Made by a program: the position numbers and the translations under genes
Shown here: piece by piece, positions 1 through 64,000 of the stretch
How the letters are laid out: every line of letters begins with the position of its first letter
Position numbering within the stretch: position 1 is the first letter of the stretch
The notes under the pieces: model-generated
What the model was told of the DNA's origin: nothing
What the model saw: only the letters and a program-made list of their open reading frames with translations
Databases searched by the model: none
NCBI GenBank assembly: GCA_913031395.1
Contig: CAJWDT010000002.1
Span: forward strand, 43,304 to 107,303
DNA length: 64,000 nucleotides
Reading direction: 5' to 3'
Source: an uncultured Gammaproteobacteria bacterium
GTDB taxonomy: Bacteria; Pseudomonadota; Gammaproteobacteria; Magnimaribacterales; Magnimaribacteraceae

Positions 1-563
1 TCGAAAGAAAAAAGATCATAAATTTCCCTAAATGCTTCGTTTTCAGGGCGAGAAAATTCAAGGACTACTAATTTTCCTCCGGGCTTCAATGCATTAAGAA
101 TTGATTTTAGAGCTTTATCTTTATTTGTAACGTTTCTTAATCCGAAAGCGATTGTTATAAGATCAAAAGTATTATCTTGAAATGGCAAATATTGCGCATC
201 TATTTGTGCTGCATGTATACCTTCTATTCCCTCATTAATAAGACGATCTCTTCCTTCAGAAAGCATGGACTGATTGATATCGCTGAGGATCAAAGTCCCC
301 TTATCAGATACTTTTTCTCTCATCAGTTTGACCATATCCCCAGTACCACCGGCCAGATCAAGCACAACAAAATCTTCTCTAAGACCAGAAGTGTCTATTG
401 TTACTTTTTTCCAAAGTCTGTGAATTCCAAAAGACATCAAGTCATTCATCAGATCATAGTTTTTTGAAACTGTATCAAAGACATTTCCGACTAAATCTGC
501 CTTTTCATTTTCATCCACTTCTTTGAAGCCGAAACTAGTTTTATTTGGGATATCTTTTTTCAT
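1..563 (-). CDS. ubiE: Ubiquinone/menaquinone biosynthesis C-methyltransferase UbiE (partial, 3' end outside window)
   Basis: Reverse-strand translation MKKDIPNKTSFGFKEVDENEKADLVGNVFDTVSKNYDLMNDLMSFGIHRLWK...VLDLAGGTGDMV is the UbiE signature; runs off the left edge. Confidence 0.9.
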   Translation of the reverse strand, partial: MKKDIPNKTSFGFKEVDENEKADLVGNVFDTVSKNYDLMNDLMSFGIHRLWKKVTIDTSGLREDFVVLDLAGGTGDMVKLMREKVSDKGTLILSDINQSMLSEGRDRLINEGIEGIHAAQIDAQYLPFQDNTFDLITIAFGLRNVTNKDKALKSILNALKPGGKLVVLEFSRPENEAFREIYDLFSF

Positions 564-597
564 TAAATTTAATTGAGTATTTTAGCTTAACCAGTCT

Positions 598-1455
598 TTA
601 ATTGACCGATCTCTTAGATAAAATCCTGTTTATAGAATTCAGGTATATATCCATACTTCTTTGAAAGCTCTTAATTTGCTTTGTATCACTACTCGAAATT
701 ACATAAATAATGATATCAATGACGAGTGTTTGGTTAGCATCTGATTTTTCTCTGAAATTTTCATCCCCTATTTCTTCAAAGGATCTGAGAAATAAACTCA
801 TATCTGTTTCGTAAGCGTATGCGTCATTCATGTAAAGAAGTTGTATGAATTTCTCCACCCATTCGTTTTGTAGTAAAGACCATTCTTCTCTTAAGGGGAC
901 ATATCTATTTAACATTAACTTTAAAGTAGCTTCTTGATCATCTCGAAGACTTATTCCAATGCGGTCAAATCCAGAAACATAGTTTTCATAGATTTCATCA
1001 AGATAATTTTCAGAATCTTTTCTTCTTCTCTCTTCTCTTTCTTCTGACAATTTCTGAAAATGGGATTCTATTTCAGAAATTTGTTGATTACTTAAAGATT
1101 TAGAGAACCTAATGATTGGTTTTTCAAAATATTGATTAGTTCTTTGAAAAATATCCTCTCCAGCCTCGTAGGCTGAAGTAATACTTTCTTCAGGAGTCTT
1201 ATAATTTAGGTTTTTTAAATCCTCTAAAAGCATTTTAATCTCAGGCAGCTCAGTTTCAGAGAACCAGTCAAGATAGCTCTTAGTAATTCTGTCTATTTCT
1301 TTATTTTGTTCCTTAGAAAAATTTGCAAATCCTTTAAAATAGTCTGCTAAATAATTATCTAGCCTTTCATAAACCCATGTCCCAGCTATAGAGCATGAGC
1401 CTAAAACAAAGCTTAAGAGAAATGGGCTGCTGGTTTTTAAAATTTTATTAAGCAT
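598..1455 (-). CDS. DUF6279-like lipoprotein
   Basis: 285 aa ORF, lipobox-like LGSC near N-terminus, helical KEQNKEIDRITKSYLDWF pattern. Confidence 0.6.
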   Translation of the reverse strand: MLNKILKTSSPFLLSFVLGSCSIAGTWVYERLDNYLADYFKGFANFSKEQNKEIDRITKSYLDWFSETELPEIKMLLEDLKNLNYKTPEESITSAYEAGEDIFQRTNQYFEKPIIRFSKSLSNQQISEIESHFQKLSEEREERRRKDSENYLDEIYENYVSGFDRIGISLRDDQEATLKLMLNRYVPLREEWSLLQNEWVEKFIQLLYMNDAYAYETDMSLFLRSFEEIGDENFREKSDANQTLVIDIIIYVISSSDTKQIKSFQRSMDIYLNSINRILSKRSVN

Positions 1456-1498
1456 TACTAGGGGTTATTGTAATTTGCAGTTAGAATTCTGTCCGCAA

Positions 1499-2047
1499 AT
1501 GTCAGATACAAAAAAATATCCTACTCTAGTTTGGTTAGATTTAGAAATGACCGGACTGGAACCTGATTCAGAGAGAATTATTGAGATAGCTTCTGCAGTG
1601 ACTAGCCATGATCTATCGGAAGTCATAGAAGGACCTAATCTTGTCATTCAGCAACCGCAAGAATTCATAGACAATATGGATGATTGGAACACGAATCAAC
1701 ATGGAAGATCAGGGCTAATAGATAGTTTGAGAGTCACAAATATAACTATTGAAGAGGCCCAAAGGCAGACGCTGGAGTTTTTGTCATTACACACAGAGAA
1801 AGGAAGATCACCCCTTTGCGGAAATACAATATCTCATGACAGACGTTTCTTGAGAAGATATATGCCTGAAGTGGACGCTTATTTTCATTACCGAAACGTT
1901 GATGTAAGCTCTATTAAAGAGCTTATTAAAAGATGGAATCCTGAATTGTTGGATGGTTTTAAAAAAACCGGAAATCATAGAGCTATGGGAGATGTTTTAG
2001 AGTCAATAGAAGAGCTAAAGTTCTATAGAGATAAATTCTTTATTTAG
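1499..2047 (+). CDS. orn: Oligoribonuclease
   Basis: MSDTKKYPTLVWLDLEMTGLEPDSERIIEIA; DEDDh exonuclease motifs. Start set to internal ATG at 1499 by similarity to Orn. Confidence 0.95.
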   Translation: MSDTKKYPTLVWLDLEMTGLEPDSERIIEIASAVTSHDLSEVIEGPNLVIQQPQEFIDNMDDWNTNQHGRSGLIDSLRVTNITIEEAQRQTLEFLSLHTEKGRSPLCGNTISHDRRFLRRYMPEVDAYFHYRNVDVSSIKELIKRWNPELLDGFKKTGNHRAMGDVLESIEELKFYRDKFFI

Positions 2048-2379
2048 TCTTTCTTTTTAGTCGGTCCATCGAAAATACTATTAGCTATTGGCATAACTTT
2101 TGATGATTCATTAGAGGTAATTTTTGCGGTACCCCTTTTATCAACTTCATCTATTCTCATTATGCAATTGACCGGAATATAACTTCTTTGTACGCCTTTG
2201 AATTCATTTTTAAGCTTTTCTTCGCTTGGATCTACAACTATTTGTGAATTTTGATCAAATATATATTCTTCAACTTCTATAAATCCATACATGTCACTTT
2301 GATAAATGGCTTCAGCATATATTTCGTAAACTTCACCAAGTTGTACAAATACTACTTTGTAGATTCCTTTTTTTGCCAT
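2044..2379 (-). CDS. DUF1820 family protein
   Basis: MAKKGIYKVVFVQLGEVYEIYAEAIYQSDMYGFIEVEEYIF; start reset to 2379 because the longer ORF overlaps miaB. Confidence 0.75.
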   Translation of the reverse strand: MAKKGIYKVVFVQLGEVYEIYAEAIYQSDMYGFIEVEEYIFDQNSQIVVDPSEEKLKNEFKGVQRSYIPVNCIMRIDEVDKRGTAKITSNESSKVMPIANSIFDGPTKKKD

Positions 2380-2439
2380 TACAATTCCTGCCTTTTTAAA
2401 TTTATAAACTATAGTTCCGAAAAGATATAACATATATAT

Positions 2440-3765
2440 ATGGCCAAGAAGCTTTTTATCAAGACCCACGGTTGTCAGATGAATGAATATGACTCAAGTA
2501 GAATGCAAGATCTACTAGGTGTCAGTCATGGCTTTGAAACAACTGAAAATGAAGAAGAGGCTGACCTAATTCTATTGAATACATGCTCTATTCGTGAAAA
2601 AGCTCAAGAAAAAGTATTCCATCAGCTCGGCAGATGGAAAAAGCTAAAAGAAAAAAACCCCAATCTCAAAATAGGAGTTGGAGGCTGCGTTGCAAGTCAA
2701 GAAGGAGACAACATTATCAAAAGAGCGCCACAAGTTGATATTGTATTTGGTCCTCAAACAATTCATAGGGTTCCCAAGCTTTATGAAAATGTTGCTCAAA
2801 ATAAACTTGATTCTGTTGATATAACTTTCCCTAAAACTGAGAAGTTTGAACATTTACCTGAACAAACCTCTGAAGGGCCGACGGCTTTTGTTTCAATAAT
2901 GGAAGGGTGCAATAAATATTGCTCTTTTTGTGTCGTGCCTCATACACGGGGGCATGAGATTAGTAGGCCAATGGAGGATATCATCAAAGAAATAGAAGGC
3001 TTGGCAGAAAAAGGGGTAAAAGAAATTAATCTGTTAGGTCAAAATGTGAATTCTTATAGAGATTCTAAATTAAAAACTAAAGGCTTGGGATTGTCTAATC
3101 TCATAAGAGCATCTGCAGACATTAAGGGCATAGAAAGAATCCAATTCACAACCTCTCACCCTTTTGAATTTGGCCAAGACCTCATTGATATTTATAAAGA
3201 AGTTCCACAGCTTATTAGTTATGTTCATTTACCAGTTCAAAGTGGCTCTAACGATATCTTAAAAAAGATGAGAAGGAGGCATACTAGAGATGAGTACTTT
3301 GACATTATTGATAACCTCAAAGCAATAAGGGACGGTATAAGCATATCTTCTGATTTTATAGTTGGATTTCCTGGTGAAACTGAGAAAAATTTCTTGGATA
3401 CGTTAGACCTTGTAGATCGAGTGGGTTACGACGAATCTTTTAGTTTTATTTACAGTCCAAGGCCTAATACAACTGCTAAAGATCTTGAAGATGATGTCCC
3501 TCAAGAAGAAAAGAAGGTCAGACTGCAGGCTCTTCAACATAAACTAGAGGGCTCTGCTCTAAGTATTAGCAGGAAAATGGTAGGAGAGACAAGAAAATGC
3601 CTTGTCACAAATGTTTCAAAAAAGAATCCTGGAGAGTATCAAGCCAGAGCCGAAAACAACAAAGTAGTAATTTTTTCGTGCACAGACCCTTCAAAGATTG
3701 GAAAAATTATAGATATAGAGATTGTAGAGGCCAAGAATAAATCCTTAAGAGGTATAGCGATATAA
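2440..3765 (+). CDS. miaB: tRNA-2-methylthio-N6-dimethylallyladenosine synthase MiaB
   Basis: KTHGCQMNEYDSSRM, radical SAM CNKYCSFCVVPHTRG, C-terminal TRAM-like region. Confidence 0.97.
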   Translation: MAKKLFIKTHGCQMNEYDSSRMQDLLGVSHGFETTENEEEADLILLNTCSIREKAQEKVFHQLGRWKKLKEKNPNLKIGVGGCVASQEGDNIIKRAPQVDIVFGPQTIHRVPKLYENVAQNKLDSVDITFPKTEKFEHLPEQTSEGPTAFVSIMEGCNKYCSFCVVPHTRGHEISRPMEDIIKEIEGLAEKGVKEINLLGQNVNSYRDSKLKTKGLGLSNLIRASADIKGIERIQFTTSHPFEFGQDLIDIYKEVPQLISYVHLPVQSGSNDILKKMRRRHTRDEYFDIIDNLKAIRDGISISSDFIVGFPGETEKNFLDTLDLVDRVGYDESFSFIYSPRPNTTAKDLEDDVPQEEKKVRLQALQHKLEGSALSISRKMVGETRKCLVTNVSKKNPGEYQARAENNKVVIFSCTDPSKIGKIIDIEIVEAKNKSLRGIAI

Positions 3766-3781
3766 AAATCTAAGCCTTTAA

Positions 3782-4726
3782 ATGAAATTTCAGCTTGATC
3801 CAATAAACCACGAAAAAATTAGTGAGCTGTGCGGGCCTACTAACTCTATTTTGAAACAGATAGAAGTTGAATTAGGAATCAAAATACTTAATAGAGGACC
3901 CAGCTTTAAAATTAATGGCGATGACACCAAAGCCAAAATTGCAAAAGATATCCTTATTAGGATTTATGAGGATCTAGATGAAAATAAAACGATTGGATCT
4001 GAAGAGGTTCACTTATACTTAAGAAAAGGTATGAATGACTTAAATAATATTAAAAAAGAAACTTCCAGCAAGCATGTTATCAAAACGCCTAATCTACTAG
4101 TAACTCCTAATCATGGAAGTCAGGTTGACTACGTTGAAACTATTAATAAAAAAGTCTTAACATTTGGCATAGGTCCTGCTGGAACAGGCAAAACATTTCT
4201 CGCTGTGGCCCTAGCTGTAGAACAGTTTTCAAGAGGAGAAGTTGAGAAAATACTTCTTGTTAGGCCTGCAGTTGAAGCTGGAGAGAAGCTAGGTTTTTTA
4301 CCTGGTGATCTAAGTCAGAAAGTAGATCCTTATCTAAGGCCTCTCTATGATGCTCTTTTTCAGATGATGGGGTATAAGGAAACAGATCAACTTATTGAAA
4401 GGAATATAATTGAAGTCGTGCCTCTGGCCTTTATGAGGGGTAGGACCCTTAACAACTCTTTTATTATTCTTGATGAGAGTCAAAATGCCACTGTTGAACA
4501 GATGAAAATGTTCTTAACTAGATTTGGTTTTGGTTCTAAGGTGGTAGTTACCGGTGATATTACTCAAATCGATTTACCTCGCAATACACCATCAGGTCTA
4601 GTGCATTGTCTAGAGGTCTTGAAATCAGTTGATGACATAGGTTTAGTTGAGTTTGAGACAAAAGATGTTGTAAGGCATGGATTAGTTCAAAAGATTGTTG
4701 AGGCATACGCAAAATTTATAGATTAA
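3782..4726 (+). CDS. ybeZ: PhoH family ATPase
   Basis: FGIGPAGTGKTFLAVALAVE, LDESQNAT; synteny miaB-phoH-ybeY-corC-lnt. Confidence 0.95.
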   Translation: MKFQLDPINHEKISELCGPTNSILKQIEVELGIKILNRGPSFKINGDDTKAKIAKDILIRIYEDLDENKTIGSEEVHLYLRKGMNDLNNIKKETSSKHVIKTPNLLVTPNHGSQVDYVETINKKVLTFGIGPAGTGKTFLAVALAVEQFSRGEVEKILLVRPAVEAGEKLGFLPGDLSQKVDPYLRPLYDALFQMMGYKETDQLIERNIIEVVPLAFMRGRTLNNSFIILDESQNATVEQMKMFLTRFGFGSKVVVTGDITQIDLPRNTPSGLVHCLEVLKSVDDIGLVEFETKDVVRHGLVQKIVEAYAKFID

Positions 4727-5194
4727 GTGACTATTCTAGAATCAAATATCTTCATTACAGGAAATCTTGAAGGATTAGATTTTTCAAGAAAAAATATATC
4801 ACTATGGATTCACTCTCTTGTAACGGTTGAAGAATCCATCAATGAATTAATAAGTGGAAAAGAGCTTAATTTATCATTTGTGTCTAGAGCTGAGATACAA
4901 GACTTAAATAGAAGATTTTTAAACAAAGATAAACCCACTAATGTTTTATCCTTCCCCTCCTCTGTCGAAGATTCCAGTCAAAATCTATTAGGAGATATTG
5001 CCATTTGCCCAGATATAATTAAATCTGAGAGTCTAGAGCAAGGAAAACCAGAGTTAGATCACTTAATACATCTCATAATTCATTCAGTATTACATTTAGT
5101 TGGCTATGATCATCAAGATAAGAAATCTGAAATGGATATGGAGGCGATTGAAATCAAAGTCTTAAAAAAATTAGGTATTGCGAACCCGTACTGA
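4727..5194 (+). CDS. ybeY: rRNA maturation RNase YbeY (GTG start)
   Basis: HLIIHSVLHLVGYDH zinc motif (HxxxHxxGYDH); NVLSFP. Confidence 0.95.
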   Translation: MTILESNIFITGNLEGLDFSRKNISLWIHSLVTVEESINELISGKELNLSFVSRAEIQDLNRRFLNKDKPTNVLSFPSSVEDSSQNLLGDIAICPDIIKSESLEQGKPELDHLIHLIIHSVLHLVGYDHQDKKSEMDMEAIEIKVLKKLGIANPY

Positions 5195-5235
5195 AACAAT
5201 TTATCATGTGCAAGTGTTTATGAAGTGAGGCGTTA

Positions 5236-6105
5236 ATGAACGACGAGCCCCCAAGTATATCTGCTGAGTCTAGTCGACTTGGCTTTAGGAAAAGAGTAAA
5301 AGACAAAATCAAAGAAATTTATCAAAATTTCTCCTATAAACCCCAAAACAAACAAGAACTCGCTGGATCTATAAGGGATTCTAGTGAAAGAGGAGTGCTT
5401 GAAAAAGGTACTTTGAATATGATTGAGGGAGCCCTCAGGGTTTCAACAGATCAAGTAAGGGACATAATGGTCCCACGCCCACAGGTAGTTTTTGTAGATA
5501 AAAACGAAAAACCTAGCGATTTTCTACCTAGAATAGTGAAATCAAGCCATTCACGGTTTCCTGTAATCAACTCAGAAACGGAAAAAATAGAAGGAATTCT
5601 ATTGGCTAAAGACTTACTGCCCTTTCTATCAACTCATAATCTTAATGATTTTGAGTTATCTAAACTAATTAGACCGGCTATTCTTATACCAGAAAGTAAA
5701 AAACTTAATATTTTACTCGATGAATTAAGAGCTGGAAGAAACCATATGGCTATTGTTTTAGATGAATATGGTGATGTAACTGGAATAGTAACGATTGAAG
5801 ATGTTTTAGAAGAGATTGTTGGTGAGATAGAGGATGAGCACGATAAAGATAGTGGAACTTTGATTAAACAGATCGCAGAGGATGAATTTTTAGTTTCAGC
5901 TCTAACGCCTATCGATATATTCAATGAAAAATTCAATTCATCTTTAAGCGATAAAGATTTTGATACTTTAGGAGGGATAGTTATGCATCATTTTGCTCGC
6001 TTTCCTAAACCTAATGACGCTATCAATATAGACGGTCTGCGGTTCGTGATTAATTCTTTGGAAAGAAGACGTATTAAAAGAATAAAAGTATCCAAAATAA
6101 ATTAA
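5236..6105 (+). CDS. corC: CBS-domain protein, CorC/YbeX family
   Basis: VRDIMVPRPQVVFV, CBS pair, CorC_HlyC C-terminal domain; synteny. Confidence 0.93.
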   Translation: MNDEPPSISAESSRLGFRKRVKDKIKEIYQNFSYKPQNKQELAGSIRDSSERGVLEKGTLNMIEGALRVSTDQVRDIMVPRPQVVFVDKNEKPSDFLPRIVKSSHSRFPVINSETEKIEGILLAKDLLPFLSTHNLNDFELSKLIRPAILIPESKKLNILLDELRAGRNHMAIVLDEYGDVTGIVTIEDVLEEIVGEIEDEHDKDSGTLIKQIAEDEFLVSALTPIDIFNEKFNSSLSDKDFDTLGGIVMHHFARFPKPNDAINIDGLRFVINSLERRRIKRIKVSKIN

Positions 6106-6146
6106 ATTAGCTTTCAAAAAAATCTCCTGTCTTTAATATAGTTAGT

Positions 6147-7622
6147 ATGCCGAAGAAGACAATTTTTGCTCTGATCTGCGGACTAATTTTTTCATTAGGG
6201 TTTGCGCCATTTGATCAATGGTTACTTTCAATAATTTCAGTTGTAGTTCTTTTATTTTTAATAGAAAACACTACTAGCAAGGAGTCCTTTCTTATAGGTT
6301 ATCTTTTTGGATTTGGTATGTGGCTTTCTGGTATATCTTGGTTGTATGTGAGTATTCACTTTCATGGAAATATAAGCATTATAGGATCTGCATTATTAAT
6401 TCTAGTCTTTATCTCTATACTTGCTATCTATTCAGGTCTCATCTTCTTTTTAAATAATTATTTAAAAAAAATAACTCCCAAAGCGTTATCAATATTCACT
6501 TTACCTGTAGTTTGGACATCTATCGAATTAATAAGATCTTACCTCTTTACGGGATTTCCCTGGTTAATTTCAGGAACTATGTTGGCAGATACTCTGATAG
6601 ATGGATTGACTCCAATTATAGGAGCACAAGGCAATAGTTTTTTTATAATTTTTATCTCAGTTTTGATTTTTAAAATCATTAATGATTTAAAGTTTAAGTT
6701 GCTACCACTAGGACTTATTGTAGTAACTGTTACATTATTAATATCGGCCTCTGCAACCAAGACAATATCTTGGACAGATCCTATTGATAAAATTAAAGTA
6801 TCTATACATCAGCCTAACTTAAAACTAGAGGATAAATGGAGTCGACTTGGGATTATAAAGTCTCAAGAGATGATGCTTAGTGCAATTGACAAAGCAGAAA
6901 GAGACCAATTAGTAGTATTTCCTGAAACAGCTCTAATATTGCCCGAAAAAGAGAATAAAAACTTTATAGATCTCATAGTTCAGAAAAGTTCAGAAAAAAA
7001 CATAACTTTAGTAACTGGTATTCTTGGAAGAGAAGATAATGATATTAGAAATAGATTGCAGGCCTTTGGATCAGTAAATACTTATTACGATAAAGTTAAA
7101 TTAGTCCCTTTTGGTGAATTTATACCTTTAAAGTCCTTTTTGGGTGGCTTTCTCGACATTATCAACCTAAATTTGACTAATACTCTTCCTGGAGAGGAAA
7201 TAACACCTATAAATATTGGTAATTTAAGGATATCACCTAGTATTTGTTATGAAATAGCCTTTGACGAACTAATAAGAAAAACAGCGAAAAATAGTAATTT
7301 ATTGCTAACAATCAGTAATGATACATGGTTTGGTCGCTCAGCAGGGCCAATACAGCATCTAGAAATAGCTCAAAACAGAGCTTTAGAGCATCAAAAGCCT
7401 TTAGTTAGGTCTACTAATAGTGGAATTTCAGCTTTTATTGGAAAGAAAGGCCAAATTATAGAAAAACAAGAATATTTTGAAGAAAAGCTATTAAATAGAG
7501 AGATTATGTTATTCTCTGGACAGACTTTTTACTCTAACTACGGTAATTCACCTTTAATTATCCTTATACTTTCATTTTTAATTATAGTTTTTGGATATAG
7601 GCTAATATTTAGAAATTTATAA
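6147..7622 (+). CDS. lnt: Apolipoprotein N-acyltransferase
   Basis: Multi-TM N-terminus, nitrilase domain (VVFPETAL, SICYEIAF, ISNDTWFG). Confidence 0.95.
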   Translation: MPKKTIFALICGLIFSLGFAPFDQWLLSIISVVVLLFLIENTTSKESFLIGYLFGFGMWLSGISWLYVSIHFHGNISIIGSALLILVFISILAIYSGLIFFLNNYLKKITPKALSIFTLPVVWTSIELIRSYLFTGFPWLISGTMLADTLIDGLTPIIGAQGNSFFIIFISVLIFKIINDLKFKLLPLGLIVVTVTLLISASATKTISWTDPIDKIKVSIHQPNLKLEDKWSRLGIIKSQEMMLSAIDKAERDQLVVFPETALILPEKENKNFIDLIVQKSSEKNITLVTGILGREDNDIRNRLQAFGSVNTYYDKVKLVPFGEFIPLKSFLGGFLDIINLNLTNTLPGEEITPINIGNLRISPSICYEIAFDELIRKTAKNSNLLLTISNDTWFGRSAGPIQHLEIAQNRALEHQKPLVRSTNSGISAFIGKKGQIIEKQEYFEEKLLNREIMLFSGQTFYSNYGNSPLIILILSFLIIVFGYRLIFRNL

Positions 7623-7637
7623 TAATAAAAAGAACAA

Positions 7638-8264
7638 ATGTCACATAATATAATAACAAAAAATTTTAAAATTTTAACTTTTCTATTTATTTTATCTTCA
7701 TGTTCTTCTTTACAGGATATAAATAAAATGAATAAAAACAGTACTATAGTTGAACTAGAGTCTATAGATAGTAGTTATAAATCTTTAGAGAATTTAATTT
7801 ATGTAGATATTAGCTCTCAGACGTTAAGTTATATAGTAAAAGGTACAGTTTCAAAGAAATATAACATTTCTTCTTCTTACTATGGTACAGGTAGTGTAGC
7901 AAATAGTCTTAAAACACCACTAGGGAAGCATGAAATATATAAAAAAATTGGGAATGAACTACCTATTAACGCAATCCTTAAAGGAAGGGTTTGGAACGGT
8001 GCAATAGCAGATATTATAGAAGGCCCCATAGATACTGATTATGATCATGTAACTTCTAGAATTCTCTGGCTTGACGGGCTTGAGGAAGGAAAAAATAAAG
8101 GTAATGGTGTAGATTCAAGGAATAGATACATTTATATACATGGTACTGCAGAAGAAGGCTTAATTGGAAAGCCTGCTTCCGATGGATGTATAAGGATGTA
8201 TAATAACGAAGTTATTGAGCTTTTTGAGTTAGTCTCAGAAAAAACTCAAGTCTGGATTTACTAA
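7638..8264 (+). CDS. L,D-transpeptidase (YkuD) family lipoprotein-like protein
   Basis: IYIHGTAEEGLIGKPASDGCIRMYN catalytic motif; N-terminal SSCSSL lipobox-like. Confidence 0.85.
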   Translation: MSHNIITKNFKILTFLFILSSCSSLQDINKMNKNSTIVELESIDSSYKSLENLIYVDISSQTLSYIVKGTVSKKYNISSSYYGTGSVANSLKTPLGKHEIYKKIGNELPINAILKGRVWNGAIADIIEGPIDTDYDHVTSRILWLDGLEEGKNKGNGVDSRNRYIYIHGTAEEGLIGKPASDGCIRMYNNEVIELFELVSEKTQVWIY

Positions 8265-8275
8265 TTAAAATTATT

Positions 8276-8800
8276 ATGAAGAAACTTTTACTATTCCTGT
8301 CTGTGTTTTATGGATCTTATATTTTTGCATGCCCAGAAGTTTTAGACCACGAATTAAGGGTCCTTGATTCATCTGAAACAGTTAACTTATGTAAATACGA
8401 AAATAAAGTAGTTCTTGCTGTCAATGTTGCTAGTAGATGTGGGTTTGTATATCAATACGAAGCATTGCAAGATCTCTATGCTAAATATGAAGAGGACGAA
8501 TTTGTAATATTAGGTTTTCCTTCAAGAGATTTTATGTATCAAGAATATAGCGATGAATCTAAAGTAAAAGAGTTTTGTAGTACTGAATATGGAGTCACTT
8601 TTCCTATGTTCGCAACTACTTCAGTTAAGGGTAATAAAGCTAATTCTTTTTATAAATCTTTAACTGAAATAACGGGAAAGAAACCTGGATGGAATTTTCA
8701 TAAATATCTTATTTCCAGAGGCGGTGAAGTACTGAGCTTTGATACAAAAGTAGAGCCTGATAGTGATAGATTAACTTCAGAAATCTCTAAACTTTTATAA
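8276..8800 (+). CDS. Glutathione peroxidase family protein, predicted exported
   Basis: Signal peptide-like MKKLLLFLSVFYGSYIFA; NVASRCGF peroxidatic Cys motif, GWNFHKYLI motif. Confidence 0.87.
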   Translation: MKKLLLFLSVFYGSYIFACPEVLDHELRVLDSSETVNLCKYENKVVLAVNVASRCGFVYQYEALQDLYAKYEEDEFVILGFPSRDFMYQEYSDESKVKEFCSTEYGVTFPMFATTSVKGNKANSFYKSLTEITGKKPGWNFHKYLISRGGEVLSFDTKVEPDSDRLTSEISKLL

Positions 8801-8835
8801 AAAAAGTAAGCGCTTACTATCGTTAAGGTATAATA

Positions 8836-9504
8836 TCAATCTAGTATATTTATAGAATTATCTGTGGCACAGATAATTACATCTGCTTTTCTTTTAGCAA
8901 ATATTCCATTCTCTACAACACCTGGGATGTTGTTAATTTCAGCTTCAAGCTCATAAGGAATTTCTATAGGAAAATTATGTACATCCACAATTTGGTTTCC
9001 ATTATCTGAGGTAAACCCATTTCTGAAAATAGGTTTTCCACCCATCTTCATAAGCTCTCTAGAAACAGCACTTCTTGCAATCTCAATAACCTCTATAGCC
9101 AGAGGAAATTCTCTCCCAAGAAGATCAGTATGTTTTGTTTCATCTACAATACAAATAAAACTCTCAGAAGAATAAGCCAGAATCTTTTCTCTGGTCAGTG
9201 CGCCCCCTCCTCCTTTAATTAACTCCTTCCTGTCATTGTATTCATCTGCTCCATCTACATAAAAATCTAAGGAATGCACTTCATTCAATGACAATACATC
9301 GTATGTATTTCTAATAAGAGATGCAGATGCTTTTGAGCTGCAAACAACCCCTTTGATATGCAAATTTGAAGAATTCAGTTCTTCAATAAAAAAATTGGTT
9401 GTAGATCCCGTGCCAATACCTATTACAGAGTCTTTATTAAGTTTTGGGTTTATTAAATTAAAAGCTTCTATTGCGGAATTTTTCTTTTTTAAGTCCTGGT
9501 TCAT
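8836..9504 (-). CDS. rpiA: Ribose-5-phosphate isomerase A
   Basis: VIGIGTGSTTNFFIEEL, DGADEYN, KGGGGALTREKI. Confidence 0.96.
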   Translation of the reverse strand: MNQDLKKKNSAIEAFNLINPKLNKDSVIGIGTGSTTNFFIEELNSSNLHIKGVVCSSKASASLIRNTYDVLSLNEVHSLDFYVDGADEYNDRKELIKGGGGALTREKILAYSSESFICIVDETKHTDLLGREFPLAIEVIEIARSAVSRELMKMGGKPIFRNGFTSDNGNQIVDVHNFPIEIPYELEAEINNIPGVVENGIFAKRKADVIICATDNSINILD

Positions 9505-9581
9505 TTTATTTTATTAATAATGATTAATATCATTCAAAAAGTATAATACTCTCTATCAATATAGTAAGTTAAGCTAAATTA

Positions 9582-11114
9582 ATGAATTCCTCTAAATTTA
9601 AGTCATATGTAAGTCGCATAGAGTCGTCTAAGGTATATGATGTAGCTCAAATAACTCCTATTACCAAAGCAAATCAGCTTTCAGGGTTATTAAAAAATGA
9701 AATTTTCTTAAAAAGAGAGGATTTACAACCAGTATTCTCATTTAAAGTAAGAGGAGCATACAATAAGCTGGCCTTATTGAAAGAAAAAGGTTTAAAAGGG
9801 CCATTTATAGCCGCTTCAGCTGGAAATCATGCGCAAGGTGTAGCTTTTGGAGCAAAAAGCTTGGGTCTAAAGGCATTTATTGTGATGCCAGTAACAACTC
9901 CATCGATTAAGGTCAATTCTGTGAAGAATTATGGAGGAAGGGTAATACTTCATGGAGATAATTTTGATGAAGCTTTTAAGTATGCCATTGATTTGGCTAA
10001 GAAGGAGTCATATACATTTATCCATCCCTATGATGATAAAGATGTAATTGCAGGCCAAGGTACAGTAGGAAAGGAGCTGATTGAACAAATCCAATCTGGA
10101 ATCGATGCTGTTTTCGTTCCAGTTGGAGGAGGCGGCTTACTTGCGGGGGTTGGGACTTATATAAAAAGTGTTAGCCCTGAAACAAAGGTAATAGGCGTAG
10201 AGCCAGAAGATGCTGCTTGTCTTAAACTTGCGCTAGATAACAATAAAAGACTTATGTTAAAGGAGGTAGGGCTTTTTGCAGATGGCGTTGCCGTAAAACA
10301 GGTTGGTAAAGAGACATTTTCTTTAATTAAAGAATGGGTGGATGATGTGGTCACGGTGTCTGTAGATGAAATGTGTGCTTCTGTACAAGATACTTTCCAG
10401 GAAACACGAACTATTGCAGAGCCTGCAGGAGCATTAGCACTTGCTGGCTTGAAGAAATATTGTAAATCAAGAGGTTTAAAGAATAAGACTCTAGTTGCTA
10501 TTAACTCAGGAGCAAATTTAAATTTTGATAGGTTGGGACATATTGTTGAAAGAGTTCAATTAGGTGAAAGTAAAGAAGTTCTTTTAAGCGTGAAAATACC
10601 AGAAGAAAAAGGAAGTTTCAGGAAGTTCTGCACTTTTCTAGGAAAAAGAAGCATATCAGAATTTAATTATAGAGCAGAAGAGAGTAATGAGGCTAATATA
10701 TTTGTTGCCTGCAGATTCAATGATAAAGAAGGAAAGGGTAGGCTGCTAAAGCACTTAAAATCTAAAGGATATTCCCCTAAAGACCTTTCTGGTAATGAAG
10801 TAGCAAAACTCCATATAAAGCATATGGTTGGAGGTAGAGCTCCAAAGGCAGTAACAGAGAGGGGAGAGTATATATTTAGAGTCCAATTTCCTGAAAGACC
10901 AGGAGCATTAGTAGGTTTTTTAGATAAATTGAGTGATAAATTTAACATAACCTTATTTCACTACAGAAACCAAGGTTCTGCATACGGTAGAGTTTTGGTT
11001 GGTTTTGAGTCAAAAGGTAAAGATTATTCAAAACTAATCCAATATTTGAATGAAACAGGATTTAGATTTTGGGATGAAACTCAGAATTTAGCCTATAAGT
11101 CCTTTCTGAAGTAG
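9582..11114 (+). CDS. ilvA: Threonine ammonia-lyase (biosynthetic)
   Basis: KREDLQPVFSFKVRGAYNK, PVGGGGLLAGVG, two C-terminal ACT-like domains. Confidence 0.96.
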   Translation: MNSSKFKSYVSRIESSKVYDVAQITPITKANQLSGLLKNEIFLKREDLQPVFSFKVRGAYNKLALLKEKGLKGPFIAASAGNHAQGVAFGAKSLGLKAFIVMPVTTPSIKVNSVKNYGGRVILHGDNFDEAFKYAIDLAKKESYTFIHPYDDKDVIAGQGTVGKELIEQIQSGIDAVFVPVGGGGLLAGVGTYIKSVSPETKVIGVEPEDAACLKLALDNNKRLMLKEVGLFADGVAVKQVGKETFSLIKEWVDDVVTVSVDEMCASVQDTFQETRTIAEPAGALALAGLKKYCKSRGLKNKTLVAINSGANLNFDRLGHIVERVQLGESKEVLLSVKIPEEKGSFRKFCTFLGKRSISEFNYRAEESNEANIFVACRFNDKEGKGRLLKHLKSKGYSPKDLSGNEVAKLHIKHMVGGRAPKAVTERGEYIFRVQFPERPGALVGFLDKLSDKFNITLFHYRNQGSAYGRVLVGFESKGKDYSKLIQYLNETGFRFWDETQNLAYKSFLK

Positions 11115-11117
11115 AAA

Positions 11118-11687
11118 TTAATTAAAAGTATAAAAATACTCATCAGTTATACACGAATGAGCCTTAATGTCGTATTTATTCTCAAAGCAGCTCTCAACCT
11201 TCTGAAAGTCATAGGCAATTATCACCAACTCAGTATTGCTGTTTTCTAGATTGACTAATGAATGGTCATAATAGCCTTTGCCCATACCAATTCTATATCC
11301 ATTTGCATCGAAGCAAACGCAAGGTAAAAGTATAATATCTAAGTCTGATGCTTCTATCTGTTGAGTTTCTAAAGGTTCAAGGATATTAAAGATATTGGCC
11401 TTTAGGTTTTTATAGTCATCTAACTTACGGAATTCCATAACCTTAGAATTTTGTACAATTTTTGGAAGGTAGACTTCTGAATTCATTCCAATCAAGGTCT
11501 TTGTTAAATTCTCAGTAGGCATTTCATTATTGATAGACCAATAACTTGCAATTTTTTTTTCTTTAAACTTTTCTTTATTGGAGTCTACGAAAGATATAAC
11601 TCTTTTTTCTGCATTCTTTATGAACTCATCTGAAAGACTTTTCCTTGTCTGAATGTATTCTTCCCTAAGTTCGGATTTAGTAGTCAT
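11118..11687 (-). CDS. ygfA: 5-formyltetrahydrofolate cyclo-ligase
   Basis: LPCVCFDANGYRIGMGKGYYDHSL motif; located next to 6S RNA as in enterics. Confidence 0.92.
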   Translation of the reverse strand: MTTKSELREEYIQTRKSLSDEFIKNAEKRVISFVDSNKEKFKEKKIASYWSINNEMPTENLTKTLIGMNSEVYLPKIVQNSKVMEFRKLDDYKNLKANIFNILEPLETQQIEASDLDIILLPCVCFDANGYRIGMGKGYYDHSLVNLENSNTELVIIAYDFQKVESCFENKYDIKAHSCITDEYFYTFN

Positions 11688-11694
11688 CGATGGT

Positions 11695-11870
11695 GTTTCC
11701 CAGATTACCGTTGTTGATTACTGCCCTGAACCGTGAAGTTCAAGGCGGTGACCCCGTCAATCTATCAGGCTTCCCATAAGATGGGTATGCACAACAAAAA
11801 TTTTTCAGAATCCCCTATTATTTTTTTATCGGCTCGAGAGTAGTAACAACTATCGAATAAACCAGGAAAC
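11695..11870 (-). ncRNA. ssrS: 6S RNA (approximate ends)
   Basis: zapA-ssrS-ygfA synteny; reverse strand contains CTCGAGCCGAT and CACCGCCTTGAACTTCACGGTTCAGGG (cf. E. coli 6S CCTTGAACCAAGGGTTCAAGG); termini GTTTCCTGG.../...CTGGGAAAC and GTTGTTACTAC/GTAATCAACAAC can pair to form the closing stem. Confidence 0.87.
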
Positions 11871-11896
11871 AAAAAAATTATAACTCAATATTAAGT

Positions 11897-12190
11897 TTAA
11901 AAAGACAAAGTTTTTAATTGATCTTGTATTTTTAGTGTCAGGTTTTCTAACCCTTCGTTCACTTCTTCATCTCTTGTCCCATCTGATAAGTTCTTGAGAT
12001 ATTCATTACTAATATTTAGTGCAGTAATAATGGCGGCTCTTTTCTCATCTAATCCTGAAGTGGCTTTGACCTCGGTTAACTTAGTGTCCAGAAAAATTGC
12101 TGCTTTTTTAAGCTCTTCTGCTTCTTCTGCAGGACAGGCTATTTTATAACTTGCACCTAGAATTTTTACTGTAGTTGTTTCTTTACTCAC
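11897..12190 (-). CDS. zapA: Cell division protein ZapA
   Basis: TTVKILGASYKIACPAEEAEELKKAAIFLDTKL; synteny with 6S RNA. Confidence 0.92.
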   Translation of the reverse strand: MSKETTTVKILGASYKIACPAEEAEELKKAAIFLDTKLTEVKATSGLDEKRAAIITALNISNEYLKNLSDGTRDEEVNEGLENLTLKIQDQLKTLSF

Positions 12191-12193
12191 CGA

Positions 12194-12388
12194 TTAATTT
12201 TTATATTTTTTTATAATTTTTGATATACCGTCTTTTGCTATATCAAGGTTTTCAGATAACTGATTATTTTCTTTTGAAAGTTGATTATTTTTTTTTGAGA
12301 GATGTTCATTTACCTCTTTAAGCTGCTGACTGAGCTTAATGAGATCATTAATTTCATTTTCGAGGACTTCAAGTTTATTTTCAGACAT
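12194..12388 (-). CDS. TIGR02449-like small coiled-coil protein
   Basis: 64 aa heptad-rich (LSKKNNQLSKENNQLSENL) immediately upstream of zapA. Confidence 0.7.
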   Translation of the reverse strand: MSENKLEVLENEINDLIKLSQQLKEVNEHLSKKNNQLSKENNQLSENLDIAKDGISKIIKKYKN

Positions 12389-12471
12389 TTAGTTGTTTAA
12401 GTTTAACTTTGAACGTATTTTCTTGCTACCATGTTTTATCATAATAGGAACACAAACTTAACGTAAATAAA

Positions 12472-13776
12472 ATGCAATCAATTTTTTCAGAAAGAAGGTC
12501 TCAATTATCAGAAAAAGTGCTTGAAGATTCAGCAATAATCATCTCTTCCGCTTCAGTAAAATCAAGAATATCTGATACTGAGTATGCATATCGCCAGGAT
12601 AGTAACTTTTATTATTTATCTGGATATGAAGAACCAGAATCACTTTTGCTCATTAGACCAGATCACGATAAAGAGAAGTTTGTTATGTTTTGCAGAGAGA
12701 GGGATCCGCTAAGAGAGCAATGGGATGGTTTTAGAACAGGTCAGGAAGGTGCGATAGAGCAATATGGAGCGGATGCTGCTCACAGTATTAACTCTATTGG
12801 TGAAATGATGCCCTCACTTCTTGAAGGAGTAAAAAATATTTACTTTTCCATGAGTGCACCTTGCGGAGTAGATCTTAAGATTAGTGATTGGATTGAGAGT
12901 ATAAGAAAGAATACAAGGGCAGGGGCCGAACCTCCTCAGAATCTTCTTTCTCTTGATTCAATACTTCATGAAATGAGATTAATCAAAGAAGATTATGAAA
13001 TGAACTTAATGAGACAGGCTGCCAATATAACTACTGAAGCTCATGTGAGGGCAATGCAAGCAGTAACTCCAGGTATGTTTGAGTATCAGCTTGAAGCTGA
13101 ATATCTTTATGCCTTCAACAAGAATGGGGCAAGATCGCCCGCTTATAATTCTATTGTTGGTGGCGGCAATAATTCTTGCATTCTTCATTATGTTGAAAAT
13201 AATGCAGAACTCCAGGATGGAGATTTGGTATTGGTCGATGCAGGCTGCGAATACCAATATTATGCTTCTGATGTGACTAGAACTTTTCCTGTTAATGGAA
13301 AGTTTTCACCTGAACAAAAAGAAATTTATTCTATTGTCCTAGAGGCCCATAAACAGTCAATGGAGGAAGCTAAGCCTGGAAATAAATGGAACTTGATGCA
13401 CGAGAAGTCTGTAGAAGTAATTGTTGAAGGTCTTTTGTCTATTGGCCTTCTTAAGGGTACTAAAGAAGAAATTATTGAAAAAGGCGAGTACTCTAAATTT
13501 TATATGCACCGAATTGGCCATTGGCTTGGGATGGATGTTCATGATGTTGGAAGTTATAAACGAGATGGAGATTGGCGAGAGCTTGAAAAAGGTATGGTCA
13601 TGACTGTTGAACCTGGTATTTATATATTAGATTCCATTGAAGGTATTGATGATAAATGGAAGGGTATAGGGGTTCGGATCGAGGACGATATAGCCATTAC
13701 TGATTCAGGCTTTGAATTACTTACTCCAGATGTTCCAAGAACGATTGAAGAAGTAGAACAAACAGTTCAAGGGTAA
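12472..13776 (+). CDS. pepP: Xaa-Pro aminopeptidase
   Basis: M24 metal ligands: VDAGCEYQYYASDVTRTFP, HRIGHWLGMDVHD, VEPGIY, RIEDD. Confidence 0.95.
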   Translation: MQSIFSERRSQLSEKVLEDSAIIISSASVKSRISDTEYAYRQDSNFYYLSGYEEPESLLLIRPDHDKEKFVMFCRERDPLREQWDGFRTGQEGAIEQYGADAAHSINSIGEMMPSLLEGVKNIYFSMSAPCGVDLKISDWIESIRKNTRAGAEPPQNLLSLDSILHEMRLIKEDYEMNLMRQAANITTEAHVRAMQAVTPGMFEYQLEAEYLYAFNKNGARSPAYNSIVGGGNNSCILHYVENNAELQDGDLVLVDAGCEYQYYASDVTRTFPVNGKFSPEQKEIYSIVLEAHKQSMEEAKPGNKWNLMHEKSVEVIVEGLLSIGLLKGTKEEIIEKGEYSKFYMHRIGHWLGMDVHDVGSYKRDGDWRELEKGMVMTVEPGIYILDSIEGIDDKWKGIGVRIEDDIAITDSGFELLTPDVPRTIEEVEQTVQG

Positions 13777-14952
13777 GTGCACTATCAAGTATCAATTGTA
13801 GGCGGTGGTATCGCTGGTGCTTTGTTAGCTCTTTATCTTGGAAGGGCCCGAATAAGTGTTTGTTTAATCGATAGAGGCCATCCTTCACAAGATATTCAGA
13901 AACCACCAGAAGGAAAGACAACATCTCTAAATTTATCCTCTATAGAGTCCTTAAAGCAGGCTGGAGTTTGGGATTTTATCCAAAAAGATTCACAAGAATT
14001 TGAAGAAATTCATGTCTGGGATTCTGAAGGCTCTTCTTCAATCGAGTTCAAGGCTCATGAGATATCCAAGCAAAAACTTGGTGTAATTGTTCATAATCAG
14101 ATCATTCTTGAAGCTATTTTTAGAGAAATAAAAGAATATTCCAGTATTGATCTTATCGAAGGAGAATCTCTCCAAACTTTAACTTCAAATGAAGATAATG
14201 CTTCTATAATTACAGAATCAGGCTTGAATATTTCTTCAGACCTAATTGTGGGCGCAGATGGTTCACTTTCCGTAGTAAGAAATCTGTCAAATATTCCAAT
14301 AAGAACATGGAGTTATCATCAGTTAGCTATAGTTTCATCGGTCATAACTTCTAATCCTCTAAATGAGACTGCATTTCAAATATTTACAGACACTGGTCCC
14401 ATTGCATTATTACCCTTAAGCACAAAACCAAATTTAGCTTCCTTAATATGGTCTACCGATCAGATTTATGGTGAAAAACTCTTAGAACTTGAGAGAGACT
14501 TATTGATGAAAGAGCTTAGATTAAAAACCGAAGATAGGTTTGGAGCTCTTACTCTCGATGAAGATATTAAATCTTTTCCTTTGAACCAGCTTCATGCAAA
14601 AAAATTCTTCAAAGATCGTTCAATTTTGGTAGGTGATTCAGCGCATACTATTCACCCTTTGGCAGGGCAGGGCCTAAATCTGGGTATAGCTGATGTTCGA
14701 GAGCTATCCGAGTTAGTGATATCTAAAAATAGATATGGAAAGAATATTTACGATCGTGAAATGTTAAGGACTTATAGCAAAAGGCGAGAGCCTGAGAGTT
14801 ATAAGATGATAGCTTTGATGGAGGCTTTCAAGAGAGGGTTTGGCTCAGATAACCCTTGGATAAAAATGGGAAGGAATTTAGCTTTTGGTTTCGCCGATAA
14901 GGCGAAGCCACTTAAAAAAAGGCTTATCAAAGAAGCTGCTGGAATTATTTAA
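13777..14952 (+). CDS. ubiH: UbiH/VisC-family FAD-dependent monooxygenase (ubiquinone biosynthesis), GTG start
   Basis: [40 protein letters not shown]; follows pepP as in other gammaproteobacteria. Confidence 0.85.
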
Positions 14953-15100
14953 TCTTAGCTTCTGTATAGATGACATGTTTTCTGACAACAGGATCAAATT
15001 TTTTGATTTCCATCTTGTCAGGCATGGCTGATTTATTCTTGTCAGTTGTGTAGAAATGTCCTGTACCAGCAGAGGATACTAGTCTGATTTTTTCTCTCAT
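14945..15100 (-). CDS. rpmG: 50S ribosomal protein L33 (not in ORF track, 51 aa)
   Basis: Reverse translation [51 protein letters not shown]. Confidence 0.95.
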
Positions 15101-15333
15101 ATCTTTTCTCCTTTTGATCTTAGATCTGCAAGTACTTTATCAATGCCATTTTTGTCTATAGTTCTCATACCATTTGCTGAAACAGTCAGGCTGACATATC
15201 TATTCTCAGATTCAACCCAAAACTTATGTTTGTGAAGATTAGGCTGGAAGGTTCTTTTATTTCTATTCTTAGCAAACGAAACATTATTTCCCGCTTGAGG
15301 TTTTTTACCGGTCACTTGGCAGACTTTAGACAT
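15097..15333 (-). CDS. rpmB: 50S ribosomal protein L28
   Basis: [42 protein letters not shown]. Confidence 0.97.
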
Positions 15334-15434
15334 AACTTTCTTAAATAATTCTCTATAGAGCCGCGTTTTATACTAGAAGCATTGGCAGAAAGCAAGACTA
15401 AGCCGTTATAATCTTGCCCATAGGGGAATAAAAT

Positions 15435-16637
15435 TTGGAATCCTTGGTAAATAAAAATATTATATTAGGCGTTACTGGCGGAATAGCAGCTTATAAATCA
15501 GCTGAAATAGTCAGGCATTTAAAGAAATCAGGATGTTCTGTTCGTGTTGTAATGACGGCTTCTGCAGAAGAATTTATAACGCCCTTAACAATGCAAGCTT
15601 TATCAGGAAATAGAGTTTCCACAGAGCTCCTTGATGTAGAAGCAGAGGCTGCAATGGGTCACATTGAATTAGCAAAATGGGCTGATGGAATACTAATAGC
15701 ACCAGCAACAGCAAATACATTGGCTAGACTTTCTTCAGGAAGAGGAGATGATTTACTGTCTACTATAACTCTCGCTTTTGATGGACCTATTGCCTTGGCT
15801 CCTGCAATGAATCAAGCCATGTGGAGGGATCATAGAACTCAAGAAAATTTAGACAGTCTCATTGGTAATGGCTTTACTATTTGTGGGCCAGATTCAGGTG
15901 AACAGGCATGTGGGGATGTTGGTCTAGGAAGAATGTTAGAGCCAATTCAAATATTAGATATCTTTTCATCGTTATTCGATCAAGGAACATTGATAGGTAG
16001 AAATGTTTTAATTACTGCTGGACCAACTCAAGAGCCCATTGATCCAGTAAGATTTATTACTAACAGAAGCTCTGGAAAAATGGGTTATAGTCTGGCAGAG
16101 GCTGCTATAGCAGCAGGCGCAAAGGTAACACTTGTTAGTGGTCCAGTGAATTTAGATCCACCTTCTAATTGTCTTCTTGTCTCAGTAGAAACAGCAAATG
16201 AGATGTATGAGGCAGTCATGCATCATATAAAAGATAAAGATATTTATATAGGTACAGCCGCTGTATCTGACTATAGTCCAACAAAGTCTCATGATTCAAA
16301 AATCAAGAAAGATGGAAGTAAGTCTTCAATGGTTTTAGAGTTGAAGGAGAACCGGGATATTCTTAATTCGGTTAGTGAATTAAAAGATCGACCTTATGTC
16401 GTTGGGTTTGCCGCTGAAACTGATAATCTAATAGACAATGCTAAGAAGAAGTTAACTAACAAAAGACTTGATCTAATTGTCGCTAATGATGTTTCAGACA
16501 AAAATATAGGGTTTGATTCTGATGATAATGAAGTTACTCTCATAACCCAAAAGGAGCAGAAGCTTTTGGAAAGGCAAAACAAAAAAAAGATTTCAAACAA
16601 AATAATAGAGTTCATATCAGGGAGAATAAATGACTAA
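15435..16637 (+). CDS. coaBC: Bifunctional phosphopantothenoylcysteine decarboxylase / phosphopantothenate-cysteine ligase (TTG start)
   Basis: LGVTGGIAAYKSAEIVRHLKK, APAMNQAMW, ITAGPTQEPIDPVRFITNRSSGKMG. Confidence 0.96.
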   Translation: MESLVNKNIILGVTGGIAAYKSAEIVRHLKKSGCSVRVVMTASAEEFITPLTMQALSGNRVSTELLDVEAEAAMGHIELAKWADGILIAPATANTLARLSSGRGDDLLSTITLAFDGPIALAPAMNQAMWRDHRTQENLDSLIGNGFTICGPDSGEQACGDVGLGRMLEPIQILDIFSSLFDQGTLIGRNVLITAGPTQEPIDPVRFITNRSSGKMGYSLAEAAIAAGAKVTLVSGPVNLDPPSNCLLVSVETANEMYEAVMHHIKDKDIYIGTAAVSDYSPTKSHDSKIKKDGSKSSMVLELKENRDILNSVSELKDRPYVVGFAAETDNLIDNAKKKLTNKRLDLIVANDVSDKNIGFDSDDNEVTLITQKEQKLLERQNKKKISNKIIEFISGRIND

Positions 16638-17907
16638 ACTATCTAAACCAGAAAATGTGGGACTTTCATCTGAAAGACTTAAAAATATAGGAGAATCTAT
16701 GAGATCTCTTATTGATTCAAAAAAGATACCAGGAACAGTTACTCTAGTGGCAAGGAAAGGGGAGATTGTCCATTTTGAAGCTAATGGTAAAAGAGATATA
16801 GAAAGAGATTTACCTATGGAAATTGATACTATCCATAGAATTTATTCTCAATCCAAGCCAGTTACAGGAGTCGCTTTAATGATGCTATTTGAGGAAGGAA
16901 AATTCCTTATGACTGACCCTGTAGCAAAATATCTTCCTGAGTTTTCAGATATGCAAGTTTGTGTTGGCGAAGAGAATGGCAAGATGAAAACTGAAGCGGC
17001 AAGTTCACCTATTACTATTCAACAGCTTGCTTCACATACTTCAGGTTTGTCATATTCATTCATACCAGGTCCGGTAGGTGCTATGTATATCGCCGAAGAA
17101 GCTGAGAGAGGTTTGGGAAATATCCCAAGCGCTGGCGGAATGCTTTTCCCTGAAGGTACAAAACCACCTTTTAGCAATCTTAGGGAATGGACTAAAGCAC
17201 TAGCAGAACTACCTTTAGTTGCTCAACCTGGAACTGTATGGAATTACAGTGTTGGAATGGATGTTATGGGAGCACTCATAGAAGAATTAGCTGGAATGAC
17301 ATTCGGTGATTTTCTTCAGAAAAGGATCTTTGGCCCTCTTGGCATGGAAGATACCGGTTTCATGGTCCCAGAAGAAAAACTGAATAGATTTTCAGCGAAT
17401 TATAGTCCTGTGCCAGACAATATGATGCTTACGGATGATCCTGAAAAGTCAGGTTACAGAACACCACCTCAACTTGAATCTGGTGGCGGAGGACTGGTAA
17501 GTACAGTAGGAGACTACCTTAAGTTTGCGCAGATGTTGTTAAACAAAGGTGAATACGAAGGAAAAAGGTATTTAGGGAAAAAGACAGTCAAGTTCATGAC
17601 TGCAAATCATATGGGTTCAGTAAACGCTAATGAAGGCCTAACTAGTCTTTTCAATATGCTTGGGAACGGATATCAAGTACAAGGTATGGGATTTGGTGTA
17701 ACGGGATCAGTAGTTGTAAATCCTGCTCTTACAGGTTTACCGGTTTCTAAGGGGGCTTTTAGCTGGGGCGGAGCAGCAAGTACTCATTTTTGGATAGACA
17801 ATAAAGAAGATCTTATTGGTATTGTTCATACGCAGCTTTTACCTGATGGAACATACCCTGTTAGAGAACTGATGCAATTAGCTACCTATCAGGCAATTAT
17901 TGATTAG
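16630..17907 (+). CDS. Serine hydrolase, beta-lactamase/class C family
   Basis: SQSK (SxxK) and YSVG motifs; HTSGLSY. Confidence 0.88.
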   Translation: MTKLSKPENVGLSSERLKNIGESMRSLIDSKKIPGTVTLVARKGEIVHFEANGKRDIERDLPMEIDTIHRIYSQSKPVTGVALMMLFEEGKFLMTDPVAKYLPEFSDMQVCVGEENGKMKTEAASSPITIQQLASHTSGLSYSFIPGPVGAMYIAEEAERGLGNIPSAGGMLFPEGTKPPFSNLREWTKALAELPLVAQPGTVWNYSVGMDVMGALIEELAGMTFGDFLQKRIFGPLGMEDTGFMVPEEKLNRFSANYSPVPDNMMLTDDPEKSGYRTPPQLESGGGGLVSTVGDYLKFAQMLLNKGEYEGKRYLGKKTVKFMTANHMGSVNANEGLTSLFNMLGNGYQVQGMGFGVTGSVVVNPALTGLPVSKGAFSWGGAASTHFWIDNKEDLIGIVHTQLLPDGTYPVRELMQLATYQAIID

Positions 17908-17918
17908 TAGATAAGTAA

Positions 17919-17947
17919 AAAAAAAGACGCGTAGTGCGTCTTTTTTT
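17919..17947. terminator. Bidirectional intrinsic terminator
   Basis: AAAAAAAGACGC-GTAGT-GCGTCTTTTTTT between convergent genes. Confidence 0.9.
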
Positions 17948-17962
17948 GATTGGGATTTAGTA

Positions 17963-18400
17963 CTATTTTTCTTCTGAAGGGCTTTCTTCTTCAGTAGCCT
18001 CTTCAACAACAGCTTCTTCAGTTGCAGTTTCTGCCGCTACAGCTTCTTCAGTAACCACTTCCTCAACGGGAGCTTCGACAGCTACAGCTTCTTCAGCAAC
18101 CGCTTCAGTGGCAATGACTTCCTCAACAGGAGCTTCTTCAACTGCAGCTGCTACTTTTGTTCTATTGCCAAAACGTTTTTTGAACTTATCTACTCTCCCA
18201 CCTTCATTCACAAACTTCTGTTTTCCAGTGTAGAAAGGATGAGAAGCTGATGAGATATCAAGAACACAGTAAGGATAAGTTTTACCTTCGTATTCTTTTG
18301 TTTGATCCGTGTTTAAAGTTGAACGAATAAGAAAGTACTCATCCACACTTGTGTCATGGAATAGTACTTCTCGGTATTCAGGATGAATTTCTTTTCTCAT
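17963..18400 (-). CDS. rpmE2: 50S ribosomal protein L31 (type B-like) with acidic C-terminal extension
   Basis: [29 protein letters not shown]...[29 protein letters not shown]; remaining ~60 aa is E/A/V-rich. Confidence 0.9.
17966..18154 (-). repeat. Degenerate in-frame coding repeat ([13 protein letters not shown] units)
   Basis: Recurrent gcttcttca/gcttcctcaac units encoding acidic low-complexity tail of L31. Confidence 0.75.
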
Positions 18401-18499
18401 TTATTAATCTTGATGGTAAAAATTAGGTCGGCGCATTATACAAGACAGATAATACAAGGCAAATGCATAATTTAAATTAGAATGAACGATATTTAGTTT

Positions 18500-20710
18500 A
18501 TGAGTTCAGATTTAGTTGAAGTTTTAGTTCCTATTCCTTTGATGGAGAAATTCTCCTATCTGCCACCAAAGAACAATACTTCTCCATTAAAACAAGGCGC
18601 AAGAGTCTTAATACCTTTCGGAAGAAGGACATTGGTTGGTGTTATCTGGAGTCTTACAAAAAAAGAAGCAATAGATAAAAGGAAATATAAACATATTAAA
18701 GAAGTCCTTGATGAAACACCTTTATTAGATGCAAGTTCAATTAATTTAGCTGAATGGTCATCTCGTTATTATCATTATCCTTTAGGCGAGATAATCTCTT
18801 ACTTTTTTCCTCCCTCAATAAGAAAAGGCAAAGAAGCTAAATTCAGAGAGAGTAAATATTTGGAACTCACTTCTAAAGGCTCTTTTTTACAGGCTGAGGA
18901 GTTAGCTCGTGCTCCTAGTCAACAAAAATTAATAACTTTGCTGAAAGAAAAAAAAGAAATCACACTTAAATCAGCACTGGCTTTCGGAATAAGTGCAACT
19001 ACAGTAAATGGTCTTATTGAGAAGGGCTTTATCAATAGATTTTCAAGAGAACTCTCGCCTTATAAGAAATTAGAAAATAAAAGAATAGTCTCACCAAAAA
19101 AGCTCAATCCAGAACAGAAAAAGGCAGTAAACGCCATTAACAATGCTCAAGGAACCAATATAAATTTTTTATTGGACGGTATTACTGGAAGTGGAAAAAC
19201 AGAAGTTTATCTGCAGGCAATACAAGAAGTCGTCAATCAAGGAAAACAAGCATTAATCCTTATCCCTGAGATAGGTCTTGCTCCTCAAGCAGAGGAAAGA
19301 TTTAGAGAGTATTTTGGTGATAGGGTTATGTCTTTTCATTCAGCTAAGAATGACCGTGAAAAGGTTGATGCATGGCTGGGAGCATCTAAAGGATTGGTTG
19401 ATATTATTATAGGAACTCGTTCAAGCGTATTCTTGCCGATGAAAGACTTAGGCATCATTATTGTCGATGAGGAGCATGATCTCTCCTTCAAACAAATGGA
19501 TAAGTTTCGCTACTCAGCAAGAGATATGGCTTTATATAGAGCCAAAATTCAAAAAGTACCAGTAGTCTTAGCATCAGCTACTCCTTCTCTAGAAACATTG
19601 AAGAATGCAGCGGAGGATAAGTATGAAGTACTCAAGTTAAGCAAGAGAGCGACTGGAGCAAGTTTACCAACTTTTCAAGCAGTTGATCTGAGAGGCCAAG
19701 AGTTAAATGAAGGATTAAGTAAAGAGCTTTTAGATGCAACTCATTCGGAACTATCTAAAGGAAATCAGGTACTTATTTTTTTAAATAGAAGAGGTTATGC
19801 CCCTTCAATGATTTGTAAGGTTTGTGGGTGGATTTCAAATTGTGAAAGATGTGATGCACTTATGACGGTTCACAAAAATCCAACCAAGCTTCAATGCCAT
19901 CACTGCGAAGCACAAAAACCATATCCCAATAAATGCCAATCATGTGGATCCAATGATTTTCTTACTTATGGTTTTGGAACAGAGAGAATAGAAGAGTTTT
20001 TACACAATCATTTTCCAGAAGCCACAACTCTGAGAATTGATAGTGACTCTACAAGAAGAAAAGACACTCTAAATGAGTATTTTGGTGAAATAAGAAAAGG
20101 GAAACCTATGATCTTATTAGGGACTCAGCTTTTGGCTAAAGGTCATCATTTTCCTGACGTAACTTTAGTGGGAATCATAGACGCAGATTCAGGTTTATTC
20201 AGTGCTGATTTTAGGGGCAGTGAAAGAGTTGCTCAGTTGATGACTCAAGTTTCGGGAAGGGCAGGACGAGATAAGAAGCCAGGACGAGTAATTTTACAAT
20301 CTTATTGTCCAGATCATCCGCAGATCGAAGAAATAGTTACGGGAAGTTATGACCGATTTGCAAAAAAATTATTAGAGGAAAGAAAGAGCTCCAAAATACC
20401 ACCCTTTTCCTTTCAAGCTAAGATTTTTGCTGAATCACCCAAAAGTTTAGTCAGTAGAGATTTCATTCTTAATATTTTAAATAGAACTAAAGTCGAAGAA
20501 AAAGTAAGGCGTAATGTTCGAATAGTTGGGCCTCTGCCGTCTATTATGGAGAAAAAATCTGGAGTCTATAGATGGGAATTAAGCATTTTTTCTGAGAGCA
20601 GATCTGGCCTTCATAAATTTTTAGATATCATGCAATCCAGGCTTTATGATCCAAAAGTATCAAAGCAAGTAAGATGGTCTATAGATGTAGATCCTCTTTC
20701 ATCAATTTAG
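18500..20710 (+). CDS. priA: Primosomal protein N' (replication restart helicase PriA)
   Basis: LLDGITGSGKTEVYLQAI, DEEHD, zinc-binding CKVCGWISNCERCDALMTVH...CHHCEAQ...CQSCGS. Confidence 0.97.
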   Translation: MSSDLVEVLVPIPLMEKFSYLPPKNNTSPLKQGARVLIPFGRRTLVGVIWSLTKKEAIDKRKYKHIKEVLDETPLLDASSINLAEWSSRYYHYPLGEIISYFFPPSIRKGKEAKFRESKYLELTSKGSFLQAEELARAPSQQKLITLLKEKKEITLKSALAFGISATTVNGLIEKGFINRFSRELSPYKKLENKRIVSPKKLNPEQKKAVNAINNAQGTNINFLLDGITGSGKTEVYLQAIQEVVNQGKQALILIPEIGLAPQAEERFREYFGDRVMSFHSAKNDREKVDAWLGASKGLVDIIIGTRSSVFLPMKDLGIIIVDEEHDLSFKQMDKFRYSARDMALYRAKIQKVPVVLASATPSLETLKNAAEDKYEVLKLSKRATGASLPTFQAVDLRGQELNEGLSKELLDATHSELSKGNQVLIFLNRRGYAPSMICKVCGWISNCERCDALMTVHKNPTKLQCHHCEAQKPYPNKCQSCGSNDFLTYGFGTERIEEFLHNHFPEATTLRIDSDSTRRKDTLNEYFGEIRKGKPMILLGTQLLAKGHHFPDVTLVGIIDADSGLFSADFRGSERVAQLMTQVSGRAGRDKKPGRVILQSYCPDHPQIEEIVTGSYDRFAKKLLEERKSSKIPPFSFQAKIFAESPKSLVSRDFILNILNRTKVEEKVRRNVRIVGPLPSIMEKKSGVYRWELSIFSESRSGLHKFLDIMQSRLYDPKVSKQVRWSIDVDPLSSI

Positions 20711-21562
20711 ATCGATTCCCGTTAGCTCTGAACTAATTTTCCAAAGAGATTCAGCTTGTTCAGAACTTTTTGCAGCATCTGAAATTTTTTCTATCTTACA
20801 GTCAACAAAATATTCTCCTGAGATATTTTTTACTTCCGATGATGAACAAAGGTAAATAGAAGTTTCGGCTCCTTTATCAGTTTTTCTGGCAAATGGTTTT
20901 GCTAAAAACATAAGAAAGCTCCATAAAGTCTTATTATTATTTGATCCAATACCAGTGCTAACAAAACCCGGATGTAAGCAATTTACGGTCACCCCAAAAT
21001 CAGAAAGTTTTGTTGAAAGAGATTTGGTAAATAAAATATTAGCTAATTTAGATTGTCCGTAAACCTGCATAGGTTTGTAGTTGTCTTTTGACTGTAAATC
21101 CTCAAAATTCATATTTTTTACAAATTGATGAGCACCAGAAGCAACATTAATAACCCTTGAGTTTTGAGTTTGTTTGAGCTTTTCCGCAAGCATTAAAGTA
21201 AAAGTAAAGTAAGCAAGATGGTTAACTGAGAAAACTTCTTCTAGTCCATCAACTGTTTCATTTCTTTCTCGATTCATTATTCCCGCATTATTCAAAAGAA
21301 TATCTAAAGGTTTATTGAGAGCTAGGAATTTTTCTGCAGCTTTTTTTACCTGATCTTGAGAGGACAGATCCGCAATTATCATTGTAGCTTCGCGTCCAGA
21401 ATCTTTTAATAGCTGCTCTTTTAGTTTATTTCCTTTTTCTTCACTTCTGGCAATAAAGATTATTTCTGCACCCATTTTATTGAGTTCTTTTGCTGACTCT
21501 TCTCCAATTCCATTTGTAGCACCGGTTATTAAACATACTTTATTTTCTAAGTGTTGATCCAT
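20702..21562 (-). CDS. Short-chain dehydrogenase/reductase
   Basis: CLITGATNGIGEESAKEL, LLNNAGIM, YGQSKLANI. Confidence 0.9.
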   Translation of the reverse strand: MDQHLENKVCLITGATNGIGEESAKELNKMGAEIIFIARSEEKGNKLKEQLLKDSGREATMIIADLSSQDQVKKAAEKFLALNKPLDILLNNAGIMNRERNETVDGLEEVFSVNHLAYFTFTLMLAEKLKQTQNSRVINVASGAHQFVKNMNFEDLQSKDNYKPMQVYGQSKLANILFTKSLSTKLSDFGVTVNCLHPGFVSTGIGSNNNKTLWSFLMFLAKPFARKTDKGAETSIYLCSSSEVKNISGEYFVDCKIEKISDAAKSSEQAESLWKISSELTGIDLN

Positions 21563-21602
21563 TGTTATTGCCTTTAATCCTTGTAAGTATTAGATTTATT
21601 AT

Positions 21603-22223
21603 ATGAGTCTATATGAAAAATATGTTCTGCCAAAATTTCTCAATTGTGCATGTGGATCAAAACCAGTTGCCCGCCAAAGAGAGAAGGTAGTTCCTCTAGC
21701 CGAAGGGAGGGTGCTTGAAATTGGTATCGGTTCAGGTCTTAACCTTCCTTTCTATGACAAGACTAAAGTAGATGAAATTTGGGGTTTAGACCCTTCTGAG
21801 GAGCTCAGTGGAATGGCTAGAACAGTTGCAACACAAGAGGGCATGAAGGTTAACTTCATATCTTCTGGAGCAGAAGAAATTCCTTTGCCAGATGATCATT
21901 TTGATTCTGTTTTAATAACTTACACCATGTGTACTATCCCCGAAGTAATCAGAGCCAATACAGAAATTAGAAGAGTTCTTAAAGACCAAGGAAAGATGAT
22001 TTTTTGTGAACATGGAGTCGCTCCTGATGACAATATAAGAAAATGGCAAAAAAGAATAAATCCTTTTTGGGGAAAGATTGCAGGAGGCTGTAATATTAAT
22101 AGAAATATTCCCTCATTGATCCAAGAATCAGGTTTCGACATTGTAGAGATGGAGGAAATGTATCTTCCTAATACACCCAAGATAGCTGGATATAACTTTT
22201 GGGGTTACGCGGTAAGTAAATAA
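21603..22223 (+). CDS. Class I SAM-dependent methyltransferase
   Basis: VLEIGIGSGLNLPFYD, methyltransferase-11 layout. Confidence 0.87.
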   Translation: MSLYEKYVLPKFLNCACGSKPVARQREKVVPLAEGRVLEIGIGSGLNLPFYDKTKVDEIWGLDPSEELSGMARTVATQEGMKVNFISSGAEEIPLPDDHFDSVLITYTMCTIPEVIRANTEIRRVLKDQGKMIFCEHGVAPDDNIRKWQKRINPFWGKIAGGCNINRNIPSLIQESGFDIVEMEEMYLPNTPKIAGYNFWGYAVSK

Positions 22224-23302
22224 TGAAAGTCAGATGGATCCTTTTAAGTCTGTTCCTTCTAACAATAGCTTTTCAATATAAAACGATCCTAGCTTTTGTA
22301 GGCACAGAAATCGCTATCTATAGCATCAAACAACTAGATGAAAATTCTGATGGTCAAATCATAAAATCAGAGTGGCCTGGATTGGGATTCTCACTTATAG
22401 ATTTTGATAGAGACGGCATTGCCAGTGACGAAGAGTTAAGATCTTTTGTGAGAGAGTTCTCTAAAGAATTTGCTTGGGAGAATCAGGCAAGTGAAAGATT
22501 TGATTTACCTGAACAGTTAAAACATGAATCTTTCATCAGTAGTTCAATGCAGATTCCAGTTGGATACTACATTTATATTCCAGATTCTTATATTAAAAAT
22601 CCAGAAAAAGAATTTAGAACTGTTTATTACCTTCATGGCGGAAGACCAGGCAATGAAGCAAGGTCGGTCTTTTTGTCATCCCTCATTCACGAACTTATCA
22701 TGAGTGAATCCTTAGATCCTGCTTTATATATTTTTGTAAATGGTGGAGAACTTAGTCATTACAACTCCGATGAGATTGGTTCTTACGGCGAGGATATCTT
22801 TATAAAAGAGTTAATTCCACATATAGATGCAACATACCGAACAATAGCAAAAAGATCAGGAAGAGGTCTGGAAGGTTTCTCGCAGGGGGGACGAGGAGCA
22901 ACAAGATATATGTTCAAATATCCTGAGCTTTTTGGAACAGTCTCTGCGGGAGGAGGGTCTTATATGATTGAAAAAATGATACAAGACAACAAAGGATATG
23001 AGAATGACCCAAGAGGGGCGAAATCCGATGTCTATTATGTCGGAGAAGGGAATGATACCTATTCCTTGGCTAAGAAGCATAAGGAGTCAGGCAAGGAGAC
23101 TCCTAAGTTACTACTCTGGTCCGGAGCAGAAGATCCAAACTTATCTAGTATTAGAGAGTACAAGTCTTATTTAGATGAATTAAAGATTGACCACGAATTT
23201 CTTCTTGCAAAAGAAGTCGATCACAATCCTTTTATTTTTTATGAAAAATTAGGAAAAAATTTGATAAATTTTCATCAAGGAGAGATAAATTATGTTCATT
23301 AG
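22223..23302 (+). CDS. Putative esterase (alpha/beta hydrolase) with N-terminal EF-hand pair
   Basis: DENSDGQIIKSE and DFDRDGIASDEE EF-hand loops; GLEGFSQGGRGA nucleophile elbow. Confidence 0.8.
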   Translation: MKVRWILLSLFLLTIAFQYKTILAFVGTEIAIYSIKQLDENSDGQIIKSEWPGLGFSLIDFDRDGIASDEELRSFVREFSKEFAWENQASERFDLPEQLKHESFISSSMQIPVGYYIYIPDSYIKNPEKEFRTVYYLHGGRPGNEARSVFLSSLIHELIMSESLDPALYIFVNGGELSHYNSDEIGSYGEDIFIKELIPHIDATYRTIAKRSGRGLEGFSQGGRGATRYMFKYPELFGTVSAGGGSYMIEKMIQDNKGYENDPRGAKSDVYYVGEGNDTYSLAKKHKESGKETPKLLLWSGAEDPNLSSIREYKSYLDELKIDHEFLLAKEVDHNPFIFYEKLGKNLINFHQGEINYVH

Positions 23303-24203
23303 GCTAGCAATTGCATGTTTCTTATTTCATGCCTCGACGCTCTTAAGTGACCAAAGGATAATTATTCATGACGGTATAGAAAGAGAATACATAATCCACA
23401 TTCCTAAGAATCTAACTGAAGATTCACCGCTTGTATTCATTATTCATGGTTTCACTGGCTCTGCAGAAGGAATTTCTGCCTACTCTGGTATGAATAGTAT
23501 TGCCGAACGAGAGGGCTTTATAGCTGTTTACCCACAAGGCACCAAAGACATTAATGGAAATACTTTCTTTAATGTAGGTTACGAATTTCATGACGACTCT
23601 ACGATTAACGATGTCTCATTTATAAGAGAATTAGTAAGGTCTCTTTCTCAAGAATTCAATCTTAATAGAAAGAAAGCTTTTGCTACTGGTATGTCTAATG
23701 GCGGAGATATGAGTTATCTATTAGCCTGTACATCTTCTGACTTATTTAAAGCAGTTGCACCTGTGGCAGGGGTTCTCATGAAGGGATTAAAAGACAGTTG
23801 CGAGTTAAATAGCCTAGTTCCTGTTTTTGAAATACATGGAACAGCGGATAAGATTTCTTTATTTGAAGGAGACTTGAATAACGAAGAAGGCTGGGGAGCT
23901 TATTACGATTTACCCTCCACAATAGATTTTTTTGCTGAAAGATATCAACTCACTAATAAGTCAGTAAAACAAATAACCAGCAAAGAATCCGGTGCAGAGT
24001 ATGATATTTTTTTTGCAAGACATTGGTCAGATGATCTTGAAGAGGAAGTGTGGATGTATAGGATAGAAGATGGTCGTCATGTATGGCCGGGTATCAAATT
24101 TAATTGGTGGGATAATCCTCTGGCCTGGTATTACTTTGGATCTGGGAATGAAGATATCAATGCTTCTGAAGAAGTATGGGCATTCTTCAAAAAATATCTC
24201 TAA
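23292..24203 (+). CDS. Secreted PHB depolymerase/LpqC-like esterase
   Basis: N-terminal signal peptide; FIIHGFTGSAEG, ATGMSNGGDMSYLLACTSSDLF, EIHGTAD. Confidence 0.82.
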   Translation: MFIRLAIACFLFHASTLLSDQRIIIHDGIEREYIIHIPKNLTEDSPLVFIIHGFTGSAEGISAYSGMNSIAEREGFIAVYPQGTKDINGNTFFNVGYEFHDDSTINDVSFIRELVRSLSQEFNLNRKKAFATGMSNGGDMSYLLACTSSDLFKAVAPVAGVLMKGLKDSCELNSLVPVFEIHGTADKISLFEGDLNNEEGWGAYYDLPSTIDFFAERYQLTNKSVKQITSKESGAEYDIFFARHWSDDLEEEVWMYRIEDGRHVWPGIKFNWWDNPLAWYYFGSGNEDINASEEVWAFFKKYL

Positions 24204-25138
24204 TTAGTTAATGACACTAAGACTTCCCGGTCTTTCTCTCCTGAATATGGCTTTCTACCATGCATAACTCGATAGTTGTCTATCAATAAAATATCATTAT
24301 CCTTCCAATGTCTAAGCAAGGTTAGTGAGTTGGCCAATTCAGAAATCATTTGAATACCTGCTTCAGGTATTTCTTCATCATTGCCAAATTTGACAGGTAA
24401 GAGATCATCCTCTGAATTCATTTTCCAACCCAAAGAAGCTGCCAGGACTTGGTTAAAAAATGATTTACTACCATCCTTTAATTCCTTGATAGCCGCAAAT
24501 GTTTTAGTTGTTACAGATAAATTATCACCCTCAATCCAATTCCAAGAATAACCAAGATCATTGAGCCTGATCTCAGCTTCATCTTTAGATATCACTCCTA
24601 AAGTTTTTTGCCAACTTCTTCCTTGTCCAGAGACCAACTCATCTCCATTGGACATTACAGAATTATAAATGACCCCATTTTCCTGAAACTTAGCTAGTAG
24701 TTTCGCGTCTTCTTTCAGAATTGCAGCATAAAGATGATCAGAACGGCATAAAGGGGTTTGCCCTCCATTCTGAGAAGCAGATTTACAAAAAAAGAAAATA
24801 TTTTTGGGGTATACGGGGGTTTGGGCCATTTCATGATGAAGAAAAATTTCTATTTCTTTAGGTGCCTCATTAGCTGTGAATACCTTATTGGTTTTATTTA
24901 TCCTTACTGCATTTGAAAGGGACTCTTCATAAGTAAATGTATCGTAATTAAAAGATGATATGAAAAGATCAAAGTCTTCAGCATTTTCTATTGGAAGCCC
25001 GCTAAACAAAACGGCTCCATATTCTTCAAGTTGAGATTCAACAGAACCTTTGTTTTCATTAACCCAATCTTTTGCCGAAGCTGGAGTTGATAGCCCTAAA
25101 TCATTTTCTATTTCTTGTAAGAAAACTTGATTATTCAT
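24200..25138 (-). CDS. TauD/TfdA-family (SyrP-like) Fe(II)/2OG dioxygenase
   Basis: FLHHEMAQTPVYPKNIFFFC and DNYRVMHGRKPYSG; start may be 25165 or 25138. Confidence 0.82.
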   Translation of the reverse strand: MNNQVFLQEIENDLGLSTPASAKDWVNENKGSVESQLEEYGAVLFSGLPIENAEDFDLFISSFNYDTFTYEESLSNAVRINKTNKVFTANEAPKEIEIFLHHEMAQTPVYPKNIFFFCKSASQNGGQTPLCRSDHLYAAILKEDAKLLAKFQENGVIYNSVMSNGDELVSGQGRSWQKTLGVISKDEAEIRLNDLGYSWNWIEGDNLSVTTKTFAAIKELKDGSKSFFNQVLAASLGWKMNSEDDLLPVKFGNDEEIPEAGIQMISELANSLTLLRHWKDNDILLIDNYRVMHGRKPYSGEKDREVLVSLTN

Positions 25139-26099
25139 AGATGGGGAAGAAAGTATTAAAGGCATCTTCGCAAAATACGCCAGGATCGTTATATCTTTTA
25201 TTAATATTTAAGGCTGATATCTGATCTAATATGAACGGGTCTAGTTTAATTATTGAAGCATCCAAATTTTCTTTCATGCGTTCTTCATCAGAACTCTTAA
25301 CTACAATTGAAGTTCCTCTGTTTAAAGCCCAGCTTAGAATTAATTGTGCAGGTGATACATCTAGATCTTTTGCAATTGATTGAATGCTCTCATTCTTTAG
25401 AAGAGACTCACTCTCTTCAGCGCCTCCTAGCTCCTCGTATGATAAAGAGCCTAGAGGAGAAAAAGCCGTCACCTCAAGTCCATAGTTTTTTGCTAAACGA
25501 ATAAGCTTTTCTTGAGTTAGATAAGGATGCGACTCCACTTGAAGTATTTCAGGTTTAGTTTCACAGTAGTTCATCAAATCATGCAACAAACTTGAGGAGT
25601 AATTGCATATGCCAATATGTTTAGCCAAACCCTCTTTCTTTAATATCTCCATAGCATGCCAAGTATCTGAGAGCGGAACCCTAGAGGGAATCATTGCGGG
25701 TTCTTTACTATCTGGGTCATTGAACCACTCTGGTGGATATCTTTGGTCGAAAGGTACAAACTCCAACGAAATAGGAAAGTGAATCATGTAGAGATCTAAA
25801 TAATCTAATTGCAAATCCTGAAGTGTTTTCTCTAAAGCAGGTTTTACATGATCAGGATGATGATAGGTATTCCATAGTTTTGATGTTACCCATAGATCTT
25901 CTCTTTTACATAAACCTTGATCGATAGCTTCTTTTATACCTTCACCAACTTCTTCTTCATTGGCATAGTCTGAAGCTGAATCTAAATGTCTGTACCCAGC
26001 CTCTATGGCCCTATAGACAGTATTCGAACAAACATCTTTTGGGACTTTCCAAAGTCCAAAGCCAACTTGTGGCATATCTTTTATAGATTTATATTTCAT
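25131..26099 (-). CDS. Aldo/keto reductase
   Basis: GFGLWKVP, HLDSASDYANEEEVGEGI, DLYMIHFPIS, AKHIGICNYS. Confidence 0.92.
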   Translation of the reverse strand: MKYKSIKDMPQVGFGLWKVPKDVCSNTVYRAIEAGYRHLDSASDYANEEEVGEGIKEAIDQGLCKREDLWVTSKLWNTYHHPDHVKPALEKTLQDLQLDYLDLYMIHFPISLEFVPFDQRYPPEWFNDPDSKEPAMIPSRVPLSDTWHAMEILKKEGLAKHIGICNYSSSLLHDLMNYCETKPEILQVESHPYLTQEKLIRLAKNYGLEVTAFSPLGSLSYEELGGAEESESLLKNESIQSIAKDLDVSPAQLILSWALNRGTSIVVKSSDEERMKENLDASIIKLDPFILDQISALNINKRYNDPGVFCEDAFNTFFPIYE

Positions 26100-26100
26100 T

Positions 26101-27165
26101 TTAATTTTTTAAGAACTCTTTTAGATTAACCGCTTCACCTGTTTTGATTGATTCTTGTGCAGCCATACCCAGAATAATTGAATTCAGCCCATCCAAGCAA
26201 TCTACTAAAGGTTGATTGCCAGTTTTTATGCATTCTATCAATTCTAAATGCTCTACATAACTTGCACCATGATGAAAGCCTACTTCTTTGACTCTTACAT
26301 CTTCTTTAATTTCTATCGTGCTATGAGAATTTAATTTTCTATTTGTTAATAAAAGCTCATTACCAGGAATATGAGTCTCCAATTTACCCCTATCCCCGGT
26401 CAAAATAATCTCTTGCTCGTACTTTCCTCCTTCAGCAAACATGCACAAATCAAGCATAGCTCTTTGACCATCTTCATAATCTATAAGCACAAATGAATTA
26501 TCAATTATGTCTGGAATTTTGCCATCATACTGCTCATCTAGATGATTTACAGATTGACCTCCTGATGCATAAACTTTTATTGGTTTACTGGGCATCATAA
26601 GATTCATGAGATCAAAGAAATGACAGCATTTTTCTACTAGGGTTCCGCCTGTATTTTTATTAAATCTATTCCAGTTCTCAACCTTTTGTAGAAATGGAAA
26701 CCTATGTTCCCTTATTGATAACATTTTTATATCACCAATCTCTTCCACGTGATTAATCAAAGACTGAATAGGTGCCATGAATCTGTATTCCAGACCAATC
26801 CAAACAATACCTTGGTGTTCCTTACTCATCTCAAGTACTTCAAATCCATCAGATAAGTTTGTGCACATTGGCTTCTCAAGTAGAACATGTTTATCTGTTT
26901 CAAAGATTTTTCTCATGACATCAATGTGCGTGTGGTTTGGGCTGGCCACTACAACTACATCAATATTATCTTGAGACAGAAGCTCTTCATAGCTTGGGTA
27001 TAGAACAGGATCAAAAGTCTCTCCACATGTCTGTTTTGCCCATTCCCTAGACCTCATATTGGGGTCTGCAATGGCAACTACATCTACGTTTGGTATTTTC
27101 TTGAGATTACGGATATGTTCGCAACCCATCATCCCAGTTCCTATGATTCCGTAATTTAATTTCAT
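26101..27165 (-). CDS. Gfo/Idh/MocA family oxidoreductase
   Basis: YGIIGTGMMGCEHIRNL, VLLEKPMCTNL. Confidence 0.92.
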   Translation of the reverse strand: MKLNYGIIGTGMMGCEHIRNLKKIPNVDVVAIADPNMRSREWAKQTCGETFDPVLYPSYEELLSQDNIDVVVVASPNHTHIDVMRKIFETDKHVLLEKPMCTNLSDGFEVLEMSKEHQGIVWIGLEYRFMAPIQSLINHVEEIGDIKMLSIREHRFPFLQKVENWNRFNKNTGGTLVEKCCHFFDLMNLMMPSKPIKVYASGGQSVNHLDEQYDGKIPDIIDNSFVLIDYEDGQRAMLDLCMFAEGGKYEQEIILTGDRGKLETHIPGNELLLTNRKLNSHSTIEIKEDVRVKEVGFHHGASYVEHLELIECIKTGNQPLVDCLDGLNSIILGMAAQESIKTGEAVNLKEFLKN

Positions 27166-27262
27166 TAAAATTCGATTTTTTCTAAACTTTTTTATTCAAG
27201 ATATCTATACTAGAAAGGTACCCAACCATAACAGCAAATATAATACATTTCTTTAAAAACTA

Positions 27263-28360
27263 TTGAGCAAATTAGAAAAATTTGAAGTAGATTGCTTAGT
27301 TATCGGAGGAGGAGTTTCTGGCATTGCCATTGCAAGAGAACTGTCTTCTAAATTTGATAATATTTTTTTAATTGAAAGAAATAATCAAATTGCCCAAGAA
27401 ACTTCTAGTAGAAACTCTGAGGTAATACATGCTGGAATGTATTACGATCAGGGTTCTTTAAAATCAAAGCTTTGCCTTAGAGGTAAAGAGCTACTTTATG
27501 ATTATCTCAAGGAGAGAAGGATCGAGTTTAATCGATGTGGAAAATATATTGTCTCTACATCGGATAAAGAATCAGAAAAACTAAATACTGTTTATGAAAA
27601 TGGCATGGCATGTGGCGTTGATGATTTAACGTATGATGATTCATTGAAATCGAAATATCCCTTCCTGAGATACAACGAATCTATTTTTTCTCCATCTACT
27701 GGAATTTTTGATAGCCATTCCTTCATACACTCATTGAGTAGAGACTTTCAAAGCCAAGGTGGGAACATACTGCTCGGTAATGAAACTTTAGATGTAACTC
27801 AATCAAAGAATGGCTTTGAGATTCTTGTTGAAGATAAAAATACTAATCATAAATTCCTAGTTATTTCTAAAGTGCTAGTTAACTCAGCCGGTCTCAATGC
27901 AGTCCATATTGCAAATCTTATTAATGATACAAATAATTATGAAGAAGAATATGTAAAAGGTGAGTATTACACATACCAGGGTAAGGAAAAATTGGGTAGC
28001 CTCATTTACCCCACACCAACTGAAAATAGTTTAGGTCTTCATGCGACAATTGATTTGGGTAAGGGAATAAGATTTGGACCTTCCGCTTTTGTCGTTGATG
28101 AGATTGATTACAGTCTCTCAAAAGACCAAAAATTAAATTTTGTTGAAGCTGTACAGACTTATTGGCCTGGAATAAAAGAGGAAGATCTTACTCCTGGTTA
28201 CTCTGGTATCAGACCGAAGCTTAAGGGTATAAAGGACTTTGTGGTAGATTCTGGTGGAGTAAATAACGCTCAATATGTAAATGTCCTTGGTTATGCTTCT
28301 CCAGGTTTAACATCTTCTTTGGCATTGGCTATAGAAGTTTCAAACAGAATAGAGGTTTAG
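27263..28360 (+). CDS. FAD-dependent oxidoreductase, L-2-hydroxyglutarate dehydrogenase (LhgO)-like (TTG start)
   Basis: CLVIGGGVSGIAIARELS, ETSSRNSEVIHAGMYYDQGSLKSKLCLRG. Confidence 0.8.
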   Translation: MSKLEKFEVDCLVIGGGVSGIAIARELSSKFDNIFLIERNNQIAQETSSRNSEVIHAGMYYDQGSLKSKLCLRGKELLYDYLKERRIEFNRCGKYIVSTSDKESEKLNTVYENGMACGVDDLTYDDSLKSKYPFLRYNESIFSPSTGIFDSHSFIHSLSRDFQSQGGNILLGNETLDVTQSKNGFEILVEDKNTNHKFLVISKVLVNSAGLNAVHIANLINDTNNYEEEYVKGEYYTYQGKEKLGSLIYPTPTENSLGLHATIDLGKGIRFGPSAFVVDEIDYSLSKDQKLNFVEAVQTYWPGIKEEDLTPGYSGIRPKLKGIKDFVVDSGGVNNAQYVNVLGYASPGLTSSLALAIEVSNRIEV

Positions 28361-29236
28361 CTATCTTAAGCCTGATCCAACCTTAATATTAGACCATAAG
28401 ATTTCATTATCCTCAGCGCTGACAAATTCATATCTTGCTGTATTGTCATCAATAGTCATTTTAAGATAACCCGGAGTCTCAATATTGAACTTACCTTTAT
28501 CAGTTTCTAACGGAGATCCTCCTGGCAGGGCTCCTGTTGCACTTATAAGCTGAAGAGTTTTTTTATGATCACCTTCATCAGCCAACACATGATTATGTCC
28601 TGTTATGTAAATATCAAAAGTTCCAAAAACATAGTTTTCCAAGAAAATGGCTAATTGTGGATTTGCTCTATCTCTATCACCTGAACTAAATAATGGATGA
28701 TGAGCAACAGCGATAGAAAAATCACATTGATCCTTTAGTCTTTCAACTTCTTCCTCTAGCCATCTAATTTGACCACCTCTTTTATAAAAATAATACAACT
28801 TATCAAAAATAGTTGTGTCTAATGCAAAAAAGCATAATTTACCAAACTGTTTTGTATAGAAATTTTTAGGATGATAGATAGAAGGGTAATCTTTCGCGAC
28901 TTCTAAATAGACAGCAGGGTCGCCTTTGTAGTCATGGTTTCCAACAGTAAGATAAAAAGGAATCTCTGTCTCAAGAAATGGCTTGAAGGGGGTTAGAAAA
29001 CTTTCTTGTAGCTCTGGATCATTAATAGATTGAACGCCCAGTTGTGTAATATCACCTAGATGCCAAACTACCGAACAATCGGAATTGGCTAGCGCCTCAA
29101 CAACCACTGCTTGAGTTGGATTAACCTCACCGGCATCCCCTATAAAGCAGTAAATATCTGATTCATTTGAGGTTATAGGCTTAATGACTACTATTGAAAT
29201 TAATAGTAGCAGGGCTCTTAAAGAATTTATATTCAT
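28361..29236 (-). CDS. Metallophosphoesterase
   Basis: GDITQLG, TVGNHDYKG, VAHHPLFSSG, ITGHNH calcineurin-type ligands; signal peptide-like N-terminus. Confidence 0.87.
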   Translation of the reverse strand: MNINSLRALLLLISIVVIKPITSNESDIYCFIGDAGEVNPTQAVVVEALANSDCSVVWHLGDITQLGVQSINDPELQESFLTPFKPFLETEIPFYLTVGNHDYKGDPAVYLEVAKDYPSIYHPKNFYTKQFGKLCFFALDTTIFDKLYYFYKRGGQIRWLEEEVERLKDQCDFSIAVAHHPLFSSGDRDRANPQLAIFLENYVFGTFDIYITGHNHVLADEGDHKKTLQLISATGALPGGSPLETDKGKFNIETPGYLKMTIDDNTARYEFVSAEDNEILWSNIKVGSGLR

Positions 29237-29676
29237 GAAATTAGCAATTCTCTTTTATTATTCTGTTCAGTGTCTTTGTAAGATATTTGAACATGGAAGT
29301 CAGGTGACGGAAGAGAGCTTTCACCATTCTTAGGCCATTCAAAGATCGATATTGATTTTAACTCTTTTAAGTATTCGTCTATACCGATTTCTTCGAGTTC
29401 AATAGGTTCAGAAATTCTATACAAGTCAAAGTGGAATACTTTATGGCTTTTTGTCTCATGTATCTCTACAAGATTATAAGTTGGGCTTTTAACTAATTCT
29501 TCATAATTAAATCCTTTAAGAATTCCTTTTGTGAAGGTTGTTTTTCCTGCACCAAGTTCACCCTCTAAAAATATAACAATGGACCTATCAGATTTGATTT
29601 CTCTAATCTCCCTAGCCAGATCTTCCCCTGCTGACATTGTTTCATCTTCGCTAGAGGTGACTATAACTCTATTCAT
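29233..29676 (-). CDS. tsaE: tRNA threonylcarbamoyladenosine biosynthesis ATPase TsaE
   Basis: LEGELGAGKTTFTKGILKG, SPTYNLVE, FHFDLYRI. Confidence 0.95.
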   Translation of the reverse strand: MNRVIVTSSEDETMSAGEDLAREIREIKSDRSIVIFLEGELGAGKTTFTKGILKGFNYEELVKSPTYNLVEIHETKSHKVFHFDLYRISEPIELEEIGIDEYLKELKSISIFEWPKNGESSLPSPDFHVQISYKDTEQNNKRELLIS

Positions 29677-31183
29677 ATCTAAGAATTAGCCTCAGCTCTT
29701 CAATGACATCACTAGGAGTAAGTCCTGCTTCTCCCACTTCTAGAGAGGCTAAGTCTGCAGCCTTAGCATGTAAATCAACTCCAGCTTCAGTAGCATCTTT
29801 CAGGCTTAAACCTTGAGCCAATAGACCGGCTATGACTCCAGTAAGCACATCACCCATACCTCCAGTAGCCATTCCTGGGTTACCCGCATCGCAAAGCCCC
29901 CATTTTTGAATACCATTAGCTTTATGACAGACAATACTTCCCGATCCTTTTAGAACTACAGTAGCATTAAATTTCTGCTGGATTTTGGCTGCAGCAGCAA
30001 ATCTATCTGCTTCAATAGTTGCAACATTTGTATTGAGTAATCTAGCCGCCTCTCCAGGATGAGGGGTTAGAATCAATTTTTTTGGTAATCTACTAGATAG
30101 TTTTAGTTTACTAAGAAGATTGAGCGCATCGGCATCCATAATAACCGCAACATCTCTTTTTTCAGCTTCCCAAAACACTCTTTGGACCATTTGTTCTGAC
30201 CAAGCGGTTTGCCCCAATCCAGGGCCAATTGCAATAACGTTTGGCTTAAGAAGATACTGTTCTAAGTCTTGTCCTGAATTAACACCAATGACCATTACCT
30301 CAGGACAAGAGACTAAACTTGCGCTCACATGATCTGGTCTGGTAGCCAAACTAGTTAATCCTGCTCCAGAATATACTGCAGCTTTAGATGCTAGTATTCC
30401 TGCTCCTCCAAGACCAATATCTCCACCTATAACAACGACGTGTCCGAAGTGTCCTTTATGACTGTCCTCTTCTCTGTAAACAACTTTATCTATTTTATCT
30501 TCATGACTAATGAGTGAAGATGTAGAAGCTACATTAGAAAAAATTTTGCTTGGTATATCTAGCTCTGAATAAATTATTTCTCCAGAAACTTTTTTCCCAA
30601 CTGAAGTAAAACAACCCCTTTTGTTGGCAACAAAAGTTGCAGTGATATCTGCAAAGACACACACGTCATTCACGCTTCCTGTATCCGGATTCACACCTGA
30701 AGGTATATCAAGGGACACCACTGGTAATTTAATTCCAAGTTGATTAATCGCCAAAATAGAGTCCTTTATATTCTTTCTTGGGATTCCTTTTAGCCCAGTT
30801 CCTATTAATGCATCTACGATAACCGCATTATTAGATACTTTAAGTTTCCCAATAGATTTAGTCGTTATAACCTTAACTTTTGATTCTTTCATCTCTAGAA
30901 AAGCTTTTTTAGATACCCCCTTTAATTCACTAGCAGAATTACTCATCACTATTGTGACTTGAAGACCAAATTCTTTTGCGTAACTTCCTAAAAGGAATCC
31001 ATCTCCAGAATTCTTTCCTTTGGAGCAGAAGATAATTAATTCATCTAATGAAGAGAATTCTCTGAGAATTACATCTAAAGAAAATTCAGCAGCTATTTGC
31101 ATTAAAGAGTACCCAGAGATATCTTTTTCTTTTATTGCAAGGTTATCTATTTTTCTTGTTTCGCTGGCAGTATATAGTTTCAT
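29669..31183 (-). CDS. nnr: Bifunctional NAD(P)H-hydrate epimerase / ADP-dependent dehydratase
   Basis: SKGKNSGDGFLLG, LTPHPGEAARLL, GNPGMATGGMGDVLTG. Confidence 0.95.
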   Translation of the reverse strand: MKLYTASETRKIDNLAIKEKDISGYSLMQIAAEFSLDVILREFSSLDELIIFCSKGKNSGDGFLLGSYAKEFGLQVTIVMSNSASELKGVSKKAFLEMKESKVKVITTKSIGKLKVSNNAVIVDALIGTGLKGIPRKNIKDSILAINQLGIKLPVVSLDIPSGVNPDTGSVNDVCVFADITATFVANKRGCFTSVGKKVSGEIIYSELDIPSKIFSNVASTSSLISHEDKIDKVVYREEDSHKGHFGHVVVIGGDIGLGGAGILASKAAVYSGAGLTSLATRPDHVSASLVSCPEVMVIGVNSGQDLEQYLLKPNVIAIGPGLGQTAWSEQMVQRVFWEAEKRDVAVIMDADALNLLSKLKLSSRLPKKLILTPHPGEAARLLNTNVATIEADRFAAAAKIQQKFNATVVLKGSGSIVCHKANGIQKWGLCDAGNPGMATGGMGDVLTGVIAGLLAQGLSLKDATEAGVDLHAKAADLASLEVGEAGLTPSDVIEELRLILRYE

Positions 31184-31246
31184 TTCTAGCTTAAGATTTG
31201 TGTTAGAAAATTATATCTCTACGATAGACACTCTACTAATTTAATA

Positions 31247-32323
31247 ATGAATAATTTACTAGCAGAAGATTTAAATCTTGATTTGTCATATCAAATTAAG
31301 CGCTGGGCCAAAGATTTCGGCTTTAGTTCTGTGGGTATAACAGATGTTAATCTTTCTGATGATCAGCGGTACTTAGATAAATGGTTGGAAAATGGGTATC
31401 AAGGAGAAATGACCTATCTAGAAAGAAATAATTCAAAAAGAGAATTTCCTAATAAGTTAGTAGAAGGAACTAGAAGAATTATTTCTGTCACTATGAATTA
31501 TTTACCAGAAGGTTATAACGGCAGAGAGCTTTTGGACCGTGACAATCAAGCATTTGTTTCCGGATATGCCAGAGGCAGAGATTATCACAAATTAATGAGA
31601 TCTAGATTAAAGAAACTAGCAGAAAAAATTAAAGAACATTCCTCTCATTCCAATAGAGTATTTGTTGATAGCGCTCCAGTTTTAGAAAAAGCTATCGCAC
31701 AGAAAGCAGGGCTGGGATGGATTGGCAAAAACACATTACTCTTGAATAAGAACTCTGGGTCGTATTTTTTTCTTGGAGAGATTTATACTGACATAGAGTT
31801 ACCTATTGATAAGCCGAATACTGAAAACCATTGTGGTTCTTGCACATCCTGTATCGATATTTGTCCAACTAATGCCTTCGTAGGACCCAATCAACTTGAT
31901 GCAAGAAAATGTATTTCTTATCTTACAATTGAACATAAGGGCCCAATACCTGAGGAGCTAAGACCAAAAATGGGAAATAGAATTTTTGGATGTGATGATT
32001 GTCAGATATTTTGTCCGTGGAATAAATTCACTCATTACACAGATGAAGAAGATTTTTTACCAAGACATGGCCTTGATGACACTGAGCTTTGTGAATTATT
32101 CAGTTGGAGTGAAGAGGACTTTTTAAACAAAACAGAAGGTTCTCCAATTAGAAGAGCTGGTTATGAGTCATGGCTAAGAAACATAGCTATTGCATTAGGT
32201 AATGCAACATATTCAAAAAATATTCTTGAGGTTTTAAGTTTTCGTCAAGACTCTTCTTCAGCGATTGTGAAAGAGCATGTAAACTGGGCAATAAAAGAAC
32301 AACAAAGGAAATCAAATGAGTGA
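31247..32323 (+). CDS. queG: Epoxyqueuosine reductase
   Basis: HCGSCTSCIDICPTNAFVGPNQLDARKCISYLTIEHKG, GCDDCQIFCPWNKF; two 4Fe-4S sites. Confidence 0.95.
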   Translation: MNNLLAEDLNLDLSYQIKRWAKDFGFSSVGITDVNLSDDQRYLDKWLENGYQGEMTYLERNNSKREFPNKLVEGTRRIISVTMNYLPEGYNGRELLDRDNQAFVSGYARGRDYHKLMRSRLKKLAEKIKEHSSHSNRVFVDSAPVLEKAIAQKAGLGWIGKNTLLLNKNSGSYFFLGEIYTDIELPIDKPNTENHCGSCTSCIDICPTNAFVGPNQLDARKCISYLTIEHKGPIPEELRPKMGNRIFGCDDCQIFCPWNKFTHYTDEEDFLPRHGLDDTELCELFSWSEEDFLNKTEGSPIRRAGYESWLRNIAIALGNATYSKNILEVLSFRQDSSSAIVKEHVNWAIKEQQRKSNE

Positions 32324-33329
32324 TATTGAAATAAGACTTGAACCTCAAGATGAATTCAATCATGAGCCAGATGAGGCTTCTAATTACAATGAAAGTATGT
32401 ACTTCAATGTTTTTGATCATGAAAAGAAGATGGGCGGATGGTTCAGATTAGGAAACCGACCAAATGAAGGTTATGCAGAAATGACTTGTTGTATCTATCT
32501 TCCAGATGGAAGGATAGGTTTCATGTTTGGTAGACCAGAAATTTCTACTAATGAATTTTTTGATGCAGGAGGAATGAAATTTGAAGTTTTAGAACCCTTC
32601 AAAAGCCTGAGGGTACAGTACAAAGGAAAGATACTGCTTCTTGATAACCCTAAAGATATGTTAAATCCTAGCAAGGCATTTAAAGAAAATCCTAGAGTTG
32701 AATGCGAAGCTGATATTAATATTAGCGGTATATCCCCAATGTTTGGAGGACAGGCTGTTAGAAAAGATGGTACTTCTCTAGAAACAGATCCCGAGAAAAG
32801 TTTTTCAAAAGCGCACTACGAGCAACATACATCTGGAAAAGGAACGATAAAAGTTAATGGCGAAGAATGGACTGTTGATGGCCTTGGTCTGAGAGATAAA
32901 AGTTGGGGTCCTAGGTACTGGCAGGCAATTGAATGGTACAGGTGGCTTACAATAAATATAAACGATGAGATTGGATTTATGTTTAGCATCGTCCATCAAA
33001 GTGAGGATTCAGAAAGAAGAGGTGGCATAGTCCTCAAAGATGGTAAATATGAATCTATAAAAGATTGTAAAATTGATACTCAGTATGATGATGACAATTT
33101 CCAGAAAACTTTTACTGCCTGGGCAAGAACTGATCATGATGAATACGAAGTTAAAGGAAGGGTTTTATCTTTGATCCCTTTAAGAAATAGAAGAAATACC
33201 CCTGATGGAGATAGCCTCGTTACAAGAATTACAGAAGGAATGACTGAATATACTTATAACGGAATAGTAGGCTATGGAATGTCTGAATATTTAGATCAAG
33301 TTGTAGACGGTAAGCCTATTGGCCCATGA
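32316..33329 (+). CDS. Conserved protein of DUF7064/DUF7065-like (hydroxyneurosporene synthase-like fold) family
   Basis: MYFNVFDHEKKMGGWFRLGNRPNEGYAEMTCCIYLPDGRIGFMF; GLGLRDKSWGPRYW. Confidence 0.5.
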   Translation: MSDIEIRLEPQDEFNHEPDEASNYNESMYFNVFDHEKKMGGWFRLGNRPNEGYAEMTCCIYLPDGRIGFMFGRPEISTNEFFDAGGMKFEVLEPFKSLRVQYKGKILLLDNPKDMLNPSKAFKENPRVECEADINISGISPMFGGQAVRKDGTSLETDPEKSFSKAHYEQHTSGKGTIKVNGEEWTVDGLGLRDKSWGPRYWQAIEWYRWLTININDEIGFMFSIVHQSEDSERRGGIVLKDGKYESIKDCKIDTQYDDDNFQKTFTAWARTDHDEYEVKGRVLSLIPLRNRRNTPDGDSLVTRITEGMTEYTYNGIVGYGMSEYLDQVVDGKPIGP

Positions 33330-34320
33330 GACTATGAAGATAAGTGTCGTTGATCAGTCTCCTATCTTTTCTAATTCAAGTGCAAATAAGGCCATTCAGG
33401 AAACAAGAGAACTTGCAAGGTACTGCGATTCATTAGGCTTAACCCGTTTTTGGTTGGCTGAACATCATGGTTCAACATCTTTTGCTGGTTGCTCCCCAGA
33501 AGTCTTAATTCCCAGTCTAGCTTCAGAAACTGAATCGATCAGAATAGGTTCCGGTGGCGTTATGTTAATGCATTACAGTCCTTATAAGGTCGCAGAAAAT
33601 TTCCGATTATTAGAATCCCTTTTCCCTAATAGAATAGATCTTGGTCTCGGAAGGGCTCCAGGCAGTGATGCTTATCAAGCAGGTGCTCTGGCATATGGTT
33701 CAAAGACGACTGGACCTGAATTTTTTGCTACTAAAATGAATGACTTAAAATCCTTCTTAGAAGGAACGGTCTCTTCAACCGAATCCTTTGAGACCGTAAA
33801 TGTAACTCCTGGACTTGGTGAACTTCCTGAGGTTTGGCTATTGGTTTCCTCAAGACAAGGTGCAGAATATGCTGCTCATTTTGGTTTACCGATGTCTTTG
33901 GCATATTTTATAGATCCTTCATGTATAGATCTTGCTGAGGTGTATCGGGATAATTTTCAGCCCTCTATCTTTGCTAAAGAACCTAAAATTAGTGTAGGAG
34001 TATTTTCTATATGTGCTGATACAGATAATGAAGCAGAGGAACTATCTTTAAGTGCAGCGGCCTGGAGACAAAACTCACAAAAAGGAATTTTTGGCTCTTT
34101 TCCTACACTTTATGAAGCTAAAGAATCAATAAATGGAGATCTAATAGCTACTAACGATAATAGAACTTTTGTAGGCACACCACAGACTGTCAGACAAAAG
34201 CTTCAACCTATCCTTGATAAAGTAGATCCAGAAGAGTTAAAGATAATTACTATTTGTGAGCCTTTGTCGGCTAGAGTCAGGTCATATGATTTGATTAAAC
34301 AATCTTTCGCTATAAATTAA
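33319..34320 (+). CDS. LLM class flavin-dependent oxidoreductase (luciferase-like)
   Basis: LTRFWLAEHHGSTSFAGCSPEVLI, RIGSGGVMLMHYSPYKVAENFRLLESLFPNRIDLGLGRAPGSD. Confidence 0.93.
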   Translation: MAHETMKISVVDQSPIFSNSSANKAIQETRELARYCDSLGLTRFWLAEHHGSTSFAGCSPEVLIPSLASETESIRIGSGGVMLMHYSPYKVAENFRLLESLFPNRIDLGLGRAPGSDAYQAGALAYGSKTTGPEFFATKMNDLKSFLEGTVSSTESFETVNVTPGLGELPEVWLLVSSRQGAEYAAHFGLPMSLAYFIDPSCIDLAEVYRDNFQPSIFAKEPKISVGVFSICADTDNEAEELSLSAAAWRQNSQKGIFGSFPTLYEAKESINGDLIATNDNRTFVGTPQTVRQKLQPILDKVDPEELKIITICEPLSARVRSYDLIKQSFAIN

Positions 34321-34335
34321 CTAAATACTAAATAA

Positions 34336-35571
34336 ATGGAATTAATTAAATCTCGTGTTTTGAGCGAAGGAAGTGCCTGGCATATTGGTAGCTTGAGTGC
34401 TGTTTATTTATCTCAGGGTCTATCAGGAGGAACTCTATTTGCTCTAACCACCTATTTGGTTTCAATTGGAGCTTCAGTAACTGATATTTCTTTGTTGTTG
34501 TCGATCACCATGATTCCTTGGACCTTGAAAGTATTTTTGGGCCCAATAATAGACTCATTTACATTGAACCGTTTTGGTAGAAGGAGATTCTGGATACTTA
34601 TAAGCCAAGTAGCAATGATGCTAGCTTTGGTGCCCTTAGTATTTATAGAAGTGAAGGCAGTAAGCCTTACTCTTATTGCTTTATTAACTCTACATAATGC
34701 ATTTGTTGCTATTTCAGATATCTCTATTGATGCCCTTGCTGCAGATAGCTTAAGGGAAGATCAGCTAGCCAATGCCAATGGTTTTATGTGGGGCAGTAAA
34801 ACCTTAGGAAGGGGTGCGGGCATGGCATTAGCTACTTCTATCTTTTATGGCTATGGGGTCAATGAAGCTTTTTCCATCTTATTAATATTAATGTCTTTAA
34901 CTTTCTTGTTCCCATTATTTTCTCATGAACTTTCTTACAAAGCCGGCTTAAAATCTGAGTCTTATAAAAATAGACTTACCCTAAAAGAGTTAGTAAGTGG
35001 TGTAAGCCAAAGTCTTTTTAATATGAGTGCTCTAGCGGCAATGACTTTTATGCTTTTCTCAAATATTGGCTATGGTATTTTTGATGTAATTTACAATGAA
35101 TTTTATATTGAAGTTTTAGGTTGGTCTGGAGAGGACATAGGCTATTTAAGACCTATAGGAATGTGGCTTGGTGGCCTGCTTGGTTTATCGGCAGGACTTT
35201 TAACTTTTTATTTTGGAAAACGTTTTCTTTTGCTCTTTTTTATAACCTGTCAGGCAATGATATTTTTGGCATCTAGTACTTTTACTTCGGATACTCCTGA
35301 CACTTTGGCTACTATCGCTATTATTGGTATTGATGCTGTAGACGCAGGATGGTCAGTTTTAATATTTTCAATTTTAATGGCTCTTTGTACTAGCAACACA
35401 AGTGCAACAAACTTTGGAATATTTATGGGCTTTGGCAATATCTCTATGTTAATTGGAAATAATATTGCACCCCTAGTTCTTGGCTCTGGAGACTATAGTT
35501 TTGCTTTTTTAGTGGCAGCCTTAACACTCATACCTTGCTGGCTAACGGGATACTATCTAACAAGGTCCTAA
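34336..35571 (+). CDS. MFS transporter
   Basis: 12-TM hydrophobic profile, LGPIIDSFTLNRFGRRRFWI motif A-like. Confidence 0.85.
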   Translation: MELIKSRVLSEGSAWHIGSLSAVYLSQGLSGGTLFALTTYLVSIGASVTDISLLLSITMIPWTLKVFLGPIIDSFTLNRFGRRRFWILISQVAMMLALVPLVFIEVKAVSLTLIALLTLHNAFVAISDISIDALAADSLREDQLANANGFMWGSKTLGRGAGMALATSIFYGYGVNEAFSILLILMSLTFLFPLFSHELSYKAGLKSESYKNRLTLKELVSGVSQSLFNMSALAAMTFMLFSNIGYGIFDVIYNEFYIEVLGWSGEDIGYLRPIGMWLGGLLGLSAGLLTFYFGKRFLLLFFITCQAMIFLASSTFTSDTPDTLATIAIIGIDAVDAGWSVLIFSILMALCTSNTSATNFGIFMGFGNISMLIGNNIAPLVLGSGDYSFAFLVAALTLIPCWLTGYYLTRS

Positions 35572-37862
35572 TCAAATTTTCTTTTATCAAATCTAACCAG
35601 TAGATTTGGAAAAAGAAAAAAATCTATAAGCAATGCAACGATAAAAGCAATGATTGAGAATTGAGCAAAGTAATGAAGGGGTATGAAATTTACCATATGC
35701 AATACAGCGAAACCCATAGACAGTACAAAGGTCATCACTATCAGAGCGAATCCAACTGCTTCAAAAGAGAAAAAGACTGCTTCTTCAGGACTTTTGCCAA
35801 GCTCTTTTCTTGCTAAGTCATACTTGCTAAGTAAATGAACTGTAAAATCTACAATTATCCCTAAAGTTGATCCCATGCCTATCGATACCATGAAACTAAC
35901 CTCACCATAGAGTATTGCCCATATTCCAAATGCACTTCCGATTGGCAATACATTTGGAAAGGATGAAAGAAACCCAAAAAGACTCGAACGAAAGAAAAAT
36001 CCAATAATTAGGGTAATCATTGTAAGTCCGATCGCCACACCGAATAGTAATGAGTTAACTATCACTCTATTCATGTGTGAGAAAACAACTCTAAATCCTG
36101 CAGGTTCAGAAATGATTGAACTTAAATTATTTGCTTTCAAGTAAGAATTAACTTTTTCATTAAATGCCAAGTATTCATTACCTGACATATCATCTAAGGT
36201 TGCTGCTATCTTTGTAGAGCCCCGATCTTGACTAATTGAGCTATTCAAATCTAATCCCATCGGGAGGGACATTTCATAAAAGAAAAGATATTGAGAAGAA
36301 AGCTCTTGGTCATCAGGAATAATTTTCCATGACATATCATCGCCATGCATGCTCTTGTTAAGGGTTTTCATAGTTCTGGCCAAGGAAGTGACATGATTTA
36401 CTTCATCCTGTTCTTCAAGCCAGATAGAGAATTTATCTAGGGATTTTAAGAAATCTGGATTCGATACACTACCATTCTCAGAATCTGCCATAAAACTAAC
36501 TGGAAAAGTTACTCCAAGTTTTTCATCGAGCCATAATGTATCAGGACCAAAAGATGTATACCTATCTGAATACATCTGAGTAGGGTTATCGTCTAACTCA
36601 TTTAATGGTATTAGAGAGATTAGAAGAAAACAAACTGCAGGGACAAGCCAAATAAATATCTTGCCTCTAGAGAGACTTAATTGAGCTATCTTTCTAGCGA
36701 AATTTGTTTGAGTTTGAGTTGCATTAGGTGTTTTGATCGTTAGAAAGGATATCACTGGTGCCACGAACAAAATTGTAAATACAAAAGCAAGAAATACTCC
36801 TACTGATATTCCATTACCTAAATCCCTCAGTGGCTCTACTTCAAGAATATTAAATGATAAAAAACCAATACAAGTTGTGACTGTAGTTAAGAAAAGGGGC
36901 TGCAGATTCAATTCCAAACTCCTTCTCATAGACTCTTCACTTGTCTTGCCTTGAGTTCTTTGTTGGAAATAAATACTAAACAGGTGAATACAGTCTGCTA
37001 GAGCTAGTGTGATTATTAGGATTGGAAAAGTAATTACCATTTGATTAAGAGCATTTCCCATTAAACCTATCGACCCGAAGGTAGAACCTATTGTCAAAAA
37101 AATCACTGCGAAGGTAGAAATAACAGCTGCTAGGCTTCTAACTAAGAAAAAGATAGATATAAATATCAAAAAAAGCATTAAAGGCATTACGACCGGCATT
37201 TCTGCTTGTACCATCTTAGGACTTATATATTCCTGATAAGGATTACCTGTTAGTCTTATATCAAGTTCAGGGTTATTCGCTCGAGCCTCTTCAAGAAATT
37301 TAAGAATGAATTCAACTGTTGTAATAAGGTTTAATTCTTTATTGGGTTGAGGAGGGTCAATCACAATGCTTATTATTGTGGTTTCTTTATCTTCTGAGAT
37401 GAGAAAACCATAAATAGATTCTTCATCTTCAACTAACTGTTCTCTTTCTTTTAAGAATTTATCATCTAGATATAGAGCATTCTCGATAAATGGCTCGACA
37501 ATCAAGTCATCATCTTCTGACTTAACATAAGAGAAATTTGTAAGACTATCCACCCTGATTGAGAAAGGCGTCTCCCAGGCCTTTTGAGTCAAGTTCTCGA
37601 TAAGATTAAGAGTATCTCTATTAAAAATAGATTCACCTTTACCATTAATAGCAATGACCATGTTATCTGTTGGAAGAAATGTTTCATCAATCTCAGAATT
37701 AAGAGCAGTGGCAGGATGACTCTCTGGAAAAAAGGTTTCCATATCAGGATTAAAAGTAAGTTTAGTAGTCCCTTGAGTTAGTCCCACAAAAATTAGGACG
37801 CTGAATAAAATACAGATTATTCGATTCTTAATAATCCATGATGCAATGTAAGTTTTGCTCAT
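35568..37862 (-). CDS. MMPL/RND superfamily exporter (lipid/hydrophobe-type)
   Basis: 764 aa, two TM/periplasmic repeats; TM4/TM10 acidic residues in TLALADCIHLFSIYF and GSTLGIIVDFTVHLLSKYD. Confidence 0.87.
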   Translation of the reverse strand: MSKTYIASWIIKNRIICILFSVLIFVGLTQGTTKLTFNPDMETFFPESHPATALNSEIDETFLPTDNMVIAINGKGESIFNRDTLNLIENLTQKAWETPFSIRVDSLTNFSYVKSEDDDLIVEPFIENALYLDDKFLKEREQLVEDEESIYGFLISEDKETTIISIVIDPPQPNKELNLITTVEFILKFLEEARANNPELDIRLTGNPYQEYISPKMVQAEMPVVMPLMLFLIFISIFFLVRSLAAVISTFAVIFLTIGSTFGSIGLMGNALNQMVITFPILIITLALADCIHLFSIYFQQRTQGKTSEESMRRSLELNLQPLFLTTVTTCIGFLSFNILEVEPLRDLGNGISVGVFLAFVFTILFVAPVISFLTIKTPNATQTQTNFARKIAQLSLSRGKIFIWLVPAVCFLLISLIPLNELDDNPTQMYSDRYTSFGPDTLWLDEKLGVTFPVSFMADSENGSVSNPDFLKSLDKFSIWLEEQDEVNHVTSLARTMKTLNKSMHGDDMSWKIIPDDQELSSQYLFFYEMSLPMGLDLNSSISQDRGSTKIAATLDDMSGNEYLAFNEKVNSYLKANNLSSIISEPAGFRVVFSHMNRVIVNSLLFGVAIGLTMITLIIGFFFRSSLFGFLSSFPNVLPIGSAFGIWAILYGEVSFMVSIGMGSTLGIIVDFTVHLLSKYDLARKELGKSPEEAVFFSFEAVGFALIVMTFVLSMGFAVLHMVNFIPLHYFAQFSIIAFIVALLIDFFLFPNLLVRFDKRKFD

Positions 37863-37865
37863 TCC

Positions 37866-39032
37866 TTAATCTCCAAAATAATAAATGAATTCCATCCTTA
37901 GAAAATCATCTTCTTTAAAAGGACTAAATAGCTTTTTCTCATTATTGTCCTCATTAATATCATCAAAATACATACCCTCTACAGAAACAAGACAACAGTC
38001 ACCCAGTCTCCTAGTCGCTTCCAGAAGAAATCCTATTTCTTCAGATCTTTCGTCATATATAAAACCAGATAATATTTGGGTATCTGAAATATCGTTCATA
38101 ATTAGTCTTGTTCCCAAAACAGCCGGAGAACTCTTTAATCTATCATCATGATTGGCTTCGACTACCCACCCCAGATCTAATCTCGAGTCCAATATTCCTA
38201 CTTGTGTGTATTCAAAGCCATATGTAGCTGCAGAAAATCTATCTCCTTGACCTGAACGAGAAATAATTTCTCCTTTTAGGGCTAAGCTACCTAGAAAATA
38301 TTGCATTTCGATGCTTGATTGATCAATAACTTCATAATGAGGTGCAATTTGATTCAATTTCTTAGGCGAAGGTAAAAACCTAGGTTCTCTTGACGTACCT
38401 GAAAAGTGCGAAACAGCTATCTCGAAATTATCGAAGTAGTTTGCCCATCTCATTGCAAAATCAATTCTTGCAGTCTTTGCAGAGGATGCGTACGAAGGAT
38501 TATCTGTATCGGTAACGATAGGCAACCTCAGTCTTCCATTTTGTCCCACAAAAGTTCTTTCTCTAAAGCCAATAAGTGCATATATATCTAATAGGCCCCA
38601 GTCTCTCTCGAAAGAAATCTTCACCATAGGCTGACCTAGCTTATCTTCTCCATCAAAACTTTCAGAACTATCCGTTTGGTTGATGATATCTACTCTATGG
38701 GAAGTTTCTGTAACACCCCAAAACTCTTTGCTAATTCCATATTTTATTTCTCTATCTTCTAGAATCTCTAGTAAATACAATTCTTGAACATCAACAAGAT
38801 TTCTTTCTGGATCTTCGTTATCTTTTCTCAATTTGGGCTTAAAATGAAATATCCTTTTGTCTTCTTCAAAGAATATTTCAGGAGAGATAGAGAAAGAACT
38901 GTGATTTTGCTTTTGTCCTTGTGCCCCTTCATTAAAGAAATATCTATTATCAAAGGAAAATTCTCCAATAACTTCTCCCATTAAAGGAGCAGAGAAAATT
39001 ATGAAAACAAGAAGCGTTTTAATCTGAGACAT
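37866..39032 (-). CDS. Putative beta-barrel outer membrane protein
   Basis: Signal peptide-like MSQIKTLLVFIIFSAPLMG; alternating amphipathic strands, terminal FIYYFGD. Confidence 0.55.
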   Translation of the reverse strand: MSQIKTLLVFIIFSAPLMGEVIGEFSFDNRYFFNEGAQGQKQNHSSFSISPEIFFEEDKRIFHFKPKLRKDNEDPERNLVDVQELYLLEILEDREIKYGISKEFWGVTETSHRVDIINQTDSSESFDGEDKLGQPMVKISFERDWGLLDIYALIGFRERTFVGQNGRLRLPIVTDTDNPSYASSAKTARIDFAMRWANYFDNFEIAVSHFSGTSREPRFLPSPKKLNQIAPHYEVIDQSSIEMQYFLGSLALKGEIISRSGQGDRFSAATYGFEYTQVGILDSRLDLGWVVEANHDDRLKSSPAVLGTRLIMNDISDTQILSGFIYDERSEEIGFLLEATRRLGDCCLVSVEGMYFDDINEDNNEKKLFSPFKEDDFLRMEFIYYFGD

Positions 39033-39833
39033 CTACCTAGATCTTCTTAAACTATTCTGTGAAAAGTCTTTATCTGTAAATCCATTATTAAGTTTTACAT
39101 CTTGAAATTTAAGTACAGAACTTTTTCCATTTTGATGATTCATCATCATAACTTTGTGAGGTTGCCAAAAGAATCCTTCATAAAGTTTATATTCTTCAAA
39201 TGTTTGTGTTTTTAGATGGAAAGACTTTCTGTCATAGTGATGAATTTTTTGAACAAGGTAGTTATCCTTATCAATCCATACCAATTGTTTTGTATAGCCG
39301 GAGTAGGGATCAAGGGGACGTCTTTCTATCAAGTAACAAGTTAAATTTAAACATGCTTCTTCCCCTATGAATTTGTACTCATACTTCTCCACTTCTTGAA
39401 ATGAAAAGTCTTCAAATGAAAATTCGCTACCCAAGAACGGGCCTGATTTATTTTTGGATGCTATTCTCTTAACTCTTTTGAGTGCAGGAAGATATAGCCA
39501 TTGATCATCAGAATCTACCTTATGTGCATAAGACAATATCGCAACCCCTTTAACATCTCTTGGACTTTCAAAAATTGCTATCGATTTATCACCATCTTCA
39601 GGCACTTCAAGTCTTTTAAAGGATAATTTCCTTTCGACTATGTCTCCTTTCTTGTTGATTAATTGCATTACCATAGAAGAAGAGCTATCTATATAACCCT
39701 CGTTATTCTTGTCACTAAGTTCTGCAATCTCCAACCCTTTATTTGCTGAAATTTCTCCCGATAATGCAAATAGCACGACATAGAAAAACAAAAATATTGA
39801 TCTTTTATACAAGAAAAAATGTAATCGACTCAT
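39033..39833 (-). CDS. Outer membrane lipoprotein-sorting protein (LolA-like, PF17131-type)
   Basis: DDQWLYLPALKRVKRIASKNKSGPFLGSEFSFEDF signature. Confidence 0.85.
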   Translation of the reverse strand: MSRLHFFLYKRSIFLFFYVVLFALSGEISANKGLEIAELSDKNNEGYIDSSSSMVMQLINKKGDIVERKLSFKRLEVPEDGDKSIAIFESPRDVKGVAILSYAHKVDSDDQWLYLPALKRVKRIASKNKSGPFLGSEFSFEDFSFQEVEKYEYKFIGEEACLNLTCYLIERRPLDPYSGYTKQLVWIDKDNYLVQKIHHYDRKSFHLKTQTFEEYKLYEGFFWQPHKVMMMNHQNGKSSVLKFQDVKLNNGFTDKDFSQNSLRRSR

Positions 39834-40489
39834 ATTAGGGCTCCTCCATGTAAATCTTTAATTATTATTTTGGATTCTTTGCTTAGGTAAGGTTCTGAAA
39901 CTTTAATTAAGAGCCCCATACCTCTTTGCATTAAAAAATTTTCATCTTTATGAGGGTATTTTTTTGACGAGAGAGCAAACCAATTATCGGCAATGAGAAA
40001 AATAATTTCGGTAAGTTCGTCTAATTCATTCTCTTTGAAATCAAATACACCTAGATCTCTTGCAATGAGAGCATCTTGCTTAATTGTATCGAAACGCAAT
40101 TGAGTTAAATTATCTAATTTTTTGGAAATGGGTTTATCCCTAGAAAATTTATTGGCAAGATCATCTCTAAGAAGATATCTGAAATCCCAATCAAAATAAT
40201 ACTGAGAAAATAGCTGCTTGACTAAGATTTCTAAATCAATCTTCCTTTCTGCATTTAGTCTCAGACCAAAATTTGTTTTAAAAAGATCAATATGAGATTC
40301 AACTAAACTTTTTTTTGATTTGAAGTGGTACCAAAGGGTTCCCTCGCGAACTTTTGCAGATGATGCCAAAAGCGCAGTCGTGACACTAGTGAAACCTTTT
40401 CTGTTAAAAAGCTGAAGACTATTTTTGAGTAATTTGTCTCTGGTACAGTCAGTAAATAAAGCAGTTGTTCTTTCAGATAAATCTTTCAT
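39830..40489 (-). CDS. TetR/AcrR family transcriptional regulator
   Basis: N-terminal HTH LLKNSLQLFNRKGFTSVTTALLASSAKVREGTLWYHFKSKKSLVE; start set to MKDL at 40489. Confidence 0.88.
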   Translation of the reverse strand: MKDLSERTTALFTDCTRDKLLKNSLQLFNRKGFTSVTTALLASSAKVREGTLWYHFKSKKSLVESHIDLFKTNFGLRLNAERKIDLEILVKQLFSQYYFDWDFRYLLRDDLANKFSRDKPISKKLDNLTQLRFDTIKQDALIARDLGVFDFKENELDELTEIIFLIADNWFALSSKKYPHKDENFLMQRGMGLLIKVSEPYLSKESKIIIKDLHGGALI

Positions 40490-40527
40490 TAGGGTATTTA
40501 CCCTAAATATTAGGGTAAATACCCTAA
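40489..40527. promoter_or_regulatory. Double palindromic operator, likely autoregulatory TetR site
   Basis: TTAGGGTATTTACCCTAA-ata-TTAGGGTAAATACCCTAA; each 18-bp half is an inverted repeat, the two are reverse complements, 21-bp spacing. Confidence 0.75.
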
Positions 40528-40562
40528 AAGTCAACTAACATTAATTAATTTATTCAATATAT

Positions 40563-41447
40563 CTAACTATCCAGGTAATTTTGTTGAATGCTAGAGAAAT
40601 CAAGCCCTTCCAAGCCTTGATTATTTAGCTCTTCATAAAGCTCTTTAGCGAGTCTCCCCATAGGAGTATTAGACTTAGACTGAGCTGCTAATTCTTCAGC
40701 TAGGTTGAGGTCCTTAAGCATCAGGGAATTTAAAAAACCACCTGAGTAGCTATTGCTTGCAGGAGCACCTTTCATGACTCCCGGGTATGGATTATATTTT
40801 TCAAGAGACCAGTTGCCTCCAGAGCTATTTTTCATTATCTCCGACAAAACTGCTGGATCTAGTCCATTATTAACTCCCATCGCAATCGTTTCAGCCGTCC
40901 CACACATATGGATTGCCAATAGCATATTATTACAAAGCTTCGCTATCTGTCCTGCACCTGCCTGACCAGCATAAAAGGTTTTATCTCCCATAATATCCAA
41001 AAGAGGAACAGCTTTCTGAAGGTCAGCTTCATCACCTCCAACAATAAAAGTAAGAGTACCTGACTCAGCTCCTTTAACACCACCCGATACAGGGGCATCC
41101 AACATAGAAATATTCATCTCAGTTGCTTTTTTAGACACCTTTATCGAAACTTCGGGATTTATAGTAGACGATTCAATAACAATAGTATTTTGACTAATTT
41201 GTTCTATTAAATCCTCTTTCAAGTATATATTTTCAACAGCCTTGTCATTCGGCAGCATAGTAATAAGTGCATCAATATTTTCTGTAACCTCTGAGGCATG
41301 ATTTTTAGTTGCCATCCCTAATTCTTCCGCTCTTCGCATTGCATCAGCAGATAAATCGAAGGCCTTTACTTCAATGCCTGCCTTTATGATGTTATTGGCC
41401 ATCGGTAAGCCCATATTTCCTAAACCTATAAAACCAACTTTTTTCAT
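40563..41447 (-). CDS. mmsB: 3-hydroxyisobutyrate dehydrogenase
   Basis: KKVGFIGLGNMGLPMANNIIKAG, DAPVSGGVKGAESGTLTFIVGG. Confidence 0.92.
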   Translation of the reverse strand: MKKVGFIGLGNMGLPMANNIIKAGIEVKAFDLSADAMRRAEELGMATKNHASEVTENIDALITMLPNDKAVENIYLKEDLIEQISQNTIVIESSTINPEVSIKVSKKATEMNISMLDAPVSGGVKGAESGTLTFIVGGDEADLQKAVPLLDIMGDKTFYAGQAGAGQIAKLCNNMLLAIHMCGTAETIAMGVNNGLDPAVLSEIMKNSSGGNWSLEKYNPYPGVMKGAPASNSYSGGFLNSLMLKDLNLAEELAAQSKSNTPMGRLAKELYEELNNQGLEGLDFSSIQQNYLDS

Positions 41448-41449
41448 TT

Positions 41450-42562
41450 TTAAAGATCCTCCAAAGGATTTATCTCCCAAGCTAAGTCTGTATGTTTATC
41501 TATCCATGCCTGTTGAACATTTTTAATGGAATCATATTTCCATTTAGGTTTATTATCCTTATCGATAATTAAAGCCCTGATACCCTCTTTGAAGTCACCC
41601 ATTCTAGTAATCTGTATAGCTAAGTTAAGCTCAAAATTAAATACCTCTTTTAAACTAAGACTTGAAGAATTTAAATGCTGCAGCCAGATTAAATGCGCTG
41701 AGGTTGGACTCCCTTTCTTGAGCGATTCTTTTCCTCTCGTAAACCATTCATCTTCTATTGCATGACCCATTATGTTATCTACGATTTTTATAAGGTTGTC
41801 TTCATTAGTCATCGATTGAATTTTTTCTAACTCACCTTCAACCTTACTGGAAGGGAAGTTCTCTACTTCTTTTAAATAAGAACTTCTTTTCAATATTGAA
41901 TCAAGCAGAGCTAAATTTTCATCAACATCGTCCTGCCAAGCTACCTCAAGAACATCCAAAAGGAAATCTTGCATTTTTGTATAGCTTAAACAACTATCAA
42001 CTAAATTACAGAAACGCATATCAGCAGCATTTAGTTGCGAGGCTGTCAGCATAATGTAGAGACCAAGACCTTCAGGTAGGTCTTTTATTAAGGATGTAAA
42101 GCCAACGTCAGGAAACAAACCAACACCAATTTCTGGCATAGCAAACTTTGTTCTTTCAGTTGCAATTTTATAAGAACTACCGAACATCAGACCAGCTCCA
42201 CCTCCCATTACAATTCCATCTAAAAGGGAGATTATAGGTTTTGAAAAATTATGGAGTTTATAGTCCAATCTATATTCTGATTCAAAAAATGATTCTGCAA
42301 AAACAGGACCTTCTGGCGAACACATTGATTCATATAGCGCCCTTATGTCACCACCAGCACAAAATGCTTTTTCACCTGATCCACTTACTAAGATCATTTT
42401 AATTTGTGGATCAACTTCCCAATCATCTAATAGATTAGAGATTTTGTTAACCATATTCATAGTTAACGAATTCAATGTCTCGGGAGAATTGAGTGTTATA
42501 TGACCAACTTTAGTATCATGTTGACACTCTAATATCTCTACTAATAATTCTTCATTAGGCAT
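41450..42562 (-). CDS. 3-hydroxyisobutyryl-CoA hydrolase (enoyl-CoA hydratase/isomerase family)
   Basis: GSGEKAFCAGGDIRALYES, DGIVMGGGAGLMFGSSYKIATERTKFAMPEIGVGLFPDVG. Confidence 0.9.
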   Translation of the reverse strand: MPNEELLVEILECQHDTKVGHITLNSPETLNSLTMNMVNKISNLLDDWEVDPQIKMILVSGSGEKAFCAGGDIRALYESMCSPEGPVFAESFFESEYRLDYKLHNFSKPIISLLDGIVMGGGAGLMFGSSYKIATERTKFAMPEIGVGLFPDVGFTSLIKDLPEGLGLYIMLTASQLNAADMRFCNLVDSCLSYTKMQDFLLDVLEVAWQDDVDENLALLDSILKRSSYLKEVENFPSSKVEGELEKIQSMTNEDNLIKIVDNIMGHAIEDEWFTRGKESLKKGSPTSAHLIWLQHLNSSSLSLKEVFNFELNLAIQITRMGDFKEGIRALIIDKDNKPKWKYDSIKNVQQAWIDKHTDLAWEINPLEDL

Positions 42563-43325
42563 TTTGCCAATTGGGTTTTCTTTTATCCAAGAAGGCTTCA
42601 ACACCTTCTTTTTGATCTTTTGTGTCAAATAAATTTACGAAAGGTTCCAATTCTTCTTTATACGATTCTTTAGAGAGACGAGCTTTATGAATTAACTCTT
42701 TGCATTGTGCAATACTACTAGGGCTCTGATTTGCGACTGAACTGGCCATTGACATAGCGGTTTCTAAGGCTTTTCCATCTTCCACTTTTTCTTCAATTAA
42801 ACCAATTCTAACTGCCTGATCAGCTTTGATTTGCTCTCCAGTTAAAATAATCCTTTTTGCCCAACCTTCTCCCACTAACCTAGGCAGAACTTGTGTACCT
42901 CCTCCACATGGCAATAAACCTACTTTAGGTTCAGGTAGAGCAAGTAAGGCTTTTTCTTCAGCCACTCTTATATCGCAGGCCAAAGCACACTCCAATCCTC
43001 CTCCCATAGCAAATCCATTTATAGCAGCTATAGAGACACCTCTAAATTTACTTAGAGCATCAAAAGCTTTTGAAAAAGCATTACTCATTTCTTTTGCTGC
43101 CTCTTTTCCGCCTTCATGGAAAACTTTAAGGTCCGCACCGGCAGAAAAGAATTTTTCTCCTTGCCCGGTGATAACTAAAGCAAAGATTTCATCATCCTGA
43201 TTAAGTAGTTTAATAATTTCTTCTAATCCTGAAAGACTCTCAAGGTCCCATGTATTAGCACTAGGGTTATTTATTGTAATCTTGGCTGTATTAGCTATTT
43301 TTTCGAGTATTAATTTATCAGTCAT
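42555..43325 (-). CDS. Enoyl-CoA hydratase
   Basis: GQGEKFFSAGADLKVF, AINGFAMGGGLECALACDIRVAEEKALLALPEPKVGLLPCGGGTQ. Confidence 0.92.
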   Translation of the reverse strand: MTDKLILEKIANTAKITINNPSANTWDLESLSGLEEIIKLLNQDDEIFALVITGQGEKFFSAGADLKVFHEGGKEAAKEMSNAFSKAFDALSKFRGVSIAAINGFAMGGGLECALACDIRVAEEKALLALPEPKVGLLPCGGGTQVLPRLVGEGWAKRIILTGEQIKADQAVRIGLIEEKVEDGKALETAMSMASSVANQSPSSIAQCKELIHKARLSKESYKEELEPFVNLFDTKDQKEGVEAFLDKRKPNWQNA

Positions 43326-43329
43326 AATC

Positions 43330-44490
43330 TTATTGAATTATTGAGGCAGCATCTTCCATTACCATTCTGCGGCCAATTATCATTTTCATAATTTCATTAG
43401 TTCCTTCTAGGATCTGATGAACTCTTACATCTCTTACATGTCTTTCAAGAGGATATTCTTGTATGTATCCGTATCCTCCAAAAATTTGCAAGGCTTCATT
43501 GCAAACATTAAAACCAACATCAGTAGCAAATCTTTTAGCCATTGCGGAGTAGGTCGTTGCTTCCACATCTCCTTTATCAATTTTATAAGCAGCTAAACGA
43601 GTCATAGTTCTAGCCGCAACAAGGTCAGTGACCATATCAGCTATCTTGAACTGCATAGCCTGGAATTCAGATATTTTCTTTCCGAATTGCTCTCTTTCAT
43701 TCATATAATTCTGTGCCTCTTCCAAAGCAGATTGTGCAGTACCAATTGAGCAAGTAGCAATATTTATTCTGCCCCCATCAAGGCCCTGCATAGCGATTTT
43801 AAAGCCATTACCTTCTTCACCAATTAAATTATCTTTAGAAATTCTTACATCAGTAAGAGACACCAATCTAGTTGGTTGATTTTTCCATCCCATCTTAGGT
43901 TCATTTTTCCCATATTCGATGCCAGGTAAGTCGGCCGGCACTAGAAAGCAAGAAATACCCTTGGAACCAGCCTCACCTGTCCTAGCCATTAAAATGAGAC
44001 AGTCAGTAGCACCTGATCCTGATATGAAAGCTTTTGATCCATTCAAAATAAAGTCACTCCCATCCTTTGTGGCTGTAGTTCTTAAAGAGGCGGCATCAGA
44101 GCCTGACCCTGGCTCAGTTAAGCAATAAGATGCAAGTTTTTCGCCTGTACTAAGTTGCGGAAACCATTCATTTTTAAGTTTTTCTGAAGCAAATTTACTG
44201 ACCATCCAAATAGCCATGTTATGAATCGTCATAAAAGCAGTTGTACTTGTGCATCCTTGTGCTAACTGTTCAAAGACAATTGAAGCATCTAGTCTGCCTA
44301 ATCCCATTCCACCTAAATTTGTATCTACATAAAGTGATAGAAAACCAAGTTCACCAGCCTTGTTTAAAGTTTCTTTAGGGAAGAGAGCTTCTTTATCCCA
44401 TATTGCAGCAAAAGGCTTAAGTTCTTTATCTGAGAAATTCTTTGCTAAGTCCCTATAATTCTTTTGGTCAGACGTTAAATCGAAATCCAT
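43330..44490 (-). CDS. Acyl-CoA dehydrogenase (likely isobutyryl-CoA dehydrogenase)
   Basis: YCLTEPGSGSDAASL, QIFGGYGYIQEYPLERHVRDVRVHQILEGTNEIM; context within valine operon. Confidence 0.93.
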   Translation of the reverse strand: MDFDLTSDQKNYRDLAKNFSDKELKPFAAIWDKEALFPKETLNKAGELGFLSLYVDTNLGGMGLGRLDASIVFEQLAQGCTSTTAFMTIHNMAIWMVSKFASEKLKNEWFPQLSTGEKLASYCLTEPGSGSDAASLRTTATKDGSDFILNGSKAFISGSGATDCLILMARTGEAGSKGISCFLVPADLPGIEYGKNEPKMGWKNQPTRLVSLTDVRISKDNLIGEEGNGFKIAMQGLDGGRINIATCSIGTAQSALEEAQNYMNEREQFGKKISEFQAMQFKIADMVTDLVAARTMTRLAAYKIDKGDVEATTYSAMAKRFATDVGFNVCNEALQIFGGYGYIQEYPLERHVRDVRVHQILEGTNEIMKMIIGRRMVMEDAASIIQ

Positions 44491-44493
44491 GAA

Positions 44494-45984
44494 CTACTCC
44501 AAATTTATGGTTAAGTTTTTAGTACTTTCTTCATCTTCTTCAAACCATCTCTCAGTTACAGTCTTTGTCTCAGTATAAAACCTGACAGCTTGTTTACCGT
44601 AAGCATGGAGATCTCCGTAGAAAGATTGTTTCCAGCCTGTAAATGAAAAGAAGGGTAGAGGAACTGGAATAGGTACATTAATACCAACTTGACCTACTTC
44701 AATCTCATGTCTAAATTTTCTTGCAGACCTGCCAGATGCTGTGAATATAGATGTTCCATTTCCGAAAGGATTTTTATTAATCAAATTAATTGCTTCTTCA
44801 AGAGTATCAACCTCAATACAAAGCAAAACAGGTCCAAATATTTCCGTTTTGTATATTTCTGAATCAGTTTTAACTTTTGAAAAAAGAGTAGCGCCAATCC
44901 AATTTCCATTTGGGTACCCTTCAACTTCACATAAACTACCATCTATCAGACAATCAGCATCGCCTTTTCCTCTTTCTATTAAGCCAATAATCTTTTCTTT
45001 AGCCTGAGGGCTTATAACAGGACCAAAACCTGACTCTTCTGAATTCCAAGGACCAGGTTTTACAATTTCCATTTCATCCTTGAGATCATTGATCCATTCT
45101 TTTGAAGAGCCAACAAATACCGCAACACTTATCGCCATGCATCTCTGACCTGCTGCTCCTACCGAAGAACCAACTAAACTATCAATAGTTTTATTCTTAT
45201 TTGCATCTGGCATCACAACCATATGATTCTTCGCTCCTGCAAAAGATTGGACTCTTTTAAGATGTTCTGTACCTGTCTTATAAATGTATTGTCCTACAGG
45301 TACTGATCCAACAAACGAGATGGCTCTTATTTCGGGGTGTTTTATAAGCTTGTCTACTTGCTCTTTTCCCCCATGTATAACCTGTAAAAGATTTGCTGGT
45401 GCACCTGCTTGCATGAATAATTCAGCAAGCTTATTTGCTGTCATGGGATCTTGTTCTGAGGGTTTTAAGATAAAAGTATTACCGCATGCAATTGCCATGG
45501 GAAACATCCACAAAGGAATCATCGCTGGAAAATTAAATGGAGTAATTCCTAGACAAATCCCAAGCGATTGGACGTAACTATATGAATCTATTTCTCTAGC
45601 AACATTTTCAACAGTCTCTCCCATGAGCAGAGGAGTAATATTTGCCGCTTGTTCTACCACTTCTATACCTCTCCAAACATCACCTTTAGCATCTTCAAAA
45701 GTCTTACCATTCTCTTTACTGAGAATTTCAGCAATCTCATTTTGATGGGTTTTAAGAAGATCTTGATATTTCATCATCACCCTAGATCTCTCTGGAGGAG
45801 GAGTTTCTCTCCAAGAATGAAAGGCTTCTTTTGCAAAAGCTATCGCTTGTTCAATTTCTTCATTAGTTGCACAAGGTGCTTCGCACAGAACTTCTTGGGT
45901 AGCAGGATTTAGAACTTCAATCCAATTCTTTGTTTCACTTTTAACAAATTCACCATTGATAAAAAGATTTAATTTTTCAGCCAT
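44494..45984 (-). CDS. mmsA: Methylmalonate-semialdehyde dehydrogenase (CoA-acylating)
   Basis: [68 protein letters not shown]. Confidence 0.95.
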
Positions 45985-46071
45985 AAAGTATTTCTTTTTG
46001 ATTTAACTGAAGTATCTTACTATCTTTCTTATAAACTGAAATACATTGAATTAAATCATGGAGAGGAACAG

Positions 46072-47046
46072 ATGCTTAAAACTAGAATTACAGATTTATT
46101 TGGGATAGAACATCCGGTCATACAGGGGGGTATGCAATGGGTTGGATATGCAGAACTGGTATCAGCGGTATCCAATGCAGGAGCATTGGGAATTTTAACT
46201 GCTTTAACTCAACCTACACCTGAGGATCTTGTTAAAGAGATAGAAAGAACTAGGGGAATGACAGATAAACCTTTTGGAGTAAATCTAACTGTCTTACCAA
46301 CTATAAATCCTCCGCCTTATGAAGAATATGCTCAGGCTATTGTTGGATCAGGAGTAAAGATTGTAGAAACTGCAGGCAGAAGTCCTGAGCCTTTTATGGA
46401 ACTTTTTAAAGAGTACGATGTGAAGGTTATACATAAATGTACGTCTGTCAGGCATGCGCTAAAGGCACAATCTGTAGGAGTAAGTGCAATAACAATAGAC
46501 GGTTTTGAGTGCGCAGGACATCCCGGAGAAGATGATATTCCTTCTTTGGTTTTATTACCTCAAGCAGCCGAAGCTTTAGATGTACCGGTTGCAGGTTGTG
46601 GCGGATTCAGTGATGCTAAAAGCATGGTCGCAGCTCTAGCTTTAGGCGGAGAAGCCATTGTTATGGGAACTAGATTTATGGCTACTAAGGAGGCTGGTAT
46701 TCATCAGAATGTAAAAGATAAGATGACAGAGGCTGATGAGTTGTCAACGAATTTAATGTTTAGGACGATGCACAATACCGCAAGAGTTTTTAAGAACTCA
46801 GTATCTGATCAGGTAGTAGATATTGAATCAACAGGCACAGCTTCCTTCGAAGATGTTAAAGATCTTGTAGCTGGCCAAAGAGGAAGAGTTGTCTTTGAAG
46901 AGGGTGACTTAGAACATGGTATTTGGTCTGCAGGTATTTCTGTTGCAAGGGTTAAGGATGTACCGACTTGCAAAGAGATGGTTTCTAGGCTGGTTTCAGA
47001 GGCAGAAGAAATAATAGATGGAAGACTTCAGTCAGTAAAAGCTTAA
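46072..47046 (+). CDS. Nitronate monooxygenase family protein
   Basis: HPVIQGGMQWVGYAELVSAVSNAGALGILTA, GFECAGHPGEDD, GGEAIVMGTRFMAT. Confidence 0.9.
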   Translation: MLKTRITDLFGIEHPVIQGGMQWVGYAELVSAVSNAGALGILTALTQPTPEDLVKEIERTRGMTDKPFGVNLTVLPTINPPPYEEYAQAIVGSGVKIVETAGRSPEPFMELFKEYDVKVIHKCTSVRHALKAQSVGVSAITIDGFECAGHPGEDDIPSLVLLPQAAEALDVPVAGCGGFSDAKSMVAALALGGEAIVMGTRFMATKEAGIHQNVKDKMTEADELSTNLMFRTMHNTARVFKNSVSDQVVDIESTGTASFEDVKDLVAGQRGRVVFEEGDLEHGIWSAGISVARVKDVPTCKEMVSRLVSEAEEIIDGRLQSVKA

Positions 47047-47054
47047 GGAAAAAA

Positions 47055-47372
47055 ATGGAAGATGTGAAAGTTTACATGGTTGTAAACCTGGAAATAGAAG
47101 ACAAAGATACTTACTTAAAATATGAGAAAGGTTTTTTCCCTATTTTAAAGAAGCATGGAGGTGAATTCTTAACTTTTGATGACTCTTTTAGGCATCTCGA
47201 AGGTTCAGAACCTTTAACGGGTGGACGGGTCATTATATTCTCTTTTCCCTCAGAGGAGGCTGCAGATGGATGGTACAACGATCCTGAATATCAAGAGCTG
47301 TCTAAGTTTAGGAGAGAAGGGGCTCCAGTAAGATCTCTTAATCTGATAAAAGGGTTACCACCAAGAAAATAA
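47055..47372 (+). CDS. DUF1330 family protein
   Basis: VVNLEIEDKDTYLKYEKGFFPILKKHGGEFL...IIFSFPSEEAADGWYNDPEYQ. Confidence 0.85.
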   Translation: MEDVKVYMVVNLEIEDKDTYLKYEKGFFPILKKHGGEFLTFDDSFRHLEGSEPLTGGRVIIFSFPSEEAADGWYNDPEYQELSKFRREGAPVRSLNLIKGLPPRK

Positions 47373-47373
47373 T

Positions 47374-47535
47374 TTAATCAAAAAAAGTATAGTAGATTAA
47401 AAGGACTAGCATCACATCTACAAACATCAGCAAACTGATCGATGTGCAACCGTAAGAAATTTCTTCCTTTTGCAGAGACCTATGAATAGAGAAGGAAAAG
47501 TAAAGAAATAAAAAAAGGAATACCGTTCTTATCAC
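47374..47535 (-). CDS. Candidate small membrane protein (53 aa, GTG start; not in ORF track)
   Basis: Reverse translation (V/M)IRTVFLFLFLYFSFSIHRSLQKEEISYGCTSISLLMFVDVMLVLLIYYTFFD*; two hydrophobic segments, begins 5 nt after upstream gene stop. Confidence 0.4.
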   Translation of the reverse strand: MIRTVFLFLFLYFSFSIHRSLQKEEISYGCTSISLLMFVDVMLVLLIYYTFFD

Positions 47536-47539
47536 TTCT

Positions 47540-48415
47540 TTATATCCATTTCCTTGCCATGTCCTTAATGGTATCAGCCAGAACTAAAGGCTGATCAAGT
47601 AAAATATGATGAGCAGCTTTTTTTATAGCTACCATAGGCGTATTATCTGGAACATTGTCCTTTATAAAGTTAAGAATTTCTTCTGTCATCATATTGCTTT
47701 CAGTTCCATATATGACTCCTAGATTACATTCCAATTCAAAAGCTTGATTTTTGGTCATATGAGAAAAACCTAATTTATCAAAAATAGTATCGTCAAATTT
47801 CCATTGATATCCATTTTCTACTTCTCTTACGGACCATTCAGCTATATACCTTACCAGGTAATCATTTTCACATTCCTGCTCAGGCGTCAGTCTAAATCTC
47901 TCGAGAATAGTCTCCCTGTCTGGATAAGTTTTTATTCTCCTAATAGGACCACTCCTAACATGGGTCGAGTAATCATAAGTCGGAGGTCTAATTGGCGAAT
48001 CCACCATAATTACTCCTCCAAGTTTTTTATTAGATATAAGGCCAGCATAAGCACTCATGAACCCTCCCATGCTGTGACCGCAAATAATGGGATTACCGTT
48101 TTCAAAAAATCCACTATCCTCTGCTACTGATAATATTTCTTTTCCGTAAAGCTCTGGAGAATAATCTTCCCTATGTTCACTGTCGCCCATTCCAGATAGA
48201 TCAATTGCACTTACCTGAAAATCTTCGAGTAAAAGAGGTGCAATAAAATCCCACCAATGAGAGTGACTTCCACTTCCATGAACTAGAACCATTCCTGGCT
48301 TGGAGCTATCACCCCATTTCTGGTAAGAAATGAGTGCCCCTTCAATCTCTATACTTCTCTGCTCTTTGTTAACTGACAAAGCTTCTTTGAACCATTGTGG
48401 ATATGAATCTACCAT
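47540..48415 (-). CDS. Alpha/beta hydrolase
   Basis: VLVHGSGSHSHWWD, ICGHSMGGFMSAYAG. Confidence 0.9.
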   Translation of the reverse strand: MVDSYPQWFKEALSVNKEQRSIEIEGALISYQKWGDSSKPGMVLVHGSGSHSHWWDFIAPLLLEDFQVSAIDLSGMGDSEHREDYSPELYGKEILSVAEDSGFFENGNPIICGHSMGGFMSAYAGLISNKKLGGVIMVDSPIRPPTYDYSTHVRSGPIRRIKTYPDRETILERFRLTPEQECENDYLVRYIAEWSVREVENGYQWKFDDTIFDKLGFSHMTKNQAFELECNLGVIYGTESNMMTEEILNFIKDNVPDNTPMVAIKKAAHHILLDQPLVLADTIKDMARKWI

Positions 48416-48501
48416 TTAGACATTCCTTTGAAATAAATTTATAGTTAATTAAGTTTTAAAAGACGCTAGTCTATTATAATCATGGAAAATAAGGACGATT
48501 T

Positions 48502-49350
48502 ATGAAAAATCCATTACAAGGTGCGAATACACAAATGGCAGATCCAAATGAGGCGCCAACAGTTCCTCAGGCAGCTGCTACAGTTTTGTTAGTTAGAGAT
48601 TCCAGCGAGGAGGGTATAGAAGTATTTTTGGTAGAAAGAGCTTCAAAAGCAAATTTTGGAGGTGCATTTGTATTTCCAGGTGGCAAAGTTGATGCTGAAG
48701 ACGGTCTAGGTCAAATGGAAACTATATCTACTGGAGCTTCTGATCAAGAATTTTCGAGCATTCTGGGAGAGGAAAGGGGTGGTCTGGCTTATTGGATTGC
48801 CTGTATTAGAGAGTGCTTTGAAGAGGCAGGAATATTGATTGCGTATAAGGATGATGGCTCTGTATTTAATCCTTCAGATGCCGATGAAAGAAAAAGATTC
48901 GTTGAATACAGAAACCGACTTAATGCCGGTGAGCCTGTTCTAGAAGACATGTGTAAACAAGAAGGTCTTACACTGGCAACTGACAGATTGGCATATTTGG
49001 CACATTGGATAACTCCCAAGATTGAAAAGAGAAGATACACAACCCGATTTTTTGTAGCCATATCTCCTAGTGGGCAAGAAGGGCTTCATGATGGATCAGA
49101 AAGCGTCAACAGCCTTTGGATCAAACCTGAAGAAGCTCTTAGGAAACAAGAAGAAGGAGAGCTATTACTTATAATGCCAACAATTAAGAATTTACAGAGC
49201 ATCTGTGGCTATTCTAACGTTGAACAATTGCTTAAAGACAAGTCCTCCATAGATCCAACAACCATTCCAACTATAGAACCTAAGTTTTTTATGGAAGACG
49301 GTAAGATGGTGGGACTGCTCCCTGGCGATAAAGGATATGAGGAGCATTAA
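48502..49350 (+). CDS. NUDIX hydrolase
   Basis: GGAFVFPGGKVDAEDG...RECFEEAGILIAY (Nudix box REcxEEAG). Confidence 0.88.
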   Translation: MKNPLQGANTQMADPNEAPTVPQAAATVLLVRDSSEEGIEVFLVERASKANFGGAFVFPGGKVDAEDGLGQMETISTGASDQEFSSILGEERGGLAYWIACIRECFEEAGILIAYKDDGSVFNPSDADERKRFVEYRNRLNAGEPVLEDMCKQEGLTLATDRLAYLAHWITPKIEKRRYTTRFFVAISPSGQEGLHDGSESVNSLWIKPEEALRKQEEGELLLIMPTIKNLQSICGYSNVEQLLKDKSSIDPTTIPTIEPKFFMEDGKMVGLLPGDKGYEEH

Positions 49351-50178
49351 ATGCAAGCGGAAAAAGTCGTTCAAATAAGTCCTTTAATTAGAAGAATTAC
49401 AGCAGGTAATGGGAGTGTTTTTACTGGACCTGGTACCAATACTTACTTAGTAGGAAATGACGAGGTAACCGTTATCGATCCCGGGCCTGCTATGTCAGAA
49501 CATATCGATGCTATCCTTTCCGCTGCGAAGAATATTAAGCAAATTCTTGTTACACATACTCATCCAGATCACTCACCTGGAGTCAGATTACTGAAAGAAA
49601 AGCTAGATATACCTGCTTACGGTATGCTGACAAGTTCTTCAAAAAATCAAGATACTACTTTTAATCCTCAAAGAATTCTTGAAGATGGCGAACTAATTAA
49701 AGAACAAGATTATTGTCTTGAGGTTGTACACACTCCAGGTCACGCATCTAATCATTTGTGTTTTATTTTAAAAGAAGAAAAGTTTATTTTTACTGGAGAC
49801 CATATTATGAATGGATCAACTGTAGTTATAGGACCTCCTGACGGTAATATGAAACAGTATCTAGAGTCACTTGAAAAATTAAAAGACTATGATATTGAAA
49901 AGATCGCTCCTGGCCATGGAGAAGTTCTAGAGAGTCCTCATCAGGTTGCTGACTGGATAATTAATCATCGACTTGAACGAGAAAAGAAAGTTTTTTCTGC
50001 ACTAAAAGCAGTCTCGAGAGGGACCCCTGATTCTCTTGTAGAAAAGGTCTATGATGATGTTGATGCTTCCCTTTTCCCTATAGCGAAAGCTTCTCTTCTA
50101 GCTCATTTAATTAAGCTAGAAGAAGATGAAATTATCACTAAAGATGGAGAAGAGTATATTTGGAATGATGCTATTTAA
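49351..50178 (+). CDS. MBL-fold metallohydrolase (LACTB2-like)
   Basis: VTHTHPDHSPG, HTPGHASNHLCF, FTGDHIM. Confidence 0.92.
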   Translation: MQAEKVVQISPLIRRITAGNGSVFTGPGTNTYLVGNDEVTVIDPGPAMSEHIDAILSAAKNIKQILVTHTHPDHSPGVRLLKEKLDIPAYGMLTSSSKNQDTTFNPQRILEDGELIKEQDYCLEVVHTPGHASNHLCFILKEEKFIFTGDHIMNGSTVVIGPPDGNMKQYLESLEKLKDYDIEKIAPGHGEVLESPHQVADWIINHRLEREKKVFSALKAVSRGTPDSLVEKVYDDVDASLFPIAKASLLAHLIKLEEDEIITKDGEEYIWNDAI

Positions 50179-50812
50179 TTTTCACACCAGTACCTGCTAA
50201 AGCACAATATCCATCAGGATTTTTTGCTAGGTACTGTTGATGATAATGCTCTGCATAGAAGTAGTGATCCAGCTCTTTGATTTCAGTGGTTATTTTTCCC
50301 AATCCGTTTAAATCAAGTTGTGATTGATATTTGTTTTTAGTCGATTCAATAAGTTCTTTTTCTTCAGAAGTATTATAGTAAATACCCGATCGATACTGTG
50401 TTCCCTGGTCATTACCTTGCCTCATGCCCTGTGTAGGATCATGATCTTCCCAAAAAGTTATTAAAAGCGATTCATAACTAATTAATTCCGGGTCATACAC
50501 GACAAGAACAACCTCATTATGTCCTGTCATTCCAGTACAGACTTCTCTATATGTTGGATTTTTAGTAAACCCGCCTGAATAGCCGGCAGAAGTTGAGAAA
50601 ACTCCTTCAAGCTCCCAAAATCTTCTCTCTACTCCCCAAAAACATCCCATACCAAAAACAGCTATCTGCAAATTATCAGCAAATGGACCCTTTAACGGTG
50701 TTCCTTTAACAAAATGTTCAGATGGAACTTCGACTTCTTCATCTCTTCCATGAAGTGCTTCGGATTCTAGTGGTAAAATATCTTTTTTATTTAATAGATC
50801 CATTAATGACAT
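50171..50812 (-). CDS. msrA: Peptide-methionine (S)-S-oxide reductase
   Basis: AVFGMGCFWGVERRFWELEGV, GYSGGFTKNPTYREVCTGMTGHNEVV. Confidence 0.96.
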   Translation of the reverse strand: MSLMDLLNKKDILPLESEALHGRDEEVEVPSEHFVKGTPLKGPFADNLQIAVFGMGCFWGVERRFWELEGVFSTSAGYSGGFTKNPTYREVCTGMTGHNEVVLVVYDPELISYESLLITFWEDHDPTQGMRQGNDQGTQYRSGIYYNTSEEKELIESTKNKYQSQLDLNGLGKITTEIKELDHYFYAEHYHQQYLAKNPDGYCALAGTGVKIK

Positions 50813-52749
50813 TAGCTATTCTCCCTATTTTCTATCAATTCATCAACAACCGAAGGATCGGCTAAAGTTGTTGTGTCTCCCAAGTTATCAATTTCATTAG
50901 ACGCAATTTTTCTTAAAATCCTTCTCATGATCTTTCCAGATCTTGTCTTAGGAAGACCAGGAGCCCACTGAATAATATCAGGTTTTGCTATTGCTCCAAT
51001 TTCTTTAGCAACAAGTTGTATTAGTTCTGACTTGAGCTCATTATCTGGATGTATTCCAGACATGCAAGTAACATAACAATATATTCCTTGCCCTTTTATC
51101 GGATGTTCGTATCCGACAACTGCCGCTTCGGCTATATCACCATGCAGAACTAAAGCACTTTCAACTTCTGCGGTACCCAGTCTGTGCCCAGAAACATTCA
51201 ACACATCATCTACTCTTCCTGTGATCCAATAATATCCATCTGAATCTCTTCTAGCTCCATCGCCAGTGGTGTAGTAGCCCGGATACATTGAATAGTATGT
51301 ATCTATGCATCTTTTGTGATCCCCATATACTGTTCTGATTTGAGAAGGCCAACTAGACTTTATGACAAGATTCCCAGATCCTTCTCCTTGAATTTCTTTT
51401 CCATTTTCATCTAGCAGTGCGGGTTCAATTCCAAGGAATGGTTTTGTTGCACTTCCTGGCTTCATTGGAGTAAATCCTGAAATGGGAGTTATCATCATCC
51501 CTCCAGTTTCAGTTTGCCACCAAGTGTCAACTATAGGGCATGATGAATCACCTACAGTTTTAAAATACCATTCCCATGCCTCTGGATTAATGGGCTCACC
51601 TACTGTACCTAGAATTCTTAATGTTTTTCTTGAAGAAGACAGAACGTATTCATCTCCTTGTGCCATTAGTGCCCTAAGAGCTGTTGGGGCGGTATAGAAA
51701 ATATTTACTTTATGTTTATCTATAACATCCCAGAATCTTGAAGGAGAAGGATAGGTGGGGATACCCTCAAACATCAATGAGGTTGCGCCATTCGCTAAGG
51801 GACCATAGACAATATAAGAATGGCCAGTTACCCAACCAACATCAGCTGTACACCAATATACTTCTTCATCTTTATAGTCAAAAACCATCCTGTGAGACAT
51901 GGCGGTTTGAAGTAAATATCCGGCAGTAGTATGGAGAACCCCTTTTGGTTTTCCGGTTGATCCCGATGTATATAGAATGAACAAAGGATCCTCTGATTCC
52001 ATTGACTCTGGTTCACACTGATCAGAAACTCCTTTTATTATTTCTTCATATCTGACATCACATTCTTCATTCCATGAAATTTCAGCACCAGTTCGCGTTA
52101 TAACTAGAACAGTATGAACATTTGGACAGGCCAATAAAGCTTCATCAACGTTATTTTTAAGAGGGATCTTTTTCCCTCCTCTCAAACCCTCATCAGCCGT
52201 AATAACAGTTTGGCAGTCAGAATCCAGAATACGATCTTTTAAGGATTCAGGAGAGAATCCACCAAACACAACAGAATGAACCGCGCCAATTCTTGCACAC
52301 GCAAGCATCGCATAAGCTGCTTCTGGAATCATTGGCATATAAATACACACACGATCACCTTTCATAACACCTCTTTTTTTAAGGATATTAGAAAATTTAC
52401 AGACTTCTAAGTGAAGTTGTTTATAGGAGATATGCTTAGATTCTTCTGGATTATCTCCTTCCCAGATTAAAGCTATTTTCTCCCCTTTATCCTTGAGGTG
52501 CCTATCTATGCAATTTACTGTGGCATTCAATTTTCCGCCTTTAAACCAAGAGACTTCTCCTTTAGCAAGATCACTTCTTTGGACTTCATCCCACGAAACA
52601 TCCCAATCTAAATGTGTTTTAGCTTGTGTGCCCCAAAAACTATCAGGATCATTTATAGAGTGTTCGTAAAGTTTTTCAAATTCTGTTTCCGTAACATTAG
52701 AGTTTTCTAAAATATCTTTTGAGGGGTTGTAAATTTTTTCTTTTTTCAT
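50812..52749 (-). CDS. acs: Acetyl-CoA synthetase
   Basis: [58 protein letters not shown]. Confidence 0.97.
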
Positions 52750-52754
52750 AGCTT

Positions 52755-53444
52755 CTAAATTAATGAAGGTGAAGGATTGAAATACATTTTAGTGCCTTCT
52801 GGCTTATTAAAATAATCTAGTAGTTTTCCTAAGAGGAGATTGTAGTCACTTTTATTTGCTTGCAAATCCAAATAATCAGAATTTACTATTAGCACAGGAG
52901 ATCTTTCGTAATCGAAGAAGAATTCTTTATAAGTTTCATTTAATAGATCTAGATAATCAAAGCTTATAGTTTTTTCCATTTCAATACCTCTGTGCATGAC
53001 TCTTTCATATAATGTTTTCGTTTCAGCTTGAAGATAAATGACCAAGTCAGGTGTCGGTAAATCTATTGAAAGATAATTATAAATTTGTTCATAGAGTTTT
53101 AGTTCTTCTGCGGAGAGAGTGGCTTTTGCAAACAATTTGTCTTTGTCTAACAGAAAATCTGAAACTTTATTAGAAGAAAATATGTCTTCCTGTTTAAGTT
53201 CTTGTATTTGCTTTACACGTTGGAAGAGAAAGAACAGCTGAGTTCCAAGCGCAGCCTGTGATGGATTGACATAAAAGTCTGGTAGAAAAGGGTTTTCAGA
53301 AGGCTGCTCTAGAAAAGTGTCATAGCCAAAAGAGTTTGCTAAGAGCTTAGTTAGTGTAGTCTTTCCTGCGCCTATAGGACCCTCAACGGCAATGAATTTG
53401 GGTAATTTTTCAAATTTTTTTAAATCTACTTTTTGTTCTTGCAT
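52755..53444 (-). CDS. Deoxynucleoside kinase family protein
   Basis: [47 protein letters not shown]. Confidence 0.87.
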
Positions 53445-53463
53445 AAACTTAGGTTTGATAAAT

Positions 53464-53507
53464 ATAGCTTATTTTTTGCTAAAAAAATAATATTGTTAAT
53501 AAGCTAT
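53464..53507. other. 10-bp inverted repeat (ATAGCTTATT ... AATAAGCTAT) spanning pcnB stop
   Basis: Arms 53464-53473 and 53498-53507, AT-rich 24-nt loop. Confidence 0.5.
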
Positions 53508-54689
53508 TTTTTTTGTCCACCACTGTCCAGCACCCCCTAGATTCTCGCCTGATTTTTCTCTCAAGAGCAAGAAATCGTAACCAGCCCTGAACCTTTTGTG
53601 TTTAAGTGCAATTTTAGATTTCTCAGGTATTTTCAATAGCATTGCCTGAAGTTCCCAGGTCTCTTTAATAGATTGCTGAATCCTGGCAGGAATAAAACAA
53701 TCTTGATTATGTTTTTTTAGAACAAGGTTGGCTGCTCGAGAAATGTTATGAATTTTAATTTTCTTAGAATTTAAAGAGCCCGTTTTATTTATTAAGGCAG
53801 GCCATAATAAAACTGCAAAAAGAAAGGAAGGAGTCAGAGTTTTATTTCGTTTATATCTTTCATCCGTATTCTTTAGAACATTAAAAATAAATCTTTTATC
53901 TTTTTTTGAATTAAGAAAGTCTTTTGTTAAAGGTAGCAAGTAATCTAATAGATCATGATTCTGCATTTCCGACATTATTGATTGAGAGTTACCTGTTAAA
54001 AGCAGCTTGAGTGTTTCTTCGTATTTTCTTCCTGAAGATATCTCTTTCAAAAGATAAGATAGCTTTTTCATATCTCTTCCAAGTTTATTATCTATATTTA
54101 GATTTAATTTAGCCTTAAATCTTATAGCTCTTAATATTCGTACAGGGTCTTCTTTAAATCTTTCGAAGCTATCACCTATTGACTTTAAGTCCCCATTTTT
54201 AATATCTTGAAAGCCTTCAACAAAGTCAATTATTTCCATTTTTTCTACATCTAAGTAAAGAGCATTTATTGTAAAGTCCCTTCTAAATACATCATCTTCA
54301 ATGTTTCCATAATTATTATCCCTTAGCAGAAGGCCTTCACTAGATTTCTTTGTATTTGATTGATTAGAAGATCTGAAAGTTGAAATCTCAGTAATATTTC
54401 TTCCACTTCTTGCATGAACAATTTTGAATCTTTTGCCTATAATTCTTGTCCTTGGAAGGAGATTTTTTATCTCTTCTGGGGTTGCGTTAGTTACTACATC
54501 ACAGTCTTTGGGTTTAAGCCCAAGTATTGAATCTCTTACAAACCCTCCAACTATGTATCCCTTAAAGCCACCTTTATTAAGTTTCTTAATGATTGATTTA
54601 GCATCATTATCAATTTGGTCTGGTTTTATACGATGCTTGGAGATTCCTATGATCTCAGGAGAAATTTTATATTGGTTTACGGCAACCAA
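53496..54689 (-). CDS. pcnB: Polynucleotide adenylyltransferase (poly(A) polymerase)
   Basis: GGFVRDSILGLKPKDCDVVTNATPEEIKNLLPRTRIIGKRFKIVHA. Confidence 0.93.
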   Translation of the reverse strand: MVAVNQYKISPEIIGISKHRIKPDQIDNDAKSIIKKLNKGGFKGYIVGGFVRDSILGLKPKDCDVVTNATPEEIKNLLPRTRIIGKRFKIVHARSGRNITEISTFRSSNQSNTKKSSEGLLLRDNNYGNIEDDVFRRDFTINALYLDVEKMEIIDFVEGFQDIKNGDLKSIGDSFERFKEDPVRILRAIRFKAKLNLNIDNKLGRDMKKLSYLLKEISSGRKYEETLKLLLTGNSQSIMSEMQNHDLLDYLLPLTKDFLNSKKDKRFIFNVLKNTDERYKRNKTLTPSFLFAVLLWPALINKTGSLNSKKIKIHNISRAANLVLKKHNQDCFIPARIQQSIKETWELQAMLLKIPEKSKIALKHKRFRAGYDFLLLREKSGENLGGAGQWWTKKIAY

Positions 54690-54695
54690 ACTAAT

Positions 54696-55301
54696 TTAGC
54701 CATATTGTTGCCTTTCATGGATTTCTTCGATGGTCTTACAGTCAATACAACGAGTTGCTGTCGGTCTGGCCTCTAACCTTCTTATGCCAATTTCAATTCC
54801 ACATGAAGCGCAATAACCATAATCATCAGCTTTAAGGTCTTCTACAGACTCTTTAATTTTTGAAAGGAGTTTACGCTCTCTTTCTCTTGTTCGAAGCTCT
54901 AGAGTGAATTCTTCTTCATGAGTGGCTCTGTCTGATTCATCAGGAAAATGGCTAACATTTTTTTGAATTTTATCTGCTGTTCTATCTTGTTCAATCTGTA
55001 ACTGATATCTCCAACTTTCGAGAATATCTTGAAAATGCTGTTTCTGTTTAGCATTCATGTACTTTTCATTCTTTTTGAGAGCATATGGTTTGATAGAAGC
55101 TAGAAATTGAGATTCTTCATAACCAGCAGCTGCTTTGGTCTTTTTGGGAGCTACTTTTTTTGTAACAGCTTTTTTCGTAACAGCTTTTTTCGCAGTTACT
55201 TTTTTCGCAGTCATCTTTTTCGCAGTCGTCTTTTTTGTAGCTGCTTTTTTTGTGGTTTCAGTTTTTTTGGTTACTTTCTTAGGTGTTTTTTTTGCTGGCA
55301 T
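54696..55301 (-). CDS. dksA: RNA polymerase-binding transcription factor DksA with lysine-rich N-terminal extension
   Basis: DESDRATHEEEFTLELRTRERERKLLSKI, CASCGIEIGIRRLEARPTATRCIDCKTIEEI; N-terminal ~58 aa of (T/V/A)AKK/TKK repeats. Confidence 0.95.
   Translation of the reverse strand: MPAKKTPKKVTKKTETTKKAATKKTTAKKMTAKKVTAKKAVTKKAVTKKVAPKKTKAAAGYEESQFLASIKPYALKKNEKYMNAKQKQHFQDILESWRYQLQIEQDRTADKIQKNVSHFPDESDRATHEEEFTLELRTRERERKLLSKIKESVEDLKADDYGYCASCGIEIGIRRLEARPTATRCIDCKTIEEIHERQQYG
55128..55298 (-). repeat. In-frame repeat encoding K/T/A-rich DksA N-terminal extension
   Basis: Repeated ...ttttttcgtaacagctttttt/ cgcagttactttttt... units. Confidence 0.8.
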
Positions 55302-55360
55302 ATTCGTTTAAATTTATATTCTTTGACCTTGAAGGCGCAGCATTTTGGCAGAATATTTTT

Positions 55361-56368
55361 TTAATAGCTAGAAAAAGTTTCCTTAATTTTAAGATACTCA
55401 TCTTTAGTCAATCTAGGTCCAGAACTTTGAACTATCTTTGAAGCTGCAAAGCACCCAAAATTTGCTGATGCACTTAAACTTTTGGACTCATTTAACCCAT
55501 AAAGCACAGCTCCAGCAAACATATCTCCTGCACCATTTGTATCAATTGCATTAACTTCAAGCCCAGGAATATTGATCGTTCCATCTTCATCATAACCCTT
55601 GCAGCCCTTAGGACCTTTTGTAACTAGTAGATTCGAAGTGTAATTCTTAAAACAAGTAAAAATCTCGTCTTCTTCTCTAGATTCAGCAAATTCAGCGGCT
55701 TCATCTTCGTTACAAAAAATAAAGTCGCATTTAATTTCGATTAACTCTTTTAACTCTTTTTTGAAAGTATTAACAATAAACGGATCAGACAACGAAATTG
55801 CAACTTTTGTATCATGAACCTTTGCAAGGTTTATGGCTTTTTTATAGCTTTCAAAACCTTCAGGAGAAGCTACAAGATAACCCTCCAAGAATAAAAACTT
55901 AGAATTTTTGATAACTTCCTCATCTACATCCTTGGTAGAGAAATCAGAATTTATTCCCAAATTAGTGCACATTGTTCTATCAGCATCATCAGATATCATT
56001 ACAAGACACTGACCTGAGGCCATATTTGATTGAGTTAATTTAGCGCTATGACTCACTCCATTAGAGGTAAGATCTTCTAAATAAAATTTTCCATTATCAT
56101 CGTCTCCTACGATACACGTCATGAAGCAATTCGAGCCAAACAAAGAGGCAGCTACAATAGAGTTAGTGCTTGACCCACCGCAAGCTTTTTGAAATTGCTT
56201 TCCTTCGCTTTCGAGTGCTTTGATCAAACTATTTTGATCTTCTTTCTCTATCAGAGTCATTCCGCCTTTCTGGATTCCTTTATTTTCAAGCTCTTTCGAG
56301 AAAGTATCATCTATCTTAAAGGTTACATCCACTAAAGCACTTCCTAGAGAACAAATATCGTAATTCAT
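55361..56368 (-). CDS. PfkB-family carbohydrate/adenosine kinase
   Basis: SLGSALVDVTFKI, CGGSSTNSIVAASLFG, AIDTNGAGDMFAGAVLYGL; start chosen at MNYDICSLG. Confidence 0.88.
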   Translation of the reverse strand: MNYDICSLGSALVDVTFKIDDTFSKELENKGIQKGGMTLIEKEDQNSLIKALESEGKQFQKACGGSSTNSIVAASLFGSNCFMTCIVGDDDNGKFYLEDLTSNGVSHSAKLTQSNMASGQCLVMISDDADRTMCTNLGINSDFSTKDVDEEVIKNSKFLFLEGYLVASPEGFESYKKAINLAKVHDTKVAISLSDPFIVNTFKKELKELIEIKCDFIFCNEDEAAEFAESREEDEIFTCFKNYTSNLLVTKGPKGCKGYDEDGTINIPGLEVNAIDTNGAGDMFAGAVLYGLNESKSLSASANFGCFAASKIVQSSGPRLTKDEYLKIKETFSSY

Positions 56369-56435
56369 TATTATTGCCCAATTATTTTTAAAAAAACGTA
56401 GACTGTGCCAAATGAACAAACTTATCAAGTATTAA

Positions 56436-58733
56436 ATGAAATTTAAGCTTTCAATAAGCCTATTCATTGGATCTTTTGCGGTCATTATTTTTATTTTTTC
56501 GGCAGCCCTAATAGCGATTATTGATTATCGGGTGACAGCTAAACTGGACGGAGTGTTATGGACCGTTCCTGCAAAACTTTATTCCCGGCCATTGGAGTTG
56601 GCAGAAAATATTGAAATCAATATAGATAATTTAGTAAGAGAGCTGGAAATGCTTTCATATATTGAAGTTAGTAATCCTGAAAGATCTGGTCAATTTAGTC
56701 TCTCAAAAGATAACTTACAAATTTTCCTTCGAGGCTATAAAGATCAACGATCTGGTATCTTTAATATTTCGCTTGGCAACCAGAAAATAAAGAGAATAAC
56801 CAATCAATTAGGGCTTTCTGAAGATCTAATAAAACTCGAACCAATCGTTATTGGGGGCATGTATCCTGCTCATATGGAAGATAGAGTTTTACTCGACTGG
56901 CCTGAAGTTCCGCAAATACTTATTGAAACGATTCTTGCAGTTGAAGATCAGAATTTTTTTAATCATTACGGTATATCTTTAAAATCTATTTCAAGAGCTT
57001 TTCTAACAAATATTAAGGCTGGAGAAGTTGAGCAAGGCGGGAGTACGATAACTCAACAACTAGCAAAAAGTTTATTCTTTACTTCAGAACAAACTATTAA
57101 ACGAAAGGTAATGGAAGCAATCGCTTCTCTGCTTATTGAATTTCATTACTCCAAAGAAGAAATATTATTAGCTTATATTAACGATGTCTTTTTAGCGCAG
57201 TCAGGAAGGAGAGCAATACATGGATTTGGTCTAGGAGCTCACCATTTTTTTGGCACATCAATAAAAAACCTTGATACAGACCAAATAGCTTTATTAGTTG
57301 GTATGTTAAAAGGACCATCTTTGTATAACCCCAGAAGAAATCCAAAAAACGCCACAAAAAGAAGAAATCTTGTTTTAAGTGTATTAAAAAGAAACTTTAA
57401 TATTTCTGATGCTGAATACGAAAATCTTACAATAAAACAATTAGGTATTTCGGCTCCAAATTATCGAACAGAGACGAAGTATCCTGCTTTTCATGACCTT
57501 GTGAGGCTGGAGTTACAAGAAAATTTCAATGAAAGAGATCTAAGGACCAAGGGTTTGGCCATTGAAACAAATGTAGACCCTATTCTTCAAGACGCTTTAG
57601 AGGTTGCCATTGTTAAAACAAAGAATCAACTTATCAATAAATACGGGACAAAATTAAATGACTTAGAAGGGGCGGCAATTGCTGTAGATATATCAAATGG
57701 CGAGGTAAAAGCAGTAGTAGGAAGTACTCGACCTTCTAGTTATGGTTTTAATAGGTCTATTAATGCTATAAGGCCTATAGGTTCATTAGTGAAGCCTTTT
57801 ATATACCTTACAGCTCTAGATCAATATAAAGACTATAACCTAACAACTATTCTAGATGATTCTAGATTAAGCTTATCAAGTGGAGGAATCATTTGGGAAC
57901 CTGATAATTTTGATAAGAAATTCCATGGGAACATTCCTTTACATGTTGCTCTCTGGCAATCGTATAATATTGCTTCAGCTAGGTTGGGACTAGATTTAGG
58001 ATTCCGTTCTGTTGAGACCATGTTTTCTAAGCTAGGTATTAAAAAACAGTTTCAAGATTATCCGTCTTTATTTATAGGCTCTTTTGAACTATCACCATAT
58101 CAAGCCATTCAAGCCTATCAGACAATTGCTGCAGATGGCTTCTACACACCATTAAGATCTATTAGAGAAATTAAAGATATAAAAGGCGAGATTGAGTTTT
58201 CTTACCCTTACAGCATTGAACAAAGGATTAGACCTGAACCAGTTGCTCTTTTGAAGTTTGCTATGCAGCAGACTTTTGAAAGAGGTACAGCCAGGGGTTA
58301 CCCCTCTAAGACCATTGAATCATGGAGTGCAGGCGGAAAAACTGGAACTTCAGATGATCAAAGAGATAGTTGGTTTGTTGGCTTCGCAGGAGAAACTTTA
58401 GTATTAGTTTGGTTGGGTTTTGATGACAATCGACAAACACCATTAACTGGAAGAACCGGAGCATTTCAAGTTTGGAAAAATTTCATAGATGATATAAATC
58501 CCGTTTTTAAACAAAAAACATCTCTTCCACGAATTAATTATGTGTGGACTGATATGAATGATGGATTGTTGAGCGGTAAGAGGTGTAAAAATTCTCTTCT
58601 GGTACCATTCATCAAGGGTACTGAACCAAACATAACCCCAACTGTCAGAAGAAAGTGTTCAAATAGAAAAGAAACTTCTGATGGAGGTTTTTTGGAAAGG
58701 TTGAAAGAAGCATTTGAAGGGGGTCAAGGTTGA
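56436..58733 (+). CDS. mrcB: Penicillin-binding protein 1B (bifunctional transglycosylase/transpeptidase)
   Basis: AVEDQNFFNHYGISLKSISRAFLTNIKAGEVEQGGSTITQQLAKSLF; RPIGSLVKPFIYL (SxxK); SAGGKTGTSDDQRDSWFVGF (KTG). Confidence 0.95.
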   Translation: MKFKLSISLFIGSFAVIIFIFSAALIAIIDYRVTAKLDGVLWTVPAKLYSRPLELAENIEINIDNLVRELEMLSYIEVSNPERSGQFSLSKDNLQIFLRGYKDQRSGIFNISLGNQKIKRITNQLGLSEDLIKLEPIVIGGMYPAHMEDRVLLDWPEVPQILIETILAVEDQNFFNHYGISLKSISRAFLTNIKAGEVEQGGSTITQQLAKSLFFTSEQTIKRKVMEAIASLLIEFHYSKEEILLAYINDVFLAQSGRRAIHGFGLGAHHFFGTSIKNLDTDQIALLVGMLKGPSLYNPRRNPKNATKRRNLVLSVLKRNFNISDAEYENLTIKQLGISAPNYRTETKYPAFHDLVRLELQENFNERDLRTKGLAIETNVDPILQDALEVAIVKTKNQLINKYGTKLNDLEGAAIAVDISNGEVKAVVGSTRPSSYGFNRSINAIRPIGSLVKPFIYLTALDQYKDYNLTTILDDSRLSLSSGGIIWEPDNFDKKFHGNIPLHVALWQSYNIASARLGLDLGFRSVETMFSKLGIKKQFQDYPSLFIGSFELSPYQAIQAYQTIAADGFYTPLRSIREIKDIKGEIEFSYPYSIEQRIRPEPVALLKFAMQQTFERGTARGYPSKTIESWSAGGKTGTSDDQRDSWFVGFAGETLVLVWLGFDDNRQTPLTGRTGAFQVWKNFIDDINPVFKQKTSLPRINYVWTDMNDGLLSGKRCKNSLLVPFIKGTEPNITPTVRRKCSNRKETSDGGFLERLKEAFEGGQG

Positions 58734-59170
58734 AATTTTTAAGATTATATATAACTGCTGTAGTATCAATTTTCCTTTTTTCATGCGCTTCTAATCAAAC
58801 TACTAGAGACATATCTGCATACGAAGTTCCGGTAAATGATTTTTCAAGAACTGTTGAATTATTGATTGCTAATGAAGACTTTCTTGAGACTGAGATTATG
58901 CGGATCAATGCTTTGAACCCATCTGTTCAAAGGATTATTTTAGGGGCTGATGAATTTCTAAAAGATAAAAATTATGTAAAAGTTAATTCAGAGTTAGAAA
59001 GAGCTTTAAGACTTACTAAAACTGAGGGAGCTTTATATCTAAGAATTGCTCACTTAAGATATAAACAAGGTCTTCTTCGAGAATCTGAGTCTTTTGCTTC
59101 AAGAGGTTTATTGCTTAGTAATATATCTTCATGGGAGAGATTATTGCTAAATGTTTACTTAAAAAACTAA
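58730..59170 (+). CDS. Small lipoprotein with TPR-like repeat (TTG start)
   Basis: Lipobox FLFSCAS; helical YVKVNSELERALRLTKTEGALYLRIAHLRYKQGLLRESESFASRGL; TTGA overlap with mrcB. Confidence 0.7.
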   Translation: MKFLRLYITAVVSIFLFSCASNQTTRDISAYEVPVNDFSRTVELLIANEDFLETEIMRINALNPSVQRIILGADEFLKDKNYVKVNSELERALRLTKTEGALYLRIAHLRYKQGLLRESESFASRGLLLSNISSWERLLLNVYLKN

Positions 59171-59234
59171 GCCTAGATATTGCTTATACAAGAATATACA
59201 ATTCGCGACCCTTAAGTAGATGATAAAAGAATAA

Positions 59235-60242
59235 ATGAAATCAGTTGGAATAATTGGCGGTTCAGGTTTTGCAGGTGAAGAGCTTATAAGGCTTTTATCC
59301 TCCCATAAAAACACTTCACTTATAGCCGTAAGCTCAAGAGAACTGAAAGGAAAGAAAGTTTCTCAAATGGTAGAAGACTGCAACCTTACTTTTGTCGACC
59401 CCGATGATGTTATTTTCTTTGATTGTGAAGTGATATTTTTTGCTACCCCTCATGGTCTTTCAATGTATCAGGCAGCTACTTTTCTTGAAAAGGGTATAAA
59501 AGTAATTGATCTCTCTGCAGATTTTAGAATCAAAGATGACCAAATTTGGGAAGACTGGTACGGAACTAAACATGCTGATTTAAATAATTTAGAGAAATCA
59601 GTTTATGGCTTGACAGAATTAAATCTGGACTTGATAAAATCAGGAGAGTTAATAGCTGTTCCTGGTTGTTATCCAACGGCATCAATATTGGGTCTTTTAC
59701 CTCTAATTAAATCAAATAATAAAATTGAATCCATTACTATTGATGCTAAATCAGGTATAAGTGGAGCCGGAAGGAGTTCTGTTGAAGGCGGCTTAAAAGA
59801 AGATATTAATGAAAATTTTCGGGCTTATGCGACAAACGGCCATAGACATTTACCTGAGATAGGACAGATTCTTAAAGGAGAATATGGGTCTGATTTAGAA
59901 ATTAATTTTTTACCTCATTTAATTCCAGCAATGAGAGGTATCTATTCCACTATGTATGTAAATCTTTTTGAGTTGCCTCAGCAAAATTTAATGGAAGTCT
60001 ATAAAGACTTTTATAAAGACTCTCCAAATATAGTACTCATGGATAGTAGTCTTGTGCCCGAGACTGCTAAAGTTTCTTATACAAATAATTGTCAGATAGG
60101 AATCTATTCCTCTGCTATTAAAAACCAAGTTGTTATAATTTCTTCAATTGATAATTTAGTTAAGGGAGCTGCTGGACAGGCGATCGAATGTTACAATTTG
60201 ATGAGTGAAAATGATCAAATGGAAGGACTAAATAATGGTTGA
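59235..60242 (+). CDS. argC: N-acetyl-gamma-glutamyl-phosphate reductase
   Basis: [38 protein letters not shown]. Confidence 0.95.
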
Positions 60243-60585
60243 AACTTACACCCCATCCTTAATGCAGCTTACTGACGGCGCTGTTCATAAAATCCTTTCG
60301 TTAAAAGATGTTGAATCAGATCAAGATTCTATTAACTTAAGAGTTTATGTAACTGGTGGCGGTTGCTCAGGTTTTCAATATGGTTTTTCATTTGATAACA
60401 CAATTGATGAAGATGATACTTGTATTCAAAAAGAAGGAGCTAATTTAGTAATAGATTCCTTAAGCCTGCAATATCTGCAAGGATCTACAGTAGATTATGT
60501 TGAGGATCTAACAGGTTCAAAATTTATTATTTCGAATCCAAATGCTACTACTACTTGTGGCTGTGGAGAGTCTTTTTCTATCTAA
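60235..60585 (+). CDS. erpA: Iron-sulfur cluster insertion protein ErpA
   Basis: [20 protein letters not shown]...[12 protein letters not shown]. Confidence 0.95.
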
Positions 60586-61687
60586 GAGGGCTGTACAATT
60601 TCCCTAAATACACATCTTTTCTGCTACCTGTTATTTTCTGGAGATTAAACTTAGTATTTTCTAATCTTTTCTTTGCGAGCCAAGCAAAGCAAATAGCCTC
60701 TAGGTAGTCTGGATCAATTCCTAAAGCTTGAGTAGTTAAGCTATTTTTTTTGAACCTTTTAGAAATCCTCTCAATTAAATAAGAATTGTGAACACCACCC
60801 CCACAAAAATAAATATTATCTTCAAGGGCGTTAATCTCTTCTAAGGCTTTTGCCAGGCTATGCGCGGTTAATTCGGTTAAAGTCGCTTGAATATCTTTTG
60901 GTAACAAGTTTTGATCGATAGAATTTAAATGCCCCTGTAGCCATACTTCATTGAAGTAATCAGGTCCGGTGCTTTTTGGATAGCCCAATAAAAAATATTT
61001 ATCGTTCATCATATTGTTAAGCAGGACTTGATTGATTGCTCCTGACCGAGCCCAGTTCCCATCTATGTCATATGCTCCTCTTCCGTTTTTTCTATTCCAA
61101 GAATCCATCAAACAGTTCCCTGGACCAGTATCAAAACCTATAACAGGTCCTTGATTTAATAATGATATATTTGTAATCCCACCTATATTGATGATGACTC
61201 TTTTTTCATCAGAGATGGAAAAAAATTCTTTATGGAAAACTGGAGATATAGGGGCTCCTTGACCGCCAGCTTCAATATCATCTTCTCTGAAATTACCCAC
61301 GGTTGTTATCTTTAGGTTATTACTGATAATTTGTGGATCACCTAATTGAAGTGAGAATGGTCTTGCAGCATTGGGGTCATGTTTGATGGTTTGACCATGA
61401 GAACCAATAGCAACTACCTGATTCTCATCTATTGAATGTAAGATTAAAAACTTTTGAATGCTCTCAGAAAAAAATTTGCCCAAATCTTTATCTAGCTTTT
61501 TTATTTCTGTCGGTACCATTTCTTGAGCTTGTGAATTTTGTATTATTCTTTTTTTTAATTGATCCGGGATATCGAAGTTCTCTAAACCTAGAATTTTTAT
61601 TTTGTCATTCGAAGATTTAATTGCAGCGCAATCTAAAGAATCTGAGCTAGTACCTGTCATTAGGCCAATGTAAATATTAGCCTCCAT
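60578..61687 (-). CDS. anmK: Anhydro-N-acetylmuramic acid kinase
   Basis: [43 protein letters not shown]; start chosen at [10 protein letters not shown]. Confidence 0.95.
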
Positions 61688-62981
61688 AAAATTCCCTTGG
61701 ATCAATAAGATATTGATAATTCCGTAATTCTTCTACTAATCCCAAAGATCTTTCTTTATAGGAGGTTAGTTTATTTGAATTTATAGGATTAGCATTAGGA
61801 AACTTTACCTTCAAAGGATCTGTATGTTTACCGTTTACATGAAACTCGTAATGTAAATGCGGACCAGTCGCAAGACCCGTACTGCCAACATAACCAATAG
61901 TTTGACCTTGCTTAATTTTTCTACCAACCTTTGTTCTTGCGCTATAACCGTTTAAATGACAAAAGCGTGTTGTATAGTCTTCAGAATGTTTGATCTTAAC
62001 TTCGTATCCACACCCACCATTATATTCAGCAAATATGATGGTCCCATCGCCAGTAGCTCTTATTGGAGAACCTTTATTGGCTGCATAGTCAACTCCTCGG
62101 TGAGCCCTTATAGTGTGAAGAACTGGATGTCTTCTTTTAAGATTATACTTAGAACTTATATAGCTCAATTTTACAGGAGATCTCAGAAATGCCTTTTTAA
62201 CATTCTCGCCATCAAGGTTGTAGTACTCTGAATTTTTTTCATCTAAATCAAACCTAACCGCAACAAATTTTTTATTTCTATTATTAAATTCTGAGATGAG
62301 AATATCACCATCAATAACTTTTTCTCCATCAATTATTAACTCTTCGTAAATAATGCTGAAGCTATCTCCTGGCTGAATATCATGAGTAAAGTCAATATCC
62401 CAACCATTAATATATGCTAGATCCATAAGAACACTATCAGGAACATTTTCTCTTAATCCAGACATATACATGGAGTCTTTTATGACGACATGTTTGAATA
62501 TTTGTACTTTTTCAACCTTAGATTCATACCTAGAAATTAAAAATAGGTCGCCTTCCTTTTTAGCTTTAATTCCAGACTTGATATTATCTAAGTAAATAAG
62601 CTTCTCTAGTTCACCCAAACTGTTTAAGTAGATCTTAATTTTGTCTCCAACCTCTATCTTTGATAAGAGATCGCTATCTTTACTATTTATGAGTTGAATT
62701 ATATTTTCTTTAGTTACTCCAAATTTATTTAAAATAGTAACTAAGGAGTCGTTTCTTTTTATAACAGCTTCTTTTTCAAGAAAAGGAACTTCAATTTTAT
62801 AGTTTTCTGATAGTGATTTTAGCTTTAACGGTTTAGTTAGTTCAGGAATCTTTTTTTCATCAGAAAAGTCTATGCTCCCTAAGACACTAAGCGAGATAAG
62901 AAGTAGAAAACCTAGAAGCAGAGTTACGATATGCTTCTTTGGAAAGTTTTTAAAAATGGTTATTATTTCTGTAACCGGCAT
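61677..62981 (-). CDS. M23 family metallopeptidase (MepM-like murein endopeptidase)
   Basis: HRGVDYAANKGSPIRATGDGTI, GPHLHYEFHVNG, OapA-like/LysM-like N-terminus. Confidence 0.92.
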   Translation of the reverse strand: MPVTEIITIFKNFPKKHIVTLLLGFLLLISLSVLGSIDFSDEKKIPELTKPLKLKSLSENYKIEVPFLEKEAVIKRNDSLVTILNKFGVTKENIIQLINSKDSDLLSKIEVGDKIKIYLNSLGELEKLIYLDNIKSGIKAKKEGDLFLISRYESKVEKVQIFKHVVIKDSMYMSGLRENVPDSVLMDLAYINGWDIDFTHDIQPGDSFSIIYEELIIDGEKVIDGDILISEFNNRNKKFVAVRFDLDEKNSEYYNLDGENVKKAFLRSPVKLSYISSKYNLKRRHPVLHTIRAHRGVDYAANKGSPIRATGDGTIIFAEYNGGCGYEVKIKHSEDYTTRFCHLNGYSARTKVGRKIKQGQTIGYVGSTGLATGPHLHYEFHVNGKHTDPLKVKFPNANPINSNKLTSYKERSLGLVEELRNYQYLIDPREFYGG

Positions 62982-63023
62982 AAAGTCGAATGATACCTGA
63001 AAAAGATCATATAATAGAACACA

Positions 63024-64000
63024 ATGAGCAAAGATAATTTAGACCTTTTAACAAGGGGCACAGAAGAAATAATCCCTGAAGAAAGTTTTTTAGAACAGAT
63101 AAAATCAAAAAAATCTCTCAGAATAAAAGCCGGTTTTGATCCTACATCTCCAGACTTGCATTTGGGTCACACAGTTCTGCTGAATAAGATGAAAATATTT
63201 CAAGATCTTGGACATGAAGTAATTTTTTTAATCGGAGATTTTACAGGACAAGTTGGAGATCCATCGGGGGTAAACGAAACGAGACCTGTTTTGACTGAGG
63301 ATCAGCTTAATAAGAATGCTGAAACCTACAAAAAACAGGTTTTTAAAATTCTTGACCCAGACAAAACTGAAATTAGATTTAATTCTGAATGGATGAAATC
63401 TGTTGACCCATCAGAGTTTATAAAAATGCTTTCGTCTTATACTGTCGCTAGGATGCTTGAAAGAGATGATTTCTCTAAACGATATAAATCTCAACAACCC
63501 ATCTCTATCCATGAATTTCTATATCCAATTTTGCAAGGTTATGACTCAGTTAAGTTAGATGCTGATGTAGAACTAGGAGGAACTGATCAAAAATTTAATC
63601 TTTTATTAGGTAGAGAAGTTCAGAAGCACTATGGCCAAAAACAGCAATCAATAATGACTGTTCCTCTGCTAGAAGGTCTTGATGGAGTAAAGAAAATGTC
63701 AAAATCTTTAGGTAACTATATAGCTTTAGAGGACAAACCGGATGATATGTTCGGTAAGATCATGTCAATATCCGATGATTTAATGTGGAGATACTTTTCT
63801 CTTCTAAGCTTTAAATCAAGTAAAAAAATTTCTGAATATAAGAAAGAAATAGAAGAAGGAACAAATCCTAGAGATATAAAATTTTTGCTTGCTGAAGAAA
63901 TTGTTGAAAGATTCAACCCTGGATTAGGAGAGGTCTCTAAAGAGAATTTTATTAATAGATTTCAAAAAGGTAACATCTCTCAAGAAATAGAAGAAATTAA
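63024..64000 (+). CDS. tyrS: Tyrosyl-tRNA synthetase (partial, 3' end outside window)
   Basis: [53 protein letters not shown]; no stop before window end. Confidence 0.95.

Follow-up and report, generated by a model that had tools for sequence, protein, structure and literature searches.

The 64,000-nucleotide stretch of DNA analysed here (the window) raised the question of why two palindromes lie almost end to end directly before a TetR-family regulator gene, and which protein would recognise them. SAR86 bacteria are abundant, streamlined and mostly uncultured, and a literature search combining SAR86 with TetR returned no title or abstract on such a regulator. On the plus strand, positions 40489-40527 read TTAGGGTATTTACCCTAA, then ATA, then TTAGGGTAAATACCCTAA, within the following features.

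35568..37862, minus strand: MMPL-family RND transporter (HAE3/HpnN-like), 764 aa
37866..39032, minus strand: predicted outer-membrane porin-like beta-barrel, 388 aa, without Pfam match
39033..39833, minus strand: LolA_like (PF17131) periplasmic lipoprotein-sorting-type protein, its ATG overlapping the tetR stop
39830..40489, minus strand: TetR-family regulator (tetR), 219 aa, TetR_N plus PF13972 C-terminal domain, start ATG at 40489
40489..40506, TTAGGGTATTTACCCTAA on the plus strand: palindrome copy 2 (predicted operator 2), downstream of the -10 and running into the tetR ATG by one base
40507..40512, minus strand: predicted -10 hexamer TAATAT, consensus match, 16-bp spacer from the -35
40510..40527, TTAGGGTAAATACCCTAA on the plus strand: palindrome copy 1 (predicted operator 1, promoter-proximal), in the -35/-10 spacer, its last bases shared with the -10
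40529..40534, minus strand: predicted -35 hexamer TTGACT, consensus match
40563..41447, minus strand: 3-hydroxyisobutyrate dehydrogenase (mmsB), which closes a valine-degradation-type operon, tetR following 73 bp further on

Both copies were perfect 18-bp palindromes with 8-bp arms, TTAGGGTAAATACCCTAA being the exact reverse complement of TTAGGGTATTTACCCTAA, and their repeat distance was 21 bp; the original prediction of a double 18-bp palindrome with a 21-bp repeat was exact in sequence, arms and reverse-complement relation. Searching the window with up to 3 mismatches produced 2 matches, both belonging to this pair, against 0.13 expected by chance from shuffles, and two sites were obtained in 0 of 100 shuffles of the window. 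The window belongs to a MAG of the SAR86 cluster, as shown by its named relatives, which are SAR86 records. No further palindrome stood above background in this 1.08-Mb MAG, where 2 extra matches at 2 mismatches were found versus 9 for a reversed control pattern.

A sigma70-like promoter, TTGACT-16-TAATAT, was predicted upstream of tetR on the coding strand, and it houses the pair, with copy 1 filling the -35/-10 spacer and copy 2 directly after the -10. At all eight related loci the -35 was conserved as TTGAC or TTGAT, the first core began 4-5 nt past it, and the -10 lay between the copies; the predicted -10 was imperfect in some of the related genomes. A transcript starting ~7 bases past the -10 would begin inside copy 2, leaving a leader of ~10 bases. 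Because the sites overlay the predicted promoter, the autorepression geometry proposed earlier is well supported. The site had also been said to overlap the tetR start, and it does so by a single base, the first base of the ATG (CAT at 40487-40489 on the plus strand) being the last base of the site, so the palindrome lies just upstream of the coding sequence and not within it. The earlier preference for the start at 40489 (MKDL) over one at 40534 was borne out by the orthologues: in four of six the open frame was the 219-aa one without upstream extension, the frame being closed upstream, and the copy spacing varied between 20, 21 and 22 bp, which would shift the frame. The longer ORF from the TTG at 40534 is therefore not a conserved protein, and this start was rejected.

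The regulator itself carried a TetR_N helix-turn-helix domain (PF00440, 41.8 bits, cut-off 24) and a C-terminal ligand/dimer-type domain (PF13972, 45.7 bits, cut-off 25). Its predicted fold was all-helical, with TetR proteins as best PDB matches and helices at 38-44 and 49-57 in the N-terminal domain, the model being only moderately confident (pLDDT 72), and in the clade alignment the recognition-helix residues V47, E49, G50 and L52-F56 were invariant. By phmmer against the PDB (E<=1e-5), it was matched by 3rh2, 3nnr, IcaR, YttP and others; neither DesT nor FabR was among the matches at this threshold.

Conservation was followed across SAR86. tetR orthologues were present in six same-genus genomes including that of the window, whose five orthologues were 69-79% identical, and these six were also the same-genus genomes with the palindromes, the pair standing directly before the tetR ATG in 6/6 at a spacing of 20, 21 or 22 bp. 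A strict doublet pattern (GGGTRNNYACCC twice, 6-12 bp gap), run over 203 SAR86 genomes, matched in seven, at one place each and always with this TetR, and the reversed control matched in none; an eighth genome with this TetR (G044) had the doublet with one off-consensus base. A profile of the TetR clade, run over 202 SAR86 genomes, recovered only 8 true members (E<=1e-60, next match 6e-10). The twin site was thus present in 8/8 genomes with this TetR clade and in 0 of the others among the 202-203 SAR86 genomes searched, and the chance of all seven strict doublets (7/7) falling in the eight tetR genomes was ~5e-10 (101 genomes, relatedness ignored). Since the pair is in every genome with the regulator and in none without it, the palindromes are almost certainly, on comparison of sequences, this TetR's own binding sites. 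Outside SAR86, no member of the TetR clade was found in 274 sampled Gammaproteobacteria genomes and no relative of the protein in the viral contigs searched, and the doublet matched once in 369 Gammaproteobacteria genomes (G406), a GC-rich match with a different gap that was judged to be chance.

A second gene context ties the sites to this TetR most strongly. In SAR86E and G044, a TetR homologue 37-42% identical to that of the window comes after a fatty-acid desaturase gene in a two-gene desaturase-tetR unit, and there the pair of sites stands before the desaturase, with no site before tetR. These copies, GGGTR-NN-YACCC at 22 bp, occupy the desaturase promoter (TTGACT-18-TATAAT in G044) as they do that of the window, the first within the spacer and the second past the -10. 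As the distant homologues keep the pairs, but ahead of desaturase-tetR, it is the regulator that the site accompanies and not the neighbouring gene. A palindrome missing upstream of orthologues had been named as refuting the original prediction, which survived this check both in the six orthologues and before this operon in the two distant homologues. What is established for SAR86, in two gene contexts, is that the sites exist, that they hold a fixed place relative to a conserved promoter motif, and that they and the regulator occur together one to one.

The pair very probably serves as a twin operator through which a TetR-family repressor specific to SAR86 represses its own operon, tetR-LolA-barrel-MMPL, two dimers occupying the sites and a ligand probably lifting the repression. 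We infer binding, repression, two-dimer occupancy, operon co-transcription and the class of ligand. Two TetR dimers would line up end to end with two helical turns between them, the spacing of 20-22 bp placing both on one DNA face to within about 35 degrees. One dimer would lie over the -35/-10 spacer and the other just past the -10, so that spacer, -10 and start region would be covered and RNA polymerase would be blocked at the promoter serving tetR together with the LolA-like, barrel and MMPL genes, which run in the same direction. Ligand would free the repressor, and the envelope lipid-transport cassette and tetR would be switched on together. Because the targets are LolA-like, barrel and MMPL genes and a desaturase appears in the second context, the ligand is most likely a lipid or acyl-CoA-type molecule, to judge by gene context and by the examples of DesT and FadR(Sa). 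The stretch from mmsB to tetR showed no terminator, so the mms operon may read through into tetR, and autorepression need not control the whole transcript.

Several known systems share parts of this arrangement. Tn10 TetR, with tetO1 and tetO2, is likewise a TetR-family repressor with two operators at its own promoter, joining autorepression to transporter control (here predicted), but its tetR and tetA genes are divergent, whereas here the genes are co-directional and the two sites, 20-22 bp apart, lie end to end. For Tn10 TetR, tetO1 and tetO2 are not reported to be bound cooperatively (PMC3037858), so two-operator TetR systems need not be cooperative. QacR, CgmR, MS6564 and CprB also place two dimers on one operator region, as predicted here, but these dimers share one 22-32 bp site described as non-palindromic, bound at opposite sides of a 22-bp site in CprB (PMC4150764). 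Instead of one overlapping site, the present locus has two complete, separate and perfect palindromes 20-22 bp apart, and assignment to the QacR-type cooperative operator class was rejected. HlyIIR of Bacillus cereus protects about 50 bp of a single control region with two dimers or more (PMC1828608), and more than one dimer is likewise predicted here; it represses hemolysin II and showed no close sequence relation to this TetR among the PDB phmmer matches. DesT, FabR and FadR(Sa) are TetR-family lipid-gene regulators responding to acyl-CoA (PMC8872791; PMC6449355), and the operator of DesT is one 17-bp site taken up by one dimer (PMC4150764). The link of DesT and FabR to lipid genes is shared by the distant SAR86 homologues that sit with the desaturase, and the DesT/FabR-type acyl-CoA sensor class was rejected as a close sequence relation by phmmer against the PDB (E<=1e-5). 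The best sequence and fold matches, the structural-genomics TetR proteins 3RH2 (Shewanella) and 3NNR (Marinobacter), were only 22-23% identical, and their listings carry no function. The twin operator is thus a well-supported but ordinary kind of self-regulating switch, for which regulator, probable binding site and target genes could be read from sequence comparison alone, and a precise consensus motif, GGGTR-NN-YACCC twice, 20-22 bp apart, is now available for testing.

Gene order in the six carriers was mms genes, mmsB, tetR, LolA-like, barrel, MMPL. In seven genomes of the same genus (G003, G005, G008, G009, G010, G012, G015), and in several other genera of the family, mmsB was adjacent or nearly so to the LolA-like gene, without tetR and without the site, the LolA gene beginning a few tens of bases after mmsB; absence was scored only at contiguous junctions, several of the MAGs being incomplete. 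Promoter, twin operator and tetR thus behave as one removable module, and close relatives with and without it offer a natural comparison. Because the carriers did not form one clade on a seven-gene tree, this piece has come or gone as a whole on more than one occasion. In gene trees the mmsB and tetR of the window (39830-41447) were nearest G013, and its LolA, barrel and MMPL genes (35568-39833) nearest G014/G001/G006; this change across the tetR/LolA junction suggests recombination there, with a likely breakpoint at the junction.

The position of the module bears on a further role for the bound dimers that is compatible with the twin operator, namely that they halt polymerase arriving from the valine-degradation operon and so uncouple LolA-barrel-MMPL where the module is present. 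The module is located exactly at the mmsB/LolA junction, with no terminator before it, and where tetR is missing the LolA gene comes so soon after mmsB that the two look co-transcribed; the desaturase-tetR context, however, has its own intergenic region, where a roadblock would be unneeded. We consider this role possible, if on balance doubtful. A wider scheme, in which a lipid-sensing TetR clade confined to SAR86 travels as an independent unit made up of tetR and its promoter with the twin operator, entering in one lineage between the genes for valine degradation and those of an envelope lipid-export cassette, so that the dimers would both autorepress and act as a roadblock, and controlling a fatty-acid desaturase in another, we regard as unlikely in its entirety.

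The 39-bp inverted repeat formed by the two copies might instead act as RNA, readthrough mms transcripts forming an 18-bp hairpin that terminates transcription or hides the tetR start and so insulates tetR. The 62-nt strand of the window does fold to -26.1 kcal/mol (z -6.3), and the mmsB-tetR interval contains no other terminator. Inter-copy pairing was, however, only 13-15 of 18 Watson-Crick in G013, G014, G018, G100 and G044; in G013 and G018 the copies were near-identical direct repeats of an asymmetric site, with centres shifted in the same direction, as for two protein sites. Moreover, no T run follows the hairpin, no Rfam family matched, and with the predicted transcript start inside the second copy most of the hairpin would go untranscribed from the promoter of tetR itself. 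A Rho-independent terminator or RNA element was rejected for want of a terminator, an Rfam match and conserved inter-copy pairing, and this reading is very unlikely. Palindromes are bound by many regulators, and these could serve another, such as one of the mms operon, and stand beside tetR by coincidence; yet the sites are absent where tetR is absent though the mms operon remains, they accompany tetR to the unrelated desaturase operon, and the genome holds no further sites, making such a coincidence very improbable. A mobile-element end, a replication feature or a chance repeat has a negligible probability, for although inverted repeats are typical of many mobile elements and the host tree shows a patchy distribution of the module, both copies lie on one side of tetR and the module has none at its opposite end; they occur at a single place in each genome, positioned relative to the promoter hexamers.

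The twin operator and tetR apart, LolA-like, barrel and MMPL genes (35568-39833; loci L024-L028, L067-L079) formed a cassette that is conserved in this SAR86 family and immediately follows the valine-degradation operon, a position that suggests that envelope lipid transport is connected with branched-chain acyl metabolism. The best fold matches of the predicted barrel were OmpM1, OmpC and AlgE, and a literature search on an MMPL/LolA-like/TetR operon returned no relevant paper.

Residue 48 of the regulator, just before the recognition helix, was variable, being R in most f1 orthologues, H or S in others, and L in SAR86E, and the operator base before GGG was mostly A in f1 and T in SAR86E; the two are a possible specificity pair, as judged from the alignments. 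The desaturase-tetR pair with its twin operator was located at 6134-7654 of L029 and at 1803-3265 of L088 (reverse complement), and the desaturase was found only in SAR86E and G044. Because only these two SAR86 genomes, of different genera, carry the pair, it may be horizontally acquired. Two enoyl-CoA hydratase-type genes in the window, at 42555-43325 and 41450-42628, overlapped by up to 74 bp (42555-42628) as mechanically called, and the true start of the second probably lies further in.
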